Source: Chryseobacterium shigense (GTDB lineage Bacteria > Bacteroidota > Bacteroidia > Flavobacteriales > Weeksellaceae). From it: a stretch of DNA of 64,000 nt. The DNA lies in assembly GCF_014207845.1 (NCBI RefSeq), contig NZ_JACHLC010000003.1, positions 310,001-374,000 of the forward strand, in the 5' to 3' direction. This document shows, in pieces, positions 1-64,000 of the stretch (the stretch's first letter is position 1; every line of letters begins with the position of its first letter). Both the position numbers and the translations under genes were made by a program. The notes under the pieces were generated by a model. The model was not told the DNA's origin. It did not search any database and was given only the letters and a program-made list of their open reading frames with translations.

Positions 1-243
<243 letters not shown>

Positions 244-296
244 TTAAATATAAGGTATTTTTTCCTATATTTCATTAGCGAAATAATAGAGAGTAG

Positions 297-327
297 CTCC
301 AAAAGGAGGGACTTAATGAAAGATTAG
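297..327 (+). promoter_or_regulatory. smpB leader: strong Shine-Dalgarno with a three-codon mini-ORF
   Basis: AAAAGGAGGG at 301-310 is followed five nt later by ATG AAA GAT TAG at 316-327. The purine tract can pair with CTCC at 297-300 in a small CTCC-AAAA-GGAG hairpin. Shine-Dalgarno sites are rare in this phylum, so this is unusual. It may be a short leader peptide ahead of smpB or a coincidence. Confidence 0.3.
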
Positions 328-362
328 GCATAACCCGGTCAATTTAATCACGAATTTTTACA

Positions 363-821
363 ATGAAAATCGAAAAAACAGTAAATATATTAAACAGAAG
401 AGCCCGTTTTGAGTATGAAATCCTTGAAGAATTTGAAGCAGGGATGGTTTTAACAGGTACGGAAATAAAATCTTTACGTTCATCAAAAGCATCTATTACC
501 GAATCCTTCTGTCAGTTTATTGATGGGGAGTTATACATTATTAATATGATGATTGATGAATATAAATTGGGAACTTTTTACAATCACAAGACAAAAAGGG
601 AACGGAAATTGCTGTTGCACAAAAAAGAATTGCAGAAACTTGAAAAAAAGTTAAAGGATGCAGGTAACACAATTATTCCTCTAAAGTTATATATCACAGA
701 CAAGGGTAAAGCAAAGGTGCTTATTGCGCTTGGTAGAGGGAAAAAACTCTTTGATAAAAGGGAAGCGATAAAAGATAGGGAAAATAAACGTAACCTGGAC
801 AGAATATTAAAGAAAAGTTAA
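363..821 (+). CDS. smpB: SsrA-binding protein SmpB
   Basis: SmpB binds tmRNA and delivers it to ribosomes stalled on broken mRNAs, so that they are released and the unfinished peptide is tagged. At 152 residues the protein has the usual family length. Visible family signatures are the N-terminal NRRARFEYEILEEFEAG, the following GTEIKSLR, and the basic C-terminal stretch GRGKKLFDKREAIKDRENKR, which in SmpB inserts into the empty mRNA channel. The ATG start has no Shine-Dalgarno site; the only strong one nearby belongs to a mini-ORF about 45 nt upstream. The gene is monocistronic in appearance, with ompA following under its own promoter. Confidence 0.97.
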   Translation: MKIEKTVNILNRRARFEYEILEEFEAGMVLTGTEIKSLRSSKASITESFCQFIDGELYIINMMIDEYKLGTFYNHKTKRERKLLLHKKELQKLEKKLKDAGNTIIPLKLYITDKGKAKVLIALGRGKKLFDKREAIKDRENKRNLDRILKKS

Positions 822-838
822 AAATCATTCAAAAAACT

Positions 839-869
839 TTGTATATAAAGAAAAATTATATTTATTTTG
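839..869 (+). promoter_or_regulatory. Promoter of the OmpA-like porin gene
   Basis: TTG at 839-841 is followed after 20 nt by TTATTTTG at 862-869, one base off the Bacteroidota TAnnTTTG box. The start codon of the OmpA gene is 29 nt downstream. An A/T-only tract precedes the ATG, as expected for a highly translated gene in this phylum. Confidence 0.5.
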
Positions 870-898
870 CATTATCAATTATTTAATCATTTAATTCT

Positions 899-2383
899 AT
901 GAAAAATCTAAAATTAGGAATTTCAGCATTGGCGCTTACTGTTGCCTCTACTGTCTTCGCGCAGACTACCAACAATCCGTGGTTGATCGGGGTTGGTGCT
1001 CATGCGGAAAACCACAAGGCAGCACAGACGGAATTCAGTAACACGTTCTCTGCTAATAATTTAACGAAGAGAATGTTCAATGTGAACAACTTCTCTATTA
1101 CACCTCCATTATCTAAGTTAACAGTTGCTAGAAACATCGGTAAAGGTTTAGTTATCGACTGGCAGACTTCCGTAGGTAATGTAGACAACAAAAGATTTAA
1201 CATGGGGAAAGAATTTTTCCTAATGACAGGTCTTGGTTTCCAGGCTAAAGCAGCTGGTCTTTTATGGAATGAAGAATCTTGGTTCGATCCATATTTAAGA
1301 GTTGGTGCTAACTACCTGAGACATGATTACACTGCTCTTGCTTTCCCTAGATATGACTACAAAGGAGAGTTAGTTGCTAACGGTGACGGTGGTAACGAAA
1401 ACGGTAAGGCTAACCACTTTACAGTTTCTACAGGTGCTGGTGCTAACTTCTGGGTAACTAAAAACTTCGGTCTTGGTATTCAGGGAGATTATGTATCAAC
1501 TCCAGGTGATAAATCTACAGTTGCTAACTTCTGGCAAGCTTCTGCATCAATCTTATTCAGATTTGGTAACAGAGATAGAGATAAGGATGGTATCCTAGAT
1601 AAAGATGATCTTTGTCCAGATACTCCTGGTTTACCAGAATTCCAAGGATGTCCTGATACTGACGGTGACGGAGTTCCAGATAAAGACGATCAATGTCCAG
1701 AAGTAGCTGGTCCAGTTGAAAACAACGGTTGTCCTTGGCCAGATACAGATGGAGATGGTGTTATCGACAAAGATGATGCTTGTCCTACAGTAGCAGGTCC
1801 TGCTGAAAACAACGGTTGTCCTTGGCCAGATACAGATAAAGACGGTATCCTAGATAAAGATGATGCTTGTCCTACTGTTCCAGGTCTTCCAGAATACAAT
1901 GGATGTCCTAAGCCTAAGAAGCAAACAGCTATTGAAACAACTGATGCTCTTAAAGGTATCTTCTTTGACTTCAATAAAGCGACTATCAGACCAGAATCTA
2001 GTGCTAAACTAGACAACGCTGCTAAGATCATCAAAACTGACGGTGGTAACTACCTAGTTGAAGGTCAAACTGATGCTAAAGGTGCTGCTGAATACAACTT
2101 GAAACTTTCTAGACAAAGAGCTGCTTCAGTAGTTTCTGCTCTAGAGGCTAGAGGTGTTGATGTAAACGCTCTTAAATCAATCGGAGTTGGTGAAACTAAA
2201 GCTACAGTTTCTGAAAAAGCTTCTGATGCTGAAAGACAAGCTGATAGAAAAGTTATCGTAACTGCTATCGAAGATGCTAACGAGTGGAACGCAATCAAGA
2301 AAAAAGATTACGAAGATGCTCCAGTGAAAAAAGCTACTAAAAAAGCTCCGGCTAAGAAAAAAGTAGTTAAAAAGAAAAAATAA
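899..2383 (+). CDS. OmpA-family outer membrane porin with thrombospondin type 3 repeats
   Basis: Probable major outer-membrane protein linking the outer membrane to peptidoglycan. The 494 residues divide into a signal peptide (1-21, cleaved after VFA), a predicted beta-barrel domain to about residue 220, four calcium-binding thrombospondin type 3 repeats (pattern DxDxDGxxDxxDxCP, about 224-338), an OmpA-C peptidoglycan-binding domain (about 348-460, with FFDFNKATIRPES and LSRQRAASV), and a lysine-rich tail ending KKAPAKKKVVKKKK. The repeats carry paired cysteines. Codon use is strongly biased toward a small set in the second half of the gene, which fits high expression. A strong terminator follows. 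The domain order is that of the F-type OmpA proteins of flavobacteria. Confidence 0.93.
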   Translation: MKNLKLGISALALTVASTVFAQTTNNPWLIGVGAHAENHKAAQTEFSNTFSANNLTKRMFNVNNFSITPPLSKLTVARNIGKGLVIDWQTSVGNVDNKRFNMGKEFFLMTGLGFQAKAAGLLWNEESWFDPYLRVGANYLRHDYTALAFPRYDYKGELVANGDGGNENGKANHFTVSTGAGANFWVTKNFGLGIQGDYVSTPGDKSTVANFWQASASILFRFGNRDRDKDGILDKDDLCPDTPGLPEFQGCPDTDGDGVPDKDDQCPEVAGPVENNGCPWPDTDGDGVIDKDDACPTVAGPAENNGCPWPDTDKDGILDKDDACPTVPGLPEYNGCPKPKKQTAIETTDALKGIFFDFNKATIRPESSAKLDNAAKIIKTDGGNYLVEGQTDAKGAAEYNLKLSRQRAASVVSALEARGVDVNALKSIGVGETKATVSEKASDAERQADRKVIVTAIEDANEWNAIKKKDYEDAPVKKATKKAPAKKKVVKKKK

Positions 2384-2401
2384 TAAATTTTTCTAAATAA
2401 T

Positions 2402-2429
2402 AAATACCTCCAATTTTTTGGGGGTATTT
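2402..2429 (+). terminator. Rho-independent terminator after the OmpA gene
   Basis: AAATACCTCC (2402-2411) pairs with GGGGGTATTT (2420-2429) with one G-U, and a long T tract follows. Confidence 0.85.
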
Positions 2430-2449
2430 TTTTTTTGTTGACTTTTAGT

Positions 2450-2457
2450 TAATTTTG
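2450..2457 (+). promoter_or_regulatory. -7 promoter element of the YebC/PmpR gene
   Basis: TAATTTTG matches TAnnTTTG exactly and lies 19 nt before the start codon. No TTG is seen at the standard upstream distance, because that place is taken by the T tract of the preceding terminator. Confidence 0.4.
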
Positions 2458-2476
2458 TTGAAATTTAAAAATTAAA

Positions 2477-3217
2477 ATGGGAAGAGCATTTGAATATAGA
2501 AAAGCTTCTAAAATGGCCAGATGGGATAAAATGGCCAAAACTTTCTCCAAGATCGGTAAAGATATTGCATTGGCTGTAAAGGCTGGAGGAACAGATCCTG
2601 AGGCCAACCCGGCTTTAAGAAGATGTATCCAGAATGCAAAAGGGGCCAATATGCCTAAAGATAATGTGGAAAGAGCTATCAAAAAAGCAAGCGGTGCTGA
2701 TGCCGAAAACTATGAAGAAGTAACCTACGAAGGATACGGACAGGGTGGCGTTGCTTTCTTTGTTGAATGCACAACCAATAACACAACCAGAACCGTTGCC
2801 AACGTGAGAGCTATCTTCAACAAATTTGATGGTAACCTTGGTAAGAATGGAGAATTAGCTTTCATTTTCGACAGAAAAGGAATTTTCAGTATCGATCTTG
2901 CTCAGATCAAAATGGACTGGGATGATTTTGAAATGGAAATGATTGATGGTGGTGCTGAAGACGTTGAAAAAGATGAAGAAGAAGTAATGATCACTACGGC
3001 TTTCGAAGATTTCGGTTCATTATCACATAAATTAGACGAGCTTGGAATTGAAGCAAAAAGTGCAGAACTTCAGAGAATTCCGAACAATACGAAAGAAGTA
3101 AATGAAGAGCAGTTCAAGGCCAATATGAAGATGCTTGAGCGTTTTGAGGATGATGATGATGTACAGAATGTGTATCACAATATGGAGATCACAGACGATC
3201 TGATGAATTCACTGTAA
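2477..3217 (+). CDS. YebC/PmpR family translation or transcription factor
   Basis: The 246-residue protein matches the YebC/PmpR family in length and sequence. The N-terminal block has KMARWDKMAKTFSKIGKDI, then AVKAGGTDPEANPALRR and ANMPKDNVERAIKKASG, all characteristic. The central and C-terminal acidic alpha/beta domains follow (YEGYGQGGVAFFVE; NVRAIFNKFDGNLGKNGELAFIFDRKG). Family members were described as DNA-binding regulators and more recently as factors that ease ribosome stalling; the sequence does not say which role dominates here. The N-terminus MGRAFEYRKASKM differs from the common MAGHSKW of proteobacterial YebC, as is usual in this phylum. It has its own -7 box. Confidence 0.93.
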   Translation: MGRAFEYRKASKMARWDKMAKTFSKIGKDIALAVKAGGTDPEANPALRRCIQNAKGANMPKDNVERAIKKASGADAENYEEVTYEGYGQGGVAFFVECTTNNTTRTVANVRAIFNKFDGNLGKNGELAFIFDRKGIFSIDLAQIKMDWDDFEMEMIDGGAEDVEKDEEEVMITTAFEDFGSLSHKLDELGIEAKSAELQRIPNNTKEVNEEQFKANMKMLERFEDDDDVQNVYHNMEITDDLMNSL

Positions 3218-3274
3218 AAAATAATATAACATTCATATACAGTTAACTTTCAATTAGTTTCTTTGCATAAAACT

Positions 3275-4099
3275 ATGAAAAGAAACGTTGAATTAGTTGT
3301 TATATCGGATGTTCATTTGGGTACTTATGGATGTAAGGCTAAAGAACTGTTGAGGTATCTCAATTCTATACAGCCTAAAACCTTAGTTTTAAACGGGGAT
3401 ATTATTGATATCTGGCAGTTTAAAAAGTCTTACTTCCCTAAACCTCATTTGAAGGTAATCAAAAAGATCCTTTCTTTTGCCACTAAAAATACACAGGTTT
3501 ATTATATTACTGGCAATCATGACGAAATGTTCCGTAAGTTTACCGATTTCGAATTGGGAAAACTGAAAGTCTGCAATAAAATTTGTCTTGATATAGATCA
3601 GAAAAAAACCTGGATATTTCACGGAGATGTTTTTGATGCATCCGTTCAGCATTCCAAATGGATTGCAAAGCTTGGCGGAAAAGGCTATGATCTCCTGATT
3701 GTTATCAATAATATGGTGAATTGGTTTTTAGAGAAAATGGGCAGAGAGAAATATTCATTTTCAAAGAAGATCAAAAACAATGTGAAAAAAGCAGTAAAAT
3801 ACATTGGAGATTTTGAACTGACAGCTTCCGAATTGGCTATTGATAATCACTACGATTATGTAATCTGTGGACATATCCATCAGCCCCAGATCCGTGAAGT
3901 TGTAACCAAAAAAGGATCGTGTACTTATCTTAATTCCGGGGATTGGATAGAAAACCTGTCGGCTCTTGAATATCATGATAAGCAATGGAAAATATTTTAT
4001 TACGACGATCACAAAGATTCACTTAAAGACGACGAAGCAGAAGAAATCCAGGATATGGACAGTTCCGAACTTCTGAAAATAGTAACTAATTTTTCTTAA
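3275..4099 (+). CDS. LpxH-like metallophosphoesterase (UDP-2,3-diacylglucosamine diphosphatase family)
   Basis: A calcineurin-like phosphoesterase of 274 residues. The metal-binding motifs appear in order: SDVHLG near the N-terminus, NGDIIDIW, GNHDE, HGDVFD and GHIHQP. This set is typical of the branch that includes LpxH, which hydrolyses UDP-2,3-diacylglucosamine in lipid A synthesis, though other substrates are possible. An upstream in-frame TTG at 3263 overlaps a TTTG promoter-like box (3262-3265), so ATG 3275 is the more likely start. The glycosyltransferase ATG directly follows this stop codon, so the two are almost certainly cotranscribed and translationally coupled, and probably act on the same envelope or glycolipid pathway. 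Confidence 0.82.
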   Translation: MKRNVELVVISDVHLGTYGCKAKELLRYLNSIQPKTLVLNGDIIDIWQFKKSYFPKPHLKVIKKILSFATKNTQVYYITGNHDEMFRKFTDFELGKLKVCNKICLDIDQKKTWIFHGDVFDASVQHSKWIAKLGGKGYDLLIVINNMVNWFLEKMGREKYSFSKKIKNNVKKAVKYIGDFELTASELAIDNHYDYVICGHIHQPQIREVVTKKGSCTYLNSGDWIENLSALEYHDKQWKIFYYDDHKDSLKDDEAEEIQDMDSSELLKIVTNFS

Positions 4100-5071
4100 A
4101 TGAAAGTATTGTATGCATTTCAAGGAACAGGAAACGGACATGTTGCCAGGGCACAGGAAATTATTCCTATCCTCAAAAAATATGCTTCGGTAGATACGCT
4201 GATCAGTGGGCATCAGTCACAATTGAAGGCGGATTTCGACATTAACTTCCAATACAAAGGCATTTCCCTTCTGTATAACAAAACAGGCGGTTTATCTTAC
4301 CGCAAAACGTTTACTGAAAATAAATTCCTCGAAGCGGTAAAAACAATCAGGGAACTGGAGCTTTCACAATATGATCTGATCATCAATGATTATGAGCCTC
4401 TCACCGGATGGGCAGGAAAGCTGAAGAAATTACCAATGATTGAGCTGAGTCATCAGGCTTCTATGAGTTTTGCCGAAACACCCAAGCCTGAAAAGAAGGA
4501 TTTTCTGGGTGAACTGATCCTGAAATATTATGTTCCCAGTGAAAGAAAAATAGGATTTCATTTTGAAAACTATCATCCCCAGATTAAAAAACCTGTGATC
4601 AGGCACAAAATACGAAATCTGAATCCTGATAAAAAAGGATACTATCTTGTTTATCTTCCCAGTTTTGCGGACGAGAATATCATCAAGGTTTTAAAACAGA
4701 TTCCTGTACAATGGAAAGTGTTTTCAAAGTACAGCAAATCACAGATAAAAATAAAAAATGTAGAAGTTTTCCCTATTGACGAGGTTCAATATCTGAAATG
4801 CTTTGAAAGTTGTGACGGCATCTTATGCAATGCCGGCTTTGAAACTCCCGCGGAAGCCTTATTTATGGATAAAAAACTTTTTGTGATCCCTATTCATAAC
4901 CAATACGAACAGGAATGTAATGCCAGTGCCTTAAACCTTATGGGAATTCCGAATTCTAAGGTGCTGAACCTTCAGGAAATTATGGAATGGGTTGCTTCAG
5001 ACCATCACTTAAAAGTAGATTATCCGGATGATATTGAAGAAATTCTGGTAAACGAGGTTTTAGTTCTTTAA
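4100..5071 (+). CDS. Glycosyltransferase family protein (GT28/UGT-like fold)
   Basis: The 323-residue protein starts MKVLYAFQGTGNGHVARAQE, a glycine-rich N-terminal loop followed by a helix, typical of the GT-B transferases of the Glyco_trans_1_3/MurG-like group. The C-terminal half holds a donor-site-like segment, CDGILCNAGFETPAEALFMDKKLFVIPI, in the position where UDP-sugar transferases have their G-E-rich donor-binding loop. No signal peptide or membrane helix is seen, so it is likely cytoplasmic or peripheral. It begins at the base after the stop of the phosphoesterase. A role in glycolipid or envelope sugar transfer is inferred from this coupling; acceptor and donor are unknown. The last 12 nt overlap the convergent acetyltransferase gene. 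Confidence 0.75.
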   Translation: MKVLYAFQGTGNGHVARAQEIIPILKKYASVDTLISGHQSQLKADFDINFQYKGISLLYNKTGGLSYRKTFTENKFLEAVKTIRELELSQYDLIINDYEPLTGWAGKLKKLPMIELSHQASMSFAETPKPEKKDFLGELILKYYVPSERKIGFHFENYHPQIKKPVIRHKIRNLNPDKKGYYLVYLPSFADENIIKVLKQIPVQWKVFSKYSKSQIKIKNVEVFPIDEVQYLKCFESCDGILCNAGFETPAEALFMDKKLFVIPIHNQYEQECNASALNLMGIPNSKVLNLQEIMEWVASDHHLKVDYPDDIEEILVNEVLVL

Positions 5072-5350
5072 AAAAATATCGTCCACATCACTCATTCTGG
5101 TCATTACAGCTCTTGCATAGGAGCAGTGAGGATATACTTTCCAGCTGTTTTCCCGGGCAAATTTTATCGCTTCCTCAACCAGATATTTTCCCATTCCGCG
5201 GCCTTCAAATTCCGGATGGACCAGAACGAAAGAAATAATAAATTTACTGTCTTCCGGAAAAATAGTATACGTAAGCCTTCCGACCTCTTTTACATCATTG
5301 TTCAGCATAATCACGCCGCCATTTCCTGATTTATTGTTTTCAAATCTCAT
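5060..5350 (-). CDS. Small GNAT-fold N-acetyltransferase (YjdJ type)
   Basis: A 96-residue protein of the compact Acetyltransf_CG type. The acetyl-CoA loop FEGRGMGKYLVEEAI follows VLVHPE, and the C-terminal strand has the family phrase YPHCSYARAVM, with a cysteine next to the predicted acetyl-CoA tunnel. Substrates of these small acetyltransferases are mostly unknown. The reading frame ends inside the 3' end of the convergent glycosyltransferase gene, sharing 12 bp. The start ATG at 5350 is preceded on the minus strand by an A/T-rich stretch without a Shine-Dalgarno site. It appears to be monocistronic. Confidence 0.8.
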   Translation of the reverse strand: MRFENNKSGNGGVIMLNNDVKEVGRLTYTIFPEDSKFIISFVLVHPEFEGRGMGKYLVEEAIKFARENSWKVYPHCSYARAVMTRMSDVDDIFLKN

Positions 5351-5391
5351 AATTCAAACCTTTATTTTAAAGATACAAAAATTACACCGAC

Positions 5392-5455
5392 CAGTAATGA
5401 TGAGTGATGAATAATAAGTAATGAGCAATAGATTATGATGAATAGCCAGTAGTGA
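5392..5455. repeat. Degenerate tandem repeat of an AGTAATGATGA-like unit
   Basis: The segment repeats AGTAATGA, AGTGATGA, AGTAATGAG and similar blocks. It lies in the 213-bp gap between the small acetyltransferase and the RDD gene, where no gene is seen. Confidence 0.45.
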
Positions 5456-5563
5456 ATTGGCTCTGCAGTCAATTTTTATCTGACGGAATTCTAAAAATAT
5501 TTCTGAGACAAGACAAAATTAATCTTTCCTTGTGAAGCAAGATGGACAATTGAAAGTTATCCA

Positions 5564-6313
5564 TTAATTATCTTTTCCCGTATAATAATTATAATCCTTA
5601 ATTACTACATTAATGAACTGTCTTTCCGTCATTTTTGTCGGGTCTATTTCCAGTTTTAGAATGCTCTTGATCTTATCAGATAGTTTACTGATGATCTGGC
5701 GGTCGTCTACCTTCAGAGCTTTGGTATAATTGTCTTTGATGATCCGCATATCATTATCGCTTAATGCAATCACCTGAGGGAATGAAGGAATATAGTCTTC
5801 ATGAATGTTTTCCAGGATAGTATGGGAAATATTGATGTTGTTTTTTAAAGAAATCACAGCCGTGCCGGAAGCAATATCACCCAGTCTCTGGTTGTTTTTG
5901 GAAACAATCATAGAAATGAGGCCAATGACACCAACTGCTGAAGTATCAATCAGTCTGAACATCCAGCGGATCAGGTAATCACCGAAGCTAGCCTGGTAGC
6001 CATCAATTTTTACTACTCGGATTTTCATAAGCTTTTTTCCGGGAGTCTGGCCCTCCATAAGGCTTTCCAGAACAACGGGGTAAATGTAAATGGGAAATGT
6101 AAGGAGAATATAAACAGCCATTACGGACCATTGATCCAGCCCCGTCAATAAATACCCAAGATCGAAAACATTGAAGAAAAGATAGAATATAATAACAGCA
6201 TAGGCAACCTTTATCAAAAGATCGATAATAAAGGCAAGCATTCTTTCTCCAACACCTGCAATATTAAAATTAATATTTACATTTTGTGAGGTATTTATCG
6301 CAATTTGAGACAT
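5564..6313 (-). CDS. RDD family membrane protein
   Basis: A 249-residue integral membrane protein. The start MSQIAINTSQNVNINFNIAG at 6313 is chosen because an upstream in-frame start would overlap the divergent gene. The RDD signature is an early arginine and two aspartates: GVGERMLAFIIDLLIK, then the loop GQTPGKKLMKIRVV and WMFRLIDTSAVG. Three to four hydrophobic segments are seen between residues 25 and 160, followed by a cytoplasmic tail of about 90 residues. RDD proteins have been linked to ion transport in some bacteria; here the gene sits divergent, 27 bp from a SpoIIM-family gene, an arrangement shared with MoxR/DUF58 clusters. Function in that cluster is unknown. Confidence 0.85.
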   Translation of the reverse strand: MSQIAINTSQNVNINFNIAGVGERMLAFIIDLLIKVAYAVIIFYLFFNVFDLGYLLTGLDQWSVMAVYILLTFPIYIYPVVLESLMEGQTPGKKLMKIRVVKIDGYQASFGDYLIRWMFRLIDTSAVGVIGLISMIVSKNNQRLGDIASGTAVISLKNNINISHTILENIHEDYIPSFPQVIALSDNDMRIIKDNYTKALKVDDRQIISKLSDKIKSILKLEIDPTKMTERQFINVVIKDYNYYTGKDN

Positions 6314-6340
6314 AATTTTTATTATTTTAGCCTTACAATT

Positions 6341-7324
6341 ATGAGAGAAGTTTATTTCATTAAACAAAATAAAGAAAAATGGTTGGGAATTGAACAGGTT
6401 ATTCAAGGGAAAATTAAAAAAAATCCGGATGACCTGTCTTCGCTGTATATCAACCTGATCAATGATCTTTCATTTGCACAGACTTACTATCCCAAAAGCA
6501 ATACCACCGTATACCTGAACCATCTTTCTTCACAGATATTCCAAAAGATCTATAAAACGAAAAGAGTAGAGGAAAACAGGCTGCTTTATTTCTTCAGAAC
6601 AGAAGTTCCTCTGCTTGTGTATCAATACAGAAGATATCTTGTGTACGCTTTTCTGTTTTTTATCCTGTTTACTTCCATCGGAGTGCTTTCAGGGATGTAT
6701 GATAAAGGTTTTGCCAATATCATTCTAGGAGAAGATTATGTAAACGAAACCATAGAAAATATTAAAAAAGGAAATGCAGTAGGAATATACCAGAGCGGTT
6801 CAACATGGGGAAGCACAATCGGGATTATTTTCAATAACATCGGGGTGGGCGCGAAATTATATATTTATGGGATCACCGGAGGGGTAGGAACTTTGTTTGC
6901 TCTGCTTTCCAACAGTGTTATGCTGGGGTCGTTTCAGTACTTTTTCTATGATTACGGAGCCCTGAAAGACAGCGCAAGAGGAATCTGGCTTCACGGTGTC
7001 TTTGAAATCTTTGCCATGGTTGTGGAAGCCATGTGCGGCCTGATTCTGGGAGCTAGTATTCTGTTTCCAAGAACATTTTCAAGGTTCAATTCCTTTAAAA
7101 AAGGTTTCAAGGACTCTTTTAAAATCTTCCTAAGTACTATTCCGTTTACCGTTTGTGCAGGAATTATCGAAGGTTATGTAACAAGACATGCTCTGAAAAT
7201 GCCACTTGCAGCAAATTTAACCATAATAATCACTTCACTTGCCATTATAGGATTTTACTACTTTGTTTATCCTTTAGTGGTTTATAAAAAAATTAATAAC
7301 CCAACCCATGATGCAGTTTTATAA
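6341..7324 (+). CDS. Stage II sporulation protein M (SpoIIM) family membrane protein
   Basis: A 327-residue membrane protein with the SpoIIM/DUF95 arrangement: a soluble N-terminal region (1-100), then hydrophobic segments around YLVYAFLFFILFTSIGVLSG, a glycine-rich middle (NIGVGAKLYIYGITGGVGTLFALLSNSVMLG), and the family phrase GIWLHGVFEIFAMVVEAMCGL, with more membrane helices to the end. In Firmicutes SpoIIM works in engulfment; in non-sporulating flavobacteria the family has another, undefined envelope role. ATG 6341 is preferred over the in-frame TTG at 6305, which overlaps the divergent RDD gene. Its last 17 nt overlap the next gene, so the series 6341-12831 is probably one transcription unit. 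Confidence 0.85.
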   Translation: MREVYFIKQNKEKWLGIEQVIQGKIKKNPDDLSSLYINLINDLSFAQTYYPKSNTTVYLNHLSSQIFQKIYKTKRVEENRLLYFFRTEVPLLVYQYRRYLVYAFLFFILFTSIGVLSGMYDKGFANIILGEDYVNETIENIKKGNAVGIYQSGSTWGSTIGIIFNNIGVGAKLYIYGITGGVGTLFALLSNSVMLGSFQYFFYDYGALKDSARGIWLHGVFEIFAMVVEAMCGLILGASILFPRTFSRFNSFKKGFKDSFKIFLSTIPFTVCAGIIEGYVTRHALKMPLAANLTIIITSLAIIGFYYFVYPLVVYKKINNPTHDAVL

Positions 7325-8270
7325 AAAAAGAGAATTTGGAGCTTTCATCAGTGACAGCTTTAATTTTTTCAAATTATACGGAAAAAATTACTTTAAGAAC
7401 TATATCCTGATCAACGGGTTGCTGCTGATCTTAACGGTTGCCATCATAATTTTCGGATTCAGGGAAATTTTCGGACAGCTTATTGGTTCCAATATAAGTG
7501 GAGAAAGCTATTATTTTGAAAGATATTTCTCAGAGAATGCCGGAATGCTGATCGTTACCGCCATACTTGTTTTTATACTTTTTGTCCTTCTGGGAATTGT
7601 TAATTACCTCTATCCGGTTTTCTATATGAAAAGGATTACCGAAGGTGCCCAAAAGATAAAAACAGACGAAATCCTGGGAGATTTTAAGAGAAATGCCGGA
7701 AGGATTGCCAAAATGTGCATAGGAATGCTGTTTATTGTGCTTCCTGTAATAATGATCGTGGTAGGATTTTCCTATTTACTGATGCTGATTATCATCGGTT
7801 TTTTCCTGATGCTGCTTGTATATCCTACAGCATTCAATGTCTCGGCGTTTCTGATGTATGATTATTTTAATACAAAAAGAGGCTTTATAGAAAGTTTAAG
7901 TTATTCCATAAGAGCCCAGTTTTCCTATCCGAACGGAAACGAAAAATCTCCATACTGGAAGTATTGGGGAGCATCCATTATCATGTTCGTTATTATGTAC
8001 ATGATTACTTCGGTATTTACATTTATCCCGATGTTTTTTATTTACGGATCGCTGCTGGCATCTGCTCCTGACGGAAACTTTGAAGAGAATCCTTTTGCGG
8101 GAACAGCAGGGATTATTTTCTTTGTATTCTATGGATTTTCAATGCTGGCTTCATTAATGCTTTCCAACCTGATGTATATCAATGCGGGGCTTATGTATTA
8201 CGACAGCCGGACAGATCTTCATCAGAAAATTGAACTTGAAGAAATAGAAACCATAGGTATTAATGAATAG
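7308..8270 (+). CDS. Polytopic membrane protein of the MoxR/DUF58 cluster, function unknown
   Basis: The 320-residue protein has about six hydrophobic segments: near 30-50, 75-100, two close together at 135-185, one near 225-250, and one or two near 265-295. The N-terminus MMQFYKKREFGAFISDSFNFFKLYGKNYFKNY is soluble, and the C-terminal tail is acidic. I do not recognise a named domain. It overlaps the SpoIIM gene by 17 nt and the DUF4129 gene by 8 nt, so it belongs to the same operon and may form a complex with its neighbours. Two adjacent ATG codons (7308 and 7311) are both possible starts. Two short segments are rich in Gly/Phe/Met, typical of tightly packed helices. Confidence 0.75.
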   Translation: MMQFYKKREFGAFISDSFNFFKLYGKNYFKNYILINGLLLILTVAIIIFGFREIFGQLIGSNISGESYYFERYFSENAGMLIVTAILVFILFVLLGIVNYLYPVFYMKRITEGAQKIKTDEILGDFKRNAGRIAKMCIGMLFIVLPVIMIVVGFSYLLMLIIIGFFLMLLVYPTAFNVSAFLMYDYFNTKRGFIESLSYSIRAQFSYPNGNEKSPYWKYWGASIIMFVIMYMITSVFTFIPMFFIYGSLLASAPDGNFEENPFAGTAGIIFFVFYGFSMLASLMLSNLMYINAGLMYYDSRTDLHQKIELEEIETIGINE

Positions 8271-9060
8271 ATTTCTTCTTTTTCTGCTGCTTTTTTTCTC
8301 CATTTGTCCTGTTCATGCACAGGATGAAAATGAGCCTGCAACAGTAGAAGAATATATATCGGATTCTTTGGGAACGGGACATTACAGAAATATGTTCCGT
8401 GCAGATTCTGTCCTGATCATGAAACCGGTTTCGGAAAATACAGTCTACCCCAAAACATTCAAAGAAAAGCTTCCGTCAAGATATAAAGGCAATGAATTTG
8501 ATTATTCTGTTTCCAAGCCAAGAGAATCTTTCCTGCAAAAGCTGATGAGAAGGATAGACCAGATTCTTCAAAGTATTTTCGGGGAAAGAGTCTTTACCGA
8601 TTCTGCTAAAATTACGACCGTTCTTATCCGTTTGTTTGCTATTATTCTGGTAGGATTTCTTCTTTATTTTATCATTAAATATTTAATGGGAAAAGACGGG
8701 AACTTTTTCTTCGGTAAGAAAAACAGAAAAGTAGACATCAATGCAGAAGAGCTTCATGAAAATATTCATGAGATTAATTTTCCTGAAAGCATCGCAAAAT
8801 TTGAAGGGGAAAGAGATTACCGTTCTGCGGTCCGTTACCAGTTTCTTTTCATCCTGAAAAAGCTGAGCGATAAAAAGTACATCAACTGGAATCCTGAAAA
8901 AACAAATAAAGATTACCTGGTGGAGCTTAAGGCAGAACATCTGAAAAAAGAATTTTCCGGACTGTCCTACATTTTCGATTATGTCTGGTACGGAGAATTC
9001 ACTATTGATGAGCAGGCTTACCTGAAATTTAAAAACCAGTACCAGGCATTCAAACTCTAG
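8263..9060 (+). CDS. DUF4129 domain protein, exported and membrane-anchored
   Basis: A 265-residue protein with an N-terminal signal sequence (MNRFLLFLLLFFSICPVHA, cleavage expected near HAQ), a periplasmic region, one transmembrane segment (about residues 120-141, TVLIRLFAIILVGFLLYFI), and a C-terminal cytoplasmic DUF4129 domain (about 175-265) with FEGERDYRSAVRYQFLFIL and FDYVWYGEF. DUF4129 is often found at the C-terminus of transglutaminase-like membrane proteins or as a stand-alone partner of MoxR/DUF58 genes, as here. It overlaps the preceding gene by 8 nt. The domain resembles an adaptor; no catalytic residues are evident. Confidence 0.82.
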   Translation: MNRFLLFLLLFFSICPVHAQDENEPATVEEYISDSLGTGHYRNMFRADSVLIMKPVSENTVYPKTFKEKLPSRYKGNEFDYSVSKPRESFLQKLMRRIDQILQSIFGERVFTDSAKITTVLIRLFAIILVGFLLYFIIKYLMGKDGNFFFGKKNRKVDINAEELHENIHEINFPESIAKFEGERDYRSAVRYQFLFILKKLSDKKYINWNPEKTNKDYLVELKAEHLKKEFSGLSYIFDYVWYGEFTIDEQAYLKFKNQYQAFKL

Positions 9061-9084
9061 TCTAGTTAAAATATAAATTTAATC

Positions 9085-10242
9085 ATGAAAAAAACCTTCA
9101 AAATATATGCTGTGATATTCATCGTTGTGATGCTTATTCTGGCGTTGCTTGAAGTCAATAAAAAAGAAACCACAAGCTGGAGGAAGAATTTTGATATCAA
9201 TGAAAAATCTCCTTTCGGATTGTTTGTTTTTAATAATGAGGCCAAAGACCTGTTTAAAAATAACCTGAGTAAAACAGAACAGGCACCTTATGACTATTAC
9301 GGCCAGAGAAAGAAAAACCTGCACAATATTATCGTCATAGAAAAAGATCTGGATAAACAATCCTGGATGAAAATCCTGGATCAGGTATCAGACGGTTCAG
9401 ATGCTATGATTATAGTAAGCCATGTTCCCAAAAATATTGAGGATACAATTGGTTATCATAGTTCAGATATTTCTTTTGCGGAGGAAAATGTGCTGAAACT
9501 TACGGATACGAAATATCAGAATGATTTTATTAAATTAGATAAATTTCCGTCAGGCAGAGGATTTTCATTCATCAAACCCAAAGTGGATGTACTGGGAAAA
9601 ACAGTTGAAAAAAATAATTCGGATCAGGTCAATTTTATTAAAACCAGCTTTGGAAAAGGAACGATCTATGTACACAGTGAACCGCTTTTCCTGACGAATT
9701 ATTACCTGTTAAAACCCGGCAGCTTAAAATATGCACAGGATGTTTTTTCGTATCTTCAGGATAGGGAAACCATCTGGTTTGTGGAAAATGATACCAAAGT
9801 TTCACGTTTCTTCATGAGATTTGTGCTTTCTAATCCTGCATTAAAGTATGCGTGGTGGATATTTTTAGGAGGGCTTATGCTGTTTATCTTCTTTAATGCA
9901 AAAAGAAAACAACGGATAGTACCTGTTTTGGAGCCGTTAAGAAATACTTCGGTAGATTTTGTGAAAAGCATTGGAAATCTTTATCTTCAGGAAGGGAATT
10001 TTCATGATATGATGGCTAAAAAAGCCCAATATTTTCTGAACAGGATAAGAATGGACCTGCTGATAGATACCCAGCATCTTGATGGGGAATTTGCCAATAA
10101 GCTTCATTTAAAAACAGGAAAACCAATAGAAATGATTGATGAAGCCATAACCCTGATGAGAAAAGGACAGGATCCTTATGCAAGCGTTATGAAAGAAGAT
10201 CTTGTAAGAATGAATAAACTTCTTGATGAAATACTCAGGTAG
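9085..10242 (+). CDS. DUF4350 domain-containing membrane protein
   Basis: A 385-residue protein with a transmembrane anchor at residues 5-22 (FKIYAVIFIVVMLILALL), a large periplasmic domain of the DUF4350 type (about 40-240), a second hydrophobic segment (LKYAWWIFLGGLMLFIFFN, about 252-271) and a cytoplasmic C-terminus. DUF4350 resembles a glutamine-amidotransferase-like sensor fold, but no catalytic cysteine is seen. The cytoplasmic part has conserved-looking helices (VKSIGNLYLQEGNFHDMMAKKAQYFLNRIR). It is the fourth gene of the SpoIIM-MoxR-DUF58 operon, 24 nt after DUF4129. The topology places a periplasmic sensor domain in contact with the cytoplasmic AAA+ protein encoded next. Confidence 0.8.
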   Translation: MKKTFKIYAVIFIVVMLILALLEVNKKETTSWRKNFDINEKSPFGLFVFNNEAKDLFKNNLSKTEQAPYDYYGQRKKNLHNIIVIEKDLDKQSWMKILDQVSDGSDAMIIVSHVPKNIEDTIGYHSSDISFAEENVLKLTDTKYQNDFIKLDKFPSGRGFSFIKPKVDVLGKTVEKNNSDQVNFIKTSFGKGTIYVHSEPLFLTNYYLLKPGSLKYAQDVFSYLQDRETIWFVENDTKVSRFFMRFVLSNPALKYAWWIFLGGLMLFIFFNAKRKQRIVPVLEPLRNTSVDFVKSIGNLYLQEGNFHDMMAKKAQYFLNRIRMDLLIDTQHLDGEFANKLHLKTGKPIEMIDEAITLMRKGQDPYASVMKEDLVRMNKLLDEILR

Positions 10243-10377
10243 TTGATATAACGGTTCTGGCAATGCAATAATAATGTGCCAGCCCAGATAAACAACAGAA
10301 TGTAAACAGAAATACCATGCAGTGGAAAACCTGCTGCAGTGTTAAACTTTTACATGGTTATATAGAAAAAAACAATT

Positions 10378-11409
10378 ATGGAAAACTTTGAAAACCAGAA
10401 CTTAGAAAATCAAAGTTCTATTAATTTAAATAAAAGTGAGGATCAGTTTCAGTCAAGAATTGATATGATCGAGCTGCGTGCCAGTTTAGACAAAGTAAAA
10501 GCTGAAATAGCCAAAGTTATTGTAGGGCAGGAGAGTATGGTAGAACATCTTATTGCAGCCCTTTTATCAAACGGACATGTATTGATTGAAGGCGTTCCGG
10601 GAGTTGCAAAAACCATCACAGCCAAGCTCCTTGCAAAAACTATTGATGCAGGCTTCAGCAGAATACAGTTTACGCCGGACCTTATGCCTTCCGATATCCT
10701 GGGAACCTCTGTTTTCAGTGTGAAAAACTCTGAATTTGAGTTTAAAAAAGGACCTATCTTTTCCAGCTTTATCTTAATTGATGAGATCAATAGATCACCG
10801 GCAAAAACCCAGGCAGCATTGTTTGAAGTAATGGAAGAAAGGCAGATCACCATGGACGGAATCCGTTATATCATGGATGAGCCATTCCTGGTAGTGGCTA
10901 CCCAAAACCCAATAGAGCATGAAGGGACTTACAGGCTTCCTGAAGCTCAGCTGGACCGTTTCCTGTTTAAAATCAATGTAGGATATCCTAACCTTGAACA
11001 GGAGATCGCTATTATAAGAAACCAGCACGAAAGTAAAAAAGAAGACAAGACAGAAGGGGTAAATCGTGTCATTACCGCAGAACAGCTGAAAAACTATCAG
11101 CATTTGGTAAAAGAGATCATTGTAGAGGCTCAGCTCATGGAGTATATTGCCAAAATTATAGTCAATACAAGAGAAAACCAGTTCTTATATCTGGGAGCTT
11201 CTCCAAGGGCTTCACTGGCTTTGCTTACAGCATCCAAGTCTTTTGCAGCACTTAGGGGAAGAGACTTTGTAACACCGGAAGATATTAAAGAAGCAAGTTA
11301 CGCTGTATTAAGGCACAGAGTGATCGTTTCTCCGGAAAGAGAGATGGAAGGGCTTACAGCAGATGAAATTATACGCCAGATCCTGGAAGGGATAGAGATT
11401 CCTAGATAG
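10378..11409 (+). CDS. MoxR family AAA+ ATPase
   Basis: A 343-residue cytoplasmic AAA+ protein. The Walker A motif has the MoxR-specific form GVPGVAKT (about residue 74), Walker B is ILIDEINRSPAKTQAALFEVMEE, and sensor and arginine-finger regions follow (ATQNPIEHEGTYRLPEAQLDRF; SPRASLALL). MoxR proteins act as chaperones that mature or insert metal centres or assemble large complexes, usually with a DUF58 or VWA partner. Both partners are here: DUF58 follows, and DUF4350 and DUF4129 precede it. The gap of 135 nt before it has no ORF and the gap after it has a strong inverted repeat, so MoxR may be made at a level different from its neighbours. Confidence 0.93.
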   Translation: MENFENQNLENQSSINLNKSEDQFQSRIDMIELRASLDKVKAEIAKVIVGQESMVEHLIAALLSNGHVLIEGVPGVAKTITAKLLAKTIDAGFSRIQFTPDLMPSDILGTSVFSVKNSEFEFKKGPIFSSFILIDEINRSPAKTQAALFEVMEERQITMDGIRYIMDEPFLVVATQNPIEHEGTYRLPEAQLDRFLFKINVGYPNLEQEIAIIRNQHESKKEDKTEGVNRVITAEQLKNYQHLVKEIIVEAQLMEYIAKIIVNTRENQFLYLGASPRASLALLTASKSFAALRGRDFVTPEDIKEASYAVLRHRVIVSPEREMEGLTADEIIRQILEGIEIPR

Positions 11410-11417
11410 ATTTTGGA

Positions 11418-11494
11418 GGGATTAGGATGAAGGGATTAGCTTAACAGGTAATTGTTTACTATAGTTAAATCCCTGATCCCTTCATCCTAATCCC
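11418..11494 (+). repeat. Inverted repeat (20-bp arms) between moxR and the DUF58 gene
   Basis: Arm one at 11418-11437 pairs with arm two at 11475-11494 with only one G-U. An inner TTAAC (11441-11445) also pairs with GTTAA (11464-11468), leaving an 18-nt loop. The hairpin ends 14 nt before the start codon of the DUF58 gene. It has no T tract, so it is not an ordinary terminator. Confidence 0.85.
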
Positions 11495-11508
11495 TAATTC
11501 CTGAAAAT

Positions 11509-12831
11509 ATGAAAAACCTATACATCAATACACGCTTTTTCTTTTCGCTCATTGGAGTGGGGATCATGTATGTCCTTGCATTTTTCTTCCCGGTTCTGAT
11601 GTGGGTTGCTCACATTCTTTTGCTGCTGTGTTTTCTTGCGGTAATGGTAGATTATCTTTTATTATTTAATCAGAAGAATGCATTGTTTGCCCAAAGAATA
11701 CTCCCGGAAAAACTATCCAACGGGGATGAAAATTTTGTGAAAATTGATATTAAAAATAACTACGGTTTTAAGATCAGTACGAAAATCATTGATGAAATTC
11801 CGTTTCAGTTCCAGAAAAGAGATTTTCTGATTACAAAAGATATTGAATCCGGCAGGAATACTTATTTCCAGTATAGCCTTGAACCTAAAGAAAGAGGAGA
11901 ATACAGCTTCGGAAACCTGAATGTGTATGCTTCTTCACCATTAGGATTTGTAGCCAGAAGATTTAATTTCCAGAAAGATGCTATGCTGCCTGCTTATCCG
12001 TCTTTTGTTCATCTCAGAAAATATGAACTGATGGCATTGCAGAGTGAATTTATGTTGGGCGGAATCAAAAAGATCAGAAAACTGGGGCATACCATGGAGT
12101 TTGAGCAAATCAAGGAATATGTTCCGGGAGATGATATCAGAACCATCAACTGGAAAGCCACATCTAAAACAAACAGGTTGATGGTTAACCAGTTTCAGGA
12201 CGAGAAATCTCAGCGTATCTTTATTCTGATTGATAAGGGAAGAACGATGAAGATGCCTTTCAACGGTCTCAGTCTGCTTGATTATTCTATCAATGCAGCA
12301 ATGGCCCTGTCTCATATTATCCTCAAGAAAGGCGATCGGGCCGGAATGATGACCTTCTCTAAAAAAACGGAGAACAAAGTTGCTGCTGAAAATAAATCAG
12401 GACAGCTGAAAAAGATATCGGAAGCATTGTATAACATTAAAACCGACTTTTTTGAAAGTGATTTTAACCGCCTGTATCAGGATGTAAAATATTCTCTGAA
12501 CCAGAGGAGCCTTGTTCTGCTTTTTACCAACTTTGAAACCCTTGACGGATTAAACAGGCAACTGAAATATCTCCGCGGTATTGCCAAAAACCATCTGTTG
12601 GTCGTTGTATTTTTTAAAAACTCAGAACTGCATACCCTTATCAACAAAAATCCTGAAAGTATGCAGGAAATCTATGATGAGATCATTGCTGAAAAATTTG
12701 AATTTGAAAAGAAACTGATCATTCAGGAACTGAGGAAATATGGTATCTATACGGTATACACTTTGCCTGAAAATTTAAATATTGACGTTATCAATAAATA
12801 TCTTGAGATAAAAGCGCGGGGAATTTTATAA
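11509..12831 (+). CDS. DUF58 domain protein (VWA-like partner of MoxR)
   Basis: A 440-residue protein with two N-terminal transmembrane segments within residues 10-55, an immunoglobulin-like middle region, and a C-terminal DUF58/VWA-like domain. The DUF58 signature is EYVPGDDIRTINWKATSK, followed by the MIDAS-like IFILIDKGRTMKM, where the second serine of the typical DxSxS motif is replaced (D-K-G-R-T). DUF58 proteins are MoxR partners and are commonly cotranscribed with them. Located directly after moxR with a hairpin in the gap, it completes the RDD-SpoIIM-DUF4129-DUF4350-MoxR-DUF58 set. The topology (membrane anchor, then cytoplasmic domain) would bring the ATPase to the membrane. Confidence 0.92.
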   Translation: MKNLYINTRFFFSLIGVGIMYVLAFFFPVLMWVAHILLLLCFLAVMVDYLLLFNQKNALFAQRILPEKLSNGDENFVKIDIKNNYGFKISTKIIDEIPFQFQKRDFLITKDIESGRNTYFQYSLEPKERGEYSFGNLNVYASSPLGFVARRFNFQKDAMLPAYPSFVHLRKYELMALQSEFMLGGIKKIRKLGHTMEFEQIKEYVPGDDIRTINWKATSKTNRLMVNQFQDEKSQRIFILIDKGRTMKMPFNGLSLLDYSINAAMALSHIILKKGDRAGMMTFSKKTENKVAAENKSGQLKKISEALYNIKTDFFESDFNRLYQDVKYSLNQRSLVLLFTNFETLDGLNRQLKYLRGIAKNHLLVVVFFKNSELHTLINKNPESMQEIYDEIIAEKFEFEKKLIIQELRKYGIYTVYTLPENLNIDVINKYLEIKARGIL

Positions 12832-12943
12832 TTTTGTATAATAAATCTAATGGTCTCCATCACGGCTAAACTGATTTTATATAAATGATACAATCAGTTA
12901 CCATTCTGAAAGGAACTTAAAAATTTTACAATAAAATTCGAAA

Positions 12944-13363
12944 ATGAAAATAACACTAAACAGAATAAACGAGGACTTTTTATTCGAATGTACCAATTCC
13001 CAAGGGAATTCAATTCTTTTGGACAACACTTCACAGCCAGGTGCTAAAGGAGTTTCTCCTATGGAAAGCGTACTGATGGCCGTAGCCGGATGCAGCGGAA
13101 TAGATGTGGTCTCTATCCTGAAAAAACAGCGTCAGGAAATTACCGGCTTCCAGGCAGAAGTAGAAGGAGAAAGAATTCCTGTAGATGATGCAAAGCCATT
13201 TAAATCCATTAAAGTGAAGTTTCTTTTGGAAGGAAATATTGATCCTAAAAAAGCATTAAAGGCAGCTGAACTGTCTTTTGAAAAATATTGTTCCGTATCA
13301 AAAACTTTAGAACCGAATGTAGAAATCGGGTACGAAGTTCTGGTTAACGGAGAGAAAGTTTAA
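12944..13363 (+). CDS. OsmC/YhfA family peroxide-defence protein
   Basis: A 139-residue OsmC-fold protein. OsmC-type proteins reduce organic hydroperoxides using two reactive cysteines; both are present here, C50 in VAGCSGIDVVS and C116 in EKYCSVSKTL. An arginine or lysine near the peroxide site is also common, and the basic motif KKQRQEI follows the first cysteine. The substrate may be a hydroperoxide, though some members of this branch have unknown substrates. It appears monocistronic, with a very stable bidirectional hairpin separating it from the convergent glucosidase gene. Confidence 0.88.
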   Translation: MKITLNRINEDFLFECTNSQGNSILLDNTSQPGAKGVSPMESVLMAVAGCSGIDVVSILKKQRQEITGFQAEVEGERIPVDDAKPFKSIKVKFLLEGNIDPKKALKAAELSFEKYCSVSKTLEPNVEIGYEVLVNGEKV

Positions 13364-13380
13364 ATCTTTTTTTAATTGAT

Positions 13381-13416
13381 ATGAAGAGTCCGGCCCAAAT
13401 AGGCCGGACTCTTCAT
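13381..13416 (+). terminator. Bidirectional terminator between osmC and the glucosidase gene
   Basis: Perfect 15-bp stem, 13381-13395 with 13402-13416, loop CAAATA. A TTTTA run follows on the plus strand and an A/T-rich tail is present on the other side. The stop codon of the minus-strand gene begins two bases beyond the stem. Confidence 0.9.
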
Positions 13417-13417
13417 T

Positions 13418-16033
13418 TTATACAGTTAATCTCGGTTTCATAAGCTTGGCAACTGTTGCCGTCCATCCTGTCTGATGGGAAGCTCCTACGCCACGACCAT
13501 TATCTCCGTGGAAATATTCAAAGAAAGTAATATAATCTTTAAAATGCTCATCATAATTGAATTTGGCATTGCCTCCGTTAAAAGGTCTTTGTCCATCTTC
13601 ATCCTTTAAAAATAACGAACACAGTCTTCTGCTGATATTCTGCGCCACTTCATCAAGGTTCTTTTTCTCGCCGCTTCCGGTGGGGAATTCCACTTTTAAA
13701 CTGTTGCCATAATAAAAATGAAAACGCTGTAAGCTTTCCACAATAAGGAAATTGATCGGGAACCAGATAGGTCCTCTCCAGTTGCTGTTGCCCCCGAACA
13801 TACGGCTGTCACTTTCTGCAGGAGTATAATACACCACATTTTCAGTACCATGAACGGAGAATACGAAAGGATTTTCCTCATACACTTTAGACATTGCCCG
13901 GATTCCGTAAGAACTTAAAAATTCTTTTTCATCAAGCATTCTGTTTAAAACCTTTGTCAGTCTGTTCTTACGAAGGATACTCATCAGGTGTTTTCTGCCC
14001 TGTCCTTCCTCATCCCAGTGAGAAACCAGTTTTGTAAGTTCAGGCTTGTTTTTCAATACCCATTCCATTCTTGCCTGGAAATTGGGCATCTTTTCCAATA
14101 ACTGATGGTCTACAATTTCTACAGCAAACATCGGGATCAGTCCTACGATACTTCTTAATTTCAAGGAAACACTTTCTCCGTTACCAAGCTGCAATACATC
14201 ATAGAAAAAGCCGTCTTCCTCATTCCATAAACCTTCTTTGCCATCACCCAGGTTTTCCATCGCTTCCGCGATATAGAGGTAATGTTCGAAAAATTTAATG
14301 GCCATATCTTCGTATACCTGATAATACTGAGCAAGTTCCATAGCGATTCGCATCATATTAAGAGCGTACATTGCCATCCAGCTTGTTCCGTCAGCCTGCT
14401 CAAGATGCTGGCCGTCTTTCAGTTCCATATTGCGGTCAAAAGCCCCGATATTATCCAGACCAAGGAAACCCCCGCCAAAAATATTCTTGCCGTTTTTATC
14501 CTTCCTGTTTACCCACCATGTAAAATTCAGGAGGAGTTTCTGGAAGACTTTTTCAAGGAATAAAAGATCAGGCTTGCCGTTCTGTTTTTCATCAATTTTG
14601 AAAACACGGAAGCAGGACCACGCATGTACCGGTGGATTTACATCGCTCAGGTTCCATTCATAAGCAGGAAGCTGGCCATTCGGATGCATGTACCATTCCT
14701 TTGTTAAAAGCAGAAGCTGTCCTTTTGCAAATTCACCGTCAATAATGGAAAAAGGCACACAGTGAAATGCCAGATCCCATGTTGCATACCACGGATATTC
14801 CCATTTATCAGGCATAGAGATAATATCCTTATTGTGGAGATGGTTCCATTCTGTATTTCTTACATATTCATTGAAATTTCTCGGAGCTTCATGGTTGGGA
14901 TCGCCTTTCAGCCATTTGCCCACATTATAATGATAGAACTGTTTATTCCACAGAAGCCCTGCGAATGCCTGCCGTTGCACATTTCTTTCATCCTCATTTG
15001 TGGTTTCGCTTTGGATCTCATTATAGAATTCATCTGTTTCTGCAGATCTTGCACTGAAAATTTCGTTGAACTTATCAAAAGGCTCATCCATCTCATCCGG
15101 GCACAGCCTGAAATCAAACGTTTTGGATTGTCCGGCTTCAATTATTTCGTCAATGATGAAAGCTGCTTTGGTTCCTCTTTTTTCCGGATTTACCGTATTG
15201 CTTTCATAAATAATATGATCGTTGATTCCGTCCTTAAAATAAGTATTTCCGGGATAAGGGGCTCCATATAATTTGGGAGTATTGGTCTCATTTTCGCAGA
15301 AAGCACTTTTTGCAGCAAGATTCCTTGAGTAGAATTTCTTAATCGAAATGCTGTCATGCTTAATGTCAATGCATCCATCGTATGAAGCATTCATTTCACC
15401 TTTATATGTGTTGTATCCCCATTTCCAGTTATTTCTGAACCATGCAGCCGGAGTGATAACGATAGGGGCATCCTGACGGCTTCTGTTATGAACAGTTACC
15501 CTTGCAAGAATATCGTTGTGATCAGCCTTACAGTATTCAATGAAAATATCGAAGTATTCATCATTGTCAAAAATTCCCGTATCAAACAGTTCATATTCAG
15601 GCTCCTTTTTGCTCCGTCTGCCATTTTCGGTAACAAGATCGTCATAAGGAAATGCATTGATAGGGTATTTATACACCATTTTCATATAACTATGGGTAGG
15701 TGTATTATCTAAATAGTAAAAAATCTCTTTGATATCCTCCCCGTGGTTACCCTGCGGATTGCTCAGTCCAAAAAAACGTTCTTTTACAATTTTATCTTTT
15801 TTATTCCAAAAGGAGAAGGCAAAACAGAGAATCTGCTTCACATCGGAAATTCCTGCGATTCCTTCTTCGCCCCATCGGTAGGTATAACTTTCTGCATTAT
15901 TATGGTTGGCGTAATGCCAGGCATTTCCGTTCGGGCTGTAGTCTTCACGCACATTTCCCCATTGCCGGTTACTTACGTATGGTCCCCAGTTTTTCCATTT
16001 GGGATCTAGTAATCTTTCTTTTTCAACAGTCAT
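13418..16033 (-). CDS. GH63/MGH1-like glucosidase
   Basis: An 871-residue protein with no signal peptide, hence probably cytoplasmic. It resembles the bacterial relatives of mannosyl-oligosaccharide glucosidase (GH63), with an N-terminal beta-rich domain, then an (alpha/alpha)6 barrel. Family-like blocks are YPWYATWDLAFHCVPFS, then DGTSWMAMYALNM, and FGGNSNWRGPIWFPINFL near the C-terminus. Retention of the W-R-G-P-I-W block near the active site argues for catalytic competence. The natural substrate is unknown; alpha-glucosides such as glycosylglycerate or maltooligomers are plausible given the malQ gene in the same window. No promoter box is obvious in the upstream 100 bp. Confidence 0.82.
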   Translation of the reverse strand: MTVEKERLLDPKWKNWGPYVSNRQWGNVREDYSPNGNAWHYANHNNAESYTYRWGEEGIAGISDVKQILCFAFSFWNKKDKIVKERFFGLSNPQGNHGEDIKEIFYYLDNTPTHSYMKMVYKYPINAFPYDDLVTENGRRSKKEPEYELFDTGIFDNDEYFDIFIEYCKADHNDILARVTVHNRSRQDAPIVITPAAWFRNNWKWGYNTYKGEMNASYDGCIDIKHDSISIKKFYSRNLAAKSAFCENETNTPKLYGAPYPGNTYFKDGINDHIIYESNTVNPEKRGTKAAFIIDEIIEAGQSKTFDFRLCPDEMDEPFDKFNEIFSARSAETDEFYNEIQSETTNEDERNVQRQAFAGLLWNKQFYHYNVGKWLKGDPNHEAPRNFNEYVRNTEWNHLHNKDIISMPDKWEYPWYATWDLAFHCVPFSIIDGEFAKGQLLLLTKEWYMHPNGQLPAYEWNLSDVNPPVHAWSCFRVFKIDEKQNGKPDLLFLEKVFQKLLLNFTWWVNRKDKNGKNIFGGGFLGLDNIGAFDRNMELKDGQHLEQADGTSWMAMYALNMMRIAMELAQYYQVYEDMAIKFFEHYLYIAEAMENLGDGKEGLWNEEDGFFYDVLQLGNGESVSLKLRSIVGLIPMFAVEIVDHQLLEKMPNFQARMEWVLKNKPELTKLVSHWDEEGQGRKHLMSILRKNRLTKVLNRMLDEKEFLSSYGIRAMSKVYEENPFVFSVHGTENVVYYTPAESDSRMFGGNSNWRGPIWFPINFLIVESLQRFHFYYGNSLKVEFPTGSGEKKNLDEVAQNISRRLCSLFLKDEDGQRPFNGGNAKFNYDEHFKDYITFFEYFHGDNGRGVGASHQTGWTATVAKLMKPRLTV

Positions 16034-16138
16034 ATTTCATCACTTTTTCAGTACGAAGGTAGTTTTTTTGAAAAATAATTCCAATTCCTTTCATCTGAAT
16101 AATTATTAATATATCCTTGAAATACTTATCAATAAAGC

Positions 16139-16177
16139 TTTTTTAAATATTAAAAATAATTTTTTTAAATATTAAAA
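16139..16177 (+). repeat. Direct repeat of 17 bp upstream of the metX promoter
   Basis: TTTTTTAAATATTAAAA occurs at 16139-16155 and again at 16161-16177, a perfect copy 22 bp downstream (about two helical turns). Both lie just before the -7 box at 16187-16194, so they sit where an activator, repressor or UP-like element would act. Confidence 0.7.
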
Positions 16178-16186
16178 GAAAAAACA

Positions 16187-16194
16187 TATCTTTG
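16187..16194 (+). promoter_or_regulatory. -7 promoter element of the methionine operon
   Basis: TATCTTTG matches TAnnTTTG exactly. The transcript would begin a few nt later, about 20-25 nt before the SAM-I riboswitch. There is no TTG at the standard -33 place; the 17-bp direct repeats occupy it. Confidence 0.6.
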
Positions 16195-16221
16195 CAGTGC
16201 GTTCATTCAAATATTGAAAAT

Positions 16222-16324
16222 GTTATCAAGAAAGGTTGAGGGATTAGACCCTATGAAACCTTAGCAACCCTTTGTGCAAGCAGAGAAGGTGCTACGTTCT
16301 ACCAATTTATATTGGACAGATAAC
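16222..16324 (+). ncRNA. SAM-I (S-box) riboswitch
   Basis: The sequence has the S-box core in order: TTATCAAGAAAGGTTGAGGG, the loop ATTAGACCCTATGAAACCTT, AGCAACCC, AGAAGGTGCTACGTTCTACC and a final P1 strand GATAAC. P1 is GTTATC (16222-16227) with GATAAC (16319-16324), six perfect pairs. SAM-I aptamers normally repress sulfur or methionine genes when S-adenosylmethionine is high. It lies directly before metX and the rest of the methionine series. Downstream, a 9-bp stem may mask the metX start codon (see finding). Confidence 0.93.
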
Positions 16325-16358
16325 TCACTGAAGTTCTTTTCAGCCATTTCCTGTGGCA

Positions 16359-16391
16359 TTTTCAATTGTATTAAAATAATAGAATTGAAAA
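16359..16391 (+). promoter_or_regulatory. Candidate expression platform: stem masking the metX TTG start
   Basis: TTTTCAATT at 16359-16367 pairs perfectly with AATTGAAAA at 16383-16391, which contains the proposed TTG start codon (16385-16387). A short stem GCCA/TGGC lies at 16343-16357 just upstream. Together with the aptamer this suggests translational control, though it was judged by eye only. Confidence 0.45.
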
Positions 16392-17323
16392 CAGAACTAA
16401 ACTATATTAATCTTTCGTATCAAACCGGTTCCCAAAAGGAATACAATATCCCGCTGACCTATCAGATCTTCGGGAAAGACCTGTTTTCAGCACCCGTTAT
16501 ACTGGTAAATCATGCTTTAACCGGGAACTCAAACGTTTCTGGAGAAAAAGGCTGGTGGAAAAAACTTATCGGGGAAAATCAGGTAATTGATACCAATATA
16601 TATACAGTTCTGTGTTTCAATATTCCCGGAAACGGATATGATGATTTTTTAATTGATGAATACGAAGATTTCACCTCTTCAGATATTGCACAAATATTCC
16701 TGAAAGGTCTTGAAGCTTTACATATCAAAAATTTATACGCCATTATCGGAGGTTCCCTCGGAGGAGGAATTGCCTGGGAGATGCTTGCAAAACAGCCGCA
16801 ACTCTCGGAGATATTTATTCCTATTGCCTGTGACCTTAAAACTCATGACTGGCTTCATGCACAGTGTCTTGTTCAGAAATTTCTGCTTAATGGAAACGAT
16901 GAGCCTCTGCAGAAAGCAAGAATCCATGCTATGTTGTGTTACAGGACCCCTCAATCTTTAAATGACAGATTTCAAAACAGATACGATCAGAAGAATCAGA
17001 GGCTTGAGTCTGAAGACTGGTTGGTTTATCATGGAAATTCATTAAACGAAAGATTTAGTTTAAAATCTTACAAGCTGATGAATCATTTGCTCATGAATAT
17101 CAATACCGAAGAAGAAAAACTGGAAAAAATCAGTTCCCGAATTCACCTTATCGCAGTAGATACAGATTTGTTTTTCCCTGCTTCAGAAATGCGAATGTGC
17201 TTTGAACAGCTGAAAGAGAAAAACAAAGAGGTTTTCTATCATGAAATACAGTCAATTCACGGGCATGATGCCTTCCTAATGGAATACGAACAATTAAATA
17301 CTATCATAAAAAATATTTTGTAG
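16385..17323 (+). CDS. metX: Homoserine O-acetyltransferase (MetX-like alpha/beta hydrolase)
   Basis: Converts homoserine to an O-acyl ester for methionine synthesis. The fold is alpha/beta hydrolase with the family catalytic triad: Ser about 124 in GGSLGGG, Asp about 261 in DTDLFFP, and His about 294 in GHDAFL. The substrate-loop signature LVNHALTGNSNV is also seen. The start was placed at TTG 16385 (MKTELNYINL). A longer reading frame from 16274 would translate the riboswitch and is rejected. At 312 residues it is shorter than the common 350-380, as in other flavobacterial members. The hom gene starts two nt after this stop, so they are coupled. Acetyl rather than succinyl donor is assumed from family; not proven. 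Confidence 0.88.
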   Translation: MKTELNYINLSYQTGSQKEYNIPLTYQIFGKDLFSAPVILVNHALTGNSNVSGEKGWWKKLIGENQVIDTNIYTVLCFNIPGNGYDDFLIDEYEDFTSSDIAQIFLKGLEALHIKNLYAIIGGSLGGGIAWEMLAKQPQLSEIFIPIACDLKTHDWLHAQCLVQKFLLNGNDEPLQKARIHAMLCYRTPQSLNDRFQNRYDQKNQRLESEDWLVYHGNSLNERFSLKSYKLMNHLLMNINTEEEKLEKISSRIHLIAVDTDLFFPASEMRMCFEQLKEKNKEVFYHEIQSIHGHDAFLMEYEQLNTIIKNIL

Positions 17324-17324
17324 A

Positions 17325-18863
17325 ATGAGAAATGCTAACGAAATAAAGTTTTTAAAAAACAGATCAATCATTAAGTTTGAAGGAGAGGATTTCCTGGGTG
17401 AAATCGGGATCGACGGAAGAATTTTTAAAGCGCTTACTTTGGCACGCATCAGTGTTGGAGTAATCTCTCAACAGGCCATTGAAAACGGAATATCCATTCT
17501 GGTCAATGAGGCAGATGCAGAAAAAGCAGTTACCTGTCTGATCGATGAGTTTGAGGCAGAAAGAAAATCAGGAAAAGTTTCACAGATATACAGTATTAAT
17601 AACGTTTCCGTACTCGGTTTTGTAGCGGAAGATTTTAATAAAGTTCTTGCAGAGCTTGCAAGGAATAATGTTTTTCCGCTTCTTCTGAACCAGGTTGCAG
17701 CCGAAAAGAGAGTTAATATTGTGGTTACCTCTTCTCAGGACGAGAAAACGAAAAATATCATTGAATCCGAAATTTTCAAAAAGCCTAAAACCGTTCACCT
17801 GGCAATCATAGGACATGGAAACGTTGGAAAGACTTTAATAGACCAGGTTTTACAGTCCTCTGAAGAAATCAAAAGACGTAAAAAAATAGATCTTAAGGTA
17901 GTTGCAGTGGCCAACTCAAGAAAGATTGCATTCAACAAAAAAGGATTTAATGAAAACTGGAACGATGAGGTTTTAACAGCAGAACACTCATCAAATGTTG
18001 AAGAACTGATCAGTTTTTCAAAAGAAAACCAACTGGAAAACCTTATTGTAGTGGACAATACGGCAAGCAAAGATTTTGTAAAGAATTATCATGCGCTGGC
18101 CGAAAACGGCTTTGATCTGGTTTCCTCCAATAAAATATTCAATACCCTTCCTATCGAAGAATACCGTAAACTAAGATATACGTTGAGCAAAAACAACAGA
18201 CGCTATTTATATGAAACTAATGTAGGAGCAGGGCTTCCATTGATTGATACGATAAAATTATTACATCTTTCAGGAGAAAATATCACGAGAATAAAAGGCG
18301 TGTTTTCCGGATCGTTGAGCTATATCTTCAATAATTTCTCTGTGAGAAATGATAAGTTCTCAACCATCATCGGAGAGGCAATGGAAAAGGGATACACGGA
18401 ACCCGATCCGCGTGAAGACCTTTCAGGAAATGATGTCGCAAGAAAACTTCTGATCCTTGCCAGAGAGCTGGATCTGATCAATGAGTTCCAGGATATCAAT
18501 ATTCAGAATTTAATTCCTGAAAACCTGCTTTCCATTGATAAAAATGAGTTTGTTTCAAGGCTTGAGGAGTTGGATGATGAATATCAGAGAATTAAAGAAG
18601 AGCAGCAATCGGGGCACGTGCTTCGTTATGTAGGTGATCTTCACGGTGACCTTCAGAAAGATAAAGGACAACTGGATGTGAAATTGGTTTCCGTACCCGG
18701 AAGTTCAGCTTTAGGTCAGTTAAAAGGTTCAGATTCTATCTTTGAGATCTACACGGAAAGCTATGGTGAAAATCCTATTGTAATTATGGGAGCCGGGGCC
18801 GGAGCCAAAGTAACGGCGAGAGGAGTTTTCGGGGATATTTTAAGAGTAAGTGAAACTAAATAA
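17325..18863 (+). CDS. ACT-domain homoserine dehydrogenase without aspartate kinase domain
   Basis: A 512-residue protein resembling the C-terminal two-thirds of ThrA/MetL (aspartate kinase-homoserine dehydrogenase). Residues 1-150 look like the tandem ACT regulatory region (GIDGRIFKALTLARISVGVISQ; SVLGFVAEDFNKVLAELARNNV). From about 155 an NAD(P)-binding Rossmann fold starts at IIGHGNVGKT, and the catalytic part has NVGAGLPLIDTIKLL, GVFSGSLSYIFN and KGYTEPDPREDLSG. The kinase domain is absent, so aspartate phosphorylation must come from another gene. The enzyme would make homoserine for the upstream MetX, whose stop codon is immediately before this start. The ACT part may still give feedback control by threonine or methionine. 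Confidence 0.9.
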   Translation: MRNANEIKFLKNRSIIKFEGEDFLGEIGIDGRIFKALTLARISVGVISQQAIENGISILVNEADAEKAVTCLIDEFEAERKSGKVSQIYSINNVSVLGFVAEDFNKVLAELARNNVFPLLLNQVAAEKRVNIVVTSSQDEKTKNIIESEIFKKPKTVHLAIIGHGNVGKTLIDQVLQSSEEIKRRKKIDLKVVAVANSRKIAFNKKGFNENWNDEVLTAEHSSNVEELISFSKENQLENLIVVDNTASKDFVKNYHALAENGFDLVSSNKIFNTLPIEEYRKLRYTLSKNNRRYLYETNVGAGLPLIDTIKLLHLSGENITRIKGVFSGSLSYIFNNFSVRNDKFSTIIGEAMEKGYTEPDPREDLSGNDVARKLLILARELDLINEFQDINIQNLIPENLLSIDKNEFVSRLEELDDEYQRIKEEQQSGHVLRYVGDLHGDLQKDKGQLDVKLVSVPGSSALGQLKGSDSIFEIYTESYGENPIVIMGAGAGAKVTARGVFGDILRVSETK

Positions 18864-18878
18864 CTAATATAACAATTT

Positions 18879-18936
18879 AACAATGTGCCAGTTTACCAAT
18901 AATCTTATTGTTACATTGATAGACTGATACATTGTT
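18879..18936 (+). repeat. Inverted repeat (22-nt arms) between the homoserine dehydrogenase and sulfhydrylase genes
   Basis: Arm one at 18879-18900 and arm two at 18915-18936 match at 18 of 22 positions, with two further G-U pairs possible in RNA and a 14-nt loop. The structure ends 15 nt before the next ATG. It is built from AACAATGT-, CAGT- and CAAT-like words. Confidence 0.7.
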
Positions 18937-18951
18937 ACATTTTAAAACTAT

Positions 18952-20112
18952 ATGGAAAATTTTGAAACATCAGCGATAAGAACACAGACTGAACGAACAC
19001 AGTTTGACGAACATTCAACGGCATTATACCTTACATCCAGCTTTATTTTTCAGGATGCTGAAGATATGAGAGCCAGTTTTGCTGAAGAAAAATCTAAAAA
19101 CCTCTACAGCCGTTTTTCAAACCCGAATGTAACTGAATTCACGGATAAGATTGCAAAAATGGAGGGAGCTGAAGCCGGATATGCATTTGCAACAGGAATG
19201 GCGGCTATCTATTCAACATTTGCTGCTTTACTGGAAGCAGGTGATCACATTGTTAGCTGCCAGTCTGTATTTGGGTCTACCCATACTTTATTTACAAAGT
19301 ATTTCCCGAAATGGAACATTGAAACTACTTATTTCAAAGCAGAAGATGCTGAAAATGTAGAGCGGTATATTAAACCCAATACTAAGATTTTATATCTCGA
19401 AACACCTACCAATCCTGCCATTGAAATTCTTGATCTTGAGTTTTTCGGACAGATTGCTAAAAAGCATAACCTGATATTTATCGTAGATAACTGTTTTGCA
19501 ACGCCTTATCTTCAGCAGCCCATTAAATATGGTGCAGATGTTGTTGTGCATTCTGCAACGAAGCTTATTGACGGACAGGGAAGAGTGTTAGGTGGAGTTG
19601 CGGTAGGAAGAGAAGATATGATCAGAGAGATTTATCTTTTTGCAAGAAATACAGGACCTGCAATGTCGCCTTTCAACGCATGGGTACTATCCAAAAGTCT
19701 CGAAACACTGGCTATCCGTGTTGAAAAACATTGTGAAAATGCTTTGAAAGTAGCTGAGTTTTTGGAAAATCATCCTAATGTAGAACTCGTAAAATATCCT
19801 TTCCTGAAATCCCATCCGAGTTATGAAATCGCTAAAAAGCAGATGAAGCTTGGTGGAAATATTGTAGCCTTCGAAATTAAAGGAGGAATAGAAGGAGGAA
19901 GAAACTTCCTGGATAAAATAAAACTCTGCTCACTTTCTGCCAATCTGGGAGATACCAGAACTATTGTAACACATCCTGCATCAACTACTCATTCAAAACT
20001 GACGGACGAGGAAAGAAATGAAGTAGGAATTACCGCAGGTTTGGTTCGTTGTTCAGTAGGTCTTGAACATGTTGATGATGTGATAGCAGATCTGAAACAG
20101 GCTTTAGATTAA
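18952..20112 (+). CDS. Cys/Met-metabolism PLP enzyme (O-acylhomoserine sulfhydrylase)
   Basis: A 386-residue PLP-dependent trans-sulfuration-family protein. The pyridoxal-binding lysine lies in HSATKLIDGQG (about residue 204), with the family phrases YSRFSNPNV, ATGMAAIYSTFAALLEAGDH, ETPTNPA and IFIVDNCFATPY also present. It most resembles O-succinyl/O-acetylhomoserine sulfhydrylases (MetZ/MetY), which add sulfide to make homocysteine. The preceding MetX would give O-acetylhomoserine, supporting that reading. Cystathionine gamma-synthase activity is an alternative. It follows the dehydrogenase gene after 88 nt that hold a strong inverted repeat. Confidence 0.9.
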   Translation: MENFETSAIRTQTERTQFDEHSTALYLTSSFIFQDAEDMRASFAEEKSKNLYSRFSNPNVTEFTDKIAKMEGAEAGYAFATGMAAIYSTFAALLEAGDHIVSCQSVFGSTHTLFTKYFPKWNIETTYFKAEDAENVERYIKPNTKILYLETPTNPAIEILDLEFFGQIAKKHNLIFIVDNCFATPYLQQPIKYGADVVVHSATKLIDGQGRVLGGVAVGREDMIREIYLFARNTGPAMSPFNAWVLSKSLETLAIRVEKHCENALKVAEFLENHPNVELVKYPFLKSHPSYEIAKKQMKLGGNIVAFEIKGGIEGGRNFLDKIKLCSLSANLGDTRTIVTHPASTTHSKLTDEERNEVGITAGLVRCSVGLEHVDDVIADLKQALD

Positions 20113-20120
20113 TCAATAGG

Positions 20121-20171
20121 AATGGGATTTAGCCCATTTAATCAATGGTAACACAAAAATGGCTTTAGCCA
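20121..20171 (+). repeat. Two short palindromes before the first methionine synthase gene
   Basis: AATGGG/CCCATT (20121-20126 and 20133-20138, loop ATTTAG) and TGGCTTTAGCCA (20160-20171). They share the core GGxTTTAGCC. The second one ends 11 nt before the start codon of the next gene. They resemble short dispersed palindromes rather than terminators, since no T tract follows. Confidence 0.6.
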
Positions 20172-20182
20172 AAATATATAAA

Positions 20183-21193
20183 ATGAAAAATTCAGAACAA
20201 CTATACAAAGCATTATCCGAGAGAATTTTAATTCTTGACGGAGCTATGGGAACCATGCTTCAGCGTTATAATTTTGAAGAAGAGGATTACCGTGGCGAAC
20301 GTTTCAAAGACTGGGAACATCCGGTAAAGGGAAACAATGACCTGCTTTCCCTTACGCAGCCTCAGGCAATTGAAGAAGTTCATAAGAAATACCTGGAAGC
20401 CGGAGCAGACATTATAGAAACCAATACGTTCTCCGGAACCACTATCGCGATGGCAGATTATCATATGGAAGATCTGGTATACGACCTGAACTATGAATCA
20501 GCTAAGATTGCCAGAAAAGCCTGTGATGAATTTACCACTAAAAATCCAGACAAACCAAGATTTGTTGCCGGCTCCATAGGACCTACGAACAGAACAGCAA
20601 GTTTAAGTCCGGATGTAAACGATCCGGGATACAGGGCAATTACCTTTGAAGAGTTGAGAGTAGCTTATAAACAGCAATGTGAAGCTTTACTTGACGGAGG
20701 CTCAGACATTCTTCTGGTAGAAACCATCTTTGATACCCTGAATGCAAAAGCAGCCCTGTTTGCCATTGATGAAATTCAGGAAGAAAGAAACATAAAAATT
20801 CCTATTATGGTTTCCGGGACAATTACAGATGCCTCAGGAAGAACTTTGAGCGGACAAACCGCTGAAGCGTTCCTTATATCGATTTCGCATCTGAACTTAC
20901 TGAGTGTAGGTTTCAACTGTGCATTGGGTGCGGATCAGTTGACCCCATATCTGGAAACGCTGGCACATAATTCAGAATTTTATGTTTCAGCTTATCCGAA
21001 TGCAGGACTTCCGAACGCTTTCGGAAAATATGATGAAACACCGGAAGATATGGCAAGACAGATCAAAGAATATGTAGAGAAAGGATTAATCAATATCATT
21101 GGAGGGTGCTGTGGAACAACCCCTGATCACATTAAAGCAATAGCAGATCTTGTAGCGCAGTATTCTCCAAGAAAATTGAAGAAATTTGCATAA
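20183..21193 (+). CDS. Methionine synthase, homocysteine-binding half (split MetH)
   Basis: The 336-residue protein is the homocysteine S-methyltransferase domain of cobalamin-dependent methionine synthase. Seen in order are [11 protein letters not shown] near the N-terminus, IETNTFSGT, and the zinc-binding cysteines in GFNCALG and in [10 protein letters not shown] near the C-terminus. Start ATG 20183 ([11 protein letters not shown]) is chosen; the upstream in-frame ATG at 20159 lies within a palindrome. The remaining domains of MetH are encoded by the gene at 21513-24173. Together they total about 1220 residues, the length of the one-chain enzyme, so this is a clean gene split at the Hcy/folate domain border. 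Confidence 0.93.
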
Positions 21194-21275
21194 TTTGATA
21201 GGTTTTTTAATTAAAATAAAAAATAAGTGCTTGATTATAAATGTTAACTTTAAGTAAGTCACAAAATTTAACATT

Positions 21276-21497
21276 ATGGAAAAGTCTGGTTACTGAAAAA
21301 ATTCAGATGAGATAAAACTTTTATAAAAGTAAAAAGACCGAACTCGCTCTTATTGTACTATAATAGAGATCACGGAAGAAATAGAAGAATTAGCAAAAAA
21401 ACACAATGTAACCTGTAAAAGGGTTCCAATATGTACCGCATCAGGTAAACATACAGATCTGCTCCGGCAGAATGCAGACAATGCCTATTATATTTAG
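21276..21497 (+). pseudogene. Possible degraded small gene between the two methionine synthase halves
   Basis: This is a guess. One frame from ATG 21276 to TAG 21497 has three internal stops (TGA at codon 7, TAA at 17 and 19) and is then open for 54 codons with protein-like text (EEIEELAKKHNVTCKRVP, HTDLLRQNADNAYYI). I do not recognise the product. In A/T-rich DNA an opening of this length can arise by chance. The remaining gap (21194-21512) holds nothing else I can name. Confidence 0.25.
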
Positions 21498-21512
21498 AAG
21501 AATAGACAAATA

Positions 21513-24173
21513 ATGAAATATTTAAGATTATCCGGCCTTGAGCCCCTTATTATAACCCCCGAAAGTAATTTCATCAATGTTGGTGAAAGGACCAATGTTG
21601 CCGGGTCCAAAAAATTTTTAAGACTGATAAAAGAGGAGAAATTCTCTGAAGCACTCGATATTGCCCGCCATCAGGTAGAAGGTGGTGCACAGATTCTTGA
21701 TGTTAATTTCGATGACGGATTGATCGACGGAAAAGCCTCCATGATCAAATTTCTGAATCTGATAGCCTCAGAACCGGATATTTCAAGAATTCCTATCATG
21801 ATAGACTCTTCCAAATGGGAGATCCTGGAAGCCGGACTTCAGGTAGCACAGGGTAAATGCGTAGTCAATTCCATCAGTCTGAAAGGAGGTGAAGAAGAAT
21901 TCATCAAGCAGGCAAAAGCTGTTAAAAGATACGGTGCAGCAGTAATCGTAATGGCATTTGACGAAACCGGCCAGGCAGATAATTTCGATCGTAGAATTGA
22001 AATTTCAAAACGGTCCTATGATATCCTTGTTAATCAGCTTGGTTTCCCTGCCGAAGATATTATTTTCGACCTGAATATCTTCCCGGTAGCCACAGGAATG
22101 GAAGAGCATAGAAAAAATGCCGTAGATTTCATAGAAGCGACAAGATGGGTAAGACAGAACCTTCCTTATGCTTCCGTAAGCGGTGGCGTTAGTAACGTGT
22201 CCTTTTCGTTCCGTGGAAATGATACTGTAAGAGAAGCGATGCACTCAGTATTCCTTTACCATGCCATTCAGGCTGGTATGAATATCGGGATTGTAAACCC
22301 TTCCATGCTGGAAGTATATGACGAGATCAATAAAGAACTTCTGGAACTCGTAGAAGATGTGATTCTTGACAGAAGAGACGATGCTACGGAAAGACTTCTG
22401 GATTATTCCGAAAAGCATAAATCCGTTAAAAAAGAAATAGTTGAAGATCTCGAATGGAGGACAAGGCCTCTGCAGGACAGAATTACCCATGCCTTGGTAA
22501 AAGGAATTGACCGTTTTATTGAAGAAGATGTAGAAGAAGCCCGGAAACAGGCTGCCAAACCGCTACATGTTATTGAGATTAACCTCATGACCGGGATGGG
22601 TGTTGTGGGAGACCTTTTCGGAAGCGGAAAAATGTTCCTGCCACAGGTTGTAAAATCGGCAAGAGTAATGAAAAAAGCAGTGGCTTATCTGCAGCCCTTT
22701 ATTGAAGCAGAGAAAGACGGATCAAGACCAGCCAACGGAAAAATCCTGATGGCAACGGTAAAAGGAGATGTTCATGATATCGGGAAAAATATCGTAAGCG
22801 TAGTATTGGGCTGCAACAATTATGAAATTGTAGACCTCGGTGTAATGGTTCCTGCAGAAAAGATTATCCAGACAGCCATTGAAGAAAAAGTAGATGTGAT
22901 CGGATTAAGCGGATTGATTACCCCAAGTCTTGATGAAATGGTATACATCGCCTCCGAACTCGAAAGACAAAACCTCAATTTTCCTTTACTGATCGGCGGT
23001 GCAACTACTTCCAAAGCCCATACCGCGGTAAAGATCGATTTGAAATATAAAAATGCTGTAGTCCACGTTAACGATGCATCCAGAGCGGTAAATGTAGTAA
23101 GTTCATTGTTGGGAGACAGAAACAAAGACTATGTTTCAGAGCTTAAAGACGAATATTCTGATTTCCGTGAAAAGTTTCTGAACAGACAGGTTGATAAAGA
23201 TTATGTCTCCATTGAGGAAGCAAGAGAAAACCATTTCTCTGTCGATTGGGCAAATGAAGAAATTTTCACACCGAATAATTTAGGTGTAACTGTAATCGAA
23301 GATCAGGACTTAAATGAATTGCTTCCGTTTATCGACTGGTCTCCATTTTTCAGAAGCTGGGATCTGCACGGAAAATATCCGAATATTTTAGAAGATGAGG
23401 TCGTAGGAACCCAGGCTAAAGAATTATTTAAAGATGCTCAGGTTATTTTAAAGAGAATTCTTGATGAAAAGCTGTTAAAGGCAAAAGCTGTATTCGGAAT
23501 TTTCAAAGCGAATTCCAATGAAACGGATGATGTTTTAATCTTTAACGAAAATAATGAAGAACAAGCAAAGTTTTTAACCTTAAGACAGCAGGCCCAGCGT
23601 TCAAAAGGAAAAGAATATTTAGCGTTAAGTGATTTCATTGCTCCACATACATCCGGCAAAACAGATTATGTAGGAGCTTTCTGTGTCACTACCGGTTTCG
23701 GAACAGATGAACTGTCAGAAGAATACGAAAAGGCAAACGATGATTACAACGCCATCATGGTAAAAGCCCTTGCCGACAGATTTGCAGAAGCTTATGCCGA
23801 ATTTCTGCATAAAAAAGTAAGGACGGAATATTGGGGCTATGCCAATCAGGAGAATTTAAGCAATGAAGAACTGATCGCAGAAAAGTATAAAGGAATCCGT
23901 CCAGCTCCGGGATATCCTGCCTGTCCGGATCACTTGGAAAAGAAAACCATCTGGGACCTTTTAAAAGTGGAAGAAAATACAGGAGTTTTCCTGACTGAAA
24001 GTCTGGCCATGTTCCCAACAGCATCAGTTTCCGGATATTATTTCGGAAGCCCGCATGCCAAATATTTCGGTCTTGGAAAGATTACAGAAGACCAGCTTAA
24101 AGATTATGCAGAAAGAAGAGGCTGTAGCATTCAGGAAGCAAGAAAGTGGTTGTCTCCCAATCTGGCAGATTAA
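21513..24173 (+). CDS. metH: Methionine synthase, folate/cobalamin/activation half (split MetH)
   Basis: An 886-residue protein with the remaining MetH domains in order: pterin-binding domain (about 15-270, [29 protein letters not shown]), cobalamin cap (about 300-400), B12-binding domain with the DxHxxG signature ([12 protein letters not shown], lower axial histidine) and [13 protein letters not shown], then the C-terminal activation domain ([36 protein letters not shown], and the SAM-binding phrase [12 protein letters not shown]). It methylates homocysteine with methyltetrahydrofolate when paired with the upstream protein. The following metF gene supplies that folate. Control of the whole series by the SAM-I riboswitch is inferred from order and gap sizes. 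Confidence 0.95.
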
Positions 24174-24221
24174 AAATATCATCAACTACTATTAAAGCTA
24201 AAATAATAACTAAACTATAAA

Positions 24222-25181
24222 ATGAAGATCACTGAACATATTAAAAATGCAAATGGGAAAACCTTATTTTCACTGGAGGTAGTTCCGCCTCAAAAGGGAA
24301 TCGGCATCGAAGATCTGTATACCAATATAGATCCGCTTATGGAATTTAAGCCCCCTTTCATAGATGTAACCACATCAAGGGAAGAATATATTTACATTGA
24401 TAAAGGCAATGGACTTATGGAGCGCCGTATCACCAGAATGCGTCCCGGGACCCTCGGAATCTGTGCCGCCATTCAACATAAATATAATGTAGATACCGTT
24501 CCACACCTGCTTTGCGGAGGGTTTACCAAAGAAGAAACTGAATATCTGCTTGTAGACTGTATGTATCTTGGAATAGATAATATTATGGCCCTGAGAGGGG
24601 ATGCCATGAAGGGACATCAATACTTTGAGCCAACACCGGGAGGTCACGCCAGTGCCATGGATTTGGTTCACCAGATTAATGATTTGGGAAGAGGAAAGTA
24701 TCTTCACAATGAAGAGGAAGCCTGTGATGAGCTTAATAAATTCTGCATAGGCGTAGCCGGTTATCCCGAAAAACACATGGAAGCCCCTTCCATGAATTAT
24801 GACCTGAAATGGCTCAAAGAAAAAGTGGATGCCGGGGCAGATTATATTGTTACCCAAATGTTTTTTGACAACAAAAGATTCATTGAATTTGTGACAAAAG
24901 CCCGCGAGATGGGTATTACAGTTCCTATTATTCCGGGAATTAAACCTATTGCAACAAAAAAACATCTTAAGATTCTGCCGCAGGTATTCAAGATAGATCT
25001 TCCTGAAGAACTCATCAACGAAGTGGAAAACGCTAAAAATAATGAAGCTGTAAAACAGATCGGGGTAGAATGGGCTATTGCCCAATGCAAGGAACTTCTG
25101 GACTTTGGAGTTCCTGTGCTGCACTTTTATTCTATGGGGAAAAGCGATAATATTAAAAAAGTAGCTGGCGAGCTATTCTAA
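24222..25181 (+). CDS. metF: Methylenetetrahydrofolate reductase
   Basis: The 319-residue protein matches MetF, which reduces 5,10-methylenetetrahydrofolate to 5-methyltetrahydrofolate with an FAD cofactor. The family phrases are LEVVPPQKG with its catalytic glutamate, DVTTSREE, NIMALRGD, and ADYIVTQMFFDN followed by VPIIPGIKPI. The C-terminal PVLHFYSMG fits the end of the TIM barrel. It is 48 nt after metH and is followed by a terminator, so it is the last gene of the methionine series. It has no extra regulatory domain, as is normal for bacterial MetF. Confidence 0.95.
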   Translation: MKITEHIKNANGKTLFSLEVVPPQKGIGIEDLYTNIDPLMEFKPPFIDVTTSREEYIYIDKGNGLMERRITRMRPGTLGICAAIQHKYNVDTVPHLLCGGFTKEETEYLLVDCMYLGIDNIMALRGDAMKGHQYFEPTPGGHASAMDLVHQINDLGRGKYLHNEEEACDELNKFCIGVAGYPEKHMEAPSMNYDLKWLKEKVDAGADYIVTQMFFDNKRFIEFVTKAREMGITVPIIPGIKPIATKKHLKILPQVFKIDLPEELINEVENAKNNEAVKQIGVEWAIAQCKELLDFGVPVLHFYSMGKSDNIKKVAGELF

Positions 25182-25203
25182 TAAAGTATCAAAATGAAAG
25201 GAG

Positions 25204-25224
25204 CCCTGCTGTTCAACAGCAGGG
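25204..25224 (+). terminator. Rho-independent terminator after metF
   Basis: CCCTGCTG (25204-25211) pairs with CAGCAGGG (25217-25224), loop TTCAA, followed by TTTTTATTTTT. It ends the methionine series, and the opposing gene ends nine nt beyond it. Confidence 0.92.
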
Positions 25225-25233
25225 TTTTTATTT

Positions 25234-26388
25234 TTAAAGCATAGGATGTCTTTCAAACTCCTTGTTGCGGTCGAATAAATACCGGTAAGTAGCCAGTTTT
25301 CTGGTGACAGTGGTATCCAGGCTTTCCGCTATTTTGATCATTTTAGGATTAAAATCTCCTATCCATTGAAGTTCAGTGGTTTTAAAATCAGTATGCTTTC
25401 TCAGATGCTGGGTTCCTTCCCAGATCATATAGCCGTCAATTCCTTTCTTTTGCCATTCCGGGATAACACCAAATACCAGGCCCACCATTTTCTCATTCTT
25501 TTTGAATTGCTTTATCCACAAAAATTTGAGTTTTTCCATAATTCCGAATGCACCGTTCAGATATTTAAACCATTGGTTTACATCCGGAAGATTCATCCAC
25601 ATGGCAATCGGCTTCTCATTTTCATACACGAACCAGGAAATATGTTCATTGATAATAGGCTTCATGGTTTTGAACATTTTCAGAACCTTTGATTCTTCCA
25701 GCTGCTTTCCCTCACCATGACCTGCCCATGCCTGATTATAGATCTCTGTAAAATCCTTTGCAAACTTAGGAAGTTCATTTTTCTTCATTGGTCTTGCAGA
25801 AATTGCCGGATTCCTGCTGTGTTTGGTATGCATCACGGTAAAAATTCTTGAAACTTCAGCAAAAATTGGTCTTGAAAAGCAAAGCTGCTCAAAATAGATT
25901 TTAAATCCATAGTTTTCAAAAAGCTCTTTATAATAAGGAAAATTGTAATTCATTCCGAATAGCGGTTCTGCAAAGCCTTCCGTCAGAAGTCCCCAGAATT
26001 TATCACGTTCTCCGAAATTAATTGGCCCGTCCATGGCTTCCATTCCTTTATTTTTAAGCCAACTTGAGCAATGGTCAAAAATAAAATCAGCGGTTTCCTG
26101 ATCATTGATACAGTCGAAAAAACCGAATCCTCCGGTAGGCTGCTTCTGCTTATAAAGCTCGGATATAAAAACTGCGACTTTGCCTACTGTTTCATTCTGT
26201 TTGTTTTTAAATAAGAATCTTGCACATTCTCCGTTCAGGAAAGATTTATTCTTTTCAGGATCGAAAATCTCTTCAATATCCTGATTTCTGGGTCTTATAT
26301 AGTTTTTGTCTTGCCGGTAAAGCTGGGCGGGAAATTCTAAAAATTCCTTTTTCTGTTTTTCGTTCTGTACTTCTTCGACAATAATCAT
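25234..26388 (-). CDS. GNAT-like (YghO-type) N-acyltransferase, substrate unknown
   Basis: A 384-residue protein with no signal peptide. The C-terminal region carries a GNAT-like segment, LVFGVIPEWQKKGIDGYMIWEG, equivalent to the acetyl-CoA binding loop (Q/RxxGxG type, here QKKGIDG). The N-terminal part (YRQDKNYIRPRNQDIEEIFDP) and the following MDGPINFGERDKFWGLLTEGF resemble a widespread uncharacterised family annotated as GNAT or YghO. The substrate is unknown. It ends at the metF terminator and diverges from folE, sharing the 89-bp upstream region with it. Its length, twice that of a single GNAT domain, suggests a tandem fold with one active half. Confidence 0.7.
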   Translation of the reverse strand: MIIVEEVQNEKQKKEFLEFPAQLYRQDKNYIRPRNQDIEEIFDPEKNKSFLNGECARFLFKNKQNETVGKVAVFISELYKQKQPTGGFGFFDCINDQETADFIFDHCSSWLKNKGMEAMDGPINFGERDKFWGLLTEGFAEPLFGMNYNFPYYKELFENYGFKIYFEQLCFSRPIFAEVSRIFTVMHTKHSRNPAISARPMKKNELPKFAKDFTEIYNQAWAGHGEGKQLEESKVLKMFKTMKPIINEHISWFVYENEKPIAMWMNLPDVNQWFKYLNGAFGIMEKLKFLWIKQFKKNEKMVGLVFGVIPEWQKKGIDGYMIWEGTQHLRKHTDFKTTELQWIGDFNPKMIKIAESLDTTVTRKLATYRYLFDRNKEFERHPML

Positions 26389-26431
26389 AGGCTAAGTTGA
26401 GAATGGATAATGTTTTTCGTTCAAAATGAAA

Positions 26432-26460
26432 TTGATGAACAGATTTTATCCGTATTTTTG
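26432..26460 (+). promoter_or_regulatory. Promoter of folE
   Basis: TTG at 26432-26434, an 18-nt spacer, then TATTTTTG at 26453-26460, a near-perfect flavobacterial promoter. The start codon lies 17 nt beyond the -7 box. Confidence 0.75.
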
Positions 26461-26477
26461 TTGCAAATTAAATAAAA

Positions 26478-27146
26478 ATGGTTGATTTTACTGATAACGA
26501 CGATGATATTTTCACTGGAAAAGAACATACGCCTATAAGGAAAGATGCTTTTGATAAATCGCCAGAGGAAAAAATAGAAAAAATTACCGAACTTTTTGGT
26601 GAAATTATGCAGACGCTGGGAATGGATATGACGGATGATTCTTTAAAAGATTCCCCAAGACGTGTTGCCAAAATGTACGTGAATGAAATTTTTGGAGGGC
26701 TGCTTCCTGAAAACAAGCCGGGAATTTCCACTTTTTCCAATAAATATAAATACCGCCAGATGTTGGTGGAAAAGGATATTACCGTGTATTCTTTCTGTGA
26801 ACACCATTTTCTGCCGATTATAGGAAGGGCTCACGTTGCCTATATTTCAAACGGTGAAGTGATAGGTCTTTCCAAGATCAACAGGATTGTGGATTATTAC
26901 GCGAAAAGGCCACAGGTTCAGGAAAGGCTGACCATGCAGATTGTAGATGCTTTGAAAGAAGCGCTGGGAACAAAAGATGTAGCCTGTATCATTGATGCAA
27001 AGCATTTGTGCGTTAACTGCAGAGGAATAAAAGATACGGCAAGTTCTACCATTACCGCAGAATTAAGTGGTATTTTCAGAACTAATCCTATCACCAGGCA
27101 GGAATTCCTGCATTATGTGGGAAGTCATGCGAAATTAGATTATTAA
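26478..27146 (+). CDS. folE: GTP cyclohydrolase I
   Basis: The 222-residue enzyme converts GTP to dihydroneopterin triphosphate, the first step of tetrahydrofolate or tetrahydrobiopterin synthesis. The zinc-site cysteine and histidine lie in SFCEHHFLPI and the second cysteine in CVNCRGIKD. The family phrases GLSKINRIVDYYAKRPQVQERLT and PRRVAKMYV are intact. The N-terminus is longer than in E. coli FolE by a short acidic extension (DFTDNDDDIFTGKEH). DinB-like 27150 begins three nt after its stop, so the two form an operon. Its folate product feeds the nearby metF/metH system, though the physical closeness may be incidental. Confidence 0.96.
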   Translation: MVDFTDNDDDIFTGKEHTPIRKDAFDKSPEEKIEKITELFGEIMQTLGMDMTDDSLKDSPRRVAKMYVNEIFGGLLPENKPGISTFSNKYKYRQMLVEKDITVYSFCEHHFLPIIGRAHVAYISNGEVIGLSKINRIVDYYAKRPQVQERLTMQIVDALKEALGTKDVACIIDAKHLCVNCRGIKDTASSTITAELSGIFRTNPITRQEFLHYVGSHAKLDY

Positions 27147-27149
27147 TAA

Positions 27150-27581
27150 ATGAACTATCAGATTCTAAAAAATATTATTGATACCGAACTGCAGAGATTT
27201 GAAACCATTTCTGAAGAAGAATGGTCATATAAAATCTCTCCGGAAAAATGGTCTAAAAAAGAAATTTTAGGGCATCTTTGCGACAGTGCATTCACCAATA
27301 TCCGAAGATTTGTAGTGACACAATATAAAGAGAACGACAATATTGTTTACGATCAGGATTTTTGGGTAAAAGCGCAGCATTATCAGAATATTCCCGTTTC
27401 GGAAATAATTGTCCTTTGGAAATCTCTGAATTTTCAAATGGTTCATACGGTAGAAAATATTCCTGATGAAGCCCTGAAAAGAACCTGTGATACCACAAAA
27501 ACAGTTCATCAGGCCTTTACATTGGAGTATATTATTCAGGATTATGTTGATCATCTTCAATATCATCTAAAAGCAATTTAA
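27150..27581 (+). CDS. DinB-like metal-dependent protein
   Basis: A 143-residue four-helix-bundle protein of the DinB_2 type. The metal-ligand histidines expected of the fold are seen in EILGHLCDSA (H about 47) and in the C-terminal DHLQYHLKAI (two histidines). No thiol-transferase-specific residues stand out, so the substrate cannot be named. The gene starts three nt after folE, and the two would be cotranscribed from the folE promoter. Some DinB proteins act as bacillithiol S-transferases, which is of interest because a bshA gene lies in this window, but that link is inference only. Confidence 0.75.
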   Translation: MNYQILKNIIDTELQRFETISEEEWSYKISPEKWSKKEILGHLCDSAFTNIRRFVVTQYKENDNIVYDQDFWVKAQHYQNIPVSEIIVLWKSLNFQMVHTVENIPDEALKRTCDTTKTVHQAFTLEYIIQDYVDHLQYHLKAI

Positions 27582-27702
27582 TAATGGTAATATTTAAAAA
27601 AGTTTCAAATAAAATTTTTCTCACAACAATTATTTGTTGCGGTTAGAATTATTTTAACTAATTTTTAAATCCTTTAATCATTGAATCTTTTAATTTAAAA
27701 AA

Positions 27703-29169
27703 ATGCAATTAAAATTATATAACTCCCTTACAGGAGAGAAAGAAATATTTAAACCGATTTTAGAAGGAAACATAGGAATGTATGTCTGCGGACCGACCGT
27801 GTACAGCAATGTACACTTGGGAAATGTAAGAACATTTCTTTCCTTTGATTTTATATACCGTAGCCTGATGCATTTGGGGTATAAAGTAAGATATGTAAGA
27901 AACATCACCGATGCAGGCCACCTTACAGACGACGGAAATGTAGATAACGACAGATTCGTGAAGCAGACCCGCCTTGAAAAGCTGGAACCTATGGAAATCG
28001 TACAGAAATACACGGTTGATTTTCATAAAGTGCTGGAAATGTTTAACCTTCTTCCTCCCAACATTGAACCTACAGCAACCGGCCATATTGTAGAACAGAT
28101 TGAGCTTACGCAGAAACTTATTGAAAGAGGTTTTGCCTATGAAAGCAACGGCTCCGTATACTTCGATGTTCTGGAATACAATAAAAGAGGCCTGAATTAC
28201 GGTGAACTCTCAAAACGTAATATCGAAGAGCTTTTTGCCAATACCCGCGACCTTGACGGACAGGGCGAAAAGAAAAACCCACAGGATTTTGCACTGTGGA
28301 AAAAAGCTTCTCCTGTACACATTATGAGATGGAATTCTCCATGGGGTGAAGGTTTCCCGGGATGGCACCTTGAATGTACTGCAATGAGCACTAAATATTT
28401 AGGTGAAAAATTTGATATCCACGGTGGAGGTATGGACCTTAAATTCCCACATCATGAATGTGAAATAGCACAGGGAAAAGCATGCAACGATATTGCTCCG
28501 GTTAATTACTGGATGCACGCTAACATGCTGACGATGAACTCCCAGCGTATGAGTAAATCTACAGGAAATTATATCCTTCCGATGCAGTTGGTTACCGGAG
28601 AAAATGATTTCTTTGAAAAACCTTTCCATCCTTCTATCGTGCGTTTCTGCTTCCTGCAGGCACATTACAGAAGTGTGCTGGATATTTCCAATGATGCGAT
28701 GATTGCCAGTGAAAAAGGCTTCATCAGGTTAATGGAAGCCGTTAAAGTATTGAATTCTGTTGCTCCGGATAATGAAAAGCAGTCTGAATTCAGTCTTCAG
28801 GAATGGAAAGATAAATGTTATGATGCTTTAAATGATGATTTCAATTCTCCGATCCTGATCGCTCACTTATTTGAAGCCGTAAAATATATTTTCGCTTTAA
28901 ATGACGGTAAAGAGACAATCTCTTCAGCAGGTCTTGAAGATCTGAAATCAACTTTAAATGCTTTTATATATGATGTTCTTGGACTTCAGAATATAGAGGA
29001 AAACAATAACGAAAAGCTTGACCAGACTTTAAAAGTTTTAATAGAACTGAGAAATCAGGCAAGAAAATCAAAAAACTTCGAACTTTCAGACCAGATCAGG
29101 GATAAACTGCTCGCTGAAGGTATTGAATTGAAAGACGGAAGAGACGGAACAACCTACGTTCTGAACTAA
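27703..29169 (+). CDS. cysS: Cysteinyl-tRNA synthetase
   Basis: The 488-residue class I aminoacyl-tRNA synthetase charges tRNA-Cys. The HIGH-like motif is [10 protein letters not shown] near residue 35 and the KMSKS motif is [10 protein letters not shown] near residue 285. The zinc ligands expected of CysRS are visible: Cys in MYVCGPTVY, Cys in HLECTAMS and His/Glu in FPHHECEIA. Length and order are normal. The C-terminal anticodon-binding part ([17 protein letters not shown]) is intact. The gene follows an A/T-rich 121-bp leader with small hairpins and is closed by a strong terminator, so it appears monocistronic. Confidence 0.97.
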
Positions 29170-29190
29170 ACTTCCCAATAAATAATATAG

Positions 29191-29218
29191 CTCCCACAGA
29201 CTATGTAATCTGTGGGAG
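29191..29218 (+). terminator. Rho-independent terminator after cysS
   Basis: CTCCCACAGA (29191-29200) pairs with TCTGTGGGAG (29209-29218), followed by TTTTTTTG. The remaining 216 bp to the next gene are A/T rich and show no gene. Confidence 0.92.
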
Positions 29219-29434
29219 TTTTTTTGTTTGGTGGTGGAAACTTATTTTCACAATTAAAACTTTTGCGTTTAAAAAAATCATCATAATCATAAAAATTAGA
29301 GTTATCATAATATCAGTGTTTATATTAAATGATTGTAAATGTTATGCAAATAGTATTATTTTTTTGTGATTCAATATGTAAATTGTGTAACTTAGTTATA
29401 CTAAAATGATTACGAATCTAAATTCTACTATTGT

Positions 29435-30601
29435 ATGAAAAAACATTTATTCCCTCTTTTCCTGCTTGTGTTGGGTGCCAATGTCCAGGCACAGCAGGAC
29501 TTTTTTGCGATTGCCGGAAAAGACACTTCCAGCATAGTTTTTAGTGATTTCCGCGTTATGGATGCCGCGAGCGGGGCTTCCGGAGAGAAAATATTTTCGG
29601 CAGATGCTGCTCCAAAAGTTTTTTCCCAGGAAAGAAAAGGCCCTGTATTGGAAGATAAAAACTCTTACAACAATTCCCAGGCAGTGACAATGGCGGCTCT
29701 GGCCTACGATCCATCAAACAATAATTTGGTGTATATGCCAATGTTTTCGTCAAATATTTATGTTTTGAATGCCAAAACTAAAGAAATCACCCTTGTGGAA
29801 AATACCGTTTCAAAAGTCACTTCCTGTGATATCAATTCTCACATAACAAGGATGGCTACAGGATATGACGGAAATATTTATGCCCTTAATAATGCAGGTA
29901 CACAACTGTTGCAGATCGGTAAAAAAGGCGGTCAGTATACGGTTAGTGATCTTGGTATTATCAAAGATGATGCTTCCAACGGGAAATATTCATTTACGGC
30001 AATGGAAACCGGCTTTGGCGGGGACATGATAGCTGATGCTGAAAATAATTTTTATGTTTTCTCAGCTTCCGGAAATGTTTTTAAAGTCATTGCAAAAGAA
30101 TTGAAAGCGAAATTTGTAGGAAAAATTTCAGGAATTCCTGATAGTTACTCAGTGAACGGTTCCGCTGTTAATTCTAGAGGAAAAGTAATCGTTGCAAGTG
30201 CCAAAGGCGATAACTTATATGAAGTGGATATGCAAACCCTTCAGGCGAAAGCTCTTCCGGGTGGAGAAAAACCGCATATTTACGATCTTGCGAGCAAATA
30301 CTTTATCAATGACAGAGCTTCTTCAGTCAGCACACTGGCAAATATCGATATCTATCCAACCAGAGTAGACGAACATTTCATCAACGTTACTGCAAATGAT
30401 AAAGCTGTTAAAGGCAATCTGAGTCTCAGTATTTTTGATATTTCCGGTAAAAATGTGATGAAGCAAAACCTGGCAGTAAAAGACAATTCATTGAATCAGC
30501 AGGTTTATCTTAAAAATCTGGTTAGCGGAGCATACCTTGTAAACATTGCAGATGAATCCGGTAAAGTAATACTGAATAAAAAAATTCTTGTTACAAAATA
30601 A
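29435..30601 (+). CDS. Secreted protein with type IX secretion C-terminal domain
   Basis: A 388-residue exported protein. Residues 1-19 form a signal peptide (MKKHLFPLFLLVLGANVQA, cleaved before QQDF). The central part (about 60-300) looks like a beta-propeller, with repeated strand-loop phrases such as NNLVYMPMFSSNIYVL and YDGNIYALNNAGTQLLQI. The last 80 residues have the pattern of a type A T9SS sorting domain: a repeated beta-sandwich with IFDISGKNV, LKNLVSGAYLVNI and a C-terminal KKILVTK. So it is probably secreted or cell-surface attached through the type IX system. Function unknown. It shares no obvious operon with the neighbours. Confidence 0.82.
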   Translation: MKKHLFPLFLLVLGANVQAQQDFFAIAGKDTSSIVFSDFRVMDAASGASGEKIFSADAAPKVFSQERKGPVLEDKNSYNNSQAVTMAALAYDPSNNNLVYMPMFSSNIYVLNAKTKEITLVENTVSKVTSCDINSHITRMATGYDGNIYALNNAGTQLLQIGKKGGQYTVSDLGIIKDDASNGKYSFTAMETGFGGDMIADAENNFYVFSASGNVFKVIAKELKAKFVGKISGIPDSYSVNGSAVNSRGKVIVASAKGDNLYEVDMQTLQAKALPGGEKPHIYDLASKYFINDRASSVSTLANIDIYPTRVDEHFINVTANDKAVKGNLSLSIFDISGKNVMKQNLAVKDNSLNQQVYLKNLVSGAYLVNIADESGKVILNKKILVTK

Positions 30602-30644
30602 CAGTTTAAACTATTTTGAGGATAAATAAACTCCAATAAAAACT

Positions 30645-30676
30645 AAAACCTTTTCAAGTTATTTTGGAGAGGTTTT
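30645..30676 (+). terminator. Probable terminator after the type IX cargo gene
   Basis: AAAACCT (30645-30651) pairs with AGGTTTT (30670-30676), followed by more T. A competing outer stem, CTCCAA (30631-30636) with TTGGAG (30664-30669), also exists. Confidence 0.6.
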
Positions 30677-30747
30677 TTAATGATTATTTGATCTTCAATA
30701 AATTTTGTTTTTCGATATTAAAATGTATTTTTATAAAAAAAATATAG

Positions 30748-33402
30748 ATGAAGTTATACTTTAGTGTAGGATATAATGTGAAGGCCGGACAGAATCTGCA
30801 GCTATTGATTGTAGATAGTGAAGGTGCTGCTGTCCAGACTCATACCATGTTTTATGCAGAAAACGGCATATGGAAATGTGAAGTAGATTATTTTTCAAAA
30901 TCAGTTTCATATAAATATCAGATTGCAGACGAAAAAGGAGTTATCCTGAGAGAAGAATTTGTCCTGCACCACCTTAATTTCCCTCACAACTATAAGGAAT
31001 TTGTCATTTTTGATGAATGGAGCAATAAAAATTTCCCTGAGAATTATTTAAACAATAAAATTCTTTATAATAAACTCAACCAGTTTGTTCCTGAAAAAGC
31101 TGCAGTTTTAAAAAAGCATACCCATTTATTCAGGATTGAAGCGCCTGTTTACAATCCGGACTGGGAAATTGCCCTATTCGGAAGTACGGCTTCTTTAGGA
31201 AACTGGAATTACGATAATGCAATCCGTCTTTTACAGACAGACTTTGGAATCTGGGAAATCTCTCTTGAAATTCCTGAAAACGAATTTATCCAGTTTAAAT
31301 ACTGTATTTACAGCAAAAAAGAAGGAAAAATTATTGACGTTGAAACCGGTGAGAACAGGTTCACTGTTGCCAATCAGCTTAAAGATGTGCTGCAGATTGT
31401 TTCCAGTCATTACTTTAAATTTAAGTCTTACCAGATGTATCATGATGCTGGTGTGGCAGTTCCTGTATTTTCCCTGAGAAGCGGGGACGGTTTTGGAGTT
31501 GGAGAATTTTCAGATATTAAGAAACTTGCTGACTGGACTAAGGAAACTAACTTGGGAATTATCCAGATCCTTCCGATTAATGATACAACTGCCAATTATT
31601 CATGGACAGATTCTTATCCTTATGCGGCTGTTTCTGTCTATGCTCTGCATCCGCAGTATATTTCCCTGGAAAACCTTAATTTTGCTTTACCGGAAGAATT
31701 AGTTTCTGAATACCAGGCTGAAAAAGAAGCGTTAAATGCTCTTGACCTGATTGATTATGAAAGAATGATCGAAAGCAAATGGAAATTTTTAAAAGCTGTT
31801 TTCAATGCAGAAAAAGAAAAGATCTATAAAGACAGGAACTTTAAGAAATTCATAAAGGATAACGATTACTGGCTTACTCCTTATGCCGCATTCTGTGTGC
31901 TTAGGGACAAATATAAAACCCCGAATTTCAACGACTGGAAAACCCATAAAAAATATATAGCAGGAAAAATCTCACAGTTTTTTACTCCAAAAAGTAAAGA
32001 TTATGATGCTTCCATGCTTCATGCCTGGGTACAGTACCAGCTTCATTTACAGTTGAAAGATGCCGTAGATTATACCCACAGCTTAGGCGTTTCCTTAAAA
32101 GGGGACCTTCCGATAGGAATCTACAGGCATTCAGTAGAAGCATGGACAGAACCTGAGCTTTTCGGAATGGATTTTCAGGCGGGAGCACCACCGGACCAAT
32201 TTACAGAGTTGGGCCAGAACTGGGAATTCCCGACGTATAACTGGGAAGCCATGAAAGAAGACGACTACCGCTGGTGGAAAAACAGATTCAAAGCCCTTGA
32301 ACAGTATTTCGATGCCATGAGGATCGACCATATCTTAGGGTTTTTCAGGATATGGAGAATGCCGATTTCCGCTACACAAGGGATTTTAGGGTATTTTTAT
32401 CCTGCAGTTCCTATTGTTCTTGATGAATTTAAAGCAAGACATATCCCTTTTGATTTCAACAGATATTGTAAGCCTTACATCAATGAAAGAATCCTGTGGG
32501 AATATTTCGGGGAAGAAGCCAATAAAGTTTTTGAATTTATCAACAACAATCATAACGGAACATATTCATTTAAAGAAGAATTTGATACTCAGAGAAAGCT
32601 TGCGGAATTTTTCAAAAAAAATCCGAGAGGTTTTATTGAAGAAAAACTTATTTCCTTATGCGCCAATGTTTTATTCCTTACCGAAGAAAGAAACGGTGAA
32701 ACGGTTTACCACCCAAGATTTAATGTGTACAACACCGATTCCTATAAAAACCTTTCAGAATGGGAAAGAAAAGCAATATACGAGCTGTACCATGATTACT
32801 TCTTCAGAAGACAGGATCATTTATGGTATGAAAAAGCAATGGAAAAACTTCCGGTTATCCTTAACGCAACAAAAATGCTCATCTGCGGTGAAGACCTTGG
32901 CATGGTCCCTGCCTGTGTCCCTGTTGTAATGGATGAACTGGCTATCATTGCGCTAAAAGTACAGCGAATGCCATCGGAGAATATTCCGTTTTACAATCCC
33001 AAAAAAGCTGATTATATGAATGTGGTAACAGCCTCTTCACATGACAGCTCCACATTGAGACAATGGTGGAAAGAAGATCATGCATTAACCCAGAAATACT
33101 TTAATCAACAGCTTGTTCAGTACGGTAAAGCTCCCGGTGAAATGGATTCCCATATCGCTGAAATCATCATGAAACAGCACCTTTATACTGAAGCAATGCT
33201 GGCCGTTTTCCCGATTCAGGAATTTCTGGCTACCGATCCGGAACTTACCAATTCGAATATGGATAATGAAAGGATCAATAATCCAGCAGTTTTCCCTCAT
33301 TACTGGCGGTACAGAATGCATGTAAAGCTTGAAGACCTTACAGGCAGGGAATCCTTCAATGAAAAAATTGCCTATTGGATAAAAGATAGTGGAAGAATGT
33401 AA
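30748..33402 (+). CDS. malQ: 4-alpha-glucanotransferase with N-terminal starch-binding domains
   Basis: An 884-residue GH77 enzyme that disproportionates maltooligosaccharides. The N-terminal 250 residues form two CBM20-like starch-binding domains (MKLYFSVGYNVKAGQNLQLL; LFGSTASLGNWNYDNAIRLL). The catalytic barrel holds LRSGDGFGVGEFSDIKKLADW, the nucleophile Asp in MRIDHILGFFRIW, the acid/base Glu in CGEDLGMVP, and the transition-state Asp in SSHDSSTLRQWW. The two CBM20 modules give a length far above that of simple MalQ (about 500-690) and are typical of this type of bacterial/plant DPE2-like enzyme. No signal peptide, hence cytoplasmic. It is preceded and followed by terminators, so it stands alone. 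Confidence 0.93.
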   Translation: MKLYFSVGYNVKAGQNLQLLIVDSEGAAVQTHTMFYAENGIWKCEVDYFSKSVSYKYQIADEKGVILREEFVLHHLNFPHNYKEFVIFDEWSNKNFPENYLNNKILYNKLNQFVPEKAAVLKKHTHLFRIEAPVYNPDWEIALFGSTASLGNWNYDNAIRLLQTDFGIWEISLEIPENEFIQFKYCIYSKKEGKIIDVETGENRFTVANQLKDVLQIVSSHYFKFKSYQMYHDAGVAVPVFSLRSGDGFGVGEFSDIKKLADWTKETNLGIIQILPINDTTANYSWTDSYPYAAVSVYALHPQYISLENLNFALPEELVSEYQAEKEALNALDLIDYERMIESKWKFLKAVFNAEKEKIYKDRNFKKFIKDNDYWLTPYAAFCVLRDKYKTPNFNDWKTHKKYIAGKISQFFTPKSKDYDASMLHAWVQYQLHLQLKDAVDYTHSLGVSLKGDLPIGIYRHSVEAWTEPELFGMDFQAGAPPDQFTELGQNWEFPTYNWEAMKEDDYRWWKNRFKALEQYFDAMRIDHILGFFRIWRMPISATQGILGYFYPAVPIVLDEFKARHIPFDFNRYCKPYINERILWEYFGEEANKVFEFINNNHNGTYSFKEEFDTQRKLAEFFKKNPRGFIEEKLISLCANVLFLTEERNGETVYHPRFNVYNTDSYKNLSEWERKAIYELYHDYFFRRQDHLWYEKAMEKLPVILNATKMLICGEDLGMVPACVPVVMDELAIIALKVQRMPSENIPFYNPKKADYMNVVTASSHDSSTLRQWWKEDHALTQKYFNQQLVQYGKAPGEMDSHIAEIIMKQHLYTEAMLAVFPIQEFLATDPELTNSNMDNERINNPAVFPHYWRYRMHVKLEDLTGRESFNEKIAYWIKDSGRM

Positions 33403-33439
33403 ATTTAACATCTGATTATCAATTAGTTAATTGTAAATT

Positions 33440-33473
33440 AAAAGAAGTTTGATCTTAGGATTTAACTTCTTTT
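33440..33473 (+). terminator. Terminator after malQ
   Basis: AAAAGAAGTT (33440-33449) pairs with AACTTCTTTT (33464-33473), then more T. Confidence 0.75.
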
Positions 33474-33493
33474 TTGTATTTATATCCAAAAGA

Positions 33494-33511
33494 TAGAATA
33501 GAGATATTCTA
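33494..33511 (+). promoter_or_regulatory. Perfect palindrome TAGAATA-GAGA-TATTCTA
   Basis: A 7+4+7 perfect dyad 30 nt before the start of the GGFRG-repeat protein gene. It could be an operator or a small leader hairpin. Confidence 0.4.
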
Positions 33512-33541
33512 CTATATACTAACCAATTAACGACTATAGAG

Positions 33542-34540
33542 ATGAAAAAAATATTTTTGGGATTAGCTTTGGGACTGGCAGCTTTGTCTTCCGCCCAGCA
33601 GTATCCAAATAACGGATGGGGGGACGACGGATATTATCAGAATGGGAATGGATACGGAAACGGAAATGGAGACGGTTATTATAATGATGAAGATGACAAA
33701 AATTATTTCCCGGACGATTATTATTATAACTATCCGCAGGATTATTATCCAAATGATTATTACCAGGGATATTATAATGACTACAGGAACAGCATCGTCA
33801 ATATCAACTGGAATGTTTTCTTCAGAGACAACAGGTTAAACCAGTGGCAGATTGATCAGGTTTTAAGGCTTAATAACTTATATGTGAGCTTTTCTACATG
33901 GGATAACTTTTACAGATACAATCCGGACAGATGGTATTATGACAGATTCTATGCATTACAAAGAATTTTAGGGCCAAGAGTATTTGTAGTTTTCCAAAAC
34001 AATTATTACCGCGGAATGAGCCCTGTTACTTACTTCCAGAACTACAGAAGAACATATTATACACCAAGATATGCAGTAATGCCAAGATACAGAAATGTAA
34101 ATATCAATGTATATAGAGTAGACAGAGCAAGATTTGGAAGAATGAACAATCCAACCCTGAATGTGGTAAGAACCAGCAGCAGACCGGACAATGGTTTTAG
34201 AAATTCCGTAAGAGAAGGCAGTGCAGGAGGTTTCCGCGGACAGGCTGGTAACAACGGATTCCGTAATGATAACAATGGAGTAAGAAATAACGGAGGATTC
34301 AGAGGTAATTCTGAAAATAATGGAAATCGCGACGGATTTGGAAATAATGGAGGTTTCAGAGGAAACAGCAATGAAGCAAACAGAGAAAGAACCCCGCAAA
34401 GAGAAAATAACAGCGGTGGATTTAGAGGAAACGGAGGAGGTTTCAGATCTGAAAGTTCATCCTCAAGACCACAGAACAACCGCAGCAGTGAAAACAGAAG
34501 TAGCGGTGGTTTCAGAAGCCGTTTGGCAAGTAGCAGATAA
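33542..34540 (+). CDS. Secreted low-complexity protein with GGFRG repeats
   Basis: A 332-residue protein that I cannot assign to a named family. A signal peptide (MKKIFLGLALGLAALSSAQ) is followed by a Tyr/Asn/Gly/Asp-rich stretch (about 20-85; YYNDEDDKNYFPDDYYYNYP), a conserved-looking region rich in Arg, Tyr and Trp (about 85-210: INWNVFFRDNRLNQWQIDQV, NPDRWYYDRFYALQRILGP), and a C-terminal segment (about 215-332) with at least six GGFRGN/GGFRGQ-like repeats. The predicted composition is strongly basic and disordered, similar in style to RGG-box proteins, but it is exported. The gene stands between its own palindrome and a terminator. Binding to polyanions such as eDNA or polysaccharide is a guess. 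Confidence 0.7.
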   Translation: MKKIFLGLALGLAALSSAQQYPNNGWGDDGYYQNGNGYGNGNGDGYYNDEDDKNYFPDDYYYNYPQDYYPNDYYQGYYNDYRNSIVNINWNVFFRDNRLNQWQIDQVLRLNNLYVSFSTWDNFYRYNPDRWYYDRFYALQRILGPRVFVVFQNNYYRGMSPVTYFQNYRRTYYTPRYAVMPRYRNVNINVYRVDRARFGRMNNPTLNVVRTSSRPDNGFRNSVREGSAGGFRGQAGNNGFRNDNNGVRNNGGFRGNSENNGNRDGFGNNGGFRGNSNEANRERTPQRENNSGGFRGNGGGFRSESSSSRPQNNRSSENRSSGGFRSRLASSR

Positions 34541-34571
34541 TAATTTTCATATATTATATTTAAGTGGTGTG

Positions 34572-34597
34572 AAGGGCAGATTTCAGGATCTGTCCTT
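34572..34597 (+). terminator. Terminator after the GGFRG-repeat gene
   Basis: AAGGGCAGAT (34572-34581) pairs with ATCTGTCCTT (34588-34597) with one G-U, followed by a T tract. Confidence 0.88.
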
Positions 34598-34709
34598 TTT
34601 TTATTACTTTAATATTAAAATTTAACATTTTTTATGAATATTTCGGTTTAACTTATCTTTTAACTAATAATCAAAAAGATGTATAACAATTAATTAAATA
34701 TTTTTTAAG

Positions 34710-35159
34710 ATGAAAAAATTAGTTTTAGCAATAGCATTTATCGGAATAGGAGGTTTTGCAATGGCACAACAGACAACAACTCCACAGGACAAACAGGCAA
34801 GAAGAGCAGAAATGCAGCAAAAAATGCAGCAGAGAGAACAGGAGCACCTGGATCAGATGCAGAAAGATCTTAATTTGAACCAGGCTCAGGTAGCTCAGAT
34901 CAAAGGTCTTCATGAAAAAAGAAAGTCTGAAATGAAAGCTGACTTTGAAAAAAATAAAGTAGCAAGGCAAGCCAAAATGGAAGATATGAAAGCTAAAAAA
35001 GCTCAGATGGATGCAGACATGAAGAAAATTCTTACCCCTGAACAATATGATAAATGGCAGGCTGACAGAAAAGCTAAAATGGAGCAGAGAAAGACGGCAA
35101 TGAAGGATAGAAAAATGATGAGAAAGCCTATGAATAATGATGCTCAGATAGCAAAATAA
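34710..35159 (+). CDS. Spy/CpxP-like periplasmic protein (DUF4890-like)
   Basis: A 149-residue exported protein with a signal peptide (MKKLVLAIAFIGIGGFAMA, before QQTTT) and a mature part that is nearly all helix and rich in Lys, Met, Gln and Glu (MQQKMQQREQEHLDQMQKDLNLN). The phrase LTPEQYDKWQ, near residue 112, resembles the LTxxQ motif of Spy/CpxP periplasmic chaperones. That motif and the methionine-rich helices are the basis of the call. It lies between the GGFRG protein and ferritin, so a role in metal or envelope stress is possible but not shown. A terminator separates it from each neighbour, so it is probably transcribed alone. Confidence 0.7.
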   Translation: MKKLVLAIAFIGIGGFAMAQQTTTPQDKQARRAEMQQKMQQREQEHLDQMQKDLNLNQAQVAQIKGLHEKRKSEMKADFEKNKVARQAKMEDMKAKKAQMDADMKKILTPEQYDKWQADRKAKMEQRKTAMKDRKMMRKPMNNDAQIAK

Positions 35160-35188
35160 CAATTCATAATTTTGATTTTTTAATGTGG

Positions 35189-35214
35189 AAAGGACGGGTT
35201 TACTCCCGTCCTTT
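35189..35214 (+). terminator. Terminator after the Spy-like gene
   Basis: AAAGGACGGG (35189-35198) pairs with CCCGTCCTTT (35205-35214), followed by TT. Confidence 0.9.
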
Positions 35215-35238
35215 TTGTATTAAATTTCATTAAAACTT

Positions 35239-35268
35239 TTGATTTCGGGCTTTTATTGCGTATTTTTG
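35239..35268 (+). promoter_or_regulatory. Promoter of the ferritin gene
   Basis: TTG at 35239-35241, a 19-nt spacer and TATTTTTG at 35261-35268. The spacing is ideal for the flavobacterial consensus. An in-frame TTG at 35256 falls within this promoter, which argues for the ATG at 35286 as the true start. Confidence 0.8.
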
Positions 35269-35285
35269 ACTATAAATTTATACTT

Positions 35286-35795
35286 ATGATCAGCGAAAAA
35301 ATTGCAACGTTAATTAACGAACAAATAGCTCACGAACAATATGCCGCACAATATTATCTTTCAATGTCTGCCTGGTTTTCAGGAAAGGACCTTGACGGAA
35401 TTGCGAATTATTTCAGAGTTCAGAGCAAAGAAGAATTGATGCATGCGGATAAAATGTTTGATTTTTTAAATGACGTGGGAGGGGAAATCATCATCGGGGA
35501 AATTGCAAAACCCCCGCATGAGTTCGAAAATGCTACCGATATTTTTGAAAAAGCATTGGAACACGAAAAGAAAGTAACCAAAAGTATTTTCAACATTGTG
35601 AAAAATGCTAATGATGAAGGCGATTTCGCAACAACTTCATTCCTTCAGTGGTTCATTAACGAGCAGGTAGAAGAAGAAGCAAGTGCTTCACAATATGTTA
35701 CAAAGATTAAGATGGTTTGCGACAATCCGTCTGCATTATATCTTTTCGATCAGGAATTGGCTCAGAGAGTTTTTACGCCCGATCCTACAGCTTAA
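35286..35795 (+). CDS. Ferritin
   Basis: A 169-residue FtnA-type ferritin that oxidises and stores iron. The helix with ferroxidase glutamate and histidine is NEQIAHEQYAAQYYLSMSAW then SKEELMHADKMF (EExxH). A further glutamate lies in EHEKKVTKSI, and the FINEQVEEEASASQYV helix contributes the last ligands. No heme-binding feature is evident, so it is a non-heme ferritin. An upstream in-frame TTG (35256) lies within the promoter, so the ATG at 35286 is preferred. The protein ends just before a 17-bp bidirectional terminator. Confidence 0.95.
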   Translation: MISEKIATLINEQIAHEQYAAQYYLSMSAWFSGKDLDGIANYFRVQSKEELMHADKMFDFLNDVGGEIIIGEIAKPPHEFENATDIFEKALEHEKKVTKSIFNIVKNANDEGDFATTSFLQWFINEQVEEEASASQYVTKIKMVCDNPSALYLFDQELAQRVFTPDPTA

Positions 35796-35813
35796 TTAAA
35801 TTATATTGTAATG

Positions 35814-35850
35814 AATATGCCCCGCCGTTCGGAGAACGGCGGGGCATATT
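35814..35850 (+). terminator. Strong bidirectional terminator between ferritin and the esterase-like gene
   Basis: Perfect 17-bp stem (35814-35830 with 35834-35850) closed by a three-base GGA loop, followed by TTATTT on the plus side and A/T-rich on the other. The minus-strand stop codon begins right after the stem at 35851. Confidence 0.92.
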
Positions 35851-37116
35851 TTATTTAGCTAAAAGTTTGGAATTTGTAGATTCCTTAATGAAAATGAGGT
35901 AATCAAAATCATCCGCAACATGGGTATCTCTAAATTCTTTTTGAGTCACAGTAGACCCCATTTGTCTGAATTTCATTTCATTTCCGGTAATCCAGCGTGC
36001 CAGCTCATTGTTTTCCTTTTTCAGGCTTTTCAGATCAAGGATGAATATAGGAATATCAAGTGAGTTTAAAATATTCTCAAGAGTTCCTTCGTAGGCTGTC
36101 TGTGCCGGAAAAGTGCCCACATCTCCGGAGCCGGGATTGAAGGCAGTATATGATCCGCTGTAAAATGCAAACCCGAAAGTGAGATAGTCATCTTTAAAGC
36201 CACGGTTGAGGTAGCTGCCCATTTTCAGATGATGATTGTTGATATGGCCATTATGAGCTGAAATAATCATTTTAGCATCCGGATTCTGGGAATGTATCCA
36301 TTTAATGTTTTCTGCCATATACAGATCCCTTTTCATGTAAGATTTGTCTGTAGTCTGCTCAATGATTCGTATGTTTTGCAGGAAACGGTTTCTCTCTCTT
36401 TCATCCGTTATTTTATTTGATAGCTCTCTGAAATCTGTAAAATGGTTCTGCAAGGCTTGCTTTTGTGTTTCTGAAATAGCTGTTCTTCCGGATTTTTTGC
36501 TTTGGGTCTGTTTTGTGATGGTTTCAAGGAGTGTTGAAAAATTATCCACATTTTCTTGTGGATAACCTGTGGAAATACAGATGCTCTTCATTTGTTCTAA
36601 TGCACCTTCATAATACTGCATGTCAAAACCGGTGAACTGTACTTTCTTAGAAGTGTTTTCATTATATTTTTTCATCCATTCCACCATGCTTAGCATTTCT
36701 TCGGTCTGCCAGATCCAGAAACGCATATCTTTCAGAAATATCTTCGGATCACCTTTCCCATGAAGTGTGTATTCATTCATCAGATAGGATTCAGGCATTA
36801 CAGCTTCCAGTGAAAAAATGCTGAAATCTTTATGAGGAACCATATATCGGATGAATCGGTCCTTCATTTTATAAATTTCGCTGGAGCCGTGAGAAACTTC
36901 CCCTAATGCAACAATTTTGGAATTCCCGATAAATGTATCAAGTACTTTGAGATCAGCCTGATCCGGATAATTTGGTTCGAAAGATTTCAGGGGATAAATG
37001 AATTTCTTAAGATAAATTTTTTCATCCGCAGTTAAACTTTTTTTCTGTGCATGCATACTGCAGAACAGCAGAATCATCAAAAGCGGGAGTATGGCTTTGA
37101 ATTTAATTTTTTTCAT
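35851..37116 (-). CDS. Erythromycin esterase-like (EreB/succinoglycan-type) exported protein
   Basis: A 421-residue protein with an N-terminal signal-like segment (FKAILPLLMILLFCSMHAQ) and an erythromycin esterase-like domain. Family landmarks are VALGEVSHGSSEIYKMKDR, with the catalytic-type histidine in SHG and the preceding glutamate, then FSIFSLEA, TGFDMQYY, and ISAHNGHINNH near the middle. True EreA/EreB proteins inactivate macrolides, but many homologues in Bacteroidota have unrelated or unknown substrates, so no resistance is claimed. The predicted export also differs from cytoplasmic Ere enzymes. The gene is divergent from no neighbour and ends at a shared terminator with ferritin. Confidence 0.78.
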   Translation of the reverse strand: MKKIKFKAILPLLMILLFCSMHAQKKSLTADEKIYLKKFIYPLKSFEPNYPDQADLKVLDTFIGNSKIVALGEVSHGSSEIYKMKDRFIRYMVPHKDFSIFSLEAVMPESYLMNEYTLHGKGDPKIFLKDMRFWIWQTEEMLSMVEWMKKYNENTSKKVQFTGFDMQYYEGALEQMKSICISTGYPQENVDNFSTLLETITKQTQSKKSGRTAISETQKQALQNHFTDFRELSNKITDERERNRFLQNIRIIEQTTDKSYMKRDLYMAENIKWIHSQNPDAKMIISAHNGHINNHHLKMGSYLNRGFKDDYLTFGFAFYSGSYTAFNPGSGDVGTFPAQTAYEGTLENILNSLDIPIFILDLKSLKKENNELARWITGNEMKFRQMGSTVTQKEFRDTHVADDFDYLIFIKESTNSKLLAK

Positions 37117-37236
37117 GGTTTATTTTTATCCGGCAAAACAAGGTTAAAAATATTTCCTTAAAAAAAATATCAACATAAAATTTTATTAAATTTTGTTTTA
37201 AAAAAGTTAAAACGTACAAATCAGAATTTTCGGTAA

Positions 37237-40200
37237 TTACAGGTAGATAAGTTGTGTTTTTAAAACTTTTCTTCCCAGGCTTTCCAGAATATTTTTATAC
37301 CTTTCGATCTGATATTCATTTTTCTCACTTTGCTCTCCTGTTTTGAAATCAACAATAATATAGCCCTCTTCTCCTTTTAAAATACGGTCTGGTCTGAAAA
37401 TATGGCTTTGACCTCTCTCAGAAATCATAATATCCTTCTCATTAATCACTTCCCACTTTTCATCAAAAAACTCAGAATATTTTCTGATGATCTGTACTAA
37501 AGTTTCCTGAATCTCATTTTTTTCTTCCAGCGTGATCTGCCCGTCCAGTACGTAGCTTTCCAGAACTTTGGCTATATCTTTTTCCGTATTGATCCTGGAC
37601 AGCAATTCATGCACGAAAAGCCCGATCCTTACTTTTTCATTTCGTACCTGATAGTTCCTTGAAGGTGTGGCAATCTTTATAGAAGACCTGTTTTCATTAA
37701 TATTTTTAAGGTTCTGAATATTCTTGGTCTTAAATAACGATATTTTATCCCTTGAATGTTTTTTCAGCATTTCCGGATGTACTTCATAGAGGTCAAATTC
37801 ATCAGCCCCTTCCGGATTCTTTTCATTAAAAAATTCCAGCAGTTCAAGGTTATTGGATGTCTTATTCGCCTTCTGAATATAGAAAAACAGCTGTTCTACA
37901 GGACGTGTGGTGGCTACATACTGAAGACACAATCTGTCAATAAGGTTTTTATAAGAATTTTTCCTGTTAAAAGCTTCTATTTCCTCATCATACACTTCAA
38001 GATATTTGCTGAACTGGTTGATGTTCACAGATTTCAGGGCATCATCATTATTCGTATCAAACCAATTCGTGAATTCACTGTCCCGGTTTTTGTTCATCAT
38101 CGGGATAAATACAATCGGGAATTCCAGTCCTTTAGATTTATGAATCGTCATGATCTGTACGGCATCAATATTTTCTGAAGCCTGGATCGTATAGGAAGAA
38201 GCTTCTTCATCCCAGTATTTTAGAAACTCTTTTGTACTGGCCCCTGCATTCTGTGTAAAATTGAAAAGCATTTCAAGGAAATTCAGCAGGAAATCCGTTT
38301 CCTTATTTTCCACAGCGAATTCATTGATGTAGTATTCCACAAAATTATACAGGTTGAATCTTGGAAAATTATCCTGTTTCAGCTTCAGGGAATAGGTATT
38401 CTGAATAAACTGAATAATTTCCTCATGCGTTTCTATATCCAGAATTTCTTTCATTTCCAGTGTGAAATCCTTCATGTGAATTCTCCCAAGCGTATTCAGA
38501 TAATACATCATCATAATCAGATTGGGCCTGTTCTTCGGATTGATTTCCCAACGCAGGAATTCAACAACGGCTTTCAGAGTATTGGAAAGTTCCAGGGTCA
38601 GACCTTTATCGGAAATCGTTTTGATATTTACTTCTTCACCCCGGTAGTTCACTTTAAGATTTCCCAGTTTCTGAGAATAGCTGAAAATATCAAAATTACC
38701 ACGGCATAAAATGGTAATATCAGAAAATTTAAACCCATTATTCAGGCTTTCCTGAATATCTTTCTGCATCCTTTCCGAAGTATCATTATAAAAATCCTCG
38801 TTCGTAAGATTTTCAATTAAATTTACTTTTATACGTCCTTCGATCTGTGATTTTGAATTCTGTTCAGCATCTTCCCCGAAAATATTCCTGTGTTCCTCTT
38901 CCAAACCTGCCGAATGATAACGGTACAGCTCGTTGTTGAACTGTACAATATTTTTGGCACTTCTCCAGTTATCTTTTAACACCAGAAGATCAGCTTCCTT
39001 AGGAGAAAATTCTTTCTTGTTGATAATATCCAGCATCAGCTTGCTTTCCCCTCCCCGGAACCGGTAGATACTTTGTTTAGGATCGCCTACCAGTGTAAAG
39101 GAAGTATTTTCTGTAGAGACACTGTGATCACGTAGCGGAACGAAATTCTGCCATTGCAGTTCCGAAGTATCCTGAAATTCATCAAAAAAATAATGCTGAA
39201 ACTGTGAGCCTACTTTTTCATAAATAAAAGCGGATGGTTCATTCTTAAGATTTTCATTGATCAGAATATTGAATTTTGAAAGCAGAACAAGATCATTTTC
39301 CTCTTCAATTTTTTTTAATTCATCCTGAATGTCTTTATTTACCTTAAGAGGAAGAAGTGCGGACAGGATTTTTTCCTTTTTTTGGGTTTCAATATATAAA
39401 AGGATGAGTTTCATTCTGTGTTCAAGAAGCTGATCCAGGATCTCAAAGATCTCAGGTTCCTTACTTTTTGATTTTGCGGAAGCTCCTTTCCTGTAATTAT
39501 TAACAACAGATTCTTCAAGTGTGGTAGGAAACGGAAAACCAGGTCTTTTCTGACTGTAAAAATCCTGAACCTTGGTGAAAAATCCGCCAATTCCGTTTTT
39601 GCCCTGTGCAAAATCTTCGATCTCAATGTTTCTGGATCTGAATAGTTCAATAGAGTTTGCAGCAAGTTCTTCAGACTGTTTTTTGTTCTGAACAATTTCC
39701 TTTCTGAGCGTATTTTTTATATTCTCATAATTCGTATCATCAAAGCTTTGGTTACTTTTCAGGTGCTCATAGTGGATGTCTTTTACAAATTCTTTTGCAG
39801 AATCATAAAGGCTTTTATTAAGATTGATCCTTTCATTGTTTTCCAAGCTGTAATCCACATAATCCATGAAAGAATTGGAGATATTTTCATTCTCGCCGAT
39901 CTGGTCAAGCATTTTATCCACAGCTTCTATCAGAAAAGGTTCCGCTTCAATTTCAAGATTAAAATTCTTAGCCAGGCCCAATTCATAGGAAAAACTTCTT
40001 ACCAGCCTTGAATTAAAGCGGTCAATCGTCCCGATATTCAATGTTGAATAATTATGAAGTATATAATCCAGCAGCTTTTTTGAACGGTTATGAAGCTCAT
40101 CAATCGTAATTTTAAGTCCTTCATTCTCCAATGCTTTCTGAATATTTTTCAGGTCATTGTTTTCTGCAAAATTGCCCGCCGAAAAGTTTCCGAGCCACGA

Positions 40201-40377
40201 CAGAATTCTTTCCTTCATCTCATTGGCCGCCTTATTGGTAAAAGTAAGAGCGAGAATATTCCGGATAGATTGCTGCTGGTTGGGATAGCGGAGACAGATC
40301 ATCAGAAGCCTCTGGACAAGGGCATATGTTTTCCCTGAACCGGCTGAAGCATTGATTACTGTGTAAGAATTTTGCAT
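37237..40377 (-). CDS. AddA/RecB-like UvrD-family helicase-nuclease
   Basis: A 1046-residue protein. UvrD-family motifs appear in order: Walker A ASAGSGKTYALVQR at the N-terminus, LALTFTNKAANEMKERI (Ia), FFDEFQDTS (II), LVGDPKQSIYRFRGGE (III), MTIHKSKGLEFPIVFIP (V), and LQYVATTRP (VI). The C-terminal 100 residues have a PD-(D/E)XK nuclease pattern, RPDRILKGEEGYIIVDFKTGE, characteristic of AddA/RecB. It should unwind and cut double-strand ends before RecA recombination. The partner AddB-type nuclease is not in this window, and no Chi site can be inferred. The gene is alone on its strand with the esterase downstream. Confidence 0.9.
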   Translation of the reverse strand: MQNSYTVINASAGSGKTYALVQRLLMICLRYPNQQQSIRNILALTFTNKAANEMKERILSWLGNFSAGNFAENNDLKNIQKALENEGLKITIDELHNRSKKLLDYILHNYSTLNIGTIDRFNSRLVRSFSYELGLAKNFNLEIEAEPFLIEAVDKMLDQIGENENISNSFMDYVDYSLENNERINLNKSLYDSAKEFVKDIHYEHLKSNQSFDDTNYENIKNTLRKEIVQNKKQSEELAANSIELFRSRNIEIEDFAQGKNGIGGFFTKVQDFYSQKRPGFPFPTTLEESVVNNYRKGASAKSKSKEPEIFEILDQLLEHRMKLILLYIETQKKEKILSALLPLKVNKDIQDELKKIEEENDLVLLSKFNILINENLKNEPSAFIYEKVGSQFQHYFFDEFQDTSELQWQNFVPLRDHSVSTENTSFTLVGDPKQSIYRFRGGESKLMLDIINKKEFSPKEADLLVLKDNWRSAKNIVQFNNELYRYHSAGLEEEHRNIFGEDAEQNSKSQIEGRIKVNLIENLTNEDFYNDTSERMQKDIQESLNNGFKFSDITILCRGNFDIFSYSQKLGNLKVNYRGEEVNIKTISDKGLTLELSNTLKAVVEFLRWEINPKNRPNLIMMMYYLNTLGRIHMKDFTLEMKEILDIETHEEIIQFIQNTYSLKLKQDNFPRFNLYNFVEYYINEFAVENKETDFLLNFLEMLFNFTQNAGASTKEFLKYWDEEASSYTIQASENIDAVQIMTIHKSKGLEFPIVFIPMMNKNRDSEFTNWFDTNNDDALKSVNINQFSKYLEVYDEEIEAFNRKNSYKNLIDRLCLQYVATTRPVEQLFFYIQKANKTSNNLELLEFFNEKNPEGADEFDLYEVHPEMLKKHSRDKISLFKTKNIQNLKNINENRSSIKIATPSRNYQVRNEKVRIGLFVHELLSRINTEKDIAKVLESYVLDGQITLEEKNEIQETLVQIIRKYSEFFDEKWEVINEKDIMISERGQSHIFRPDRILKGEEGYIIVDFKTGEQSEKNEYQIERYKNILESLGRKVLKTQLIYL

Positions 40378-40509
40378 TGCTGAACTTAGAATTGAGACTG
40401 CAAGTTAGCTAATTTTTAAGTGAAATTTTAACAAATCGGAGTGGTGATTTAACAGTTTAGGCTGCAAAAATCAAAAAGAAATCCTAAAACGCGTTAACTG
40501 TGGTTAAAC

Positions 40510-40542
40510 TTGTTATTTAGTTTAAAAATAATTCTAGCTTTG
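40510..40542 (+). promoter_or_regulatory. Promoter of the carboxypeptidase-regulatory-like exported protein
   Basis: TTG at 40510-40512 and TAGCTTTG at 40535-40542, with a 22-nt spacer. Because the TTG is part of a promoter, it is not the start codon; GTG 40561 is preferred. Confidence 0.5.
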
Positions 40543-40560
40543 CTCTATAAAAAACTGTCC

Positions 40561-41307
40561 GTGAAATTTAAACTACTCTTTCTTTTAACCACCTTTTTTT
40601 TCATTCATGCCAATGCCCAAAATTATATTTTCGGAAAAATAATTTCCGAAGATAATGCTGAAATTGCAGATGTTACCGTAGTTAATATCAGAACGGACGA
40701 AAGAGCAGTGACCAATAGAGACGGACATTTCATGGTTTCCGGAAGGGCAGGAGATGAATTACGTTTTGTAAAAGCAGGTTATGAACGCATCGTTAAAAAA
40801 GTTTCCAAAGAAAATATAGAATCTCCTATGAATGTTACCTTAGCGAGGGCTACAATATTAATTCCCGAAGTGGAGGTGAAGCAGGGTATTACAGGAGATC
40901 TTAAGATTGATGCAAAAAATCTCAACAGGCCTAAAAAGGTAGAGAAACTGGTAAAAGATATTGACCGGTATATTGCACAGAAATCAGATCCGAGAATACT
41001 GGCAGCAAAACCCGGAGAATTTGTACAGCCGAAAGGACAGGGCTTTTCTATAGGGAAGGTGAAGAATAAGTGGGACGATATTGATCTGGCCGGTTACCTG
41101 AAAACGGCTCTTGGTGAGGAATACTTCACAGATTTAAAAATAGATAAACCCCAGATAGATCATTTTATCAGCTACGTTATGGCAGGCGGATTCGAAAGAA
41201 AAAACATTCTGAAATACGGTTTCTGCAGTGATGCCGACCTCTATAGATTTCAACGGTTTGTATTGACAAGGATTTCTTCCTACCGGGCTCCACAGACTCA
41301 AAAATAA
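40561..41307 (+). CDS. Exported protein with carboxypeptidase-regulatory-like domain
   Basis: A 248-residue protein starting at GTG (MKFKLLFLLTTFFFIHANAQ), a typical signal peptide. It is followed by a carboxypeptidase D-regulatory-like (CarbopepD_reg_2) beta-sandwich (about residues 22-105; IFGKIISEDNAEIADVTVVN, TNRDGHFMVSGRAGDELRF, KAGYERIVKKV), as used at the N-terminus of TonB-dependent receptors. The C-terminal half (about 110-248) is basic and unrecognised. It has no barrel, so it is not a receptor itself. The gene has its own promoter and is followed by a SIMPL gene after 166 bp, but no clear common function. Confidence 0.72.
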   Translation: MKFKLLFLLTTFFFIHANAQNYIFGKIISEDNAEIADVTVVNIRTDERAVTNRDGHFMVSGRAGDELRFVKAGYERIVKKVSKENIESPMNVTLARATILIPEVEVKQGITGDLKIDAKNLNRPKKVEKLVKDIDRYIAQKSDPRILAAKPGEFVQPKGQGFSIGKVKNKWDDIDLAGYLKTALGEEYFTDLKIDKPQIDHFISYVMAGGFERKNILKYGFCSDADLYRFQRFVLTRISSYRAPQTQK

Positions 41308-41473
41308 ATGCAAAAGAGAACTTATATTAAACAAAGTTTTTATTTAATTCCGTTTTTGGTTTCCGCAGAAGTTTTTCTCAACAGCAATTAACCGGAATAA
41401 TGTTAAGAAATTCTTAAAATTCGGAATGAAAATTGATGTAGATTACACAAAATCAATCAATCACAATTTTTCT

Positions 41474-42208
41474 ATGAATAAAAATATTATTGCAGTAGCA
41501 GTCGGGGCACTTGGATTTGTTCTCGGACTCGGATTTTTAGGAAATGCTATTAAAAACAGGAACAAATCTGAAAATACCATTTCCGTAACGGGATTAGGCA
41601 CCAAACAGTTTACTTCCGATCTGATCACATGGTCCGGAAGTTTCTCCAAAAACAATTCGGATCTAAAGGCGGCTTATGATGAGCTGGCTATAGACAGAAA
41701 GGTCATTAATGATTATCTTCTTTCGAAAGGAATTAAACAGAATGAGATTGTATTTTCATCCGTTGATATTCAAAAACAGTTCAGGAGCTATAACGATTCT
41801 AACGGGAACTATGTGCAGGGTGAATTTTCAGGCTACAACCTTACCCAAAAAGTGTCTATTGAAAGTAAAGAGGTAGTGAAAATTGAGAATCTTTCCAGAA
41901 ATATTACAGAGATCATCAACAGGGGCATTGAGTTTACTTCCTCAGCACCATCTTATTTTTACACTAAACTGGCAACGGTAAAACAGGAAATGATTGCCAG
42001 TGCAACCAAAGATGCCAAAGAAAGGGCAGAAAAAATTGCGGAAAATTCAGGAAGCAGCCTGGGAAATCTTAAAAAAGCAACGATGGGAGTGATCCAGATC
42101 ACAGAACCTAATTCTAATGAAGACTATTCCTACGGCGGAACATTCAATACTTCCTCCAAAGAAAAAGAAGCCAATATTACCATTAAACTGGAATACGAAG
42201 TCAATTAA
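41474..42208 (+). CDS. SIMPL (DUF541) domain exported protein
   Basis: A 244-residue protein with an N-terminal hydrophobic anchor (NKNIIAVAVGALGFVLGLGFLGNAI) and a SIMPL domain (about 35-240). Domain features are NTISVTGLGTKQFTSDL, then DSNGNYVQGEFSGYNLTQKVSI and AKERAEKIAENSGSSLGNLKKATMG. SIMPL proteins are periplasmic or membrane anchored and form large oligomers in some bacteria. Its function is uncertain. ATG 41474 gives a normal signal anchor; an in-frame ATG at 41426 would add 16 residues and cannot be excluded. Confidence 0.85.
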   Translation: MNKNIIAVAVGALGFVLGLGFLGNAIKNRNKSENTISVTGLGTKQFTSDLITWSGSFSKNNSDLKAAYDELAIDRKVINDYLLSKGIKQNEIVFSSVDIQKQFRSYNDSNGNYVQGEFSGYNLTQKVSIESKEVVKIENLSRNITEIINRGIEFTSSAPSYFYTKLATVKQEMIASATKDAKERAEKIAENSGSSLGNLKKATMGVIQITEPNSNEDYSYGGTFNTSSKEKEANITIKLEYEVN

Positions 42209-42233
42209 TAAAGGAGATCAATAGCTGTTTAAG

Positions 42234-42282
42234 AATTCCCCTCCTGTAGAAGGGTGCAAATCAAAGATTTGACGGGGTGGTT
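42234..42282 (+). repeat. Dispersed palindromic element, copy 1
   Basis: A 49-bp element with the internal stem CAAATC-AAA-GATTTG and a terminal GACGGGGTGGTT. It resembles the segment at 60510-60566 in the opposite orientation and lies immediately before a terminator. It looks like a member of a widespread intergenic family of this genus. Confidence 0.7.
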
Positions 42283-42290
42283 CAAAAAAT

Positions 42291-42317
42291 AACCCGCAAG
42301 AGATCTTCCTGCGGGTT
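42291..42317 (+). terminator. Bidirectional terminator between SIMPL and GNAT genes
   Basis: AACCCGCA (42291-42298) pairs with TGCGGGTT (42310-42317), followed by TT. Confidence 0.85.
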
Positions 42318-42323
42318 TTATAT

Positions 42324-42836
42324 TTAATGATACACAACATCATAAATTTCGTCTTTGACTCTTTTTAAATCTTCGGGAATATAATTAGCCAGCAGCCACA
42401 GATCCAAAGGCTTTTTTCCTTCGCCATAGCTTGGCTGAACATACATTTCATCAATCAGGGTGAAACCGTTTTTCTGATAGAAAGAATAACGTCTTTTTGC
42501 ATCATCACCCAAATGCTCAGGTTCTATCTCAAGGATGATACGGGGATAGTTTTTAAACAGGTATCCCGTAATATGAGATCCCAGTTTCTGACTTCTGAAT
42601 GCCTCAAAAACTTCAAAATGTTCCATAAAAATATAAGAACTCAGCTCCCAGATAATAAGATAGCCAATAGCCTGGGATTCGTGAAGCACTGAAATTATTT
42701 TCACATGAGGATTTGAAAATAAAGCGGTAAACTGGTTCCAGTCTCTTTGTTCATCCGCGGGAAATGTACTGGAGTAAGAGGTATAGATGTCCCGGACTCT
42801 ATAGTCTTCGGCAGAGGTAATCGGTAAAAATTCCAT
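42324..42836 (-). CDS. GNAT family N-acetyltransferase
   Basis: A 170-residue GNAT protein. The core fold is indicated by VKIISVLHESQAIGYLIIWE, then SSYIFMEHFEVFEAFRSQKLGSHITGYL, where the acetyl-CoA loop is the FRSQKLGSHI segment (a Q/RxxGxG variant with K-L-G), and by the ending SFYQKNGFTLIDE typical of the C-terminal wedge. The substrate is unknown. It is the last gene of a minus-strand operon after PspC (2-nt gap) and DUF2851. A bidirectional terminator follows. Confidence 0.82.
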   Translation of the reverse strand: MEFLPITSAEDYRVRDIYTSYSSTFPADEQRDWNQFTALFSNPHVKIISVLHESQAIGYLIIWELSSYIFMEHFEVFEAFRSQKLGSHITGYLFKNYPRIILEIEPEHLGDDAKRRYSFYQKNGFTLIDEMYVQPSYGEGKKPLDLWLLANYIPEDLKRVKDEIYDVVYH

Positions 42837-42838
42837 AA

Positions 42839-43060
42839 TTATAAATCAAAAACGCTGGGTCTTCTTGTAATAAAAATATCTTTGATCCAAAGCGTGAATG
42901 CCAGTCCCAGATAAATCAAAAAGAAAAATCCGGCAGTTGCAAAAGTAGAATAGATGAAGAAGATCCTTAATTTAGATACAGGAATTCCCAGTTTAGCTCC
43001 CATTCTCGTAAGAACGCCAAACCATTCTCTTTCCATTTTGTGGCGGATATTATCAAGCAT
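42839..43060 (-). CDS. PspC-domain small membrane protein
   Basis: A 73-residue protein with an amphipathic N-terminal segment (MEREWFGVLTRMGAKLGIPVSKLRIFF) and one long hydrophobic helix (IFFIYSTFATAGFFFLIYLGLAFTLWI). Both match the PspC domain, in which a short loop carries G(I/V)PVxxLR. PspC in enterobacteria is a membrane sensor of stress. Here, without PspA and PspB neighbours, it probably senses something else. Its last 8 nt of coding context overlap DUF2851 upstream, and GNAT begins two nt after its stop, so it is the middle gene of a three-gene operon. Confidence 0.88.
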   Translation of the reverse strand: MLDNIRHKMEREWFGVLTRMGAKLGIPVSKLRIFFIYSTFATAGFFFLIYLGLAFTLWIKDIFITRRPSVFDL

Positions 43061-44324
43061 TTGAAGATTCTTTTAAAAGTTTAAATCCAATACTGCAATT
43101 TAAGCAATTTTTTTCTTCACACGAGGTTTTATGATGATAAATAAGGCTCTGACTTTCCAGTGCATCTTTAACCTTCAGCCCCAGCTTTTTCCATCCCGAT
43201 ATTACTGAGTTTTTTTCTGCCGTTTTGTTCCTGTATAATTCCAGTATTTTATCTGTAATTTCTTCATTATGATATTTGTGGTAAGTATACTTTAGCGGAA
43301 GTACGGTATTGAGGATCACCAGTTCAATAAAATCTTTGCTTACTATTTTAGGCTGGAATCTTGAAAATGTTCCGAATGTAAAATGAAGATCCCAGTATTC
43401 CGAAGCTTTTACCGGTGCAAAAATTTCATACAGTTCATCCATATGATCCGCTTTGATGATCTTTGAAAACAGATTCTGATGCCTATAGTACAGATCTGCC
43501 AGCTGAGAAAGGCGTATCGTAGGAAAATTCTGGGGCCGCAGTCTTAAAAACTTGGGATGCAACGTCAGATCCGGAATGCTGAATTTCTTTCTGATGAATT
43601 CAAATTCCCTTTTCCACATCCTCATTTTTCCGTCTTTCGGATCGTCAAGCCACCCTGAAATCCCAAACAGAAGAGCTTCCAGCTGAGATTCATTCTGCCG
43701 GATTTTATTAATAATGCTGAAATCTACAGACTCTGCAATCTGTGTGAAAATATGGGCATTAACTTTTAATCCGAAAGAATAAGCCAGGCTGTGAAAGAGA
43801 ACTGCTTCAAAATTATTCTTGTATTTTTCCAGGCTTTTTTCCAGTTCCTGAGATTTTTTATCAAGCTTTTTAAGAATATTAGCCTCGTGAAAATTCGGTG
43901 GTATTTTAGAACAATCAAAAATGTTTTCGCAGGGAATAAACCGGGTTCCGTTAACAAGCTTTTCATATTTCCAGAGAATGTTTTGGTCAATATGATCTTT
44001 CAGCTGTAGGGTAGGAACATTTTTAATGATGAGATCTTCAATTTCAGTATCATTCTGATAAACAACATGAAGGATAATATTTTGGTAATTTGGATCCTTG
44101 GAGTGGTTATGGAAAATCCAGTCGGAAGAGCGAATATGCAGTTCAATATTTCCGGCAATAACAAGACCTTTTGTTTTGATTTTCGCATCGAGAAAATCCG
44201 GCCCTGCATTGGTATTCCATTTTCCAAAGGTAATGATCTCAACAGGATTCCCTTCAATATCCTTGAAGTCGAAATGTTTGAAAACCTTATAGTTCCAAAT
44301 ATATTGAAGCAGTTTTTCCGTCAT
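43053..44324 (-). CDS. DUF2851 family protein
   Basis: A 423-residue cytoplasmic protein of the DUF2851 family, recognised by EKLLQYIWNYKVF, EIITFGKWNTNAGPDFLDAKI and ELHIRSSDWIFHNHSKDPNYQNIILHVVY. The C-terminal 30 residues hold a His/Cys cluster, YHHKTSCEEKNCLNCSIG, that could bind zinc. Function is unknown. It shares eight bp with PspC, so translation of the two is coupled. The N-terminal region has a PD-(D/E)XK-like look (GPDFLDAKI; IELHIRSSDW), but I cannot confirm a nuclease. Confidence 0.85.
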   Translation of the reverse strand: MTEKLLQYIWNYKVFKHFDFKDIEGNPVEIITFGKWNTNAGPDFLDAKIKTKGLVIAGNIELHIRSSDWIFHNHSKDPNYQNIILHVVYQNDTEIEDLIIKNVPTLQLKDHIDQNILWKYEKLVNGTRFIPCENIFDCSKIPPNFHEANILKKLDKKSQELEKSLEKYKNNFEAVLFHSLAYSFGLKVNAHIFTQIAESVDFSIINKIRQNESQLEALLFGISGWLDDPKDGKMRMWKREFEFIRKKFSIPDLTLHPKFLRLRPQNFPTIRLSQLADLYYRHQNLFSKIIKADHMDELYEIFAPVKASEYWDLHFTFGTFSRFQPKIVSKDFIELVILNTVLPLKYTYHKYHNEEITDKILELYRNKTAEKNSVISGWKKLGLKVKDALESQSLIYHHKTSCEEKNCLNCSIGFKLLKESSNA

Positions 44325-44453
44325 GGTGTGACGATAAATATAAAGGAAATATCAGATTTTTACTGACTGCTTTTTAAAATTTTCTGTACCCGTTCTATAT
44401 ATTTTTTGTTTTGTAGGAAAATGTTCCTTTAATACTCTTTATTGAGAATATTA

Positions 44454-44780
44454 TCAAGTATTTTTCTTCCATTTCGCAACCGTATTCCTGCTTATCCTGA
44501 AGTGCCTTGCTAACTGACTGTTGCTTAAACTGTTTTTACTTTGATAATTTAATATTTCATGAATTGCCTCAGTATCATAAGATTTATGAGCCTGATTTTT
44601 AACTGCTGATTCCTTTCCAAATATAATTTCATTAAGATGAACAACATCTAAAGACGTAAGCTGCTCTTTTTGCAGGATAACTGTACAGCGTTCCGCCTTT
44701 TCGGGGTATTTCTTTTTTAAAATATCGATATAAATTTTTTTATAGTCCGGAGTACCTATTTTGTGTATTTGTTTCTCCAT
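44454..44780 (-). CDS. Helix-turn-helix protein, transposase OrfA-like, second of a pair
   Basis: A 108-residue protein with an acidic/basic N-terminus that I cannot name and a C-terminal helix-turn-helix (about 75-105: LSNSQLARHFRISRNTVAKWKK). This HTH resembles the DNA-binding part of IS3-like OrfA or of Fis-type activators. No transposase catalytic domain, inverted repeats or target duplication are present here, so it is not an active element as seen. It overlaps the upstream HTH gene by 25 nt, which argues that the two are expressed together and may work as partners. Similar small paired genes are common in Chryseobacterium-like genomes, from memory. Confidence 0.7.
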   Translation of the reverse strand: MEKQIHKIGTPDYKKIYIDILKKKYPEKAERCTVILQKEQLTSLDVVHLNEIIFGKESAVKNQAHKSYDTEAIHEILNYQSKNSLSNSQLARHFRISRNTVAKWKKNT

Positions 44781-45172
44781 TTATGCAGCGTGTTTTTTGG
44801 AATTCTGTAATCTTCAATAATCTGTGCAGTTGTTTTTTCGCCGGATTCCAGCTGTTCCAGCACAAATTCTATTATTTCTTTCGTATAAATATTCTTGAAG
44901 CCTTTTTTCTTCACTTTATTTTCTTCAGCGTAACCACTGTTGATGGGAGGTGAATAAAGGATCAGATGCTGACTGTAGATTCTGAAAAGATCATAATCTA
45001 AAAACTTACTCCACTGCAAAAGTTTTTCAGAATCCATGCTGTGAGCATTGTAAATGTTAATTAGTTCATTTTCAGGTATTTTGAAATGGGTGGAAATGTC
45101 ATTCGGATTTATTTTATTTTCATCAATCAAGAGCTTGATTACTGAGCCTATTCTGAGATTTTTGTAATTCAT
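44756..45172 (-). CDS. Dual helix-turn-helix protein (XRE-like plus OrfA-like), first of a pair
   Basis: A 138-residue protein. The N-terminal 65 residues resemble an XRE-type HTH (IGSVIKLLIDENKINPNDI, FKIPENELINIYNAHSMDSE). The C-terminal part (about 95-138) is a second HTH of OrfA type: EIIEFVLEQLESGEKTTAQI then YRIPKNTLHKWRNKY. Two HTHs in one short protein with no effector domain suggest a small DNA-binding regulator. It overlaps the next gene by 25 nt. On the minus strand it is preceded by a strong leader hairpin ending 12 nt before the ATG, a tandem 19-bp repeat and a possible small membrane-protein gene. No function is known to me. Confidence 0.72.
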   Translation of the reverse strand: MNYKNLRIGSVIKLLIDENKINPNDISTHFKIPENELINIYNAHSMDSEKLLQWSKFLDYDLFRIYSQHLILYSPPINSGYAEENKVKKKGFKNIYTKEIIEFVLEQLESGEKTTAQIIEDYRIPKNTLHKWRNKYTK

Positions 45173-45184
45173 GGTGGTTTAAAA

Positions 45185-45217
45185 TGAAAGGTGGTGTGTA
45201 AAACGCATCACCTTTCA
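45185..45217 (-). promoter_or_regulatory. Leader hairpin before the HTH pair
   Basis: A 14-bp stem with two G-U pairs: 45185-45198 with 45204-45217, loop TAAAA. On the minus strand it ends 12 nt before the start codon of the HTH gene, and a TTTT tract precedes that gene's ATG. It may be an attenuator, an RNA-binding site or a weak terminator for RNA arriving from the upstream gap. Confidence 0.7.
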
Positions 45218-45319
45218 AAATTTATAGTGGTTAGTAGTGGTGCTTCCTTGTCTTTAACCTTAGACTATTTTAATTGTGTTTTTTTAGGCACCGGATTGAA
45301 GATTGTATATTGTTTTCTG

Positions 45320-45376
45320 CTGAAAAAATTAGATCAGGCTTTATCTCATGAAAGCATCTGAAAAAATAATATCAGG
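45320..45376. repeat. Tandem 19-bp direct repeat upstream of the HTH pair
   Basis: Units at 45320-45338 and 45358-45376 match at 17 of 19 positions and have the CTGA...TCAG symmetry at their ends, with a 38-bp period. Candidate operator for the HTH proteins or for the small membrane gene. Confidence 0.6.
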
Positions 45377-45392
45377 AATTTGTTGTAGAAAA

Positions 45393-45527
45393 TTATTTAA
45401 AACAAAAAATTAGCACAAAGAACAAAAGCAGGAGAAGCAGATAAATTATGATCTTAAAACGCTCCAGAAGCTTCAGTAATTTATAGCTCCGGATATTTTT
45501 CTTCAATTCATTATCTGTGTAGTTCAT
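45393..45527 (-). CDS. Small membrane protein of 44 residues, function unknown
   Basis: A short open reading frame absent from usual length cut-offs. ATG at 45527 to TAA at 45393. The predicted product starts with a charged amphipathic segment (MNYTDNELKKNIRSYKLLKL) and ends with one strongly hydrophobic helix rich in Leu, Phe and Ile (about 26-42), then CFK. This is a plausible single-pass small membrane protein. It lies between the HTH pair and the TPR-LuxR gene. It has no clear -7 box or ribosome site; coding potential is judged only by its membrane-protein pattern. It may act in signalling with the HTH pair or be a chance open frame. Confidence 0.45.
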   Translation of the reverse strand: MNYTDNELKKNIRSYKLLKLLERFKIIIYLLLLLLFFVLIFCFK

Positions 45528-45809
45528 AAGGTTTTATCTTTGATTGGGAAGATTCTTCTGTCTATGTTTTTATAGTCTTTTTTAAGTTTGGGCTCTGATT
45601 ATTTTAAATTTTATCTTTCACGAAAATTATTTTTTTTATGTATTCCCATGCGGAGTACATTTTTTTTATTTTTTTCATAGTTGTAGGTTTTTATTTGTTA
45701 AATGAATATATGAGATGAAAATATTATCCTCATGGTACAAATATGTTATACTAAATTTTATAAAATAAGAATTATAGGAAACAATTTATTTACAAGCCGG
45801 AAACAGGGT

Positions 45810-45828
45810 ATGTACAAATTATGTACAT
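45810..45828. promoter_or_regulatory. Perfect dyad ATGTACA-AATTA-TGTACAT
   Basis: Seven-base arms around five bases, about 90-110 bp upstream of the -7 box of the TPR/LuxR-like gene. Other TGTACA or GTACAAAT words lie on either side, suggesting multiple binding sites for a dimeric regulator. Confidence 0.6.
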
Positions 45829-45921
45829 CGGGTATTAATTATTTGGTTGTTAGTGTATTATGCAGAAAATGCAGTTCTGTTATAAAACATGATTTTTATT
45901 CATTTATAAAAAGCGCAGGTA

Positions 45922-45929
45922 TATATTTG
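45922..45929 (+). promoter_or_regulatory. -7 promoter element of the TPR/LuxR-like regulator
   Basis: TATATTTG matches TAnnTTTG exactly, and its last two bases overlap a TGTACA motif. No -33 TTG is seen at the usual place, which fits a promoter that needs an activator. Confidence 0.5.
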
Positions 45930-45981
45930 TACACTACTTATAAAAAAACACATTGTAACTGTTAACTTAATTGTATTGGGG

Positions 45982-47655
45982 GTGATTAAAAAAAATATTT
46001 TAATTTTTGTTTTTACTTGTATCAGTCATCTATGCTTTTCACAAAGTGATTTAGATAAAAACCAACAGCTGATATATACCTATTTATTCAGTAATGAACT
46101 GGTAAAAGCAAAAGATCTTATCTATTCAGACTGTCTGGCTTCAAAAGATGATTCCAGGAAAGTAATAGGATACGTTTACCTTTCCTATTATTATTCGAAG
46201 ATTAAAGATAAGCGTAAAAGAGCTGAGGCACTAAACGAGGCCAAGATTCTTGCCGGGAAAACAGGAAATCCTTTAGACGGTGCTTATGTCAATTTTGGCT
46301 ATGCCGGATATTTTATGGACTTAAATGATGATGAACTGTTTTTAAATTTCTTCAATAAAAGCTTCGATACTTTCAGTAAATCACCGGATGGGTATTTTAT
46401 GCTCACTTTGCTGTATTTCCTGAAACAGATGTATAACGGCAGTTTTTCAGATTATAGTAAAACACGCGATTATGCACTGAAGACAAAGAATCCGGTTTTG
46501 ATAAGCTGGGCACTGAGCCGGCTTGGAAATTCATATTTAGAAGAATTTCATCATACTGAAAATAAAAAGAATATTGATTCTGCAATACTTAATTATAACA
46601 AATCCTATCAATACGCAAAACTCATAAAAGAGCCTGCAGCAAGGGAAAAATCATTCATGGTGTATTATATCAATTATTCATATACCCTGAATATTGCAAC
46701 TCCGGCCCAGTATGAAAAAGCAATGAAATTAAATAATCTCGGTGAAGCACTTATAGATCATAATCCAAAGCTGTGGAAGTACAGAACCGATGTCTATAAT
46801 AATAAAGGTTTTACTTATGAAGGAATGAAGGATTATAAAAAAGCAGAAGAATATTACTTAAAAGCCTACAAATATTATGATCCCAACAATTATTATAAAG
46901 TAACCGATAAAATTGAAGTTTTTGAAAACCTGTCCAACATCTATCAAAAACTAAATGATTATAAAAAAGCACTGTTTTTTGAAAAAGAAATAAAGAATAT
47001 CATCAAAGAAGACAGTAAGAGAAAATTGAGCGGTAATGTAGGTATTATGAAGTCTTTCTATAATGTGGAACAAAAAAACCAGCAGATAACAGAACTGAGA
47101 AAAAGACAGTTGCTTTACATTGTCATTATTCTTCTTATCATTGTTGCAGGTGTTTCTCTTTATTATACTTTCAATAACAAATATGAACTGAACATAAAAA
47201 ATATAGCCCTCCTTGAAGCAGAGCAGAAAATTCTGATGATTCAGCAGGAAAGATTAAAAAAACACGCATTGGCTATATCGCTTAGGCTGGACTATAAAAA
47301 TAATTTTATCAAGGGGCTTAAGTCGAAAATGACTGACAAAACCGAGATCAGCATGGATAAAATCTGGAAAGAAGATCTGCTGAATGAAAATGATTTTAAT
47401 GAAATTCAGAATATTGTAGAAAAAGTTCATCCCGATTTTTTTAAATCTCTGGCAAGCAAATCCACCGCGAAACTATCCAATCTTGACATGAAATATGCCG
47501 CTTATATTTACATGAATATGGATAACCAGCAGATTGCCAATATCCTTAAAGCAGACCCCAATACGGTAAGAGTGGCCAAATACCGGTTAAAACAGAAAAT
47601 GGGACTGAGCAAGAATGACGATCTGCGCAGCTTTATCCAGAATATGGATTTATAG
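45982..47655 (+). CDS. TPR-repeat membrane protein with C-terminal LuxR-like HTH
   Basis: A regulator-like protein of about 557 residues. A signal-like start (IKKNILIFVFTCISHLCFSQ), a large TPR region (about 60-360; ALNEAKILAGKTGNP, MKDYKKAEEYYLKAYKYYDP), a transmembrane segment (LLYIVIILLIIVAGVSLYYTF, about 375-397), a coiled-coil (about 400-430), and a C-terminal LuxR/GerE-like HTH with NMDNQQIANILKADPNTVRVAKYRLKQKM. This design is a membrane-spanning one-component regulator: periplasmic TPR sensor, cytoplasmic HTH. ATG is absent; GTG 45982 or TTG 45976 may be the start. Many copies of this type occur in Chryseobacterium relatives, from memory. Its targets are unknown; the neighbouring HTH pair is a candidate. 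Confidence 0.8.
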   Translation: MIKKNILIFVFTCISHLCFSQSDLDKNQQLIYTYLFSNELVKAKDLIYSDCLASKDDSRKVIGYVYLSYYYSKIKDKRKRAEALNEAKILAGKTGNPLDGAYVNFGYAGYFMDLNDDELFLNFFNKSFDTFSKSPDGYFMLTLLYFLKQMYNGSFSDYSKTRDYALKTKNPVLISWALSRLGNSYLEEFHHTENKKNIDSAILNYNKSYQYAKLIKEPAAREKSFMVYYINYSYTLNIATPAQYEKAMKLNNLGEALIDHNPKLWKYRTDVYNNKGFTYEGMKDYKKAEEYYLKAYKYYDPNNYYKVTDKIEVFENLSNIYQKLNDYKKALFFEKEIKNIIKEDSKRKLSGNVGIMKSFYNVEQKNQQITELRKRQLLYIVIILLIIVAGVSLYYTFNNKYELNIKNIALLEAEQKILMIQQERLKKHALAISLRLDYKNNFIKGLKSKMTDKTEISMDKIWKEDLLNENDFNEIQNIVEKVHPDFFKSLASKSTAKLSNLDMKYAAYIYMNMDNQQIANILKADPNTVRVAKYRLKQKMGLSKNDDLRSFIQNMDL

Positions 47656-47685
47656 TTTCTATATTTTACTCTCCAACTAAAAAAT

Positions 47686-47714
47686 AAAACCTTCCCTATG
47701 ATCAGGAAGGTTTT
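47686..47714 (+). terminator. Bidirectional terminator after the TPR/LuxR-like gene and bshA
   Basis: AAAACCTTCC (47686-47695) pairs with GGAAGGTTTT (47705-47714), followed by TT. It separates the two convergent transcripts. Confidence 0.9.
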
Positions 47715-47744
47715 TTATGCTTATGAATTATTGAAATAATAGTT

Positions 47745-48893
47745 CTATACTTTCGTCAGCTCTTTCTTGAAATTTTCAATAGTCGTTCTGTACATTTCCT
47801 CATAAATGGGAAGGATATTTTTCAAATCAAATTTTATAGCCTGATCTTTGGCATTCTGTTTCATTTTGGTCAAAAGATCCTCATTGCTCAGTAACTTTAT
47901 AGTATAATTGCTCATGGCTTCCACATTTCCGATTTCAGCTAAGAATCCGGTTTCTCCCTGGATATTCACCTCAGGAATTCCACCTGCGTTGGAGCTGATT
48001 ACAGGGGTATAAGCCGCCATAGCCTCAAGAGCCGCCAAACCGAAACTTTCCTGTTCAGAAGGCAGTAAAAATACATCAGACAATTGCAGGATCTTATATA
48101 AGTCATTCACCTTTCCTAAAAGACGGATTTTTGAAATAAGCTCAGGGTTTTCTTCCAGGAATTGATTAACCTTTTCCATATCCGGCCCTTCGCCGATGAT
48201 AATCAGCTTTGATTTTACCTTTTTTTCTACATTTTTAAAGATCTGAAGAACTTCATCCACCCGTTTTACAGGACGAAGATTGGATACGTGAATCAGGATT
48301 TTTTCATCCGGATTGGCAAACTGTGTTCTCTGGCATTCTGTACAGTCATCAAATTCAGAATTATCAATAAAATTGGTAATAACCTGTATTTCCTTTTTGA
48401 TATTGAAAAACTGAAGGGTATCTTTTTTCAGGCTTTCGGAAACCGAAGTAATGGCATCTGACTGATTGATAGAGAATTCTACGGCATGTTTATAGCTTGG
48501 ATGCTGTCCTACAAGAGTAATATCTGTTCCGTGCAGCGTAGTTACCAGTGGAATGTCATTATTATCATCCTTCAGCATCTGTTTAGCCGTAAACGCAGCG
48601 TAGGCATATGGAATGGCATAATGAGCATGCAGCAGATCCAGTTTATAAAGATTTACAACGCGGTAGATCATCGAACTTAATGCAATATCATAAGGCTGAT
48701 ACTGGAAAAGCGGATAAGTCTGTACATTCACTCTGTGAAAGAAAATGTTGGGGTTTGTAATGTCTAATCTTGCGGGAAGCGCGGAACTTATAAAGTGAAC
48801 CTCATAGCCTTTATTGGCCAGGGACATTCCCAGTTCTGTTGCTACGATTCCGCTTCCGCCATATGTTGGATAGCAAAGTATGCCTATTTTCAT
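47745..48893 (-). CDS. bshA: N-acetyl-alpha-D-glucosaminyl L-malate synthase BshA
   Basis: A 382-residue GT4 glycosyltransferase that makes the first intermediate of bacillithiol, GlcNAc-malate. Diagnostic features are MKIGILCYPTYGGSGIVATELG at the start, TTLHGTDITLVG, the nucleotide-sugar site region (VIHVSNLRPVKRVDEVL as IHVSNLRPVKRV) and ESFGLAALEAMA with NAGGIPEV. The start is set at 48893; a longer upstream frame would overlap the GH3 gene. Bacillithiol genes in this phylum are typically scattered, which fits. It begins four nt after the stop of the GH3/NagZ-type gene, so the two are cotranscribed. Confidence 0.92.
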   Translation of the reverse strand: MKIGILCYPTYGGSGIVATELGMSLANKGYEVHFISSALPARLDITNPNIFFHRVNVQTYPLFQYQPYDIALSSMIYRVVNLYKLDLLHAHYAIPYAYAAFTAKQMLKDDNNDIPLVTTLHGTDITLVGQHPSYKHAVEFSINQSDAITSVSESLKKDTLQFFNIKKEIQVITNFIDNSEFDDCTECQRTQFANPDEKILIHVSNLRPVKRVDEVLQIFKNVEKKVKSKLIIIGEGPDMEKVNQFLEENPELISKIRLLGKVNDLYKILQLSDVFLLPSEQESFGLAALEAMAAYTPVISSNAGGIPEVNIQGETGFLAEIGNVEAMSNYTIKLLSNEDLLTKMKQNAKDQAIKFDLKNILPIYEEMYRTTIENFKKELTKV

Positions 48894-48897
48894 TAGA

Positions 48898-50625
48898 TTA
48901 TTGTTGTTTTGATGTTGTAGAAACTGTGGTATTCGAAGCAGAAAGTGGAGTACTGTCGATTCCCATTCCTGCCTTAAGCTGATCATTAACCAGAACAGGC
49001 AATCTGCCCCATATTTTTGTTTTTCCGTTCAAGGCATTGGCTGTGGCAGTCATTGAATCATCATTGTTTTCATAAGATACCAGAACTGTAGATATCTTTG
49101 AAATATCAATATCCTTCAAAGCGTATGCACTTCCGAAAACATTTAAAATTACTTTCTGGTTTCTGGCAAGATCGGCAAGGACTTTTTTAGATTCTGCTGA
49201 AATTTTATAAGATTTGTAAGCCGTTGAATTATCCTTGTGCAATCCTACGATTACCGTAGAACCCACAGGAATTGTATTAATTTCGCTTGCTTTTTTAATT
49301 GTTATATTAGAGCCCAGCTGGTTGGCGAAAGTCTGGTAAGGAGCTTCTTCCAGCGGGACATAATATATCTGCTTTCCAGCAATTGGGAGCAACTTTTGAT
49401 CATCTTTTAACAGCGTCAGCGCATTGGTATAGAGGTTCTGTACCAAAGTTTTGTGAGAATTATTATTCAGATCGCTGGTGATGTTTTCAGGATTTTTCGG
49501 AGTGTATTGATCAAGGCCGAGGAAATATTTCGTGAGTAAAATTTTCTTTACGCTTTCTTCAACTCTTGACTGAGGCACTTCGCCTTTATCAATGGCCTTC
49601 TGGATTAATTTTTTCCCTTCCGAAACTCCCTGCGAGAAGAGCATAATATCATTTCCTGCTTTAAAAGCAAGGGCATCCAGTTCGCCCGGTTTATATTTGT
49701 TGGCTACGGCACCCATATTCAGAGCATCTGTAATGATTAAACCTTTATAACCAAATTTATCTTTTAACAGTCCTGTAACAATATTCTTTGAAACGGAAGC
49801 CGGAATTCCTTTTCCCGATTCAAGGCTTGGAACATACAGGTGAGCTACCATCACGCCACCGATTCCCTTATCCATTAAAGCTTTAAAAGGCGCCAGTTCA
49901 ACAGTATTTAATCTTTCCAGATTATGTGAAACCATAGGAAGATCCAAATGTGAATCCGTACTGGTATCACCATGCCCAGGAAAGTGCTTGATTGCAGCAA
50001 GAATAGTATTGTCCTGAAGCCCGTTGGAATAAGATAGAGCAGAGCTGATTACATTATTCACTTCCGAACCGAAACTTCTGTTTCCGATAATAGGATTGCC
50101 AGGATTGGTATTTACATCAACAACCGGTGCGAAATCCCAGTTGATCCCCATTCTATGACAGTCTTCCGCTATTTTGGCGGACATCTGGTAAATGAGACTT
50201 TTATCCTGTATCGCTCCGAGGGTCATTGCCCATGGAAATTTGTAAGCAGTGGCAATTCTTTGAAACAGTCCCCATTCCGCATCCATCCCGATCATCATCG
50301 GAACTTTTGATTTCTGCTGAAATTCATTCACCAGGTTAATTTCCCTGGCAGCATCATCCTGCATCAATATCAACCCTCCGATCTTATCATTAACGACAAT
50401 GTTTCTTACCTGGTTGATATAATCTTCACCTTTGTTGGTATAAAGCGCTACAATAAACAGCTGCCCAAGCTTTTCATCCTGAGAAAGAGATCTGTAGGTT
50501 TTATCTACCCAGCGATTCGCTTTTTTCAGGTCTTCTTTAGAAATATTTTTGGGCTGGTACTGAGCTTTGGCTGTAAAGCTTATGAATGAAAAAACAAAGA
50601 GGGAAGTATATAACAATTTCTTCAT
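48898..50625 (-). CDS. GH3 beta-N-acetylhexosaminidase (NagZ-type), exported
   Basis: A 575-residue GH3 protein with a signal peptide (MKKLLYTSLFVFSFISFTAKA, cleaved near AQYQ). It has the NagZ signature KHFPGHGDTSTDSHLDLP, in which the Asp-His pair performs acid/base catalysis, and the nucleophile-region ITDALNMGAV. The C-terminal 200 residues form a GH3_C-type domain, which simple cytoplasmic NagZ lacks. It likely removes N-acetylglucosamine from peptidoglycan fragments in the periplasm. bshA follows with a 4-nt gap. A good promoter lies at 50643-50674. Confidence 0.9.
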   Translation of the reverse strand: MKKLLYTSLFVFSFISFTAKAQYQPKNISKEDLKKANRWVDKTYRSLSQDEKLGQLFIVALYTNKGEDYINQVRNIVVNDKIGGLILMQDDAAREINLVNEFQQKSKVPMMIGMDAEWGLFQRIATAYKFPWAMTLGAIQDKSLIYQMSAKIAEDCHRMGINWDFAPVVDVNTNPGNPIIGNRSFGSEVNNVISSALSYSNGLQDNTILAAIKHFPGHGDTSTDSHLDLPMVSHNLERLNTVELAPFKALMDKGIGGVMVAHLYVPSLESGKGIPASVSKNIVTGLLKDKFGYKGLIITDALNMGAVANKYKPGELDALAFKAGNDIMLFSQGVSEGKKLIQKAIDKGEVPQSRVEESVKKILLTKYFLGLDQYTPKNPENITSDLNNNSHKTLVQNLYTNALTLLKDDQKLLPIAGKQIYYVPLEEAPYQTFANQLGSNITIKKASEINTIPVGSTVIVGLHKDNSTAYKSYKISAESKKVLADLARNQKVILNVFGSAYALKDIDISKISTVLVSYENNDDSMTATANALNGKTKIWGRLPVLVNDQLKAGMGIDSTPLSASNTTVSTTSKQQ

Positions 50626-50642
50626 GATCTATTGAATAAGAA

Positions 50643-50674
50643 CAAAAATACAACTAAAAAAATGAGGAAAACAA
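50643..50674 (-). promoter_or_regulatory. Promoter of the NagZ-bshA operon
   Basis: On the minus strand, TTG (50672-50674) followed after 21 nt by TATTTTTG (50643-50650), 17 nt before the start codon. Confidence 0.75.
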
Positions 50675-50740
50675 TGTTTTTGTAATTTTTGGTATATGAT
50701 TTGAATACGCTTTATAAATAATAACTAAACTTTTCAAAAA

Positions 50741-51283
50741 ATGAAAAAAATACTTCTCTTTTTATTCCTGGGCGCTGTAGGTTTTACAGCTTATAGCTGT
50801 GACAATGATGACGATGTTGTTGTACAGGGGCAGGATAATGATACGTTTCCGGTAATGGCAGATGCTACAGGAACTTTTAATGCAGGTAATTCTTATGCGT
50901 TGATAAAAGATATTAATATTCAGCAGACGGATGTTGTTTTAGTATACAGAAAAGATGGAAATGCGTGGCAGCAGATTCCTAAGACTATGTATTTAGATCC
51001 TGCAACTAATCCTGCAGCCAGAAAATTCGATTATAACTTCGTATTTGATTCTAAGGAAGTTGAGGTTCGAATTGATGATCCTAATTTCAATCTTGCTTCA
51101 TTATCTACAGCTGAGGTTAATGCTTATTTGGCCAACCAGACTTTCAGAATTGTACTTGTACCTGCTGATCCTGCCAATAAAACCGGTAAAACCGGAGCTG
51201 GAGTAGATTACAGCGACTACAATGCAGTAGTAAAATACTATAATCTTGATGAAACGAAAGTTCAGACTTTCAAAGTAAATTAA
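50741..51283 (+). CDS. Putative lipoprotein, function unknown
   Basis: A 180-residue protein with a lipoprotein signal (MKKILLFLFLGAVGFTAYSC; lipobox AYSC) followed by an aspartate-rich linker (DNDDDVVVQGQDNDT). The rest is beta-rich and soluble-looking, with QTDVVLVYRKDGNAWQQIP and a Pro/Ala-rich end. I do not recognise a family. The Asp-rich linker right after Cys may be an export or surface-retention signal, as in some Bacteroidota lipoproteins. A hairpin terminator follows. Confidence 0.75.
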   Translation: MKKILLFLFLGAVGFTAYSCDNDDDVVVQGQDNDTFPVMADATGTFNAGNSYALIKDINIQQTDVVLVYRKDGNAWQQIPKTMYLDPATNPAARKFDYNFVFDSKEVEVRIDDPNFNLASLSTAEVNAYLANQTFRIVLVPADPANKTGKTGAGVDYSDYNAVVKYYNLDETKVQTFKVN

Positions 51284-51316
51284 TTAAGAATATCTTTTCA
51301 GTTTTTTATAATTAAA

Positions 51317-51346
51317 AAAAGCTTCGGGAGAAATCCCGGAGCTTTT
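51317..51346 (+). terminator. Terminator after the 180-residue lipoprotein
   Basis: AAAAGCTTCGGGA (51317-51329) pairs with TCCCGGAGCTTTT (51334-51346) with one G-U and a GAAA tetraloop. A nearly identical stem follows the next gene. Confidence 0.88.
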
Positions 51347-51417
51347 GAATTTATATCCTGAGGTCCTATTTTGAAGAGAGATAAAAAAGTTTAATTTTAT
51401 CGTAAAAATACAAACTC

Positions 51418-51813
51418 ATGATAAAGAACCTTTATTTTAAATTTTTGCTGACTGTATTGTTGTCTTTGTTCTCCTGCACCGAGACCGGCGATATTATAGA
51501 TAACGGGTATCAAAATAATGCGCAGGAAAACTATACATCTCCCTATATGGGAAAATGGGTGGGTACCTACTCAGGAAATGCGATTGATGGGACTCTGATT
51601 TTAAATGTAAGTAAAAGCGGCAGCATTGAGGTAAAAAGGGGTGGAAATGGTACTATGGATGAAGTATATTATACCAGTCTTCAGGGATCAGGCGGAGCTT
51701 TAAATCCGGCACCTTCTCCAAAAGGGTTTATATTATACGGAAGTTTACATACGAAGTCCGGAACGTGGAATTTTCAACACTGGAGTGGCAGTTGGTCTGT
51801 TGCTAAACAATAA
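51418..51813 (+). CDS. Small lipoprotein, function unknown
   Basis: A 131-residue protein with a lipoprotein signal (NLYFKFLLTVLLSLFSC; lipobox LFSC), then a short linker, and a compact beta-rich domain (KWVGTYSGNAIDGTLILNV; SGTWNFQHWSGSWSVAKQ). I do not recognise the family. It is flanked by two near-identical terminators, so it is a separate transcription unit. Confidence 0.75.
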   Translation: MIKNLYFKFLLTVLLSLFSCTETGDIIDNGYQNNAQENYTSPYMGKWVGTYSGNAIDGTLILNVSKSGSIEVKRGGNGTMDEVYYTSLQGSGGALNPAPSPKGFILYGSLHTKSGTWNFQHWSGSWSVAKQ

Positions 51814-51832
51814 CCGGATATCGTACAATATA

Positions 51833-51859
51833 AAAGCTCCGGAGAATTTCCGGAGCTTT
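51833..51859 (+). terminator. Bidirectional terminator between the small lipoprotein and ribA
   Basis: AAAGCTCCGGA (51833-51843) pairs with TCCGGAGCTTT (51849-51859), followed by CATTTTTTT. Confidence 0.9.
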
Positions 51860-51870
51860 CATTTTTTTAT

Positions 51871-52467
51871 CTAATTGTCATTATCATCGAGTAAATGCCC
51901 AAAGAAGTCTTTTTTAGTCTGCAGATAGCCTTTACTTATCTCATTTGCCGGGATCTGTAAAGGAACCCTTGAATTAAGGTGGATATTGCTGTTTTCGACG
52001 TATTTTACCTTTTCAGGATTGTTAGTCAAAAGATTGATGTCTTTTACCTCTAAAAGGTTAAGGATCTCAATGGCTACTCCAAAGTTTCTGTCATCAGCAG
52101 GAAGGCCCAGTTCCAGGTTAGCCTGTACGGTATCAAGACCCTTTTCCTGTAGAGAATATGCTTTAAGTTTGTTGATGATTCCTATATTTCTCCCCTCCTG
52201 GCGAAGGTATACAATAATTCCGCCGTTCTCGTGGGTATATTTCATTGCGGCATCCAGTTGCTGCCCGCATTCACATTTTTTTGAATGGAAAACTTCTCCG
52301 GTAATGCATTCGGAATGGAAACGTACGTTCACCGGTTTTGAAAAATCTGTATTTTCTGCTACGATGGCCATGTGCGGCATCCAGTCGTTTTCGTTTTCGG
52401 AGAAAGCGATCATTCGGAAAGAGCCGTGCTCTGTAGGAACATTGGCTTCTGCCTGAATTTTAATCAT
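51871..52467 (-). CDS. ribA: GTP cyclohydrolase II
   Basis: A 198-residue stand-alone RibA. The zinc-binding cysteines appear in CITGEVFHSKKCECGQQLDAA, and the catalytic arginine phrase is YLRQEGRNIGIINKLKAY. It opens GTP to the first intermediate of riboflavin. No DHBP synthase domain is fused, so ribB must come from elsewhere. It follows the lipoprotein gene by 16 nt and ends the long minus-strand series from the DUF4292 gene. Confidence 0.95.
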   Translation of the reverse strand: MIKIQAEANVPTEHGSFRMIAFSENENDWMPHMAIVAENTDFSKPVNVRFHSECITGEVFHSKKCECGQQLDAAMKYTHENGGIIVYLRQEGRNIGIINKLKAYSLQEKGLDTVQANLELGLPADDRNFGVAIEILNLLEVKDINLLTNNPEKVKYVENSNIHLNSRVPLQIPANEISKGYLQTKKDFFGHLLDDNDN

Positions 52468-52483
52468 TAATAGTGGTTCGTTT

Positions 52484-52942
52484 TTAATTTCCTTTTAAAG
52501 AATCTTCGATTACAGAAATATTGGTTTTTAAGCGAACCAGATATCTGTTAAGAACTTCATCATCATCTTTATCAAGCTGCTGTCTGAGTTTTTGAATTTT
52601 CTTATACGATTTTTCGAAATTTTTAATGGATCTGTTTTTTCCTGCAGGATTATTGGCATCAATAGCATATAGGTAATTCTGAAGGCTGTATTTCAGGCTT
52701 GTTATCTCATCATTCAAACCGTTATTTTTAAACTTTGGAAAAGTGGAAATAAGATTTGAAATTTCAGAAGCGTTTACATTTTCTTTGATATTGATGTCGA
52801 AGCCTTTTTTTGCTCCTCTGTCGGAATCAGAACCTTTGGTTTCGCTATAAAAATTATTCGACAACGGGGAAAGATTAAGCTTCTCCGTTGCGCAGGAAGT
52901 TATGATTAACAGTAGTACTCCAAAAAAAAATAGTTTTCTCAT
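52484..52942 (-). CDS. Putative lipoprotein, function unknown
   Basis: A 152-residue protein with a lipoprotein signal (MRKLFFFGVLLLIITSC; lipobox ITSC) and a mature part that is mostly helical and Lys/Asn-rich (KSYKKIQKLRQQLDKDDDEV). I recognise no family. It overlaps the DUF4254 gene by four nt (ATGA type), so it is translationally coupled to it. Confidence 0.75.
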   Translation of the reverse strand: MRKLFFFGVLLLIITSCATEKLNLSPLSNNFYSETKGSDSDRGAKKGFDINIKENVNASEISNLISTFPKFKNNGLNDEITSLKYSLQNYLYAIDANNPAGKNRSIKNFEKSYKKIQKLRQQLDKDDDEVLNRYLVRLKTNISVIEDSLKGN

Positions 52943-53553
52943 TTTTGCTGCCCCTTTTGATAAAGGATCGGGTTAAGACTATCATCGTTATACATTTTCA
53001 TTTGTTTGTATACTTTCATCTTAACATTACCGCATTCAATATCAGTAAGCAACTGATCTATAGAAGTTGATAGGTCTTCTTTCTGAGTAAGCAGTACATC
53101 CAGTTTAGCCTGGCAGTTGGCACGGTGCTCTTCAGAAGCGGATTCTCTATTGGCTTCTAATGACATATGATAAACCTTTAATGCAAGAATTGATAATCTG
53201 TCTACAGCCCAAGCGGGAGTTTCAGTATTGATTTTTGCATCAGGTTCTGGAGTTATATTTTCAAACTTTGTAAGGAACCAGCTGTCGATAAATTCAACCA
53301 GATCTGTTCTTTTCTGGTTGGATGCATCTATTGTTCTCTTCAGTTGAAGAGCTTCAGCAGGATCAATATTTTCATCTCTAATAATATCTTCCAAATGCCA
53401 TTGAACGGTATCAATCCAGTTCTTTGCATACAAAATCCGTTCCAAACTGTCTTTTTCGAACGGGTTATTAATTAGAGTGTTAACGTCATCGGACACGTGA
53501 TAGTCTTCAATAGATTGATTGAAGACTTTCCATGCAGTCTCGGTAAAATTCAT
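52939..53553 (-). CDS. DUF4254 family protein
   Basis: A 204-residue soluble, highly helical protein of the DUF4254 family, recognised by TETAWKVFNQSIEDYH at the N-terminus and by AVDRLSILALKVYHM in the middle. Function unknown. In related genomes it is found beside envelope and glycosyl-transfer genes, which fits here. It begins 15 nt after tatA and overlaps the lipoprotein gene by four nt. Confidence 0.85.
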   Translation of the reverse strand: MNFTETAWKVFNQSIEDYHVSDDVNTLINNPFEKDSLERILYAKNWIDTVQWHLEDIIRDENIDPAEALQLKRTIDASNQKRTDLVEFIDSWFLTKFENITPEPDAKINTETPAWAVDRLSILALKVYHMSLEANRESASEEHRANCQAKLDVLLTQKEDLSTSIDQLLTDIECGNVKMKVYKQMKMYNDDSLNPILYQKGQQK

Positions 53554-53568
53554 TAATTCTGAGGAATT

Positions 53569-53784
53569 TTAGTTGCTTGTAGTATTGTTATTGTTGGTAG
53601 AAGAGGCTTTGTTTTCAGAACCTGGTTTGTCTTCTTCCTTCACGGCATCTTTAAATTCCTTGATTCCTGAACCAACTCCTCTCATTAATTCCGGAATTTT
53701 CTTTCCTCCAAACAGCAATACAAGAAGTATAGCCACGATAAGGATGTGCTGCCAAGATAAGGCTAGTATTGTTAGTGTGTTCAT
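53569..53784 (-). CDS. tatA: Twin-arginine translocase subunit TatA/E
   Basis: A 71-residue TatA-type protein: a short periplasmic start, one transmembrane helix (WQHILIVAILLVLLFGG, about 11-27), an amphipathic helix (KKIPELMRGVGSGIKEFKDAV, with Phe-Gly hinge before it) and an acidic, Asn/Thr-rich tail. TatA forms the pore for folded proteins with twin-arginine signals. TatC is not in this window. It lies between the EnvC-like gene and DUF4254. Confidence 0.92.
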   Translation of the reverse strand: MNTLTILALSWQHILIVAILLVLLFGGKKIPELMRGVGSGIKEFKDAVKEEDKPGSENKASSTNNNNTTSN

Positions 53785-53815
53785 CTCTTAAGATTTTTAC
53801 AAAGTTACGCTTTTT

Positions 53816-55378
53816 TTAATATGAAATCCAACCTAACGGATCAACTGGCGTATTTCCGTTCCATACCTGGAAATCAAGGGTGTAAGAACCATCGAAGTCC
53901 TGGGCTACCGTACCTACGGGAGTGCCGGAAGACACCTGCTGTCCTTTGGATACACTTACGTTTGCCAAATTGGAATAGATTGTAAAATAGTTTCCATGCT
54001 TCACCATAACGGTTTTTGTTCCGTCACTGTTGGCCAATACAGAAGAGACTGATCCCGGATATACAGATTTAGCACGGGTTCCTGATGGTACTGCTATTTT
54101 AATTCCTGTATTATCCTCAACAATATTTTTGAAAACCGGGTGTGGCTGTCTTCCAAATCGGTGGGTAATCTGTCCTGCTCTGTCTGCAGGATAGCCAAGT
54201 CTTCCTCTGCTGTCTGCAAAGCTGCTACCGGTAGTTGTGGTAACTCCATAGCTGGTCATTGCTTTGGTTTCAGCGGCCTTTTTCTCTTCTTCTTTTTTCT
54301 TGTTTAGTGCGGCTTCTGCGGCTCTTGCTGCGATAAGTTTGTCTGATGCTTCTTTTGCTCTGGCATTGGCCTCGTCTGATGCTTTTTTAGCAGCTATTCT
54401 TCGTGCTTCGTCTTTTGCGCTGGCTTCGGCTCTTGCTGCCTCTTCACTTCGTTTTCTTTCTTCTTCTGCTCTTTTTGCGGCTAATTCTGCTGCTTTTTTA
54501 GCTTCAGCTTCGGCTATTTTCCTTTCTCTTTCCAGTGCTTCGGCTTTGGCTTTTGCTTCGGCTTCAATTCTTGCTTTTTCTCTGTCTGCAATAATTTTAG
54601 CCATACGGATTTTTTCAGCTTCTGCTTTTCTTCTTGCTTCTTCTTCAGCTTTTGCTATTCTGATTTCTTCCGCAATAATGGCTCTGATCTGTCCTTCCAA
54701 AGCTTTGGACTGCACCTGCTTTTGTTTAAGCTCTACAGTAAGTTTGGCTTCATTCTTCTTGAAATCTGCCAGCAGCTGTTCTTTCTGTGCCCTTTCTACA
54801 TTGATGGTTGCCAGATCTTTCTGCTGATTAACCAGAAGATTGTCTTTTTCTCTTGCAGAGTTCTGTTTTTGCGCGATTGATTTTTTGATCTGTGCTGCTG
54901 CATTGCTTATCTCTGCAGCTTTTTTATCCTGATAATCAGCATACTGCTTTAAGTACTGTACTCTTCTTATAGCTTCTCCTAAGTTTTTGGATGAAAGAAT
55001 GAAGGTTACTTTGTTCTGTACTCCTTTGTTTTTGTATGCATTTACGAGAACTTCAGCATAGTTCTTTCTCAGAACTGCCAATTCTTTGTTTTGGCGGTTG
55101 ATTTCCAGCTGACGCAGATAGATCTCGTCTTCAATAAATCTTTTTTCTTTCTGAGTATTGGTATAAACCTTTTCTCTTAAAGTTAATTTTTTATTGACGT
55201 TATCAAGGTAGGCAACTGAAAGTTTGGATTCAGTTCTGGTTTTTGCCAGATCTGTATTTATTTGTACAATTTGTTTTTTAAGATCGGCATTCTGTTTCTG
55301 AAGCTGTTCCTTGCTCTGCTGTCCCTGATGCAGGCCGAACATGAGGATACCTATTAAAAAGCTAAATTTTCTAATCAT
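53816..55378 (-). CDS. EnvC-like murein hydrolase activator (degenerate M23)
   Basis: A 520-residue protein with signal sequence (FSFLIGILMFGLHQGQQ), a long coiled-coil (about 20-360), a TolA-like Ala/Glu/Lys/Arg-rich segment (about 230-365), and a C-terminal LytM (M23) domain (about 405-520). Key zinc ligands are lost: HxGxD is NTGIKI, the HxH-region is TLDFQV, and YAHL is YSNL. This is the pattern of EnvC, which activates amidases rather than cutting peptidoglycan itself. It overlaps DUF4292 by four nt and precedes tatA by 31 nt. Amidases needing Tat export often depend on EnvC, so the TatA link is of interest. Confidence 0.9.
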   Translation of the reverse strand: MIRKFSFLIGILMFGLHQGQQSKEQLQKQNADLKKQIVQINTDLAKTRTESKLSVAYLDNVNKKLTLREKVYTNTQKEKRFIEDEIYLRQLEINRQNKELAVLRKNYAEVLVNAYKNKGVQNKVTFILSSKNLGEAIRRVQYLKQYADYQDKKAAEISNAAAQIKKSIAQKQNSAREKDNLLVNQQKDLATINVERAQKEQLLADFKKNEAKLTVELKQKQVQSKALEGQIRAIIAEEIRIAKAEEEARRKAEAEKIRMAKIIADREKARIEAEAKAKAEALERERKIAEAEAKKAAELAAKRAEEERKRSEEAARAEASAKDEARRIAAKKASDEANARAKEASDKLIAARAAEAALNKKKEEEKKAAETKAMTSYGVTTTTGSSFADSRGRLGYPADRAGQITHRFGRQPHPVFKNIVEDNTGIKIAVPSGTRAKSVYPGSVSSVLANSDGTKTVMVKHGNYFTIYSNLANVSVSKGQQVSSGTPVGTVAQDFDGSYTLDFQVWNGNTPVDPLGWISY

Positions 55379-56223
55379 TTAATCTCGATTTTCTTATAAC
55401 TGGATGGTACAGAATAAGGTGTTTCCATCCTCGAAAAGTCAAATTTCGTGTTTTCCAGTAAAATCTGACTAGATTTTGAACCTTTTATAATTATTTTAAC
55501 ATTTTTTGGAAGGCGGATTCCGTTGTATTCATTCCAGTTACTGTAAGAGATTTCCAGTTCGTCAGCAGACAAAACATCCTTTAAATTTACGCTCAGAAGA
55601 TCATAATTGGTGTCATAATTAAGAAGAACTTTATATTCTCTGGTTTTCTGATCGGTCTCAATTTTCTGGTTGTTATTGGAAACCATTTTAAAGCCCTGCG
55701 CATTTCTGGTAAGAGTAAACTGTGAATCACTGATTTTTATAAAAGTTCTGCCCATCAGTATTTTTTCCAGCGATTTATAATCGATGAAATTGACGTTAAG
55801 CAGGTTGTTTAAGTAGTCAAAATCTGAATCAATGTAGGTTTTACTGGTTTTATCCTGGCCTTTGATACCTTCAGGAGTAGCAATACCTTTTGCAACGGTA
55901 AAGAAGAACGCCTGAAGATTCATCCAGACCTTTGTATTATTTTCAATATAAATAACAGCATCCAGGGTTGGGATAAAGTTTCCGGTTTCCACATTCACTT
56001 TACTGTTGATCTTGATCTGATCAAATTTTGGAGGGATAAGTACATGTTCATAAAAGGTAAGTTTGTCTCTTACCGGTTCATTGGCATCTTTAGGATTTCT
56101 GTTATCTTCCTCTGCTATAATTGTGCTGTCCTGTTTGTTGCCATTATTGTGTTTGGCAGCATTTCTTGTTTTACAGGATGACAGGGTAAGGAATATGAGA
56201 AGTATCGGGATCCAGTTTTTCAT
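55375..56223 (-). CDS. DUF4292 lipoprotein
   Basis: A 282-residue lipoprotein (MKNWIPILLIFLTLSSC; lipobox LSSC) of the DUF4292 family. The rest is beta-rich, with INSKVNVETGNFIPTLDAVI and YDTNYDLLSVNLKDVL. An in-frame TTG at 56238 would only add five residues; ATG 56223 is chosen. It overlaps the EnvC gene by four nt. Its position before EnvC is seen widely in the phylum; the molecular role is unknown. A LolB-like fold is possible, but unconfirmed. Confidence 0.85.
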   Translation of the reverse strand: MKNWIPILLIFLTLSSCKTRNAAKHNNGNKQDSTIIAEEDNRNPKDANEPVRDKLTFYEHVLIPPKFDQIKINSKVNVETGNFIPTLDAVIYIENNTKVWMNLQAFFFTVAKGIATPEGIKGQDKTSKTYIDSDFDYLNNLLNVNFIDYKSLEKILMGRTFIKISDSQFTLTRNAQGFKMVSNNNQKIETDQKTREYKVLLNYDTNYDLLSVNLKDVLSADELEISYSNWNEYNGIRLPKNVKIIIKGSKSSQILLENTKFDFSRMETPYSVPSSYKKIEIK

Positions 56224-56328
56224 GTATTTATCTTTCAATTAAAAGGTACGCTGCAATATTAACGCCAAACCACACAAGAAATATTGTGTGGCCTGGGGTA
56301 TGTTGTTTTAAATCAGGTATTTCTGATC

Positions 56329-57345
56329 TTATCTGGATAAAAAATCAAGAACTGAGTAGTCTCCTAAAGAAATTTCTCTGGAAACTCCAAAGTACTGTGC
56401 AGAATTCCCGATCATTGAATTAGAAAGGTTTCCGTGATTGATCTTCGTGTTTTCCTGTATCAAAGAGTTCTCAATATTGGAATTTACAATGACCGTATTA
56501 TTCCCTAATGAAACTCCCGGGCCTATTTTAGAATTGGAAATTTTTACATTTTCACCAATAAAACACGGCTGGATAATCAGCGAGTTTTCAATAACTGCAG
56601 ATTTCGGGTAATTAAGCATTTCTTCTCTCTCGTATTCAAGGATTTTGCTGTTGGTTTCTACGGTGGCATTTTTATTTCCGCAGTCCATCCAGTCATTTAC
56701 CTTTCCTAAAGTAAACTTCGCTCCTTTTGACCTAAGGTTTTCCAAAGCAGTAGTCAACTGGTATTCGCCCCCGTTTTTAATATTATTATCCATGATATAA
56801 TTGATCTCGTTCATCAGTTTTTCAGCACTGTTGAAGTAATAGATACCGATGATGGCAAGATCTGAAACGAAAGTCTGAGGCTTTTCAACGAAATCCGTAA
56901 TAAAGCCATAGTTGTCCAGTTTTACCACTCCGAAGGCAGACGGATCTTCTACACTTTTTACCCAGATCACTCCGTCAGAATTTTTATCAAGCTGGAAATC
57001 TGCACGGAAAAGCGTATCTGCAAAAGCGATCACTACATCTCCCTGCATGGAGTCTTCTGCACATTTAATGGCGTGTGCCGTTCCAAGCGGATCATTCTGG
57101 TAGTATATACTGCCTTTTGCTCCCAGTTTTTCGGCTATCTGAAGTAAAGATTTTTCAATCTCCGGTCCGAAATCCCCAATGATAAATGCTACTTCTTCAA
57201 TTTTTTCACCAGCTACTTTGGCAATATCTTCTACCAGTCTTTGTACGATAGGTTTTCCTGCAATAGGAATAAGAGGTTTTGGAACTGTCAGAGTATGTGG
57301 ACGTAATCTGGAACCACGTCCAGCCATAGGAACAATTATTTTCAT
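56329..57345 (-). CDS. Sugar-phosphate nucleotidyltransferase with left-handed beta-helix tail
   Basis: A 338-residue nucleotidyltransferase. The N-terminal signature is MAGRGSRLRPHTLTVPKPLIPIAG with the nucleotide-binding GxGxRL pattern, followed by VIAFADTLF and the substrate part VEKPQTFVSDLAIIGIYYF. The C-terminal 90 residues have hexapeptide-like repeats (ISNSKIGPGVSLGNNTVIVN), a left-handed beta-helix. It probably makes a dTDP-, GDP- or UDP-sugar for envelope polymers; the sugar cannot be assigned. The flippase gene upstream supports an envelope role. Confidence 0.85.
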   Translation of the reverse strand: MKIIVPMAGRGSRLRPHTLTVPKPLIPIAGKPIVQRLVEDIAKVAGEKIEEVAFIIGDFGPEIEKSLLQIAEKLGAKGSIYYQNDPLGTAHAIKCAEDSMQGDVVIAFADTLFRADFQLDKNSDGVIWVKSVEDPSAFGVVKLDNYGFITDFVEKPQTFVSDLAIIGIYYFNSAEKLMNEINYIMDNNIKNGGEYQLTTALENLRSKGAKFTLGKVNDWMDCGNKNATVETNSKILEYEREEMLNYPKSAVIENSLIIQPCFIGENVKISNSKIGPGVSLGNNTVIVNSNIENSLIQENTKINHGNLSNSMIGNSAQYFGVSREISLGDYSVLDFLSR

Positions 57346-57499
57346 AGATTATATGACAATGTTTTTATTTGTTATTTTTTTAATTTGTTCAGGCTAAAGG
57401 TAATAATTAAAATCATTGGTAATCCTAATAATTATCATCTTTATCGATCTCCTGCTTAATTTTTTTAAGAACTCAATAGTATCAAATTAGAGGCCATAA

Positions 57500-58921
57500 T
57501 CAGTTTTTTCTCATTCTTGATAACAGCATGTCTTTCTCGGAATAAATTAAAACTCCTGCATAAACAAGAAATAAAAGATTCCCTATCCAGAAATTGTAAT
57601 CGAATAATTCTACAATCATATAACTGAAGACTGCTAAAAGGAGGATGAAAAATGATATTTTTTTCATTCTGTAAGGAATAGGGTAATACTTCTGACCTAG
57701 AAAATAGGAAAGAACCATCATAACAAAATAAGCGGCTAAAGTTACCCAGGCGGAAACCATAAAACCGTATTTTTTCAGAAATAAGAAATTCAGGGCAATG
57801 GTGATAATTGCTCCGGTCCAGGAAATATAGGTTCCTACTCTTGTTCTGTCTGTTACCTTATACCACGTGGAAAGATTATAATAAATGCCGAAGAATAAAT
57901 TGGCAATTACAATGATGGGGATGATATTTATGGCAATCCAGTAGCTGCTGTTGGGAACCAGTAAAAGTTTTATCCATGAAACATTGGCAATGATTCCTAA
58001 GGCAACTATAGAAGCGAAGAACGAGAAATATTCGGTAACCTTAGCATAGGTGTTTTTGGCATTGTTGTTATTCATTTGCTTAAAAAAGAAGGGTTCTATT
58101 CCCATTCTGTATGCAGTAACAAAAAGCGTCATAAGCACGGCCATTTTATAGCATCCTCCATAAGCGCCTGCCTCGGCATCATTGATAATGAATTTCTGAA
58201 TGAACTTATCAAAATTCTCATTCACCATAAATGCCAGTCCGGCAATCATTACCGGCCACGAATACTTGATCATTTGCAGAAAAAGATCCTTTGAAAACTG
58301 AAATTTAACCTTTAAAATGACAGGTAAAACAAGCAGGAATCCTAAAAAGCTGGCTGCGAGATTACTGTAAAAAGGATAAGATACTTTTTCTTTTAAACCT
58401 AATTTTAATGAAAATTCCTGTGGGATATAAAGAAATAATGCAATAGCAAAAATACTCTGGAAAACGGCCTGTATCACTCTGATAGCAGTATATTTGATGG
58501 GCCTGTTATGAAATCTGAACCATGCCAGAGGAATAACGAGGATATTGTCAAAGAAGGCAATCCACGCGAACCACCGGATAAATTCCGGGGTTTTTTCGTA
58601 ACCGAAAACATTTGCAATGGGTTGGTTGAATAATAAAACAAGTATTAAAAAAACAGTTGATAAACCTGTCAGAAACCAGAATGACGTATTGAAAACTTTC
58701 TGCTCATTATCCTTATCGGAGGAAAATCTGAAATAAGCGGTTTCAAAACCAAAGGAAAGGACAATATTTACAAAGGATATCAACGCGTAGAGATTGGTAA
58801 ATATGGCAAAATCGCTGTTATTGATGTTCTTAATAAACAGGTAATTGAGCAATACAACAATGATCCTCGGCATAATGGCCCCAATTCCATAGATAATCGT
58901 CTCGTTGAGAAGTTTTTTCAA
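57500..58921 (-). CDS. Polysaccharide flippase (Wzx/MATE-like oligosaccharide transporter)
   Basis: A 473-residue membrane protein with about 12-14 hydrophobic helices. It matches the polysaccharide exporter family at the start (KKLLNETIIYGIGAIMPRII, then FGFETAYFRFSS). The start is assigned to TTG 58921, giving the usual N-terminus of the family; the frame to 58978 crosses the -7 box at 58938-58945. Its substrate is probably a lipid-linked glycan. The sugar nucleotidyltransferase gene follows after 154 nt. Confidence 0.85.
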   Translation of the reverse strand: MKKLLNETIIYGIGAIMPRIIVVLLNYLFIKNINNSDFAIFTNLYALISFVNIVLSFGFETAYFRFSSDKDNEQKVFNTSFWFLTGLSTVFLILVLLFNQPIANVFGYEKTPEFIRWFAWIAFFDNILVIPLAWFRFHNRPIKYTAIRVIQAVFQSIFAIALFLYIPQEFSLKLGLKEKVSYPFYSNLAASFLGFLLVLPVILKVKFQFSKDLFLQMIKYSWPVMIAGLAFMVNENFDKFIQKFIINDAEAGAYGGCYKMAVLMTLFVTAYRMGIEPFFFKQMNNNNAKNTYAKVTEYFSFFASIVALGIIANVSWIKLLLVPNSSYWIAINIIPIIVIANLFFGIYYNLSTWYKVTDRTRVGTYISWTGAIITIALNFLFLKKYGFMVSAWVTLAAYFVMMVLSYFLGQKYYPIPYRMKKISFFILLLAVFSYMIVELFDYNFWIGNLLFLVYAGVLIYSEKDMLLSRMRKN

Positions 58922-58937
58922 TGTGTGAAATTTTATG

Positions 58938-58945
58938 CAAATGTA
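58938..58945 (-). promoter_or_regulatory. -7 promoter element of the flippase gene
   Basis: On the minus strand TACATTTG matches TAnnTTTG exactly and lies 16 nt before the proposed TTG start. The pyrC promoter (58999-59006) is back-to-back with it. Confidence 0.6.
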
Positions 58946-58998
58946 AATATTTAGAAATTGATTTATAATCGGAAACATTAAAATTCATTCATAAACCT

Positions 58999-59006
58999 TA
59001 ATTTTG
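58999..59006 (+). promoter_or_regulatory. -7 promoter element of pyrC
   Basis: TAATTTTG matches TAnnTTTG. The start codon is 81 nt downstream, leaving a leader with a 10-bp stem (59020-59061). Confidence 0.55.
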
Positions 59007-59019
59007 CTTTTGATACAAA

Positions 59020-59061
59020 TTAGATATTATAACTCTGGTTTTTCTAGCTTCTAATATCTAA
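59020..59061 (+). repeat. Inverted repeat in the pyrC leader
   Basis: TTAGATATTA (59020-59029) pairs perfectly with TAATATCTAA (59052-59061), with a 22-nt loop. The start codon is 26 nt downstream. Confidence 0.6.
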
Positions 59062-59087
59062 ACCCCTAATTTCTATAAAAAGTAAAA

Positions 59088-60425
59088 ATGAAGACCCTAA
59101 TCAAAAATGTAAAGATCGTGAACGAAGGCAAAATCTTCGAAAGCGATATCTTAATAGAAAACGACCTTATTTCAAAAATAGATTCCAATATTTCCGAAGA
59201 TGCAGACCAGATTATTGACGGTTCCGGGAAATACCTTCTGCCGGGAGTAATAGATGATCAGGTGCATTTCAGGGATCCGGGCCTTACCCATAAAGGAGAT
59301 ATTGAAACGGAATCGAGAGCGGCTATTGCAGGAGGGATAACCAGTTTTATAGACCAGCCGAACACGGTTCCTAATGCAGTTACCCAGGAATTACTTGCTG
59401 ATAAATATAAAATAGGTTCTCAAAAAGCATATGCCAACTATGGTTTTATGATGGGTGGAACCAATGATAACCTTGAAGAAGTTTTGAAGACCAATCCGAG
59501 AAATGTTCCGGGAATTAAATTATTCTTAGGCTCTTCTACCGGAAATATGCTTGTAGATAATCCTGAAACCCTTGAAAATATCTTCAGCAGTACAAAAATG
59601 CTGATCGCTGTTCACTGCGAAGATGAAGCAACGATCAAAGCCAACACTCAGAAGTATATTGATGAATACGGAGAAGATATTCCGGTGAGATTCCATCACC
59701 TGATCAGAAGTGAGGAAGCATGCTATAAATCTTCTTCAAAAGCAATTGAACTGGCAGAAAAAACAGGAGCGAGACTTCATGTTTTTCATCTTTCAACAGC
59801 TAAAGAAATGGAGCTGTTCAGAAATGATATTCCGTTAAAAGATAAAAAGATTACCGCTGAAGTATGCGTCCATCACTTAACATTTACCAATGACGATTAT
59901 GAAACTAAGGGATCTTTGATCAAATGGAATCCTGCCGTAAAAACCCAGAAAGATAAAGATGCATTATGGGAAGCTCTTCTTGACGGAAGAATTGATGTGG
60001 TTGCTACGGACCATGCGCCCCATACTGCTGAAGAAAAACAGAATGTGTATACAAAATGCCCTTCCGGTGCGCCTTTGGTACAGCATTCATTGCCGGTTAT
60101 GCTGGAAAATTATTATGCTGGAAAAATCTCTCTGGAAAAGATCGTTGAAAAGATGAGCCACAATCCGGCTATACTTTTCAGAATTGAGAAAAGAGGTTTT
60201 GTAAGGGAAGGGTATAAGGCGGACCTTGTTCTGGCAGACTTAAATACAGACTGGACTGTAGCCAAAGACAATATTCTTTACAAATGCGGATGGAGTCCGC
60301 TCGAAGGGATGAATCTGCATTCCAAAATAACCCAGACTTTTGTTAACGGGCAGCTTGTTTATGATAATGGTAAAATTGCAGACGGAAAATTCGGGGAAAG
60401 ACTTCTTTTTGAAGCAGGAGAATAA
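59088..60425 (+). CDS. pyrC: Dihydroorotase
   Basis: A 445-residue class I dihydroorotase that closes carbamoyl-aspartate to dihydroorotate. Family phrases are LLPGVIDDQVHFRDPGLTHKGD, IDQPNTVPNA, AVHCEDEATIKA, HVFHLSTAKEMELF and the catalytic-Asp TDHAPHTAEEK. The first metal histidine of the common HxH is a glutamine here (QVH); this appears normal for its Bacteroidota branch, from memory, but is unproven. No aspartate carbamoyltransferase gene is near. A terminator follows. Confidence 0.93.
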   Translation: MKTLIKNVKIVNEGKIFESDILIENDLISKIDSNISEDADQIIDGSGKYLLPGVIDDQVHFRDPGLTHKGDIETESRAAIAGGITSFIDQPNTVPNAVTQELLADKYKIGSQKAYANYGFMMGGTNDNLEEVLKTNPRNVPGIKLFLGSSTGNMLVDNPETLENIFSSTKMLIAVHCEDEATIKANTQKYIDEYGEDIPVRFHHLIRSEEACYKSSSKAIELAEKTGARLHVFHLSTAKEMELFRNDIPLKDKKITAEVCVHHLTFTNDDYETKGSLIKWNPAVKTQKDKDALWEALLDGRIDVVATDHAPHTAEEKQNVYTKCPSGAPLVQHSLPVMLENYYAGKISLEKIVEKMSHNPAILFRIEKRGFVREGYKADLVLADLNTDWTVAKDNILYKCGWSPLEGMNLHSKITQTFVNGQLVYDNGKIADGKFGERLLFEAGE

Positions 60426-60448
60426 TTGTAAGGAAAAGAGAGAAAATA

Positions 60449-60478
60449 AAAAGGGCAAATAAATACATTTGCCCTTTT
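60449..60478 (+). terminator. Terminator after pyrC
   Basis: AAAAGGGCAAAT (60449-60460) pairs with ATTTGCCCTTTT (60467-60478). Confidence 0.9.
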
Positions 60479-60509
60479 ATTGTTATAAATTTTGGAGGTG
60501 TGAATGTTA

Positions 60510-60566
60510 AATCACCCCGTCAAAAATTCAGAAAATTTTTGCCACGCTTCTAAGGGAGGGAAATTT
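60510..60566 (-). repeat. Dispersed palindromic element, copy 2
   Basis: Reverse complement has TTTCCCTCC, AGAAGCGTGGC, an internal AAAAATTT/GAATTTTT-type stem and the terminal GACGGGGTGATT. It aligns with the 42234-42282 copy (opposite orientation), with a longer internal stem. Located after the pyrC terminator and before the GH92 gene end. Confidence 0.65.
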
Positions 60567-60642
60567 TGATCCAGCGAATATTAATCATGATGAAAATTAA
60601 GTATCCTAAAATCTGTTGTGACTTTTGTGGTTAAAAAAGAAC

Positions 60643-62940
60643 CTATTTCTTTGCCTTAGCGCTCATATAAAATGTAAGTTTCCCACCAGCCGTAATTTCA
60701 GAATGCTTTAATGTAAAATTCTTAATCTCTTTGCCGTTCAGAAGAATCTTTTCCACGTAAACATTTTTAGGGCTTTGGTTGATTGCCTCAATTTCAAAAG
60801 TTTTTCCGTTTTCCAGATTTAATATGGCATGATCTACAGCCGGACTTCCTATTGCATAATCTTCGGAGCCTGGTGCTACAGGATAAAACCCGAGTGAGCT
60901 TAAAATATACCACGCACTCATTTGTCCTGCATCATCATTTCCTCCCAAACCGTCAGGTGTTGCCTTATACTGCATTTCTAAAATACGGCGGATCTGTGCC
61001 TGTGTTTTCCATGGCTGTCCCGCCCAGTTATAAAGGTAAGCAACATGATGAGCCGGCTCATTTCCGTGAACGTAACCGCCGATAATTCCTTCGCGGGTAA
61101 TGTCTTCCGTATCAGCAAAAAATTCATCAGGAAGATGCATGGTGAACAGTTCATCCAGCTTGGAAGCGAATTTTTTCCTGCCTCCCATCATTTGAATCAG
61201 GCCATCCGGATTTTGGGGAACAAAAAAACTGTAATTCCAGGAATTTCCTTCAATAAAACCCTGTCCGTGGGTGCTCAACACATCAAAATCTTTTTTGAAG
61301 CTTCCGTTTTCTGATCTGGGACGCATAAATCCTTCTTTCTGATCAAAATTATTTTTCCAGTTTTCAGAACGTTTGATGAACTGGTTGTAAATTTCCGTTT
61401 CCCCAAGATGTTTTGCCAGTTGGGCAATGACCCAGTCGTCATAAGCGTATTCAAGAGTGTTTGAAACTGAGGTCCCGCTTTTTTCAGCAGGAATATAGCC
61501 CATGTCAATATAGTACCCGATTCCTTCATAATCTCTTTTATTGGCTGTTGCAATACAGGCTTTCAAAACCTCTTTTGGATCACCGGTGTAATTTCCTTTG
61601 ATTACCGCATCGGCTGCCACGCTTACACTGTGATAACCACTCATACACCAGTTATCGTTGGCATAATGTGACCATATCGGAAGCATTTTCATGGAAAACT
61701 GGTTATAATGGGCCATCATGGATGTTACCATATCATTATTCCGTTTGGGCTGGATAATGTTGAAGAAGGGGTGTAGGGCTCGGTAAGTATCCCAGATTGA
61801 AAATGTGGTATAGTTGGTAAAGCCTTCCGCCTTATGGACGTTCTGGTCTAAACCTTTATACTCACCATTGACATCCATATAAGTGGTAGGACTGATGAAC
61901 GTGTGGTACATTGCCGTATAAAAGTTCATTTTTTCTGTGTCAGAACCATTAATGAGGATTTTATTCAGTTCGGTATTCCAGTTTTCCTGGGTTTTGGCTT
62001 TTACCTGATCAAAAGATTGACGACCGGTTTCTTTTTCCAGATTTTCCAGAGCATTGGCTTGGCTTACGGGAGAAATTGCGAGTTTTACTTCGATGGCTTC
62101 GTTTTCTTTGGTGTCAAAATCAAAATACATTTTCAGGTTTTTGCCTGCGATTTCGGGGAAGTTTTTGTTTTGATCGAATTTTCTCCAGAATCCTTTATAA
62201 ACCTGCGGCCCGTCAAAATTTTTCTGTCCGTATGACTTAAAAGGTTTTGAAAATTTCATGGCAAAATAAACGGTTCTTGTTCTTGCCCAGCCGTTGGTCT
62301 GGCGATATCCGGTAACAGTTCCATCATTTTCTACACGTACATAGGTCCAGACGTTTTTACCGTCATAATTGTAAATTCCGGCGGTAAGGTCTAAAATAAG
62401 ATGTGCCTGATCAGATTTTGGAAATGTATAGCGGTGAACTCCTGTTCTGGTTGAGGCAGTAAGCTCTGCCAGAATATTGTAGTCGTCCAGTTTTACTTTA
62501 TAATACCCGGCTTCTGCTTTTTCATTCTCATGAGAAAATCTGCTTCTGTAGCCACTTTCAGGATTTGATGCTGTTCCCGGATTCAGCTGTAATTTTCCAA
62601 CAGTCGGCATGATAAGAAAATCTCCCAAGTCAGAATGCCCGGTTCCGCTAAAGTGCGTTGAGCTGAAACCTACAATTGTTTTGTCTTCATAGCGGTAGCC
62701 GGCACAGTATTTATAAACTTCGCCGTTATATTTTCCGTTCAGTTCGTAGGAAATAGTATCGGTTTCCGGGCTTAACTGTACAGCTCCGAAAGGAACGGTG
62801 GCTCCGGGATAGGTGTGGCCCATTTTTTCGGTACCAATTAATGGATTGACGTATTGTATTAATTTTTCAGATTTCTGAGCTTTAAGATTTAAGCTGAAGA
62901 ATAAAAGGAATAGAAAAACAGTTGTTCCGTGATTTTTCAT
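60643..62940 (-). CDS. GH92 family alpha-1,2-mannosidase
   Basis: A 765-residue exported enzyme of GH92. Signal peptide: MKNHGTTVFLFLLFFSLNLKAQ. N-terminal domain opens with VNPLIGTEKMGHTYPGATVPFG, then the (alpha/alpha)6 catalytic domain with the family phrase VHGNEPAHHVAYLYNWAGQP, followed by GNDDAGQMSAWYILSSLGFYP. These enzymes trim alpha-mannose from N-glycans or yeast mannan with calcium. No SusC/SusD pair or sensor is nearby, so it is not in a standard PUL here. An in-frame TTG at 62949 would add three residues; ATG 62940 is chosen. Confidence 0.92.
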   Translation of the reverse strand: MKNHGTTVFLFLLFFSLNLKAQKSEKLIQYVNPLIGTEKMGHTYPGATVPFGAVQLSPETDTISYELNGKYNGEVYKYCAGYRYEDKTIVGFSSTHFSGTGHSDLGDFLIMPTVGKLQLNPGTASNPESGYRSRFSHENEKAEAGYYKVKLDDYNILAELTASTRTGVHRYTFPKSDQAHLILDLTAGIYNYDGKNVWTYVRVENDGTVTGYRQTNGWARTRTVYFAMKFSKPFKSYGQKNFDGPQVYKGFWRKFDQNKNFPEIAGKNLKMYFDFDTKENEAIEVKLAISPVSQANALENLEKETGRQSFDQVKAKTQENWNTELNKILINGSDTEKMNFYTAMYHTFISPTTYMDVNGEYKGLDQNVHKAEGFTNYTTFSIWDTYRALHPFFNIIQPKRNNDMVTSMMAHYNQFSMKMLPIWSHYANDNWCMSGYHSVSVAADAVIKGNYTGDPKEVLKACIATANKRDYEGIGYYIDMGYIPAEKSGTSVSNTLEYAYDDWVIAQLAKHLGETEIYNQFIKRSENWKNNFDQKEGFMRPRSENGSFKKDFDVLSTHGQGFIEGNSWNYSFFVPQNPDGLIQMMGGRKKFASKLDELFTMHLPDEFFADTEDITREGIIGGYVHGNEPAHHVAYLYNWAGQPWKTQAQIRRILEMQYKATPDGLGGNDDAGQMSAWYILSSLGFYPVAPGSEDYAIGSPAVDHAILNLENGKTFEIEAINQSPKNVYVEKILLNGKEIKNFTLKHSEITAGGKLTFYMSAKAKK

Positions 62941-63045
62941 TAAGAGCAAATTTTCAAAGATTAAAGTTAATCAAAAACAAAGAATAATGATTTATTGCTT
63001 TAATCCGGATGAAATTTTACTGTCAAATCTGTTTAAACAAAATTA

Positions 63046-63732
63046 TTAAGCATCTTTTTCCGAAAAACGGAAGCCTATTCCGTGTAGGTTTTCGATCAGG
63101 ATGTTTTGCTCGTCAGCCAGTACTTTTCGCAATCTGGAAATAAATACATCCAGACTTCTGCCCATGAAATAATCATCATCTCCCCAGATGGCTTTCAGGA
63201 TATCCTGCCTTTTGACAACTACATTCTTGTGACGGATGAAATACAAAAGCAGTTCAGATTCTCTTTGTGTAAGCGTAATGCTGTTTTCCGTATTCTGGAG
63301 GGTGTAATTTTTCGGATCGAAATCATATTTTCCGACTTTATATTTCAGAAGGGAGGTGTCTTTTTTCTTTGTGCGTTTCAAGAAAACTTCAATTTTCAGG
63401 ATCAGTTCCTCTATGCTGAACGGTTTTACCAGATAATCATCCGCCCCGATTTTCAGCCCTTTAATTCTGTCTTCTTTTAGTGCTTTTGCAGAAATGAAAA
63501 TGATAGGGATCTCAGTGTTTTTACTTCGGATTTCCTGTGCCAATTCAAATCCATTAAGTTCGGGCATCATAATATCCAGCAGGCAGATATCAAAATCCTG
63601 GCTGTTGAATGCATCAAGTGCAGACTTTCCATCCGAATAGCAGTTGATATCATAATAGCTTTCCAGGCTGTCCTGAATCAGAAAAGCTATGGTTTGATCA
63701 TCTTCTGCATACAAAATTTTAGATTTCTCCAT
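63046..63732 (-). CDS. OmpR-family response regulator
   Basis: A 228-residue response regulator. The receiver domain has the acidic pocket (LYAEDDQTI), phosphorylatable Asp in FDICLLDIMMPELNG (about residue 53), and the switch Lys in FISAKALKED. The DNA-binding winged helix follows (ITLTQRESELLLYFIRHKNV; SLDVFISRLRKVLAD). It lies 13 nt after the kinase gene, so the pair is cotranscribed. Its signal is unknown, but the GH92 gene downstream could be a target. Confidence 0.95.
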   Translation of the reverse strand: MEKSKILYAEDDQTIAFLIQDSLESYYDINCYSDGKSALDAFNSQDFDICLLDIMMPELNGFELAQEIRSKNTEIPIIFISAKALKEDRIKGLKIGADDYLVKPFSIEELILKIEVFLKRTKKKDTSLLKYKVGKYDFDPKNYTLQNTENSITLTQRESELLLYFIRHKNVVVKRQDILKAIWGDDDYFMGRSLDVFISRLRKVLADEQNILIENLHGIGFRFSEKDA

Positions 63733-63745
63733 ACTTATGCATTAT

Positions 63746-64000
63746 TTAAGACGGGAAAAAGAGCATTGTGGTAATTCCTTTGTCTGCATTATTTTCAACT
63801 GAAATTTTCCAGTTATGCTGCTGCACTACTTTTTTTACATAAAACAGTCCTAATCCAAAGCCATTGATCTCTTCACTTTTTTTGGTATTCACCCTATAAA
63901 ACTTGTCAAAAATATGAGGAATATTTTTAGCGGGAATTCCCATTCCGTTATCTTTAAACCTTAAATATAAACCTTTTGAATCTTTGTAGGAAGAAATGAT
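63746..64000 (-). CDS. Sensor histidine kinase, C-terminal fragment
   Basis: The C-terminal 84 residues of a histidine kinase, with the rest beyond the right edge. ATPase G1 box DNGMGIP and G2 box GFGLGL are visible, with the F-box FDKFYRV between. It is the partner of the response regulator downstream. Sensor and dimerisation domains are not in the window. Confidence 0.9.
   Translation of the reverse strand: MISSYKDSKGLYLRFKDNGMGIPAKNIPHIFDKFYRVNTKKSEEINGFGLGLFYVKKVVQQHNWKISVENNADKGITTMLFFPS

Follow-up and report, generated by a model that had tools for sequence, protein, structure and literature searches.

What can a SAM-responsive riboswitch mask to stop translation in Bacteroidetes, whose mRNAs lack Shine-Dalgarno sequences (PMC6847099; this and all other papers are cited here from excerpts of their text)? 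The question is raised by the metX leader in a 64,000-nucleotide stretch of Chryseobacterium shigense DNA (hereafter, the window), in which, by inspection, positions 16368-16384 just upstream of the start codon hold no Shine-Dalgarno-like motif. Since Bacteroidetes mRNAs are devoid of this element, masking of the codon itself with its flanks seems the obvious route, and in Flavobacterium johnsoniae, which belongs to the same order as C. shigense, well-translated genes show lower pairing around the start, where structure tunes translation (PMC6847099). An initial annotation of this locus had read the start codon as the masked element under translational control, a reading that is supported by our sequence comparisons and folding predictions. 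The answer that we propose, with a probability of about 0.7, is that one conserved strand (16353-16367) has two complementary partners, the UUG start region and the leader plus the 5' strand of helix P1, and that SAM binding would make it exchange the leader for the start codon, blocking translation. The aptamer match, the competing complementarities and their conservation, and the covariation with the P1 strand are established at the level of sequence analysis, as is the lack of a strong terminator.

Judged by its match, the aptamer in the window is an ordinary SAM-I. Rfam gave a single match at the gathering cut-off in the whole 64-kb window, to RF00162 as the sole family (16220-16326, plus strand; 79 bits against a cut-off of 44.4; E 6.5e-17), and the alignment spans positions 1-108 of the 108-position model, indicating a full-length aptamer. 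The P1-P4 consensus pairs are retained, except at the outer end of P1 and for a few pairs marked as non-standard. The S-box aptamer and the perfect P1 of the initial annotation were thereby confirmed, the latter as GUUAUC fully paired with GAUAAC, and the interval assigned to the element held for its core. Its 5' limit did not, since the leader strand (16213-16221) and, further upstream, a -7 promoter box lie ahead of it. The box follows the Bacteroidota -7 consensus TAnnTTTG (PMC6847099) and is located 27-35 nt ahead of P1 in 59 of the 64 metX leaders described below. The coordinates of all features are collected in Table 1.

Table 1 Features of the metX leader and the genes behind it (positions in the window).
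Feature	Position	Strand	Basis
Bacteroidota -7 promoter box TATCTTTG (TAnnTTTG)	16187..16194	+	sequence; consensus from PMC6847099 (excerpt)
Leader strand ATTGAAAATG	16213..16222	+	10 Watson-Crick pairs with 16357-16366
SAM-I (S-box) aptamer	16220..16326	+	RF00162, 79 bits
P1 5' strand GUUAUC, putative switching strand	16222..16227	+	sequence, Rfam, complementarity scan
P1 3' strand GAUAAC	16319..16324	+	sequence, Rfam
AGUUCU, pairs with AGAACU (16393-16398); predicted junction closure around hairpin H and masking hairpin	16332..16337	+	minimum-energy fold
Hairpin H, GCCAU/GUGGC, just 5' of the anti-start strand	16343..16357	+	scan match; weak as intrinsic terminator
Anti-start strand GUGGCAUUUUCAAUU, complementary to start region and to leader plus P1 5' strand	16353..16367	+	sequence, minimum-energy fold, scan
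Upper masking hairpin TATTA/TAATA, loop AAA	16369..16381	+	minimum-energy fold; loop length varies in relatives
Masking-stem 3' arm AATTGAAAA, holds the start codon	16383..16391	+	sequence, minimum-energy fold
TTG start codon of metX	16385..16387	+	sole in-frame ATG/GTG/TTG between aptamer and 16700
metX-like gene, predicted homoserine O-acetyltransferase, 312 aa	16385..17323	+	TIGR01392, E 7e-43
Homoserine dehydrogenase with ACT domain	17325..18863	+	PF00742, E 6.7e-46
O-succinylhomoserine sulfhydrylase-type enzyme (metZ-like)	18952..20112	+	NF006003, 532.6 bits, above cut-off 522
MetH N-terminal (homocysteine methyltransferase) protein	20159..21193	+	NF007024, E 8e-168

The assignment of the first gene as metX, for which gene context and database names speak, is of moderate strength. 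Its product scores 147 bits against TIGR01392, under the 500-bit cut-off, and Pfam gives an alpha/beta hydrolase only; close homologues are named either homoserine O-acetyltransferase or alpha/beta hydrolase, and the closest named ones come from Chryseobacterium. As expected of a SAM-I element, methionine/SAM genes lie downstream, with the metX-like, homoserine dehydrogenase, metZ-like and metH-type genes on the same strand. The homoserine dehydrogenase reaches 469.5 bits against PRK09436, under the cut-off of 726, and residues 8-342 of the MetH-type protein align with positions 5-339 of the 1234 in NF007024, under the full-length cut-off. In two loci of the genus (L017 1667-2603 and L027 508-1441), metX is apparently frame-shifted, as seen from split tblastn matches, by assembly error or real loss.

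For the comparisons, family, order and class denote Weeksellaceae, Flavobacteriales and Bacteroidia; the sequences are related, so that the counts are not independent events, and some genomes contribute more than one locus. We used 64 metX leaders with an aptamer, 30 from the same genus and 34 from other genera. The former are the metX cases among 32 loci (L001-L032) drawn from the C. shigense genome and the best-scoring matches, 172 of the 173 genus genomes having matches; the latter are those with the aptamer motif among 40 regions taken from 87 other-genus genomes with a MetX-like match. Rfam agreed with the motif calls in 20 of 20 cases, finding the aptamer in all 14 scanned of these 34 leaders and in none of the 6 regions without the motif. 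The order was represented by 82 loci from the matches listed, in 113 of 196 genomes, reduced to 81 by dropping L121 for its short flank, with subsets of 77 (four loci without a recognised P1 dropped) and 68 (less a further two lacking an ORF and seven whose start precedes the element). The controls were 28 of 30 listed loci from elsewhere in the class, after exclusion of the truncated L236 and of L238, which belongs to the same genus, and 21 of 22 Firmicutes loci, after exclusion of L190 at a contig edge.

The proposed TTG start, which begins 58 nt after the aptamer end, was corroborated in its position: it is the sole in-frame standard start between the aptamer and 16700, and at least 104 of 120 homologues among the matches listed begin at this codon (95 with MKTEL, 9 with LKTEL). 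GTG 16274 and GTG 16289 are in frame but inside the aptamer and were rejected, as was the GTG within the anti-start strand (16353-16355), which lies 32 nt before the TTG and out of frame here. Nine of the 120 database proteins among the matches listed begin with MAFSI, which we read as the anti-start-strand GTG being in frame there; these start annotations, in close relatives, are probably wrong. The spacing of the two arms varies among relatives without keeping to multiples of three, and the stretch upstream of the TTG is therefore not coding.

The 9-bp stem described in the initial annotation, TTTTCAATT (16359-16367) with AATTGAAAA (16383-16391), proved exact. The minimum-energy fold adds five pairs (16369-16373/16377-16381) past a G-G mismatch, giving 14 pairs in total, and the fold of 16203-16430 has a z of -3.0 relative to shuffles. 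In a chance control confined to the 64-kb window, a perfect Watson-Crick run of at least 9 over a given triplet, the pairing partner being a short way upstream, occurred at 17 of 4000 random plus-strand positions, and the run of 9 over the metX TTG compares with a maximum of 7 among 48 ATG starts of ORFs of at least 150 aa. The stem is also conserved in relatives, with a perfect run of at least 7 over the start codon in 58 of the 64 leaders, and the six metX genes without an aptamer, whose fetched stretches gave no aptamer match in Rfam, have runs of 0-4 at candidate starts.

The masking follows the start codon when the codon moves. The starts assigned in the 64 leaders are TTG in 57, ATG in 6 and GTG in 1; the TTG starts pair with a UUUUCAAUU-type sequence, and in the seven leaders with ATG or GTG, from five other genera, the start lies elsewhere in the N-terminus and is still covered by the anti-start strand. 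These ATG/GTG starts pair with its GUAGCAU part or, in single genera, with GCAACAUU or GUUGGCAU: GUAGCAUUU pairs with AAAUGCUAC at the start in L073, L081 and L085, GCAACAUU with AAUGUUGC in L078 and L080, GUUGGCAU with AUGCUGAC in L083, and GUAGCAU with GUGCUAC in L079; because of G-U pairs, the perfect Watson-Crick runs in L083 and L079 are just 4 and 3, respectively. In L064 and L069, the ninth masking-stem pair is G-C in place of U-A. The codon moves yet stays covered, and we therefore argue that covering the start codon is what selection keeps; as the anti-start patterns and start assignments were defined with the sequences already in view, the figure of 64 of 64 does not count as independent.

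Elsewhere in the order, pairing of the antisense element with the start is only moderately enriched, ranking in the best 5% of shuffles in 19 of 68 loci and in the best 10% in 30 of 68, and all three start bases are paired in 29 of 68. In the genus g35 of family f3 (L136-L139, L141, L149, L154 and L158), the N-terminus of the first ORF starts near TTG GAA A, like that of metX in the window's family, close to an antisense element containing TTTCC, the ORF picker having taken a TTG that lies two codons earlier; use of UUG as the start may predate the window's family. In another six loci of the order (L117, L125, L134, L153, L155 and L157; first ORF MST...ALHAG), the antisense element is located 75-188 nt before the start, and the start region GAAAAATGAG still matches the antisense ACATTTTTC, possibly a long-range form of start masking.

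The start region is not the only predicted partner of the anti-start strand. The pairing with the start codon recognised in the initial annotation stands, but a third partner, the leader plus P1 5' strand (16213-16226), had been missed: the leader strand ATTGAAAATG, which is similar in sequence to the start region, forms 10 Watson-Crick pairs with the anti-start strand, and 16223-16226 of the P1 5' strand extend this helix by three G-U pairs and one A-U pair with 16353-16356. Across 36 unique leader/anti-start combinations and 15 columns, 480 of 540 cells are paired. An upstream ORF from the leader ATG (16220-16222) was rejected, and the leader conservation is not coding, because by eye these frames stop at varying positions among relatives or, in some, stay open.

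To locate this complementarity, 16-nt windows along the leader and aptamer were compared with the 130 nt downstream and expressed as z. The scan peaked at the leader/P1 5' strand, with a mean z of -4.25 (-4.03 in a repeat) and 94% of values below -2 for the family metX loci (n = 35; the 34 loci of other genera and the window's own), and a z of -2.61 with 62% below -2 for the 81 other loci of the order, which precede a variety of genes; windows at a distance from the 5' strand gave z between +0.6 and -1.2. In an earlier test of 82 order loci, no more than 5 of 100 shuffles did as well as the real sequence in 54 loci, and the mean z was -2.39. The 5'-strand signal was not found in the 28 rest-of-class and 21 Firmicutes SAM-I loci (5' windows, 0.1 to -0.7), and by these scans the complementarity is order-specific within the sample. 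The P1 3' strand (window e-12) behaved in the opposite way, with z of 0.44 in the family (n = 35), 0.01 in the order, -1.35 in the rest of the class and -2.14 in Firmicutes (n = 21), and was rejected as the switching strand here for lack of a signal in the family and order.

The antisense element also covaries with P1. When the element was located in 77 order loci ignoring P1 base 1, the 37 loci with G at this base had C in 22, T in 11 and A in 4 at the opposite position, that is, pairs in 33 of 37 with G-U counted, and the 40 loci with C had G in 25, A in 6, T in 5 and C in 4, pairing in 25 of 40. An opposite G was thus present in 25 of 40 loci with C versus 0 of 37 with G (Fisher p 4e-10, for related sequences that are not independent), and 15 of the 40 lack the matching G.

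We then consider whether the two helices of the anti-start strand exclude each other in predicted folds, with forced P1 serving as a proxy for bound SAM. With P1 forced, the anti-start:start probability was at least 0.9 in 59 of 64 leaders and below 0.9 in five (0.42 in L069), and leader:anti-start pairing was at most 0.02 in 64 of 64. In transcripts ending before the start arm (16 chosen of the 64), the leader:anti-start probability was 0.86-0.99 and P1 was near 0 in 16 of 16, with 0.89 for the window's own transcript. With the leader helix forced, anti-start:start pairing was at most 0.15 in 49 of 64, 0.15-0.5 in nine and above 0.5 in six (L067, L091, L096, L098, L099 and L100), and the start bases often paired elsewhere. 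In these computations, leader:anti-start pairing and P1 are mutually exclusive, as in a strand exchange. A polarity opposite to the one we propose, in which a SAM-closed P1 places the leader beside the anti-start strand and frees the start in a SAM-activated switch, could draw on the fact that the 10-bp leader core and P1 share only G16222, so that the two could in principle coexist. It is very improbable, given the near absence of leader:anti-start pairing in every leader with P1 forced, and from general knowledge SAM activation makes little sense for a methionine-synthesis gene.

The full-length RNA behaves differently from the shorter transcripts. Unconstrained, leader:anti-start pairing reached at least 0.5 in 30 of 64 leaders (11 of 30 from the same genus and 19 of 34 others). 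For the window's full-length RNA without ligand, the ensemble energy is -56.7 kcal/mol unconstrained versus -51.9 kcal/mol with the leader helix forced, and equilibrium pairing of the leader with the anti-start strand was rejected as a sufficient explanation, since it does not hold for this sequence. Because the masked start is thus favored by about 5 kcal/mol without ligand, kinetic control must be assumed, as has been described for strand-exchange riboswitches (PMC10907184). Since the transcripts ending before the start arm form the leader helix, the order of transcription would favor the ON state unless SAM closes P1 first.

The masking hairpin of the window is in the minimum-energy fold whether or not P1 is forced, which would also suit a scheme in which this hairpin is real, SAM acts on it through coaxial stacking, through the 16332-16337/16393-16398 helix or through a protein, and the leader complementarity has another role or is a by-product. 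We regard this as unlikely, in view of the leader/P1 5'-strand complementarity, which dominates the scan and covaries at P1; in addition, the GTTC/GAAC match of the 16332-16337/16393-16398 helix is absent in L012 and L014. This helix was rejected as the switch itself, as it is not conserved throughout the genus.

In the strand shift that we favor, at low SAM, the leader and the P1 5' strand would capture the anti-start strand upon its transcription, P1 would open, and the start codon would emerge free. At high SAM, the closed P1 would lock its 5' strand away, and the anti-start strand would fold onto the start codon. The masked element would be the start codon with its flanks and not a Shine-Dalgarno sequence, and translation of metX, probably along with that of the following met genes, would be switched OFF.

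The initial annotation saw no strong terminator between aptamer and gene, and this held up. A terminator pattern scan gave one weak match, GCCATTTCCTGTGGC followed by ATTTTCAATT, where 0.2 were expected in shuffles; its hairpin H folds at -5.6 kcal/mol and its T run is interrupted. The intrinsic terminator was rejected as the main mechanism, and intrinsic termination is unlikely. The match nevertheless leads to a transcription attenuation scheme, in which hairpin H (16343-16357) with AUUUUCAAUU is a weak terminator and the leader helix, invading the 3' arm of H, is the antiterminator: by sequence, the two compete for 16353-16357, and rest-of-class SAM-I loci have a hairpin of -8 kcal/mol or better before a U5 run in 20 of 28. 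Across the 64 metX leaders, however, hairpin H has a best energy of -5.9 and a median of -4.5 kcal/mol, with none at -8; a U5 tract is found in 25 of the 64, in none directly preceded by a hairpin of -8 or better, and the T run of the window is broken by a C. Attenuation also leaves unexplained why the strand covers the start codon wherever the codon lies, and we consider it quite unlikely.

A second SAM-I aptamer of the C. shigense genome lies outside the window (G000:C3:205332-205429, corresponding to L002 1501-1598; 66.2 bits). It precedes a gene with a TonB-dependent receptor plug domain, possibly a SAM-controlled outer-membrane uptake gene, and is followed by a -12.8 kcal/mol hairpin and a T run; because of this hairpin and T run, the genome appears to use two SAM-I output types. 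By eye, a high-scoring aptamer in another genome of the genus (L006 1501-1604) precedes a TonB-dependent-receptor-like ORF.

Poor translation might also expose the mRNA to Rho-dependent termination or RNases, making the mRNA level the primary readout. Other riboswitches provide examples of this route (PMC12121620, PMC10907184), but here it would be secondary to the same masking step, and as the primary readout it is highly improbable.

SAM-I elements in Bacteroidetes were already known (PMC2211319, PMC2258182), and one of these studies took control to be translational in cases that had no terminator and fitted none of its other criteria (PMC2258182). The B. subtilis yitJ-type S-box attenuators share the aptamer family RF00162 and strand exchange at P1 with the system in the window. 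In those attenuators, the switching strand of P1 is the one facing the 5' strand; it pairs with the antiterminator, with a terminator downstream (PMC3656099), a textbook arrangement reflected in the P1 3'-strand signal of our 21 Firmicutes loci, whereas here the 5' strand and the upstream leader are complementary to the downstream strand and there is no strong terminator. SAM-I Xcc of Xanthomonas campestris is also a translational OFF switch, in which a platform hairpin covers the AUG in the presence of SAM (PMC7270179); here, a hairpin around the start codon with SAM bound is a folding prediction. SAM-I Xcc has Shine-Dalgarno and anti-Shine-Dalgarno sequences and its platform also binds tRNAfMet (PMC7270179), whereas the window has no Shine-Dalgarno-like motif and its anti-start strand matches the leader and P1 5' strand of the same transcript. 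Strand-exchange riboswitches likewise use one sequence in two exclusive helices, usually including the first helix of the aptamer (PMC10907184), and differ in that here the invaded strand is the 5' strand with the upstream leader, which the start region resembles. SAM-II, SAM-III (SMK) and SAM-V share the control of translation by hiding initiation signals; they occlude the ribosome-binding site directly within the aptamer (PMC10907184), and the match in the window is to RF00162 only.

Among the full-text literature matches listed, which include few subscription journals and preprints, we found neither a description of a 5'-strand or leader-swap platform nor a worked example of riboswitch translation shut-off in mRNAs lacking Shine-Dalgarno sequences. 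The aptamer type and translational SAM-I control being already known, what appears new here is the proposed 5'-strand/leader-swap platform. We lean towards the view that the SAM-I elements of Flavobacteriales form a distinct platform class, in which a downstream strand is antisense to the element's own leader/P1 5' strand, the start region mimics that strand, and SAM determines whether the downstream strand pairs with the one or the other; such a platform would be independent of a ribosome-binding site, would hide the start codon and may have helped to hold the UUG start across genera.

The locus thus offers a concrete three-strand model with the start codon as the putative masked element. The model would give a reason for the conserved UUG start, predicts that mutants in the leader and in the anti-start strand behave in opposite ways, and directs attention to further SAM-I genes in the order that contains the model organism F. 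johnsoniae.
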